Origin: a virus
DNA length: 21,728 nucleotides
Virus record (IMG/VR): IMGVR_UViG_3300007516_000179
Location: 1-21,728 of that record
Reading direction: 5' to 3' (one strand)
Part shown: piece by piece, positions 1-21,728 of the stretch
Layout of the letters: the number at the start of each line of letters is the position of its first letter
Position numbering within the stretch: position 1 is the first letter of the stretch
The notes under the pieces: model-generated
Told to the model about the DNA's origin: nothing
What the model saw: only the letters and a program-made list of their open reading frames with translations
The model's database searches: none
Made by a program: the position numbers and the translations under genes

Positions 1-2406
1 ATAACCTTCGACAGCGCCCCACAGTCCGGAAACGTCGATCTGAGCCTCCGGCATTCCGGCACGCAGACTAAGGTGGCGCACGAGCGCCGCCAAAGACACC
101 GCGCCCAGACGTCCGGTCAGCCAGTGGCCGCGTCGCCAGTTGGGGCCATCCGTCCAGACGGTGGTGAGTTCGGGAAAAAATGGATAAGGCCGTGCATCCC
201 AGGTCCATGCCGCACATTCCGGCACGGTCACCATCCGTGCACCGGTTACGCCCGACGGTGGATTGTTGGCAGGTGCTGACCAAAAAAGGTACGTCGCCTC
301 GATATAGGCGCGCTGGATCGCATCGTCGCGCCACCCGCGTGAAAAATGGGGCGTGAAGCTTTCCGAGGACTTCGGATCAAAGAACACGTTGGGCTGGTTG
401 GTACCGCGATCAATCGCCGGGCAGCCAAGTTCGGTGAACCAGATCGGTTTGGACTGCGGCACCCACGCGGTGGGTGTCCCACTCTCCACGCCGCCCGGCC
501 GGTTGAAATGCGAGTTCTGCCACCAAGCGCGCAGATCCTTGAAGCGAAACATCCATGGTTTGCCTGCAGCGCCGTCCGTGATCGGCGTGCGGTTTTGTGT
601 CGTCCGGTCGGCTGGGTTGGCGTAAAACCAATCAAACCCCTCGCCACCGACAATGTTGGATTGCAAATAGGCGCGGTCGTAGATCGCTGGGGCCAGTGCT
701 GCATCAGCATGATCAAATCCGTCACGCCAGTCGGACAGCGGCATGTAGTTATCGATGCCGATGAAGTCGATATTGGGATCAGACCAGAGTGGATCGAGGT
801 GGAAATACACATCGCCGCTACCGTCGCTGGGATGATGCCCGAAATACTCTGACCAGTCAGAGGCGTAACCGATCTTGGGCCCAGCGCCGAGGATCGACCT
901 GACAAAGGTCGCGAGGCTTTTGAACGCCGTGACTGCAGGATAGGTGCTGGCTCCGCTGCGGATGGTGGTGAGGCCGGGCATTTCCGACCCAATCAGGAAG
1001 GCGTCGACGCCCCCGGCGGCTTTGCACAGATGTGCGTAATGAAGGATCATCCGGCGCAGCCCCCATTCGCCGACCGGCCCGGTCCAGCTGACATTTTCGC
1101 CGGAGACGTTGAAACTCGCGGGCGTGGCGGTTCCGAACATGGCCGTGACCTGCGTGGCAGCGGTAGCGGTTTTGTCCACCGATCCGGCAAAGCCTGCAGC
1201 GGGGGAACAGGTGATCCGGCCACGCCATGGGAACGTGGGCTGACCCACCGTGGCAGCGTTTGCGCTGTAGGGATTGGGCTTGGTATTGCCGGGTGGCACA
1301 TCCATGAGGATGAAGGGATAGAAAGTCACGCGCAGGCCGCGCGCCTTCATTTCTTTGATCGCCTGCACCACGGCAAAGTCGGCAGGCGTGCCGCCATAGA
1401 CAGGGCGGTCCTCTGCATCGCGGCTGACCAGAAAGGCATCCGCGCGACTGACGCCGTTCACCGACCATGCCGAGGGTGTCGTGGTTTTGGCCGCAACCTC
1501 GACCCCAGGCTGAACCTTGCAATTACCTGCCCGCAGATCGTCGCCGAACCACGCCACCACCAGGCTGACGCATTCCACAGCAGGGGCCATGGATTGCAGC
1601 CGGTCGAGCGCCACGACGATGTCGGCGGTATCTGAAATGGCGTTCAGGTTTTCCGCGACGGTCGCGCCGCCAGCACCACTAGATTTCTTGACCGGTGCGG
1701 TGGCATAGCTGAATTCGCCCGAGGCTGGGATCAGGGTGACGGCCTTCACCAGACCTTCGGCGGTGTCGGCATCAGCCAGCGGTCGGAACACTTCAAAGCT
1801 GATCTGTGGCAGGCGGTTGCCAAACCCGCTGAGGTCCAACTCTTCAAACACCACATAGGCGGTGCCGCGATAGGCGGGCGTGTTGGCGGCCCCCATCTTG
1901 GCCAAAATGAACGGATCAGGGGCCTGCGCCTCGTCGCCGGGATACCAGCGCCAGGTCACACCCGTCATGTCCATGGGCTTGCCGTCCGCCCAGACGCGGC
2001 CAATGCCAGTGATCTCTCCCTCACACAGCGCGACCGCGAAGCTCGCATAGTAGACGTATTCGGTGGTGGTGACCTTCGGACCGCTCCCCTTGCCGCCACC
2101 CTGACGCGTGGTGGTGACCTCTTCGCGGAAATCTGTCGCCCAGATGATATTGCCGCCAATCCGCATCCGGCCAAAGAGACGCGGGATCACTGCCCCTTCG
2201 GTCGAGGACGTAATCCGCAGGCTGTCGAGCCGCGCGCCCTCGATCCGCTGGGCCGGGGCTAGCGATGACACAATCCAGCTGTCGACGACCGAGCCGATGG
2301 TGGATCCGATGAAGCCACCGATGGCAGCACCGGAAAAACCAAGGACGGCACCGCCAAAGCCAGCACCGATTGCGGAGCCGACGGCCCCGAGGACGAGTGT
2401 TGCCAT
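1..2406 (-). CDS. GTA-type baseplate/host-specificity 'megatron' protein (gp15-like, TIM-barrel domain), 3' end off window
   Basis: The frame is open for all 802 codons from ATG 2404-2406 to the left edge, so the C-terminus is missing; relatives are about 1300 residues. The N-terminus is a Gly/Ala-rich hydrophobic stretch (residues about 1-50) ending in DSWIVSSLAPAQRIEGARL, then EGAVIPRLFGRMRIGGNIIW, both typical of the family. The GTA TIM-barrel (glycoside-hydrolase-like) region follows: WFGDDLRAG (about 286), YPFILMDVPPGN (363), GEWGLRRMILHYAHLC, DFIGIDNYMPLSDWRDG and FTELGCPAID with Glu659. In the Rhodobacter GTA this protein forms the tail-tip baseplate that contacts the host surface. Whether the barrel hydrolyses a glycan is inference. 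It is the last late-operon gene visible, 10 nt after the peptidase stop, with a weak ribosome site (GAAAG). Confidence 0.93.
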   Translation of the reverse strand, partial: MATLVLGAVGSAIGAGFGGAVLGFSGAAIGGFIGSTIGSVVDSWIVSSLAPAQRIEGARLDSLRITSSTEGAVIPRLFGRMRIGGNIIWATDFREEVTTTRQGGGKGSGPKVTTTEYVYYASFAVALCEGEITGIGRVWADGKPMDMTGVTWRWYPGDEAQAPDPFILAKMGAANTPAYRGTAYVVFEELDLSGFGNRLPQISFEVFRPLADADTAEGLVKAVTLIPASGEFSYATAPVKKSSGAGGATVAENLNAISDTADIVVALDRLQSMAPAVECVSLVVAWFGDDLRAGNCKVQPGVEVAAKTTTPSAWSVNGVSRADAFLVSRDAEDRPVYGGTPADFAVVQAIKEMKARGLRVTFYPFILMDVPPGNTKPNPYSANAATVGQPTFPWRGRITCSPAAGFAGSVDKTATAATQVTAMFGTATPASFNVSGENVSWTGPVGEWGLRRMILHYAHLCKAAGGVDAFLIGSEMPGLTTIRSGASTYPAVTAFKSLATFVRSILGAGPKIGYASDWSEYFGHHPSDGSGDVYFHLDPLWSDPNIDFIGIDNYMPLSDWRDGFDHADAALAPAIYDRAYLQSNIVGGEGFDWFYANPADRTTQNRTPITDGAAGKPWMFRFKDLRAWWQNSHFNRPGGVESGTPTAWVPQSKPIWFTELGCPAIDRGTNQPNVFFDPKSSESFTPHFSRGWRDDAIQRAYIEATYLFWSAPANNPPSGVTGARMVTVPECAAWTWDARPYPFFPELTTVWTDGPNWRRGHWLTGRLGAVSLAALVRHLSLRAGMPEAQIDVSGLWGAVEGY

Positions 2407-2416
2407 GAAAGGTCTT

Positions 2417-2872
2417 TCAGATGCGGCTAGAGCGCGGGAACAGGAAGGCGAAAGCGATGCGCCGCTGCCATGTCGGCGTCAGGATTTCCTCGATCACGCC
2501 CAGCCGTTCATAGGCATGGATGAAGCGGTCAGGCGCGGTTAGGATGCCGACATGCTTGGCGATGGCGCGCGGGGCCATCCGGAACAGGACAAGCACGCCG
2601 GGGCTGACGTCCGCCGTCGCAATCGGGATCAGCATTGAGGAGGCCCCATTGGCCAGAACCTCATGCGGTCCGGTTTCGCCCCAATCGCGGCTGTAGGGCG
2701 GGATGGGAAATGGCTCGTCGCCTACCACCTCACGCCAGACGCCGCGAGCGAGGCCAAGGCAATCGCAGCCGACGCCGCGCAGGCTGGCTTGGTCGTGGTA
2801 TGGCGTGCCCAGCCATGACCGCGCGACGGCTATGACCAAGGCGGGATCGGTCACAGAATGAGAAAGGCTCAC
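2417..2872 (-). CDS. NlpC/P60 tail cell-wall peptidase (GTA gp14-like, lambda K-like)
   Basis: A 151-residue papain-fold peptidase expected to cut peptidoglycan cross-links so the tail tip can pass the wall. The catalytic Cys is most likely Cys38 in GCDCLGLARG. The likely His is His107 in AKHVGIL, with FIHAYE (His119) matching the family's third polar position. YHDQ at 25-28 and the length fit phage and GTA members rather than the longer lambda K, which also carries a JAMM domain. The start is GTG 2872-2870, overlapping the TGA of the DUF2163 gene (GTGA), so it is probably translationally coupled. An in-frame GTG seven codons in (VTDPALVIAV) is an alternative start. It lies directly before the megatron gene, as in GTAs. 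Confidence 0.93.
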   Translation of the reverse strand: MSLSHSVTDPALVIAVARSWLGTPYHDQASLRGVGCDCLGLARGVWREVVGDEPFPIPPYSRDWGETGPHEVLANGASSMLIPIATADVSPGVLVLFRMAPRAIAKHVGILTAPDRFIHAYERLGVIEEILTPTWQRRIAFAFLFPRSSRI

Positions 2873-3753
2873 AGCACGCCACTTTCATGGCCGCCATCCT
2901 TGCTGGCATAGCGCAACACCGCATCCTGACCCGGAATGTTTGGGAATCCGCGATAGTTTGCGGTGTTGGCGAACTTCGCCCCACAGGTCACGATGCGCTT
3001 GTCGCAGCCTGCGCGCGCGATGAAGCTATCGCCCTCGGCAATGGCGCGCACAGGTGCTTCTAAGAGGGTCAGGGTGGCGATGACATCAGCAATGCCATGC
3101 GCCAGCACTTCAGTGATGCGCCCGGCGTTGGCACCGCTGGTCCAGGTGATCGTGCCGGAAGTGAACCACCCAGCGTTAAAACCGGACAGCCCTGAAGCCA
3201 TGAACGCCCGGTCGCGCAACAGGTCAGTGACCACGCCCGTGCCCTTGTAGCGAGCGTTTTCCAGATTTATCCGGCAGCGCGCGTCGCCCAAACGGGCATC
3301 ACACCCCGCCTGAAACGTCCGTCCGACCGTCTGGCCCAGCACATGCGCCAATGATCGCACCTCGGCCACAAAAGCCATGCGGCCGCGCCGGATTTGTCCC
3401 ACAGCGCCTCGGCGCAGCAGCACGCGCTGGCTGGCATCGGCCCAGTTCACCCGCCACAGCTCCACCGCCGCATTGTCCCAGCGCCCGTCGAGAATGTCGG
3501 TCTCGGTGATCCGATCCGAGGTCAGGACGCCAGTGGCGTCCTGCGCATCGACAGCTAGGTCGGATCCAGACCTGATTTCGGAAGCGGCGAAGCCACTCTC
3601 TGGCTCAAACTCAGTGCTGTCGAAGCTGAGGGCGCGATCATGATCGGTGAAGCCCAGCGCGACACCATCTGCTCGTGAAATCCGCCAGCACCAGGACAAA
3701 GTGGTGGTGCCATCGTCGAGATGGGCCTGCAGCGCCGGGGAGAGGGTTTTCAT
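2869..3753 (-). CDS. DUF2163 tail hub/tip protein (GTA gp13-like, lambda L-like)
   Basis: A 294-residue tail-tip hub protein. ATG 3753 was chosen because it gives MKTLSPALQAHLDDG, the usual family start, and overlaps the upstream TGA as ATGA; the frame extends 61 codons further, but only into Arg/His-rich shadow sequence. The C-terminal signature is clear: CDKRIVTCGAKFANTANYRG followed by FPNIPGQDAVL. Four cysteines, C151/C160 (CX8C) and C250/C257 (CX6C), are spaced as in lambda gpL-type tip proteins that bind an iron-sulfur cluster. That the cluster exists here is inference. The protein should sit between the DUF2460 ring and the megatron/peptidase complex. Confidence 0.92.
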   Translation of the reverse strand: MKTLSPALQAHLDDGTTTLSWCWRISRADGVALGFTDHDRALSFDSTEFEPESGFAASEIRSGSDLAVDAQDATGVLTSDRITETDILDGRWDNAAVELWRVNWADASQRVLLRRGAVGQIRRGRMAFVAEVRSLAHVLGQTVGRTFQAGCDARLGDARCRINLENARYKGTGVVTDLLRDRAFMASGLSGFNAGWFTSGTITWTSGANAGRITEVLAHGIADVIATLTLLEAPVRAIAEGDSFIARAGCDKRIVTCGAKFANTANYRGFPNIPGQDAVLRYASKDGGHESGVL

Positions 3754-4376
3754 CTGCGGATCTCCAAGAGAGGAATGGACGTGATCGACCCCAGCCGTTC
3801 CATATCGAGGGTGACGTCCAGAACATCGGTGTCGAAACGCACCGGCACATCGAATTCGAAGCCAGCGCGGACAATGACGCCGTTTCCCGGTGCCGTGGTG
3901 AAGGTGACGACGCCGGTGGTGGCATCGACGGTCCAACCCGACATCTGCTCCACCATGCCTAGCGCCAGGCGAACCGTGCCAGCCACAGGTTTGGCAATTG
4001 TCCGGGTCCAGCTTTGCGCGCCGGAGATGTAGCGTTTGGCCAGGGGGAAGGTTTTCAGGCTGCCGTTCCCGGTTCCAATCTGCTGATCGGTCGGGGTGAT
4101 CGGCTGCGAGGGCAGGCCGGATTTGTAGTCTGCCCAGTCTTTGTAGCGAAATCCGTGCAGACGGCCGTTGCGGGCCTCAAAGAAGGCAACGACAGATGCC
4201 AGATCATCGGACCGGCGGATGCCATAAGCGACGTCATACCTGCGACGAGAGTTTGCCCAGCTGGCATTGCGTTCTTCGTCGCCGCTCGCCAGTTCGACAA
4301 TTTGGGTGCGCCGTTCCGGCCCGCCGCGCGCGCCACGGCTGATGTTGTCGGGGAACCGAACCTCGTGAAACGCCAT
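3750..4376 (-). CDS. DUF2460 distal tail protein (GTA gp12-like, lambda M position)
   Basis: A 208-residue protein recognised by the N-terminus FHEVRFPDNISRGARGGPER, the central RRRYDVAYGIRRSDDLASVV and FFEARNGRLHGFRYKDWADY, and a beta-rich C-terminus ending LLEIRR. DUF2460 proteins form the distal tail ring that joins the tube to the tip hub. ATG 4376 overlaps the tape-measure stop as TGATG and has GGAGAGG at good distance; a GTG three bases upstream would add one residue. Its stop overlaps the DUF2163 start (ATGA), so the three tail-tip genes look translationally chained. Confidence 0.92.
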   Translation of the reverse strand: MAFHEVRFPDNISRGARGGPERRTQIVELASGDEERNASWANSRRRYDVAYGIRRSDDLASVVAFFEARNGRLHGFRYKDWADYKSGLPSQPITPTDQQIGTGNGSLKTFPLAKRYISGAQSWTRTIAKPVAGTVRLALGMVEQMSGWTVDATTGVVTFTTAPGNGVIVRAGFEFDVPVRFDTDVLDVTLDMERLGSITSIPLLEIRR

Positions 4377-6802
4377 CACATACCTCTCCGGCCAAGCGAC
4401 ACTGCGCGGGCGATGTCGGCCGCGACCTGCGTGCGCGATTGCCGGAAGCTTTCAGCGTCACGCGACATGATGGTCACCGAGATATTTGGCGCAGCACTCT
4501 GCCCTTGGCCGTAGCCCGCCGCCTCGCGTCGTGACAAAACCCTCTCGCCTCGTTGCAGGATCGCGGGAACCTCATCCGGCTTGATCCCCGCCCAACCGCC
4601 CGCATGCATGCGCGGGGCATTGGCAAAGGCCATGGCGGGCACCATGCGGCCGGGTGCTGGTGATCCGACCACACCACCGGCATGCAGGATGTTGGCGAAC
4701 AGACCACCCGCACCGCTCAGCGCGCCCGACAAGGCATTGGCGATTGGGCCGAGGATGAAACGCCGCGCCGCCAGCTTGGCCAGATCAGCGATCATCGAGG
4801 TGACTAGATCGCGGAAATCCAGCTTGCCGGTTTTCACGAACTCACCCACGGCGTTTTCGGCCGATGTAAACGCCCCGACCAGCGCATTGCCGATATCACC
4901 GCCAATGTCGCGTGCCTTGGCGGCATAATCGGCGAGGGTCGCAACGGCTGCTTCCCATCCGGTCTTGGCAACCTCGGCCCCGGCAGCAGCTGCTGCCCCA
5001 GCGCCACCGGCGGCCCGCCCGGCCTCTGTCACGGACTCATCCAGCCGGTCGGCAGCACCCGTCGCCCCATCCAGCGCGGCTTCACCTTCGGTTCCAGCTC
5101 CGGCGACAGCATCTTTCAGCGCTTGCCAGCTTTGCATCGGGCGGGCGGCTGCCTCGGCCAGCATGCCCGAGGCCTCGCGATATGCCTCGGCCCGGAATGT
5201 TGCGTCCTCCGCCATCCCGGTCAGGCCAAGGTCGGGGGTGGTTACATAGGTCTGCGCCATCGCGGTTGAGAAGGCTTCGGCAGCTGCGGTTCCGGCAGCT
5301 GCGGCGGATCCCGCGAACGGATTGTCGATCCGGCCAAGCGCCACAGGGTCCAGCGTACCGATCTTGACACCACCTTCGCCGACGGCCCAATCGGGCAGCA
5401 GGTCCAGCGCGCCATTCAAGGCGTTGATGAAGCTGTTGATCCGGGTGACGACCCCGTTCAGCATGGCTTCCACCCCGCCGATCAACCCGTTGGCAGCCTG
5501 GAAGGCGAAATCGCCGATGGCACCCGGCAGCTGGCCCCAGATCGCCTTCACAGCATCATAGGCGCCCTTGAAGATGCCAGCGGCAGAATTGCCAAAGCTC
5601 GTCACCGCTTCAACAGAGGACTGCATCGCCCGATAGACGGTCGCCTGTAGCCCCGCCCAACTGGCCTCAATCTTTGACCAGGCTGACGCCGCGCCCAGAC
5701 CAATGCGATCCCAGACCTCGAGGGCCAAATCCTTCAGCAGGCCAATCGCTGCGCCAAACCCGCCTGCGCCCGCGACGAGCCGCGTGAACTGAAACACCAA
5801 CTCGCCAGCGCCGACGATCAGCGCACCGATGCCAGTGCGGATCAGCGCCCCGCGCAGGAACACAAGGCCAGTGGCAAGCCCGCGCACTGACAAGGCGGCC
5901 GCCGCGAGTCCTGCCACCCAGCGCCCCGCCATGAGGGCGGCAAAGGTCGCGGCATAGGTGGTGAGGCGACCGATGTTGTCGAAAAGGGCTGTGATCGCGA
6001 TACCAATCGGGCCGGTACTGCGCGCCATGTCCGCCAGTGCATTGGCCACTGCTTCCAGCGCCGGGGCGGCGGCAATGGTCAGGCGGTTTGTCAGGCCAAT
6101 CCAGATCAGACTGAGCCGCGCGATTGCATCGCCAGTGCGTTCAATCTGGGATGCGTCGCTGGCGCTGACAGCCACACCAAAATCGCGCATATCCTGTGCT
6201 GCTTCCCTGAGCGTCGCGGAATCGATCCGCAGGAACGCGAGCGCTGCCTTGTCACCAAAGAGATCAGAAGCCACTGCAGCCCGCTCGGCCTCCGGCACGA
6301 ACTGGTTCAGGGCTTCCTGAATGGCGATGATGCGCTGGTCCAGCGGCAGGGCCTGCAATTGCGCCGCCGTCAGGTTCAAGCGTTGAAGCGCATTCACCGC
6401 TGTTCCCGATCCGGTCGCGGCCTCCGACAGCCGGGTGGTCAGCTTCTTGGTGGCCTGCTCGATCTCGCCCATGGAGACACCGGCCAGTTCCCCGGCCCAT
6501 GTCAGGGTTTGCACGCTTTCCACGGTGGTCCGCATCGATTGCGCCAGCTTGGCCTGTGCGTCGACATTGGCAAGGCCCGAGCGGATCATTGCCACGCCAG
6601 CGGCCGCTGCTGCAACGGTCACCGCAGCCAGTGCGATCCCGGCCTTGCGGGCAAAGCTGCCAAGCCGGGCATTGGCCAGTTCCATCTCCGACGACAGCCT
6701 ACCGAAGCCCCGCGCGCCAGCGTCCCCGATGCCTTCCAGCTCTGCGCGCACTTGGCGACCGCCTTCGGCGACAAGGCGAACGCTGACCCGTTTTTCAGCC
6801 AT
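4376..6802 (-). CDS. Tail length tape-measure protein (lambda H-like)
   Basis: 808 residues, the longest complete gene here, in the tape-measure position after the tail chaperones. The N-terminus (KRVSVRLVAEGGRQVRAELE) is followed by a hydrophobic segment at about 55-73. The middle is long, Ala-rich and helical with repeated Trp/Ala segments. The C-terminus carries MHAGGWAGIKPDEVPAILQR and GERVLSRREA, characteristic of the lambda-type tape-measure C-terminal region of prophages. By the usual rule of about 0.15 nm per residue it would set a tail of roughly 120 nm. ATG 6802 has GGAGAAAACT upstream and overlaps the stop of the -1-frame chaperone extension by 8 nt, tying its translation to that gene. 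Confidence 0.93.
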   Translation of the reverse strand: MAEKRVSVRLVAEGGRQVRAELEGIGDAGARGFGRLSSEMELANARLGSFARKAGIALAAVTVAAAAAGVAMIRSGLANVDAQAKLAQSMRTTVESVQTLTWAGELAGVSMGEIEQATKKLTTRLSEAATGSGTAVNALQRLNLTAAQLQALPLDQRIIAIQEALNQFVPEAERAAVASDLFGDKAALAFLRIDSATLREAAQDMRDFGVAVSASDASQIERTGDAIARLSLIWIGLTNRLTIAAAPALEAVANALADMARSTGPIGIAITALFDNIGRLTTYAATFAALMAGRWVAGLAAAALSVRGLATGLVFLRGALIRTGIGALIVGAGELVFQFTRLVAGAGGFGAAIGLLKDLALEVWDRIGLGAASAWSKIEASWAGLQATVYRAMQSSVEAVTSFGNSAAGIFKGAYDAVKAIWGQLPGAIGDFAFQAANGLIGGVEAMLNGVVTRINSFINALNGALDLLPDWAVGEGGVKIGTLDPVALGRIDNPFAGSAAAAGTAAAEAFSTAMAQTYVTTPDLGLTGMAEDATFRAEAYREASGMLAEAAARPMQSWQALKDAVAGAGTEGEAALDGATGAADRLDESVTEAGRAAGGAGAAAAAGAEVAKTGWEAAVATLADYAAKARDIGGDIGNALVGAFTSAENAVGEFVKTGKLDFRDLVTSMIADLAKLAARRFILGPIANALSGALSGAGGLFANILHAGGVVGSPAPGRMVPAMAFANAPRMHAGGWAGIKPDEVPAILQRGERVLSRREAAGYGQGQSAAPNISVTIMSRDAESFRQSRTQVAADIARAVSLGRRGM

Positions 6803-7115
6803 AGTTTTCTCCGATCTGTTCGTTCAGTTTGCGCACCATCACGGCCTCGATCTCGGGCAGCAGTTCAGCGGCGATCAGGGTGTCGATGCCCAGCGCGGCA
6901 GCGAGGGAGAGGGCAGCCCCCATATCCCATCCCAAAATTGCGCCGGGGATCACGCGCAGCTGGCCACCAAGGCGGCCGACCAGATCCCAGACCTGCCAAC
7001 CGTCCTGCGTTTGTGGCCTGTTCAGTCTGGCCGGGCAGTCCGGGCACGGCCCCGCGCAGGCGGCGCAATACCGGTCGCCCCCGCCGAAGGACCAGTCGGC
7101 GAGGGCGCGGAGACG
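6795..7115 (-). CDS. T-like extension of the tail chaperone, made by -1 frameshift (G-T fusion)
   Basis: The -1 frame relative to the G-like gene is open from the slippery site to TGA 6797-6795: 106 residues beginning RLRALADWSFGGGDRYC. It is clearly coding, with QDGWQVWDLVGRLGGQLRVI followed by PGAILGWDMGAAL and a helical C-terminus EAVMVRKLNEQIGENYG. The only upstream in-frame stop (TGA in CTT TGA AGC) lies 5' of the slippery site. No credible ATG/GTG with a ribosome site opens the frame before its middle, so it should be made as a fusion to residues 1-115 of the G-like protein (221 aa). Near its start it has C-x2-C-x3-C-x2-C (YCAACAGPCPDCP), possibly zinc-binding. In lambda, G-T recruits tube subunits to the tape-measure protein. 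Confidence 0.85.
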   Translation of the reverse strand, partial: RLRALADWSFGGGDRYCAACAGPCPDCPARLNRPQTQDGWQVWDLVGRLGGQLRVIPGAILGWDMGAALSLAAALGIDTLIAAELLPEIEAVMVRKLNEQIGENYG

Positions 7116-7459
7116 TTTTTTTCCGCGTCCAGGATGAGGCCGCGCGCGATATATTGGGTCTGGAAGGCTTCAAAGACCGGCCAAATTTCCAGTAACGCGT
7201 CGATGCCTTTGGGCGTGACAGGCACAATTGTGCCCATGGCATCTCCGACCCCCTCCCAATCCAGCACAGCACGGCGGGCGACAGCTTTCGCCATGGCGAG
7301 GGCCAGTTCCTCTTGGCTTGCGCCCTCGGGCATAGCCTCGATTGCTGGATCGGCGCGCGCCGAAACCATCAATGCGGTGGTCAGCGGGGCGACGAGCAGG
7401 CGCAGGTCAGGGGCCAACTCCAGCCATTCGGGGCTGGCGGTCAGGTTCAGACGGATCAT
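7022..7459 (-). CDS. Tail assembly chaperone (lambda G-like)
   Basis: A 145-residue protein starting MIRLNLTASPEWLELAPDLR. ATG 7459 lies 2 nt after the tube gene stop; an open extension to 7501 only overlaps the tube gene and was rejected. The body is mostly helical (AIEAMPEGASQEELALAMAK, then LDWEGVGDAM, then DALLEIWPVFEAFQTQYIAR). From residue 116 the zero frame becomes low-complexity Ser/Pro/Ala/Arg (SAPSPTGPSAGATGIAPPAR), as expected if the important product is the frameshifted one. Length and position between tube and tape measure match lambda gpG (140 aa). Its role would be to keep the tape measure unaggregated during tail assembly. Confidence 0.85.
   Translation of the reverse strand: MIRLNLTASPEWLELAPDLRLLVAPLTTALMVSARADPAIEAMPEGASQEELALAMAKAVARRAVLDWEGVGDAMGTIVPVTPKGIDALLEIWPVFEAFQTQYIARGLILDAEKNVSAPSPTGPSAGATGIAPPARGRARTARPD
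7076..7121 (-). promoter_or_regulatory. Programmed -1 ribosomal frameshift signal
   Basis: Read on the minus strand, codons GAA AAA AAC contain the heptamer A AAA AAC (7121-7115) in the correct X XXY YYZ phase for the G-like gene. A 7-nt spacer follows (7114-7108), then a hairpin with a 12-bp stem: arms 7107-7096 and 7087-7076, one T-G wobble, 8-nt loop 7095-7088. The G-T product lies in the -1 frame. Heptamer, spacer and stem are seen directly; function is inferred from lambda and other siphophages. Confidence 0.85.
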
Positions 7460-7461
7460 GT

Positions 7462-8400
7462 TCAATAACTCACAATGCTGTTGATGAGGACGGCGGTGCA
7501 CATACGCGCAGGGCTGGTGGCTTTGGCGGCCTGCCAGTTAAAACTGGCCTGCACCCCTTGGGGCCCTGCAATTTCAATCCGGGGGCGGGGCAGATAGACG
7601 GCATGGGCAGTGAAGGTGAAGCTGGCATTGGCCCCGAGGCTGTAGTTGAATTCCAACTCGCAGGGGCTGCCGTCGATGGCTTGGGTGACCAGCGTTGTGT
7701 CGGAAAACCGCACCTCTATCCGACCCGTCAGGGCCGCCATGGTCGGGTCGGCCCCGTCGATACGACCGTCGCCACGGATGGTCTCAATGCGGTCGAGGTT
7801 GTTGGAATAGGTGATTTCGGCCGAGACCACGTTGCCCAGCGCCGTGCCGTTGCGTTTTACGGTGCCATTGAAATGGCCGAAACGCTGGAGACCCAGCGCG
7901 GTTGGCGTGCCAGTGGAAGTCGTGGCGGCGATGGTCTCACCCTGCGCTACCAAACGCGCAGTTGCCGTCAGCAGGCCAGAGCGCTGCATTTGCCATGACA
8001 GCTGGTCCAGCACGCAGCCGGAATACATCGCAAAGCGAGGCACCTCGGGCATTGCGGTTTCAATCGATAGGCTGGGCAGAGTCCAGTTGCCCGACTGGAA
8101 GGTATGAGTCTTGGGCGTGGTGCCGCTGGTGACGGGCTGACCGAATGCCGCCTTCAGCCAGAAGCCGAACGCCTCGACATCGATGGGGATCACCACTTCG
8201 CCGTCGGCGGTTACCGCATCCTTGATCGGTGCCAGCGGATCGCGGCCATAGCCCAGCAGTTCGGACTCCAGCAGGGGTTGTTCTGACCCCAGAGTTGCCC
8301 GTGCAAAGGGCATCAATCGGAACCCACTCACCGGCGGGGTCCCGTAAACCGTCTCATACGCAAGCGCCATCTGCGCCCGCGCGCCTTGCGCACGTGCCAT
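7462..8400 (-). CDS. Phage tail tube protein (lambda V position)
   Basis: A 312-residue major tail protein. ATG 8400 is supported by AAGGAG six bases upstream and the expected N-terminus MARAQGARAQMALAYETVYG; the longer open frame to 8544 lies inside the preceding gene. It resembles the Phage_tube_2-type tail tube family rather than the shorter TP901-1-type tail protein of GTAs. Features include LLESELLGYGRDPLAPIKDA, VTADGEVVIPIDVEAFGFWL and a beta-rich C-terminal half (EITYSNNLDRIETIRGDGRI, ELEFNYSLGANASFTFTAHA). It would polymerise around the tape measure to form the tail tube. The next gene starts 2 nt after its stop. Confidence 0.87.
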   Translation of the reverse strand: MARAQGARAQMALAYETVYGTPPVSGFRLMPFARATLGSEQPLLESELLGYGRDPLAPIKDAVTADGEVVIPIDVEAFGFWLKAAFGQPVTSGTTPKTHTFQSGNWTLPSLSIETAMPEVPRFAMYSGCVLDQLSWQMQRSGLLTATARLVAQGETIAATTSTGTPTALGLQRFGHFNGTVKRNGTALGNVVSAEITYSNNLDRIETIRGDGRIDGADPTMAALTGRIEVRFSDTTLVTQAIDGSPCELEFNYSLGANASFTFTAHAVYLPRPRIEIAGPQGVQASFNWQAAKATSPARMCTAVLINSIVSY

Positions 8401-8426
8401 GGGGGTCTCCTTTAAAATGTGGGTGG

Positions 8427-8849
8427 TCAGGCCAGGGGGCCGGGGGTGGTGTAGTAGAGCACGACGGTGATCACCGCCGCTTTCAGCGCCGCCGCGCCCT
8501 CGATGGGGAGATCGACCGTGGCCGGGGCTTCGGGTTCGACCCAATCGCAGAGGCCGCCAAGGGTGCGGTCGGCTTCCAGCGCGGTGCCGATGGCGGTGAT
8601 CAGGGTGTCAAAGGCGCTGGTCCGGCCATTCGGGGCCTGGACGACGACCTCCAGTTCGGCGCGGTGCTGGTAGTGATAGCGAAGGGGCGACAGGGTGACT
8701 TCCGGCTCGCCGGGCTGGCCATCGCGCAGGATGATCAGCCCCGCCGCTGGGATCCGTTCGGGCAGCACCTCGTCACGCAGGACAAGGGCGGCAAGCGGCT
8801 GCAGCCGCGCGTGAAGCGCGGTAAGGGTAATTTCGCGGGTGGTGGGCAT
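8427..8849 (-). CDS. Probable tail terminator / minor tail protein (lambda U position)
   Basis: 140 residues: MPTTREITLTALHARLQPLA, then LRYHYQHRAELEVVVQAPNG and a C-terminus VITVVLYYTTPGPLA. Length, alternating strand/helix pattern and position directly before the tail tube fit a tail terminator, the ring that caps the tube. No diagnostic motif is visible, so the call rests mainly on order. The start is ATG 8849 with only a weak GAGA upstream. It is the first late gene after the inserted plus-strand gene, so it may need its own promoter or read-through from the head genes. Confidence 0.7.
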   Translation of the reverse strand: MPTTREITLTALHARLQPLAALVLRDEVLPERIPAAGLIILRDGQPGEPEVTLSPLRYHYQHRAELEVVVQAPNGRTSAFDTLITAIGTALEADRTLGGLCDWVEPEAPATVDLPIEGAAALKAAVITVVLYYTTPGPLA

Positions 8850-9016
8850 TTATTCTCAATCTCATGTATTTGCGACTCAAAGGGCACAATCAAACTTGCG
8901 CATGGTTGGACCTTGTCGAGGGTCGCCAACTGGCGTTTGTTACTTTTGCGACGTACTCAGTGAACCTGCGTGCGCTCTAAGCAAAAATTTGAGGCAATTG
9001 GGGTTGAGAGCTGAAC
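8850..9016. other. Divergent intergenic region between U-like gene and moron gene
   Basis: 167 nt, visibly more AT-rich than the late genes. It must hold the start signals of the plus-strand gene at 9017 and possibly a promoter for the tail genes to the left. A 12-bp near-centre palindrome, CGCCA-AC-TGGCG at 8924-8935, could be an operator. On the minus strand TTGATT and AATACA are spaced 17 nt before the U-like gene, a poor match to sigma-70 promoters. No convincing promoter can be assigned. Confidence 0.35.
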
Positions 9017-10165
9017 ATGAAGTCCATTTTGCGTTTTTCGATTGCGGCAATTATGATTTGGGTCGGCCCTGCCTATGCTGGCTTCGACGAGCCGATGTCA
9101 TTCTATCGCGCGACCAGTGGTGGTAACTGCTCAAGCTGCGTCTGGATCGCCGCTGAGGGGGTCATCGAGGGTGACAGTGACAAGAAGTTCCTACGTTTCT
9201 TGGATGATGAAGGTTTGCTTGGGGCCAAGGGGCTGAATGTGCATTTTCATTCTCCTGGCGGGATCCTGATCGGGGGAGTCATGCTTGGTCTTGCCATCCG
9301 GGTGCAGGAGGCAAACACTGTTGTTTCAGGGGCCCGCATTGAAGATGTCTATGCGGATGGATTGCGCAAAGTTACTTTCGACCCACCTATTGCTGCCGAA
9401 TGCAGTTCTGCCTGCGTCTTTGCATTTGCTGGTGGCGTGAGCCGGTTTGCGTCAAAGACCACTCCAGGTGCGGCAGTCGGTTTTCAGGATATCGGACGTC
9501 TTGGAGTTCATCAGTTCTACACGCCGGAAACCCTTGGTGACCCGACTGCACTTGCCTTCGATGCCCAAGACCGCATTGACGATCAGAGGATTATTGCCCT
9601 CTTGCTCGCATATCTTTCGAAAATGAACGTTTCAGCAGAGCTCCTACAAATCGCGGCTGTTACAGATCCGCGGGACATGCACTATCTTACAGAAGACGAA
9701 CTACAGCGGACCGAAATCGATAACAGGATGGTCCACAGTGTATTCCTGACCGGTTATCGAAACGGCGTCGCAATTACAGAGATTACATACAAGCGCTCAG
9801 ATGCCGATTACCGCCTAGAAGTTTACTGCGACGGCGGTGAGGCCCGCATGCTTGCTTCAATTGACTGGCGGGGGTTCTACGACGTTGAGGGTCATCAAAG
9901 GTGGAAGCTGTTCGATGGCGTGTCCATGTCGGGTGGTGGGGCCGTCGAGCTGATTGATGAAGATTTTTCCGTCCGATCCGATGGTGGTGTGACAGGTCAA
10001 CTTCGCTTCCGGTTTTCTGATCCGATTGCTGCAGTCGTATCGCGCAAAGACTTTCGTTTTGAGGACTGGTCCAGCCGCTATGCGAATGATTCAGCGACGT
10101 CCATGAGCTTCACCCTTCCTGCCGATTTCGACGGCCTTTACCTGTTGCCACGGGCCTGCCTCTGA
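9017..10165 (+). CDS. Secreted ClpP/SppA-like protein (COG3904 type), probable prophage moron
   Basis: 382 residues with a clear signal peptide: KSILRF, hydrophobic core to about residue 18, cleavage probably after AYA (21). The first half has the ClpP-like serine peptidase fold of the COG3904 'predicted periplasmic protein' group: NVHFHSPGG (74-82), AECSSACVFAFAGG with probable nucleophile Ser131, GVHQFY with probable catalytic His165, and LLLAYLSKMNVSAELLQIAA followed by DPRDMHYLTEDEL. Residues about 240-382 form a separate, probably beta-rich, domain of unknown role ending PRACL. It is on the opposite strand from the late operon, inserted between Z-like and U-like genes, with lower GC than its neighbours. 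That suggests cargo expressed independently, perhaps in the lysogen. ATG 9017 follows GAGAG. Activity and substrate are unknown. Confidence 0.8.
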   Translation: MKSILRFSIAAIMIWVGPAYAGFDEPMSFYRATSGGNCSSCVWIAAEGVIEGDSDKKFLRFLDDEGLLGAKGLNVHFHSPGGILIGGVMLGLAIRVQEANTVVSGARIEDVYADGLRKVTFDPPIAAECSSACVFAFAGGVSRFASKTTPGAAVGFQDIGRLGVHQFYTPETLGDPTALAFDAQDRIDDQRIIALLLAYLSKMNVSAELLQIAAVTDPRDMHYLTEDELQRTEIDNRMVHSVFLTGYRNGVAITEITYKRSDADYRLEVYCDGGEARMLASIDWRGFYDVEGHQRWKLFDGVSMSGGGAVELIDEDFSVRSDGGVTGQLRFRFSDPIAAVVSRKDFRFEDWSSRYANDSATSMSFTLPADFDGLYLLPRACL

Positions 10166-10194
10166 TACCCTAAGGGGATGCTAAGAGGCAACAG
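10142..10194. terminator. Stem-loop between convergent genes, possible bidirectional terminator
   Basis: Two competing hairpins share the same region. CTGTTGCC (10142-10149) pairs perfectly with GGCAACAG (10187-10194). Alternatively TGCCTC (10157-10162) pairs with GAGGCA (10185-10190), with an inner AT-A-CCC/GGG-G-AT stem. It spans the stop of the plus-strand gene and lies just before the end of the minus-strand Z-like gene. There is no U-tract, so rho-independent termination is uncertain. Confidence 0.4.
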
Positions 10195-10207
10195 ATGGCG
10201 CGGTTGG

Positions 10208-10837
10208 TCAACGGATGACGCCATACCATTTTGCCACGATCAGCCCCGGCACACCACCCACTGCTCGTTCCGCATCCCGCGCCAGATCGAGCCGTTTGCG
10301 CAGCTTGACCTGCGGCACCAGCAGGAAGATCGGCACGGTTGCCAAACCGCGTCCGGTTTTCGACTTCGATGCCACGGCCCGGCCTTTCGAATTCAGCCTT
10401 CCCTCGGCCACCAGCAGGCTCGGCCCCCGACGGCGATAGATGAACCGCAGACGCAACCCCGTGCGACGTTCCCATTCGCCGGGGGTGATGCGGCCGCCCT
10501 TGGTGCTTTTCCCGGCGGCGGGCGTGGGGATCGCGAGCCAGAACCCATTCTTGGACCGGATCAAAGGCCCTGTGTCATGCGCGCCGATGATGACCGGGGC
10601 GTTGGACCAGACCAGCGCCGCCGCGTTCAGGCTATCGCCGGATTTTGGGAAGCTGGCGAGGCGGATGCTGTTGCCAAGCCGGGTGCCCAGCCCAGCGCCG
10701 GTGATCTGGCTGCGCCACGCGGATTTGAGACCGGTGCCAGCTTCGCGCATGGCCGCTGAGACTGCTTTTTCCCCAGCGGCAATTTCGACCTGCATCAGGG
10801 CGGCAATGTCCGGATCGAACGCGATCCTGAGCCTCAT
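10208..10837 (-). CDS. DUF6441 family minor tail protein (lambda Z position)
   Basis: 209 residues: MRLRIAFDPDIAALMQVEIA, then GEKAVSAAMREAGTGLKSAW and a basic second half (RTGLRLRFIYRRRG, FLLVPQVKLRKRLDLARDAE). This resembles the DUF6441 proteins found in alphaproteobacterial prophages between the head-tail joiner and the tail terminator. The lambda counterpart by position is gpZ, which completes the tail end that binds the head. ATG 10837 overlaps the upstream TGA as ATGA. It is the last gene of the right-hand late block before the oppositely oriented moron gene. Confidence 0.8.
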   Translation of the reverse strand: MRLRIAFDPDIAALMQVEIAAGEKAVSAAMREAGTGLKSAWRSQITGAGLGTRLGNSIRLASFPKSGDSLNAAALVWSNAPVIIGAHDTGPLIRSKNGFWLAIPTPAAGKSTKGGRITPGEWERRTGLRLRFIYRRRGPSLLVAEGRLNSKGRAVASKSKTGRGLATVPIFLLVPQVKLRKRLDLARDAERAVGGVPGLIVAKWYGVIR

Positions 10838-11148
10838 GTTGGCCGCAGGTCCAGCGACCAGATTAGGCGTTCGCGGTCGCGCACTGGCTCACCCTGTATG
10901 CTGAAACTGTCCGCGCCGATCACGATCAGATCGCCGGAGCGGGGATCGGGTAGGTCGGACACGCGAACGTCCACCATCATGCTGTCGCTGACAAACCGCG
11001 CGGCCCCGAATTCAGTGATGCGGTCCGGAGCGCGGCGTATGACACGGATTGGCATTTCCTCTGACGTGGTTGCTGAAATCCACAGCGCGACCGCCGCCAT
11101 GGACGGATTGGCATAGATGCGGTCCATGGCGGCGGCGAAGACGGTCAT
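10834..11148 (-). CDS. Head-tail joining protein (lambda FII-like)
   Basis: 104 residues starting MTVFAAAMDRIYANPSMAAV and ending in DLPDPRSGDLIVIGADSFSI followed by PVRDRERLIWSLDLRPT. The 'DPR-GD ... RL-W--D-R' ending is typical of short FII-like joining proteins of lambda-type prophages; such proteins form the ring below the portal/gpW to which the tail binds. The start ATG 11148 is 12 nt downstream of the capsid stop. No separate FI-type gene lies between capsid and this gene, unlike lambda. Confidence 0.78.
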   Translation of the reverse strand: MTVFAAAMDRIYANPSMAAVALWISATTSEEMPIRVIRRAPDRITEFGAARFVSDSMMVDVRVSDLPDPRSGDLIVIGADSFSIQGEPVRDRERLIWSLDLRPT

Positions 11149-11160
11149 CGGAGGTGCCCG

Positions 11161-12183
11161 TCAGTTCGAGGTATGAATGCGGATCGCGATGCGCGGCCGC
11201 TTGTTCACCGGCAGGATCGAGGCTTCCGTCATCAGGTCGATCCAGCGTCCTTTTTCGTCGAGATGTTGGCGGGCGTAGAGTGGCAGGCCCATCGTGTTGG
11301 CCGCTTCCAGCAGGTTCGCCGGGCCGCCGTAGGTGGTGAAGGTGTCGATCGTGCCCAAGGGGAACGCGATGCCTTCGCTGGCAGGGACCAAGCGTTCTGT
11401 CGCTTTGGTGGAAAGAGTGACCGTGCCCGAATACTCCTCGAACACGATGCCCGCGAAGGGGAAGTTGCGCCGCACATCCTGGCGCAAGGGCTGCGCGCCG
11501 GTGGCAGCGTAGAACTTGTAGGCCTCTTCCGTCTTCGGGTGCGCGATCAGCTTGTCGAAGAATTCGCGGCTGACGAGGGCATGCACATCCGACATGCTTT
11601 CGCCCAAGAGGTTGTCTTCCATGGCGCGCAGGACTTCGCGCACCTTGCCCTGAACATTGGTGCCAGCGGTGCCCAAGACAAAATCCACCGAGATTTGCGC
11701 CAGACCAAACTCGGTGAAATAGTTGTAAAGCGTGGTGCCAGCGCCGTCTTTGACGATGCCGCGCAGGGCATTCATCTCCATGTATTCGCGGGTCTGGGCA
11801 TGCTTGCGGCGCATCAACTGCAGCTTGCGGTTCATCACCTCGACCAGCGGGTCGGCACCATCGAACACGCCCAGCGCGGGTTGGCCCTGAATGTCGCCCG
11901 GCAAGATCACATCATCATGCGGGATCCACGGCAGGGCAAAGCTGCGCATCGACCGGCCCTCGCGGGTGCCAACCGTTGCCGGGCCGCCCAAGGGCACCGA
12001 GGGCAGCAGGTTGAGCACGCCCTCGTATTGCTCGATGATGACGGACCGCTGGCTGACGCCCTCAAATCGGAAGAGGCCGATCTGGCCAAGGCGGGTGTAA
12101 AGGTTGGGCAGGATGTTGATGGCCTGCGTCATCTCAGCCAGCGAATAGCCGCCAGCGTCAAAGGGATTGCGGACAAGGGTCAT
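11161..12183 (-). CDS. Major capsid protein (lambda gpE-like)
   Basis: 340 residues, the length of lambda gpE (341), matching the Phage_cap_E family. Landmarks are the N-terminus NPFDAGGYSLAEMTQAINIL, SVIIEQYEGVLNLLPSVPLG, FALPWIPHDDVILPGDIQG, HALVSREFFDKLIAHPKTEE, FEEYSGTVTL, FPLGTIDTFTTYGGPANLLE and the C-terminus PVNKRPRIAIRIHTSN. It forms the icosahedral shell. ATG 12183 is preceded by GGAG at 7 nt spacing. The 60-nt gap before it is strongly G-rich on the plus strand. This is a lambda-type head protein, unlike the HK97-type capsid gene of GTAs. Confidence 0.95.
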   Translation of the reverse strand: MTLVRNPFDAGGYSLAEMTQAINILPNLYTRLGQIGLFRFEGVSQRSVIIEQYEGVLNLLPSVPLGGPATVGTREGRSMRSFALPWIPHDDVILPGDIQGQPALGVFDGADPLVEVMNRKLQLMRRKHAQTREYMEMNALRGIVKDGAGTTLYNYFTEFGLAQISVDFVLGTAGTNVQGKVREVLRAMEDNLLGESMSDVHALVSREFFDKLIAHPKTEEAYKFYAATGAQPLRQDVRRNFPFAGIVFEEYSGTVTLSTKATERLVPASEGIAFPLGTIDTFTTYGGPANLLEAANTMGLPLYARQHLDEKGRWIDLMTEASILPVNKRPRIAIRIHTSN

Positions 12184-12214
12184 GGGGTGCTCCGGGGATG
12201 TGGGGGGAAGGGGG
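12184..12214 (+). other. Predicted G-quadruplex motif upstream of the capsid gene
   Basis: The plus strand carries four G-runs in 31 nt: GGGG 12184-12187, GGGG 12194-12197, GGGGGG 12202-12207 and GGGGG 12210-12214, with loops of 6, 4 and 2 nt. They fill the gap between the decoration and capsid genes. The minus-strand mRNA is therefore C-rich here and the quadruplex could only form in the template DNA strand. Folding and effect are inference. Confidence 0.5.
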
Positions 12215-12243
12215 TGGCGACGACACAGGTTAGAGGTCGTGCG

Positions 12244-12624
12244 TCAGACGCCGTCGCGGGCGATGATGCCGACAGCGGCAAGCTGGCCGATCTTGGTGGT
12301 GATCTTCGCGCCGTCATCGACGGTGGCGTCATAGGCGAGACCCGCGCGCGAGACGATCGAGGGGCCGCGCGCAACGACGATGCCGGTGGCGTCGGCCAGC
12401 GTGGCATCGACGGCATAGAGCAACACAGCCGTCGCGGTCTGCGCGCCGTCGCTGCCGCCACTGGTGGCAAGCTTGTATTTGCCGCTGGCGGTGATGCGGC
12501 CCAAGACCGCGCCGAGGGGGTAGGGCATGCCTTGCAGCAAGGTGATCACTTCGCGGGTGTAGTTTGGGCTGACCTCATATTTGAGGACATCACCCATGCT
12601 GGGTTGTTCCGTCAGGACGGGCAT
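12244..12624 (-). CDS. Head decoration protein (lambda gpD-like)
   Basis: 126 residues, matching the HDPD/gpD family: TEQPSMGDVLKYEVSPNYTR, EVITLLQGMPYPLGAVLGRI and a C-terminal half ending AKITTKIGQLAAVGIIARDG. gpD-type trimers bind the expanded capsid and stabilise it against DNA pressure. ATG 12624 has GGAG eight bases upstream. It lies between the protease/scaffold gene and the capsid gene, exactly as in lambda (C-Nu3-D-E). Confidence 0.92.
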   Translation of the reverse strand: MPVLTEQPSMGDVLKYEVSPNYTREVITLLQGMPYPLGAVLGRITASGKYKLATSGGSDGAQTATAVLLYAVDATLADATGIVVARGPSIVSRAGLAYDATVDDGAKITTKIGQLAAVGIIARDGV

Positions 12625-12667
12625 TGGTCAGTCTCCATGTGTTGGGGGATAGGGGATTGGCGCAGGT

Positions 12668-13039
12668 TCAGCGCTTGGCGTCGGTCGCAGCTTTTTTGGC
12701 AGCTGCGATGATCGGGCTGTCTTTGGCGGCAGCTGCGGCTGGGGCGGTGGCGATGATGCCAGCCGCATCGCTGCGGGCGGCGAGGTCGGCCAACACGCGG
12801 GCGCGCAGGGCTTCGGGCTTCAACCCGCGTGATACCGCGTCGGCAGCGTCGATGGACACACCCAGTCGGGCGGCCTGAGCACAGACTTGCGCCACCTCGG
12901 CCGCCTCGGCGCGCACGGCGTCGACAGTCATCGTGGTAGCGTCTGGGGTGATCGTGGCTGCTGCGATGGTCGGTTCAGTTGCGATTGGTGCTGCGGCAAC
13001 TGGCGTCGGGTTCGGGGTGCCGGTGGGTGTGGTGGTCAT
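12668..13039 (-). CDS. Possible nested scaffold protein (Nu3-like internal start)
   Basis: Inside the protease gene, in the same frame, ATG 13039 (Met315) is preceded by AAAGGG at 7 nt spacing. It would make the C-terminal 123 residues alone: the MTTTPTGTPNPTPVAAAP linker plus the helical scaffold-like region. Lambda makes its scaffold Nu3 from just such an internal in-frame start in gene C. The site and the layout are seen; expression as a separate protein is inferred. Confidence 0.5.
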   Translation of the reverse strand: MTTTPTGTPNPTPVAAAPIATEPTIAAATITPDATTMTVDAVRAEAAEVAQVCAQAARLGVSIDAADAVSRGLKPEALRARVLADLAARSDAAGIIATAPAAAAAKDSPIIAAAKKAATDAKR

Positions 13040-13981
13040 CGTTGGACCCTTTCTGCTGGGGGAGGTTGTGCCGCGGGGTGCGGCGGCGAAGGTGCGGAAT
13101 GCGGTGATGGGATCGGCAAGATCATCGGCCAGACCGCTGGCAATGGCTTCGGCCCCGCGAAACACTGCGGCTTCGGTGGCCAGCGCCGCCGTCTGCGTCA
13201 GACGTTCGCCACGACCGGCGGCGACCGTTTCTGCGAAGAGAAAGCGGACTACTTCCAACTCGCGCTGCATCTGGTAGTGCACGGCCTCGGGCAGTGGCTG
13301 ATATGGGTTGGCATCGATCTTGTGCGTGCCCGCGTGGATCAGCGTGACCGCGATGCCCTTTTGATCCAAGGCACCGCTCATATCCGTGTGCAGTGCCACG
13401 ACGCCGATACTGCCCACTGCACCGGTGCGCGGCAGGATGATCCGGTCGGCTTGGGATGCCAGAACATAGCCAGCTGACAGGGCATGTTCAGCCACAAACG
13501 CCTGCACCGGCTTTTGTGCTCGCGCCGCACGGATGCGATCCGCCAGATCGAAGGCGCCAGCGACCTCGCCACCGAAGCTGTCGATGTCCAGTGCGATGCC
13601 GCGAACGGCTGGGTCGGCCAGCGCCGCCTGAAGCTGGGCCGCGATTCCCTCATAGGAGGTCAGGCCCGAGGATTGTCCGATCCATGCGCCGCGATGGACC
13701 AGAGTCCCAGCGATTTCGATGACGGCGATGCCGTCGATCATAGCGAAGGGCTGGCTACCGTTACGCTGGTTGCGCTGGGCGAGGTCATTGCCGAACAGCG
13801 AAGTCCGGGCGGGTAGGCTGGCGGCAGTTTGGTCGGCGGCTTCCACCTCCAGCCCTTGGAAGGTGATTTCCTGCCCACTAATGCGCGGACCCATTCCGGA
13901 CAGGAAGGCCAGCGCCTTGGCTGGGTCCACCATCAACGGCGTGTTGAAGGCGCGCTGGGCGATTTGCGCGTGGTGCATCAT
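12668..13981 (-). CDS. S49 (SppA/ClpP-like) prohead protease with C-terminal scaffold region (lambda C/Nu3-like)
   Basis: 437 residues. The S49 domain covers about 80-295: GIAVIEIAGTLVHRGAWIGQ, ALDIDSFGGEVAGAFDLADR, catalytic Ser169 in EHALSAGYVLAS and probable catalytic Lys221 in AGTHKIDANPY. A Thr/Pro/Ala linker at about 315-350 leads into a helical, Ala-rich C-terminus (VDAVRAEAAEVAQVCAQAAR, ending KKAATDAKR), as in proteins that carry the scaffold fused to the protease. It should process the portal and scaffold inside the prohead. ATG 13981 overlaps the portal TGA, and a second ATG at 13978 also fits the strong AAGGAGG site, so the start is uncertain by one codon. Confidence 0.93.
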   Translation of the reverse strand: MMHHAQIAQRAFNTPLMVDPAKALAFLSGMGPRISGQEITFQGLEVEAADQTAASLPARTSLFGNDLAQRNQRNGSQPFAMIDGIAVIEIAGTLVHRGAWIGQSSGLTSYEGIAAQLQAALADPAVRGIALDIDSFGGEVAGAFDLADRIRAARAQKPVQAFVAEHALSAGYVLASQADRIILPRTGAVGSIGVVALHTDMSGALDQKGIAVTLIHAGTHKIDANPYQPLPEAVHYQMQRELEVVRFLFAETVAAGRGERLTQTAALATEAAVFRGAEAIASGLADDLADPITAFRTFAAAPRGTTSPSRKGPTMTTTPTGTPNPTPVAAAPIATEPTIAAATITPDATTMTVDAVRAEAAEVAQVCAQAARLGVSIDAADAVSRGLKPEALRARVLADLAARSDAAGIIATAPAAAAAKDSPIIAAAKKAATDAKR

Positions 13982-15474
13982 ACGCCCTCCTTGGGGTCGG
14001 GTTTTTCATCAGCGGTATCGTCGGCCTGGTCGTCGTTGCCGCTGTCTTGACCCGCGTCTTTTGCGTCACCTTCGCCGGGCCCCTGCGCCGGAGATCCCGG
14101 ACGGCGGAAGTCGAGGCCCAGCGCTGCTTCGCGTTTGCGCTCGGCCGCGATTTCCCGATCCACCTGTTCGGCGTCGTAACCACGCTCGGCCAGCGCTTGG
14201 GTTCGCGATTTCAGGCCCGCTTCGATCTGCAGGATCTCGGCCGAGGCGTCCTTCATCGGGTCAATCCAGTCCCATTTCGTGGGCAACCAGGCGCAGGCCT
14301 GAAATTGGCGGCGCTGACTGTCATAGCCCGGCAGATCGAGGGCACCTGACAGCACGGCGGTGTCCATCCATCGCACCCAGACCGCGCGGCAGAGCTGGTA
14401 GACCAGCACCCCATGCTGCCAAGCGGATATCCGACGGCGGAATTCGATCAGGGATATCCGCGAGTTCGAAAAATTGCCCTTCGCTGTGTCGCCCGTCAGA
14501 TAGCCATAGGGGATGCCCAGCGCCGCCGCGATTTGCAGCAAGGTTCGGTATTGGAACAGCTCATAGGTGCCGCCAGAATCCGGGGTGGCGGGCGTCGAGA
14601 CATCCTCGCCGGGATCCAGTCGCACCACCTGGCCGGGTTCAACCTCGAGGTCCTCCTCGGTCGGTTCCAGTGGGGTTTCGGGCGCGGGGGAGGTAATGAA
14701 CATCGCGAACATCGCCGCGATTTTCTTCCGCTCCAACTCAGCGTCGTCGTAGAGATCCAGCGTGAACAGCTTCACGATGGCGGCGGCAAAGCGCGAAACG
14801 CCGCGCAGTTGGCCCGCTTCGACCGGATCCAGCACATGGATCACATCTGCGGCGGGCACACGGACAGTCTCATTGGTGAGGCCGGGGTCGGTCAGATCAC
14901 CAGGATGGCGACGCAGAAAATGATAGGCGACGCGGCGACCGATGCCATCGAACTCAATGCCCTGCCGGATCAGCCCCGCGCCCGGTAGGGTGCGGTTCAT
15001 GTCGAGCGGCAGCATTTCCGCAGGTAGCATCTGCAATTGCAGGGGCACGGTCAGGCCGTCCTCGGCCCGGCGCGGTCGGATGCGAATGAAGACCTCGCCT
15101 GACAGGAACACCTCGCGGGCGGCTCGGCGCTGCAAACCGTAGAAATCCGTCAACCCTTCTGCGTCAGCATCATCGGTCCAGGCCAGCCATAGCGTCTGCA
15201 ACTCTTCCTTCTTGGCTGCGTCGGCGATGGTCGACGACGGCTTAATGCCATCGCCCACCACATTGCTGGCGAAGCTTTCCACCGCATTCGCTGCATAACC
15301 GTTGTTGCGGACCAGCCAGCGCGCACGGGCGGTGATCGTATCGCCGGATGCCGCGATCAGCGTGTTCACATGGGCGCGGCTGGCGCGGAACCCGCGCAGG
15401 CGACGGTGGGCCTGCGCGGCATCGAAACCGCCGATGATCGAGCCGATGCGCTGGCGAAAGGCCTCGAACGCCAT
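13978..15474 (-). CDS. Portal protein (lambda gpB-like)
   Basis: 498 residues, lambda-family portal. Recognisable segments are FRASRAHVNTLIAASGDTIT, ARARWLVRNNGYAANAVESF, ASNVVGDGIKPSS, REVFLSGEVFIRIRPRRAED, LQMLPAEMLPLDMNRTL, DVIHVLDPVEAGQLRGVSRF and NFSNSRISLIEFRRRISAWQ. The C-terminal 50 residues are an acidic, Gly/Asp-rich disordered tail. The portal dodecamer is the DNA gate at the head vertex and the nucleus of prohead assembly. ATG 15474 lies 3 nt after the gpW stop with AAAGGG upstream. Its stop overlaps the protease start. Confidence 0.95.
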   Translation of the reverse strand: MAFEAFRQRIGSIIGGFDAAQAHRRLRGFRASRAHVNTLIAASGDTITARARWLVRNNGYAANAVESFASNVVGDGIKPSSTIADAAKKEELQTLWLAWTDDADAEGLTDFYGLQRRAAREVFLSGEVFIRIRPRRAEDGLTVPLQLQMLPAEMLPLDMNRTLPGAGLIRQGIEFDGIGRRVAYHFLRRHPGDLTDPGLTNETVRVPAADVIHVLDPVEAGQLRGVSRFAAAIVKLFTLDLYDDAELERKKIAAMFAMFITSPAPETPLEPTEEDLEVEPGQVVRLDPGEDVSTPATPDSGGTYELFQYRTLLQIAAALGIPYGYLTGDTAKGNFSNSRISLIEFRRRISAWQHGVLVYQLCRAVWVRWMDTAVLSGALDLPGYDSQRRQFQACAWLPTKWDWIDPMKDASAEILQIEAGLKSRTQALAERGYDAEQVDREIAAERKREAALGLDFRRPGSPAQGPGEGDAKDAGQDSGNDDQADDTADEKPDPKEGV

Positions 15475-15477
15475 GGA

Positions 15478-15693
15478 TCACAGACCCTTTGAGGCGACGG
15501 TGCCCCAGCGGCGGCGGCGTGGCGTGCCGGTGGTGGCGGTTGAAATCCGACCTTCCAGATCACTGATCGCGTTGGCAAGTTCCGCGTCCGAGCCATAGTT
15601 GATTGACTTGCCGTCATAGCTGACCGACCGGACGCCAGCATACCTCGCCTCTTGCAGCGCGGCTAAAAGCGCGCGCATCCGTTCCAGATCCAT
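15478..15693 (-). CDS. Head completion/joining protein gpW-like
   Basis: 71 residues, close to lambda gpW (68). Helix (MDLERMRALLAALQEARYAG), a short beta hairpin (RSVSYDGKSINYGS), a second helix (DAELANAISDLEGRIS) and a basic tail (RRRRW) follow the gpW layout. gpW seals the packaged head below the portal and provides the platform for FII. ATG 15693 comes one base after the terminase TGA. It sits between terminase and portal as in lambda. Confidence 0.88.
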   Translation of the reverse strand: MDLERMRALLAALQEARYAGVRSVSYDGKSINYGSDAELANAISDLEGRISTATTGTPRRRRWGTVASKGL

Positions 15694-15694
15694 G

Positions 15695-17755
15695 TCATTC
15701 CCTCATGAAGTTCGGTGTGTATGCCCGGCGTTTTCGCCGTGGCGTTGTTGGTGTTCCGGCTTTCGGCGCGGTTGGTGCGGCGGGTTCAACCGATGTGACC
15801 AGTCCCGTAGTCGGACGGGTTTCCACCCCGGCCTGCGCTTCCAGCCGCCGCCAGGTCGCTTCGTCCCAACGGTCGGCGCCCATAATCCAGGCCGCCGCCC
15901 GGGCATAGACGCGGGTGTCGAGCGCCTCGTTGCGCTCGCGCATCTTTTGCCATTCGGGGTGGCTGTAGCCGCGCTTGTTGCGCACCGTGACCAGCTGCTC
16001 GGCCACCAGCTGCTTCAGCCATTCAGTGTCGATCCAGTCGGGCAGATGCACGGTGCCGGGCGCGTCACAGACGCCCAGCGCCCGGTCCTCGTCCGAGGGG
16101 CGTTCCAACCGCAGAAAGCGATAGGTCTCGGTTTTGAACGTCGCCGTTGCCACAGACCAAAGCCGCGCGCCCCGGCGCAGACGTTTGCCGCCGATGGTGG
16201 CATCCACAAAGGTTGGCCCTGACACCGGCGTCGCGCGATTAAAGCCTTCCAGGCCCTTGATCGGCGAGACCTGATCAAAGCCCTGTTTCCGCGCCCATGC
16301 ATAGACGGCTGGGGCCTCATAGCCGGTGTCGATGGCGAGCTTGCCGATCAGCATCACCGCGCCATTGGCGCAGGCCCAAGTGCGGCCGAGCAGGGCAGTG
16401 AGTTTGTCCCAGCAGGCTGGATCGTCAGGTCCACCGGCGATGACGATGTGATCGACCAGCCAGGACTCCAAACCACGACCCCAAGCCCAGACGTCGACCT
16501 CGATCCGGTCCTTCTGCACATCGACGCCAGCCGTTAGGAACAACCCACCCATCGGGATCTGCGCCCCGACATAGGCTTCGCGGCGCTCTGCCAGCCGCTG
16601 CCATTCCGGCGCATCGCCGCTCTCGACCCAAGTTTCGCCCAGCAGGGTGTTGCGCGCGGCGCGCAGCATCTCTTCCGAGCCTTGCGCTGCTAACCATTCA
16701 CGCGCGATCTGCTGCCAGCTTTTCCAGCCCAGTGGCGAATAGAGCGCCGAGATGTGGAAACCGATGGAATGCGGATCCGCCGATATTGCCGTCGCCCGCC
16801 ATTCCCCGCGTTCCAGCATCTGCGTCTTGTGATGCTCTGCGATCGGTTTATCGCACCCCTCGCAATGATAGGCCGCCGTGTCAGGCCGCCCTTTGTCCCA
16901 GCGCAGCCTCTCAAACTGCAGCCATTGCATCGCGCCACAATGCGGGCAGGGCACGAAGTACCGGCGCTGGTCCGATGCCTCATATTCCCGCTCGATCCGG
17001 CTCAAACCCCGGATTGTCGGGGTGGACACCATGAACACCTTCCGCCGATGCGAGAAAGTCGTGGTCCGCGCTTCGGCCAGTGTGACCGGGTCGCCTTCTT
17101 CGTCTGCGGACGCTGGATAGGCGTCGACCTCGTCGAGGAAAATATAGCGCGCAGGCATCGACCGCAGGCCAGTCGCCGAGTTCGCGCCAGTCAGCACAAG
17201 AATGCCGCCGGGAAACTCCTTCGACAGCATCGAGTTGCCAGCGTCGCGCGACCGGGCCGGGTTCACCCGTTCCCGAAGTGCGGGGCTTTCCGCTATCAGC
17301 GGATCAAGCCGCCCGCGCGACGTGCGTTTGGCCATCTCGACTGTCGGCAGCACCGCCAGCATCGGTCCCGGCGCGTGGTGGATGACAAACCCGATCCAGT
17401 TGTTGCCAGCCTCTGTCGCGCCGACCTGCGCCGCTTTCATGAACGAGATGCGCTGCGCTGGATGGCGTGGCGACAGCGCATCCATGATTTCGCGCAAGTA
17501 GGGCGCGCGGGCCGTGCGATATCGCCCCGGTTCGGCCGCAGCACGCGACGACAGCCAGCGATGCGCATCGGCCCATTCCGACACCGTCAGGTCCGGGTCG
17601 GGGCGCATGCCCTTGCGCCAGCTGCGCAGGATGTCCTCGGCCCCTTCAAAGCCAAGGTCTAGATCGTCCGTCAGATCGTCGCTGGTCTGATCATCATTGT
17701 CATCATCCAAGCGAGACCCGGAGGTTGGCAAGGGCGTCGAGGTGCTGTCTGACAT
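15695..17755 (-). CDS. Terminase large subunit (lambda gpA-like, GpA family)
   Basis: 686 residues, the packaging ATPase and nuclease. The Walker A-like motif KAAQVGATE is at 107-115 (lambda type, not classical GxxxxGKT). Walker B with catalytic Glu is in RYIFLDEVDAYP (203-214), and the coupling motif is near STPTIRG (244-250). Two CxxC pairs, C270/C273 and C298/C301, form a zinc-finger-like insert. The nuclease domain has probable metal ligands Asp412 in AGVDVQKDRIEVDVWAWG and Asp476 in AIDTGYEAPAVYAW. The first 35 residues are unusually acidic (DDDNDDQTSDDLTDDLD). ATG 17755 overlaps the small subunit gene by 53 nt, so a later start cannot be excluded. Confidence 0.96.
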   Translation of the reverse strand: MSDSTSTPLPTSGSRLDDDNDDQTSDDLTDDLDLGFEGAEDILRSWRKGMRPDPDLTVSEWADAHRWLSSRAAAEPGRYRTARAPYLREIMDALSPRHPAQRISFMKAAQVGATEAGNNWIGFVIHHAPGPMLAVLPTVEMAKRTSRGRLDPLIAESPALRERVNPARSRDAGNSMLSKEFPGGILVLTGANSATGLRSMPARYIFLDEVDAYPASADEEGDPVTLAEARTTTFSHRRKVFMVSTPTIRGLSRIEREYEASDQRRYFVPCPHCGAMQWLQFERLRWDKGRPDTAAYHCEGCDKPIAEHHKTQMLERGEWRATAISADPHSIGFHISALYSPLGWKSWQQIAREWLAAQGSEEMLRAARNTLLGETWVESGDAPEWQRLAERREAYVGAQIPMGGLFLTAGVDVQKDRIEVDVWAWGRGLESWLVDHIVIAGGPDDPACWDKLTALLGRTWACANGAVMLIGKLAIDTGYEAPAVYAWARKQGFDQVSPIKGLEGFNRATPVSGPTFVDATIGGKRLRRGARLWSVATATFKTETYRFLRLERPSDEDRALGVCDAPGTVHLPDWIDTEWLKQLVAEQLVTVRNKRGYSHPEWQKMRERNEALDTRVYARAAAWIMGADRWDEATWRRLEAQAGVETRPTTGLVTSVEPAAPTAPKAGTPTTPRRKRRAYTPNFMRE

Positions 17756-18242
17756 GGGTTTCCAGCACCCTCTGCAGGATCGCGGCCTCGATGATCACCG
17801 GTGTTCCGGTTTGTTTTTCCACTCCCAAAGCCACTTCGGCCGCCATCAGCGCCGCCACTCTGCTGGGCCAGGTCACCCATGTGTCGCGCTCCTGCCGCGC
17901 GAGGCGAAACACCAAGGCCTCCGCCCGGGCACGATCAACCAGCGTGCCCTTCTTCTTCTGGATGCCCAGTTGCTTGTCTTGCGCTTGGTAGACCGTCAGC
18001 GCGGTGCGGGCTTTCAGGTAGGACGAGCTGTCCGCTGGCCCGGAGAATCCGCTATCGCCGCCGCCAGTGCTGCGGCGCTGCTGGTCAGGATCGGTCATGT
18101 CAGCCCGACGCACGTCAGAGGCGGCGGCGTTGATCGACCCGTCGCTGTAAACCACCAGTCGACTGGCCTTGCGCGCCTTCTGGATGGCCCCGCGCGACAG
18201 GCCGGAATGGGCGGAATACTCGCGCTCGGACATACCTTCCAT
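17703..18242 (-). CDS. Terminase small subunit (Nu1-like)
   Basis: 179 residues. The N-terminus SEREYSAHSGLSRGAIQKAR followed by KASRLVVYSDGSINAAASD reads as the winged helix-turn-helix of Nu1-type small terminases, which bind the packaging site. A Gly/Ser/Arg linker precedes a helical segment (YLKARTALTVYQAQDKQLGI, GTLVDRARAEALVFRLARQE) that would oligomerise, and the C-terminus should bind the large subunit. ATG 18242 has only a distant GAGG upstream; the ATG at 18233 (MSEREYS) is an alternative. It is the first gene of the late operon and divergent from the small-gene cassettes. Confidence 0.8.
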   Translation of the reverse strand: MEGMSEREYSAHSGLSRGAIQKARKASRLVVYSDGSINAAASDVRRADMTDPDQQRRSTGGGDSGFSGPADSSSYLKARTALTVYQAQDKQLGIQKKKGTLVDRARAEALVFRLARQERDTWVTWPSRVAALMAAEVALGVEKQTGTPVIIEAAILQRVLETHVRQHLDALANLRVSLG

Positions 18243-18266
18243 GGCGGTTGAATTGACCTCAAGATA

Positions 18267-18295
18267 TTGGAACTAAACGGAAATAACGATCTTAT
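18267..18295 (+). promoter_or_regulatory. Possible sigma-70 promoter for the first small-gene cassette
   Basis: TTGGAA (18267-18272) and TCTTAT (18290-18295) are separated by 17 nt in an AT-rich gap between the divergent terminase and cassette genes. Each hexamer matches the consensus at four of six positions. It is about 75 nt upstream of the first start. No expression evidence exists. Confidence 0.4.
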
Positions 18296-18318
18296 TCAGT
18301 TGATTGCAATCCCCGATG

Positions 18319-18370
18319 GAGCGATTCTGGCTACAGGAAAACGATGCAACTCACCCCTGGAGACCACGCC
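18319..18370 (+). repeat. Leader repeat, copy A (upstream of DUF6900 gene)
   Basis: 52 nt directly before ATG 18371. It matches the 52 nt before ATG 19218 at 43 positions with no gap, including an identical 19-nt core AAAACGATGCAACTCACCC and the ribosome site GGAGA. The core contains an ATG (18344) in frame with the gene, which would add MQLTPGDHA. Confidence 0.8.
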
Positions 18371-18571
18371 ATGACCGCCAAGACCACCCCCGCCAAAGGC
18401 CCCAGCGAAGCCCTGCTGCTGGAGATCGCCACCAAGCATTTCCACAGCATCGAGACGCTGGAGACCCGCAACAGCGACCGTTTGGATTTCCACGATGTGG
18501 CGGTCTGGGCGATCCGCTCCGCCTTGACCGAGGCCTATGCCGCAGGCTTCGCCGCAGCCGCGAAACGCTGA
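18371..18571 (+). CDS. DUF6900-like small protein
   Basis: 66 residues. LLLEIATKHFHSIETLETRN followed by SDRLDFHDVAVWAIRSALTE strongly resembles the DUF6900 domain ('-LE-RNSD-LDFH-VAVW-I--AL--AY--G'), found in small proteins of alphaproteobacterial mobile elements; the biochemical role is unknown. ATG 18371 was chosen for GGAG eight bases upstream and because the same leader precedes the gene at 19218. An in-frame ATG at 18344 would add nine residues. It is the first gene of a three-gene plus-strand cassette. Confidence 0.8.
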   Translation: MTAKTTPAKGPSEALLLEIATKHFHSIETLETRNSDRLDFHDVAVWAIRSALTEAYAAGFAAAAKR

Positions 18572-18585
18572 AGGAGGGCCGCGAC

Positions 18586-18807
18586 ATGACCATGGCCACC
18601 ACCACCATTCGCATCGACATAGACACGCTGCCCGACCATCTCGACCGCAGCCGCCTGAACAGCGTCGCCGCCAGCATCGAGGACGCGCTGAAGGAGGCGG
18701 GCGTTCGGGCCGATTGCTCGGACCTCTTCTCGCACATCAAGATCGACCTGCCGACCGCGCAACTGGCCGCCGCCAGCGCCGTGCTGGTCGACCTGCAACT
18801 GATCTGA
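18586..18807 (+). CDS. Conserved-looking small hypothetical protein, cassette A gene 2
   Basis: 73 residues: MTMATTTIRIDIDTLPDHLD, RSRLNSVAASIEDALKEAGV, RADCSDLFSHIKIDLPTAQL. The pattern beta (TTIRIDIDTL), helix (SVAASIEDALKEAG), beta, helix (AQLAAASAVLVDL) suggests a small alpha/beta fold. I do not recognise a named family. ATG 18586 follows AAGGAGGG at good spacing; a second ATG two codons on is possible. It starts 14 nt after the DUF6900 stop and is followed 11 nt later by the next gene, so it is almost certainly co-transcribed. Confidence 0.72.
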   Translation: MTMATTTIRIDIDTLPDHLDRSRLNSVAASIEDALKEAGVRADCSDLFSHIKIDLPTAQLAAASAVLVDLQLI

Positions 18808-18818
18808 CGGAGGGCGAG

Positions 18819-19115
18819 ATGAGCACCCGCGCGCAAATTGCCATCCAGATCGGGCCGGAGGAATGGGCGCATGTCTACGTCCATTTCGACGGCTATCCCG
18901 CCCATATGCTGCCCGCGCTGGCACGCTGGAAGCCTGAGGACATCCTCGCCGCCCAAGAAATCCGGCAGGTCACGCGCGACGCGCTGGATTGCTTCAGCCC
19001 GCCCCGCGATCCCCGCATCCTGCCCCGTCCGACGCGGGAGTTTGCGTACCTTTACATGTGGATCGGCTGCCAGTGGGTGCATGTCGCACCGCAAGCCGAT
19101 GCTGGCAGAGTATAA
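18819..19115 (+). CDS. Small hypothetical protein (MSTRAQIAI type), cassette A gene 3
   Basis: 98 residues starting MSTRAQIAIQIGPEEWAHVY, VHFDGYPAHMLPALARWKPE, with a Trp/Tyr-rich end (FAYLYMWIGCQWVHVAPQAD). This kind of protein is familiar as an uncharacterised gene in alphaproteobacterial plasmids and prophages; no function can be given. ATG 18819 follows GGAGGGCGAG. A longer frame from 18537 overlaps the preceding two genes and is rejected. The stop overlaps the TATAAT sequence at 19111-19116. Confidence 0.78.
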   Translation: MSTRAQIAIQIGPEEWAHVYVHFDGYPAHMLPALARWKPEDILAAQEIRQVTRDALDCFSPPRDPRILPRPTREFAYLYMWIGCQWVHVAPQADAGRV

Positions 19116-19165
19116 TTATAAAGCACTGATATTGCTGTGATTTGCCTACACTAGTTCTCCCACTA

Positions 19166-19217
19166 GAGCGATGCTGATTACACCAAAACGATGCAACTCA
19201 CCCACGGAGATCTCGCC
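19166..19217 (+). repeat. Leader repeat, copy B (upstream of second cassette)
   Basis: 52 nt directly before ATG 19218, 43/52 identical to copy A at 18319-18370, including the 19-nt identical core and GGAGA. The in-frame ATG in the core (19191) would add MQLTHGDLA. Conservation extends about 25 nt upstream of that ATG, so the repeat is not explained by coding alone. Confidence 0.8.
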
Positions 19218-19448
19218 ATGACCACCCGCTGCGCCCCCACCGACAACACCAAAGCTCTCGACGCCTTCATGACGACCAAGGTCCAGATCGACGCGATGCT
19301 GGAACGCCTGAAAGCCCTGAGCGATGACCATTTCAACAGCCACCCCGACGAGATCAACTGGGGCCACATCGGCACCATGAACCACTACGCCAGCCTGCTG
19401 CGCCAGATCACCGACGCTGCTTTCAAGGAGGGCGAACATGCCGCTTGA
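19218..19448 (+). CDS. Small hypothetical protein, cassette B gene 1
   Basis: 76 residues: MTTRCAPTDNTKALDAFMTT, KVQIDAMLERLKALSDDHFN, SHPDEINWGHIGTMNHYASL, then LRQITDAAFKEGEHAA. It is helical and acidic, with no family I can name. ATG 19218 has GGAGA upstream in the duplicated leader. Its 3' end overlaps the next gene by 11 nt, so translation is probably coupled. It sits in the same position relative to the leader as the DUF6900 gene but is not visibly its paralogue. Confidence 0.75.
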   Translation: MTTRCAPTDNTKALDAFMTTKVQIDAMLERLKALSDDHFNSHPDEINWGHIGTMNHYASLLRQITDAAFKEGEHAA

Positions 19449-19662
19449 TCCCGCCCAGCGCCACCAGATCGAGCAGGACGCGATCACCGCGGCTTGGGAG
19501 GCCGAACGCCTCGCCGCCTGCGATGACGCCATCGCCCTGCTGCGCGAGATAGCCGATCTGGACCGCGACGACGATGGCGACGTGATCATCGGCACGGACG
19601 CCGACGGTCACAACGACCTGATGTCGCGCATCACCGCCTTCCTTGCCACGCACGACCAATAG
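19438..19662 (+). CDS. Small acidic hypothetical protein, cassette B gene 2
   Basis: 74 residues: MPLDPAQRHQIEQDAITAAW, EAERLAACDDAIALLREIAD, then an Asp-rich stretch LDRDDDGDVIIGTDADGHND and LMSRITAFLATHDQ. Two helices flank an acidic loop; DRDDDGD recalls a calcium-binding loop, but a single chance match is not enough to claim one. ATG 19438 follows AAGGAGGGCGAAC inside the end of the preceding gene. Function unknown. Confidence 0.75.
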   Translation: MPLDPAQRHQIEQDAITAAWEAERLAACDDAIALLREIADLDRDDDGDVIIGTDADGHNDLMSRITAFLATHDQ

Positions 19663-19671
19663 GGGAACGCC

Positions 19672-20220
19672 ATGACGAAACTGACTGAAACCCAGACCAT
19701 CATCCTCAGCGCCGGGGCCCAGCGCCACGACAAGATCGCCTTGCCTCTCCCAAAGGGGCTGGCCGGAGCTGCGGCGAAAATGGCCGTCACGAAGATGATC
19801 GAACACGGCTGGCTGCAGGAGGTCGACGCCAACCTGCGGCGCAACGAGCCGCTTTGGCGCGAAACCGGCGATGGGCATGGCACTACGCTGGTGGTGACCG
19901 ACGCGGGGTTGCTGGCAATCGGCATTGAACCCGTCGTGGCCGAGGCGGCGGTCTTAATGAGCGAACACGCCGCCGAGATGCCTGCGCCCGCAGAGCCTGC
20001 TGCCGTTCAGCGTAAGCTGCGCGCCGGGACCAAACAGACAATGCTGATCGAGATGCTGCAGCGCCCGGAAGGTGCTACGATCAGTGAGATCGTAGCTGCG
20101 ACGAATTGGCAGCCTCACTCAACGAGGGGCGCAATTTCCGGCGTCCTGAAGAAGAAGCTGGGGTTCGCGATCTTTTTGGAGAAGATTGAGGGCAGGGGTT
20201 CAGTTTATCGGATCAACTGA
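19672..20220 (+). CDS. DUF3489 domain protein
   Basis: 182 residues. The N-terminal part (MTKLTETQTIILSAGAQRHD, ALPLPKGLAGAAAKMAVTKM, TLVVTDAGLLAIGIEP) is the usual lead-in of DUF3489 proteins. The C-terminal DUF3489 domain is clear: GTKQTMLIEMLQRPEGATIS, EIVAATNWQPHSTRGAISGV, LKKKLGFAIFLEKIEGRGSV. It reads as a winged-helix-like DNA-binding fold, so a regulatory role is plausible but unproven. It is the last gene of cassette B, starting 9 nt after the preceding stop, and converges on the GIY-YIG gene. Confidence 0.88.
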   Translation: MTKLTETQTIILSAGAQRHDKIALPLPKGLAGAAAKMAVTKMIEHGWLQEVDANLRRNEPLWRETGDGHGTTLVVTDAGLLAIGIEPVVAEAAVLMSEHAAEMPAPAEPAAVQRKLRAGTKQTMLIEMLQRPEGATISEIVAATNWQPHSTRGAISGVLKKKLGFAIFLEKIEGRGSVYRIN

Positions 20221-20305
20221 AGTCGCTACAAGTTCGAAGTTGCCCCTTGGCTTAGCGATTTCATTCACTCCTGCCTGTTATTCATGGGTATGATAAACTG
20301 AGGCA

Positions 20306-20914
20306 TCAAGGTTTCGCAAAACTCACCAATTGGGAGTGTTGCCATTTCGACTTATCATCAATCTTGGCAACGCGCATTCGAAAGGCTTGCCAAACACGGG
20401 TAATTTCGTAACGGAATAGTTCCCTTGCAATCTGGTCACGACCATCTTTTTTATAGCTCCGTTCAGTTGAGAGATCTACCAGCTGTTTTTGGATGTCGAA
20501 TTCAATTTGGCCCATGGATGCTGTTTTGCACCAAGCGATTATCTGCCAGTCCCCTGTTCCCCCATATGCGTGAAAATTGAGGTTGCGTTGCCGCTGCTCG
20601 GGATCCACGCAACACCCCACTTTCAGGAGCTTCTCTGCTTTCGACGCTGCTATATAAACGTAGCCTGGATCAGCGTAGCGCCGGGCATAGGCAATCCTTG
20701 CCGTGTCGCACTGTATGCAATGCCCGGCTCGGGAGCGCAGACGATGCCCCTGATAACAAGGTTCAGAAAGGCCAAACATGAAACCTTCTCGCTTGGCATC
20801 ATCACCCCATGCAGTTGCTGCTCGTCCTCTGGCATCATAGACATGTGAGACCAGAATTTTTTGTGACGCAAGGAAGACATATTCTGCATCAGTAATGTCT
20901 GCCCTAGTTACCAT
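20306..20914 (-). CDS. GIY-YIG family nuclease-like protein (T5orf172/MUG113 type)
   Basis: 202 residues. A GIY-YIG-type core is visible: PGYVYIAASKAEKLLKVGCC (the GIY and KVG strands, 83-102), VDPEQRQRNLN with the conserved Arg near 108-110, and later acidic positions in GQIEFDIQKQL (Glu138) and RELFRYE. Upstream, CYQGHRLRSRAGHCIQCDTA (C53, H57, C66, C69) may be a small zinc-binding element. This arrangement is known in phage and defence-associated nucleases, but the biological role here is unknown. ATG 20914 has AGGGAG nearby. Composition is clearly more AT-rich than the late genes, suggesting separate acquisition. It converges with the DUF3489 gene. Confidence 0.75.
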   Translation of the reverse strand: MVTRADITDAEYVFLASQKILVSHVYDARGRAATAWGDDAKREGFMFGLSEPCYQGHRLRSRAGHCIQCDTARIAYARRYADPGYVYIAASKAEKLLKVGCCVDPEQRQRNLNFHAYGGTGDWQIIAWCKTASMGQIEFDIQKQLVDLSTERSYKKDGRDQIARELFRYEITRVWQAFRMRVAKIDDKSKWQHSQLVSFAKP

Positions 20915-20939
20915 ATTGATCTCCCTCTTTGAATGAGTA

Positions 20940-20968
20940 ATGTTTCATTTAGATTAGGACATGGTCAA
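20940..20968 (-). promoter_or_regulatory. Weak candidate promoter for the GIY-YIG gene
   Basis: On the minus strand TTGACC (20968-20963, five of six consensus bases) is followed after 17 nt by AAACAT (20945-20940, three of six), about 25 nt before ATG 20914, in an AT-rich gap. The -10 match is poor. Confidence 0.28.
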
Positions 20969-20980
20969 GCTGAATATGGT

Positions 20981-21667
20981 TCAAGCGTCTGTCCGCTCTG
21001 CCGCTTGGCCCGTCGCCATCTCCCATCGACGCACCGCCACGTCGCAATAAACCGGGTCCAGCTCCATCGCATAGCAGCGCCGCCCAGTGCGTTCAGCGGC
21101 GACGATCTGGGTGCCGGAGCCGCAGAACGGCTCGTAAATCAGGTCGCCCGGATCCGAGAACGCCGTCAGAACCGCCTCGACCAGCGCCACCGGAAACACG
21201 GCCGGATGTGACCCCGCCGCACCTAGCCCGCCCTTGTGGCGCATGATGCGAAACACAGAGTCGGGAATGCGATGGCTTTGGATTGCGTTGCCGATTCCGG
21301 TTTTGGCGTGGACGGTGCCGTCGGCCCCGCGCAGCCCACCGCCGCTCAAAGTCTCGCCCGCGTGTTTTGATGGGACAGTCTTGTGCGGTTTGCGGGGCGC
21401 ACGGTTGAAGTGGAAAATGAACTCGTGCGACGGAGCCAGGCGACCGTTCCAATCGCCCGGCAAGCCCGGACCCTGATCCCAGACATAACAACCAAAGCGT
21501 CGCCAGCCAGATTTGCGCATCCATTCCACCCATCCTTCCCAATAGGGCTGCCATTCGCTGTCGCGGTGCACCAGGCCGAGGTTGACCAGAAGTTGCGCCT
21601 CGGCGGTCAGGGGAATCGCTTTTGGCTTTGTAGGGTCGCATCGGGATCGAAAATCATCAAGCCCTGA
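20981..21667 (-). pseudogene. DNA methyltransferase fragment lacking the N-terminal catalytic half
   Basis: The frame encodes the C-terminal part of a site-specific N4/N6 DNA methyltransferase: PLTAEAQLLVNLGLVHRD, VEWMRKSGWRRFGCYVWDQG, GDWNGRLAPSHEFIFHFNR, HPAVFPVALVEAVL, the SAM-binding motif YEPFCGSGTQIVAAE and AMELDPVYCDVAVRRWE. Homology appears to begin before the only plausible start, GTG 21571, and the frame is closed by TAG 21670-21668. The DPPY-type catalytic motif, normally N-terminal in this class, is absent. Another frame just upstream reads GLMIFDPDAT (about 21663-21634), possibly the preceding segment of the ancestor, which would imply a frameshift near 21610-21630. A functional 196-residue product is unlikely. 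Confidence 0.65.
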
Positions 21668-21728
21668 CTACGAACGCAACGAGAGAGCCAAAAAGTTCTT
21701 CTTATGTTCACCTTTTTGATTCTCAGAT

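Follow-up and report, generated by a model that had tools for sequence, protein, structure and literature searches.

Here, we describe a cargo hotspot located between the head-tail joining and tail terminator genes of Rhodobacterales phages and a family of secreted ClpP-like proteins that is a recurrent cargo of this site; both appear to be new forms of known phage features. The gene in question, P0001, which occupies the junction in the window (the whole stretch of DNA analysed, a virus record of 21,728 bases), is almost certainly a cargo gene, or moron. Judging from its sequence and from structure modelling, it encodes a predicted exported serine hydrolase of the ClpP fold, probably active, extended by a C-terminal part that carries no assignment.

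A cargo hotspot between two conserved late genes

The late genes around P0001 all lie on the minus strand, in the order terminase, portal, S49 protease, decoration, capsid E, Phage_attach, DUF6441, P0001, tail terminator, tail tube and tape measure (the terminase, portal, decoration and tape measure genes were named from sequence and gene order, without a library match). As noted in the initial annotation, P0001 is a plus-strand open reading frame set among these minus-strand genes; the coordinates are given in Table 1. The flanking genes had been called Z-like and U-like, and the second name stands by virtue of a PHROG tail terminator match, whereas the first rests on position, the gene, which directly follows the Phage_attach gene, being a member of DUF6441; they are referred to below as Z and U. 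The lower GC content claimed for P0001 is real, at 53.4% vs 65.1% in Z, 69.3% in U and 62.5% in the window. Around the gene, no match to a sigma-70 promoter and no clear terminator were found, with a weak hairpin alone following the stop codon. Transposition of the gene was considered and rejected, its flanks being devoid of notable direct or inverted repeats. An IMG/VR contig, L002, is identical to the window across 4,204 bases.

Table 1. Features of the P0001 gene and of the interval that contains it (window positions)
Feature	Position	Strand	Description and basis
Cargo (moron) gene P0001	9017-10165	+	382-aa predicted exported ClpP-like protein; ORF, family alignments, ClpP profile and structure matches
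Predicted signal peptide	9017-9082	+	residues 1-22, cleavage between AYA and GF; sequence reading, simple heuristic
ClpP-fold domain	9140-9724	+	~residues 42-236; profile and structure matches to ClpP
Cys129-Ser-Ser131-Ala-Cys133	9401-9415	+	Ser131, putative nucleophile, between two invariant Cys; alignments
His165	9509-9511	+	putative catalytic base, invariant; alignments
Asp220	9674-9676	+	possible third catalytic residue, non-invariant in family; by-eye match to Asp of ClpP RDxF
C-terminal region	9734-10162	+	residues 240-382, no assignment; low model confidence, no family match
Variable cargo interval	8850-10207	.	Z stop to U start, 1358 nt, 52.8% GC; junction measurements
Left conserved flank	10208-10837	-	DUF6441, lambda gpZ position; Pfam E 9e-44
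Right conserved flank	8427-8849	-	tail terminator (gpU-like); PHROG 4204 E 2e-42

Relatives of the Z-position and terminator genes are abundant in IMG/VR, and the Z-position gene has relatives in the genomes of diverse Rhodobacterales, including Rhodobacter, Tabrizicola, Paracoccus, Yoonia, Roseovarius and others. In all 159 distinct loci assembled from Rhodobacterales prophages and viral contigs, Z and U are separated by a gap, which ranges from 334 to 4262 nt with a median of 1180 nt; loci in which U lies more than ~5-6 kb from Z fell outside the view, so that the upper end of this range is cut off. By comparison, median gaps at eight other late-gene junctions are between -28 and 222 nt, and gaps longer than 300 nt are found there in 0-15% of the loci. 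Homology of Z stops near codon 204, about five codons before its stop codon, and restarts at the start codon of U, with nothing conserved between the two genes and no promoter or attachment sequence shared at the ends of the interval. The GC content of the interval (0.550) is below that of the flanks (0.678), and this holds in each of the 159 loci (p 8e-28). Gaps above 300 nt, up to a maximum of 1360 nt, also occur in 10-15% of relatives at the junction between U and the tail tube gene, at the one preceding the tape measure gene and at others, which are possibly minor cargo sites.

The contents of the Z-U interval turn over rapidly. Cargo open reading frames, chosen by length and codon-position GC (a choice by which some of the short ones will be spurious), form 138 clusters, including 101 singletons, and a cargo family is held in common by 6 of 99 pairs of loci with 90-92% identity in Z. 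Loci L016 and L002 come from one metagenome (3300027983), yet the cargo of L016 differs. P0001 itself is present in 1 of the 159 distinct junctions and a homologue in one more (L193), the rest holding other cargo. In 98 cases, the largest open reading frame of the junction lies on the strand opposite to that of the late genes, and in 60 it shares their strand (n=158, p 0.003). The opposite polarity of P0001, previously invoked in favour of a moron, is thus the commoner arrangement at this site but not a universal one, the L193 homologue being encoded on the late-gene strand, and makes a weak argument.

No empty junction was found among the 159 close relatives. When 197 genomes from the order to which genome G003 belongs were searched for DUF6441, more distant relatives came to light, and three of these (L311, L330 and L331) have an uninterrupted Z-U junction, the check that had been named beforehand, with only a few bases between the Z stop codon and the start of U. 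The identities of their Z and U are 77% and 70% in L311, ~52% and 61% in L330, and 45% and 54% in L331; thus, close relatives are always filled, and more distant ones can be empty. Together, the occurrence of P0001 in a single junction out of 159, the different cargo elsewhere and the empty site in distant relatives lend strong support to the interpretation of the gene as a moron.

Known defence systems are prominent among the cargo. Strong PADLOC matches of the cargo representatives include DRT9 (2.5e-162), a PvuRts1I-type methyl-directed restriction enzyme (3e-96), the prokaryotic viperin pVip (1.6e-84), PD-Lambda-2_B (1e-35), PDC-M72B (4e-32), PD-T4-3 (4e-25) and mad2 (3e-23), along with a NERD protein, and the Pfam domains detected comprise ParE, ParD, YhaV, PrlF, HipA, PIN, AbiV, Abi_C, HNH and others. 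Much of the cargo is non-defence or of no known function, including methyltransferases, transporters, a globin, a polysaccharide lyase and transposase remnants. Signal-peptide-like starts are present in two clusters among the larger ones, which have eight members each. In L082, a gene of the Z-U interval (7034-7888) encodes a radical SAM protein whose CxxxCxxC motif is viperin-like; the pVip match belongs to the cargo group that contains this protein, without the matching member being singled out.

A predicted exported protein of the ClpP fold

The N-terminus of P0001 reads MKSILRFSIAAIMIWVGPAYA followed by GF and is a typical signal peptide with AYA at its end. Signal-like N-termini are also apparent, by eye, in the relatives aligned from viral contigs, and both features support the export to the periplasm that had been predicted for this protein. 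In searches with the single sequence, P0001 showed no family match in Pfam or NCBIfam, chance-level scores only against PHROGs, and nothing in the PDB, in genomes or in GenBank phages, the one hit in IMG/VR being an identical fragment; PADLOC, run with P0001 and five homologues, returned 0 families up to E 0.1. A family profile compared with the PDB matched ClpP (E 3e-4), whose catalytic Ser and His coincide with Ser131 and His165 in the alignment, and the NfeD-type protease 1510-N (0.003-0.005). An AlphaFold2 model, computed from P0001 and 19 relatives from viral contigs, has a core with block-mean pLDDT near or above 90 (residues 41-100 and 191-230), and Foldseek comparison of this core with the PDB retrieved ClpP (E 5e-5), the matches being restricted to the ClpP core.

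Ser131 and His165, the ClpP-like motifs recognized in the initial annotation, are confirmed by their invariance in two alignments, one with 9 plasmid relatives and the other with 19 viral-contig relatives, as well as by their correspondence to the ClpP catalytic residues. The alignment with the plasmid relatives keeps SxGG, CxSAC, GG, R and GxH, with Gly163 present in P0001 and with Cys129 and Cys133 invariant too, and in the alignment of the window protein with those from viral contigs, all 20 members have Ser131, His165 and the CxSAC motif. Asp220, within the sequence PRDM, falls by eye at the position of the third catalytic residue of ClpP, but varies within the family. The C-terminal ~140 residues, with pLDDT <50 and without a usable model, are as unassigned as had been stated. 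It is the combination of the signal peptide, the ClpP matches and the conserved Ser/His pair that points to an exported and probably catalytically competent serine hydrolase.

P0001 has in common with ClpP (S14), NfeD 1510-N and SppA the fold and the SPGG and Ser/His motifs, but differs from them in its predicted export, in the CxSAC motif, where the Ser is flanked by two invariant Cys, in the extra C-terminal region and in the lack of a Pfam Clp_protease match; unlike for ClpP, no unfoldase partner would be expected for it in the periplasm. Assignment to ClpP proper, the cytosolic S14 enzyme that acts with ClpX/A, therefore fails on both the missing CLP_protease match and the signal peptide. 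A head maturation protease, which would be cytosolic and encoded in the head module beside the portal gene, was rejected as well, this role being filled by the S49 protease of the same phage (12668-13981).

Distribution of the family and a second variable site

The ten-sequence family profile proved too diverse for a locus search, and family members in viral contigs were found by a combination of pattern and profile searches. At the Z-U junction of L193 (Brevirhabdus sp. LH_M10), a 393-aa member, 28.7% identical to P0001, ends ~10 nt before U, and in L276 a member adjoins U in the same orientation as P0001, opposite to the late genes, and runs off the contig. In the phylogenetic tree, the window, L193 and L276 copies occupy separate places, and their union in a single clade is rejected (p 1.3e-4; the branches are long), which excludes one capture followed by divergence for all three, whereas the window and L193 copies as one clade are not rejected (p 0.09). 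Thus, the tree indicates at least two captures of the family at the same site.

The window contains a second low-GC site (47.8%; 20221-20980), flanked on one side by a DUF3489-like gene (19672-20220) and on the other by a DNA-methyltransferase-like gene (from 20981), both named from reading the sequence, and it is occupied here by a T5orf172 gene (20306-20914, minus strand). Among 70 relatives, this site is filled in 59, always with low GC, and empty in 11. In L300, it holds a P0001-family protein (7029-8135), upstream of the terminase, which is 64% identical to the L276 protein; L300 and L276 thus carry like cargo at two different sites of related phages. That the family recurs at the Z-U junction, on either strand, and also occupies another variable site characterizes P0001, on the sequence evidence, as a swappable, presumably periplasmic, ClpP-like cargo gene.

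Beyond these sites, the viral contig L246 (5893-7011 and 9196-10368) carries a family gene that is separated by ~2 kb from a type-I-restriction-like gene and has a repressor-like gene in its vicinity, both named by eye; other viral-contig matches, possibly host flanks of over-extended prophage calls, were not counted. With tblastn, relatives were detected in 43 plasmid records, those listed being 25-38% identical and nearly all annotated as "hypothetical protein", and chromosomal homologues are present in 9 of 16 Rhodobacterales genomes. Some of the plasmid homologues are located beside metal-efflux genes; the neighbours of the plasmid and chromosomal homologues gave no hint of function. The genome of Antarctobacter heliothermus (G012; L250, L259-L269) has 17 family matches, against none or one in the 15 other genomes, and two of its members, with the length of P0001, are arranged in tandem. 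In size, signal peptide and motifs, P0001 resembles uncharacterised secreted ClpP-like proteins of proteobacteria, which we take to be COG3904 ("predicted periplasmic protein"), at only ~25-36% identity. The nearest homologues by identity are those of Antarctobacter, Polaromonas and prophage L246.

Possible function and relation to known systems

We propose that the P0001 gene is a cassette in the Z/tail-terminator hotspot of a large lambda-like phage group of Rhodobacterales, which would be expressed from the prophage and exported to the periplasm of the lysogen. There, the protein may cleave or occupy a protein required by incoming phages, such as an entry factor, or one of their own, such as an injection protein, so that competing phages are excluded. 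We give an even chance to this explanation as a whole, namely, that a hotspot moron encoding an exported ClpP-fold hydrolase is expressed by the prophage and gives the lysogen protection at its envelope. An anti-phage effect, considered alone, appears possible, with a chance somewhat below even. Given that the junction also holds known anti-phage defence genes, P0001 is a good candidate for host protection; an envelope-level role, e.g., superinfection exclusion, seems likeliest, and the defence genes at the same site together with the predicted location and fold of the protein make this role, or the envelope modification also named in the initial annotation, plausible. For the family at large, lysogenic expression is not assured, the L193 homologue lying on the late-gene strand. 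That secreted CxSAC ClpP-like proteins constitute a new class of envelope defence, carried by prophages and based on a protease, which entered the head-tail hotspot at least twice and a second one as well and acts on phage entry from the periplasm, is a speculative generalization that we deem rather unlikely.

The main rival explanation casts P0001 as a moron for general host fitness or envelope maintenance, in the form of a periplasmic hydrolase that, like SppA or NfeD, takes part in the housekeeping of peptides or stress-damaged proteins and has no action on phages. Such a role would fit the prevalence of homologues on Rhodobacterales chromosomes (9/16 genomes) and large plasmids, in some cases next to metal-efflux genes, and the presence at the hotspot of non-defence genes, such as those for a globin, a methyltransferase and transporters. 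However, defence and toxin-antitoxin genes abound at the hotspot, and the fact that the family recurs at two cargo sites of phages suggests that it is of use to them, so that we view this explanation as doubtful. Catalysis might also be dispensable for protection, with P0001 acting in the periplasm as a binding protein of the ClpP fold and obstructing receptors or injection; the third catalytic residue varies across the family and the C-terminal region is big enough for a binding module, but the complete conservation of Ser131, His165 and CxSAC in the 20 aligned members renders such a pseudo-enzyme improbable.

A late-expressed protein that aids the phage itself, in lysis or particle release or as a virion-associated protease, would be consistent with the location of the gene inside the late block and, in the case of L193, with the co-orientation of the homologue with the late genes and its end close to U, and in that phage a late role is conceivable. 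For P0001, we consider such a role unlikely because this gene and its L276 counterpart run opposite to the late genes, the protein has a signal peptide and the family is absent from almost all relatives; moreover, the phage already encodes the S49 head maturation protease.

Prophage defence hotspots and phage morons are already known (PMC9122126, PMC10884400). Like the prophage anti-phage hotspots of the type described by Rousset in 2022 (PMC9122126), the Z-U junction is a small, high-turnover locus enclosed by two conserved phage genes and populated by many defence genes, known systems among them, as well as genes of unknown function. In contrast to those hotspots, it belongs to another phage group with other hosts, is situated at the head-tail junction rather than beside cos and lacks an empty copy among the 159 close relatives. 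Morons such as Tab of Pseudomonas phage JBD26, an 83-residue protein that is encoded between the terminase genes and blocks virion assembly (PMC10884400), and HK97 gp15, cited in the same source, are extra genes within or close to the late region and can guard the lysogen against other phages, and the P0001 gene is placed alike. Unlike Tab, P0001 is predicted to be exported and to adopt the ClpP fold, and its gene lies on the strand opposite to the late genes. Among open-access publications, a search of titles and abstracts yielded no paper on the Z-U junction or DUF6441 phages, and no open-access paper was found that ties ClpP-like proteins to morons.

One specific candidate for an anti-phage or lysogen-fitness role is the secreted ClpP-like family, because of its repeated entry into phage cargo sites and because Ser131 offers a clean mutational control. 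More generally, one precise and easily found junction in a very common group of Rhodobacterales phages holds well over 100 cargo families, several of which are known defence systems and many of which have no known function, and so provides a ready list for the discovery of anti-phage or lysogen-fitness genes. The Z-U intervals of L008-L245, in which many clusters are without an assigned function, make up the candidate list for new anti-phage genes.
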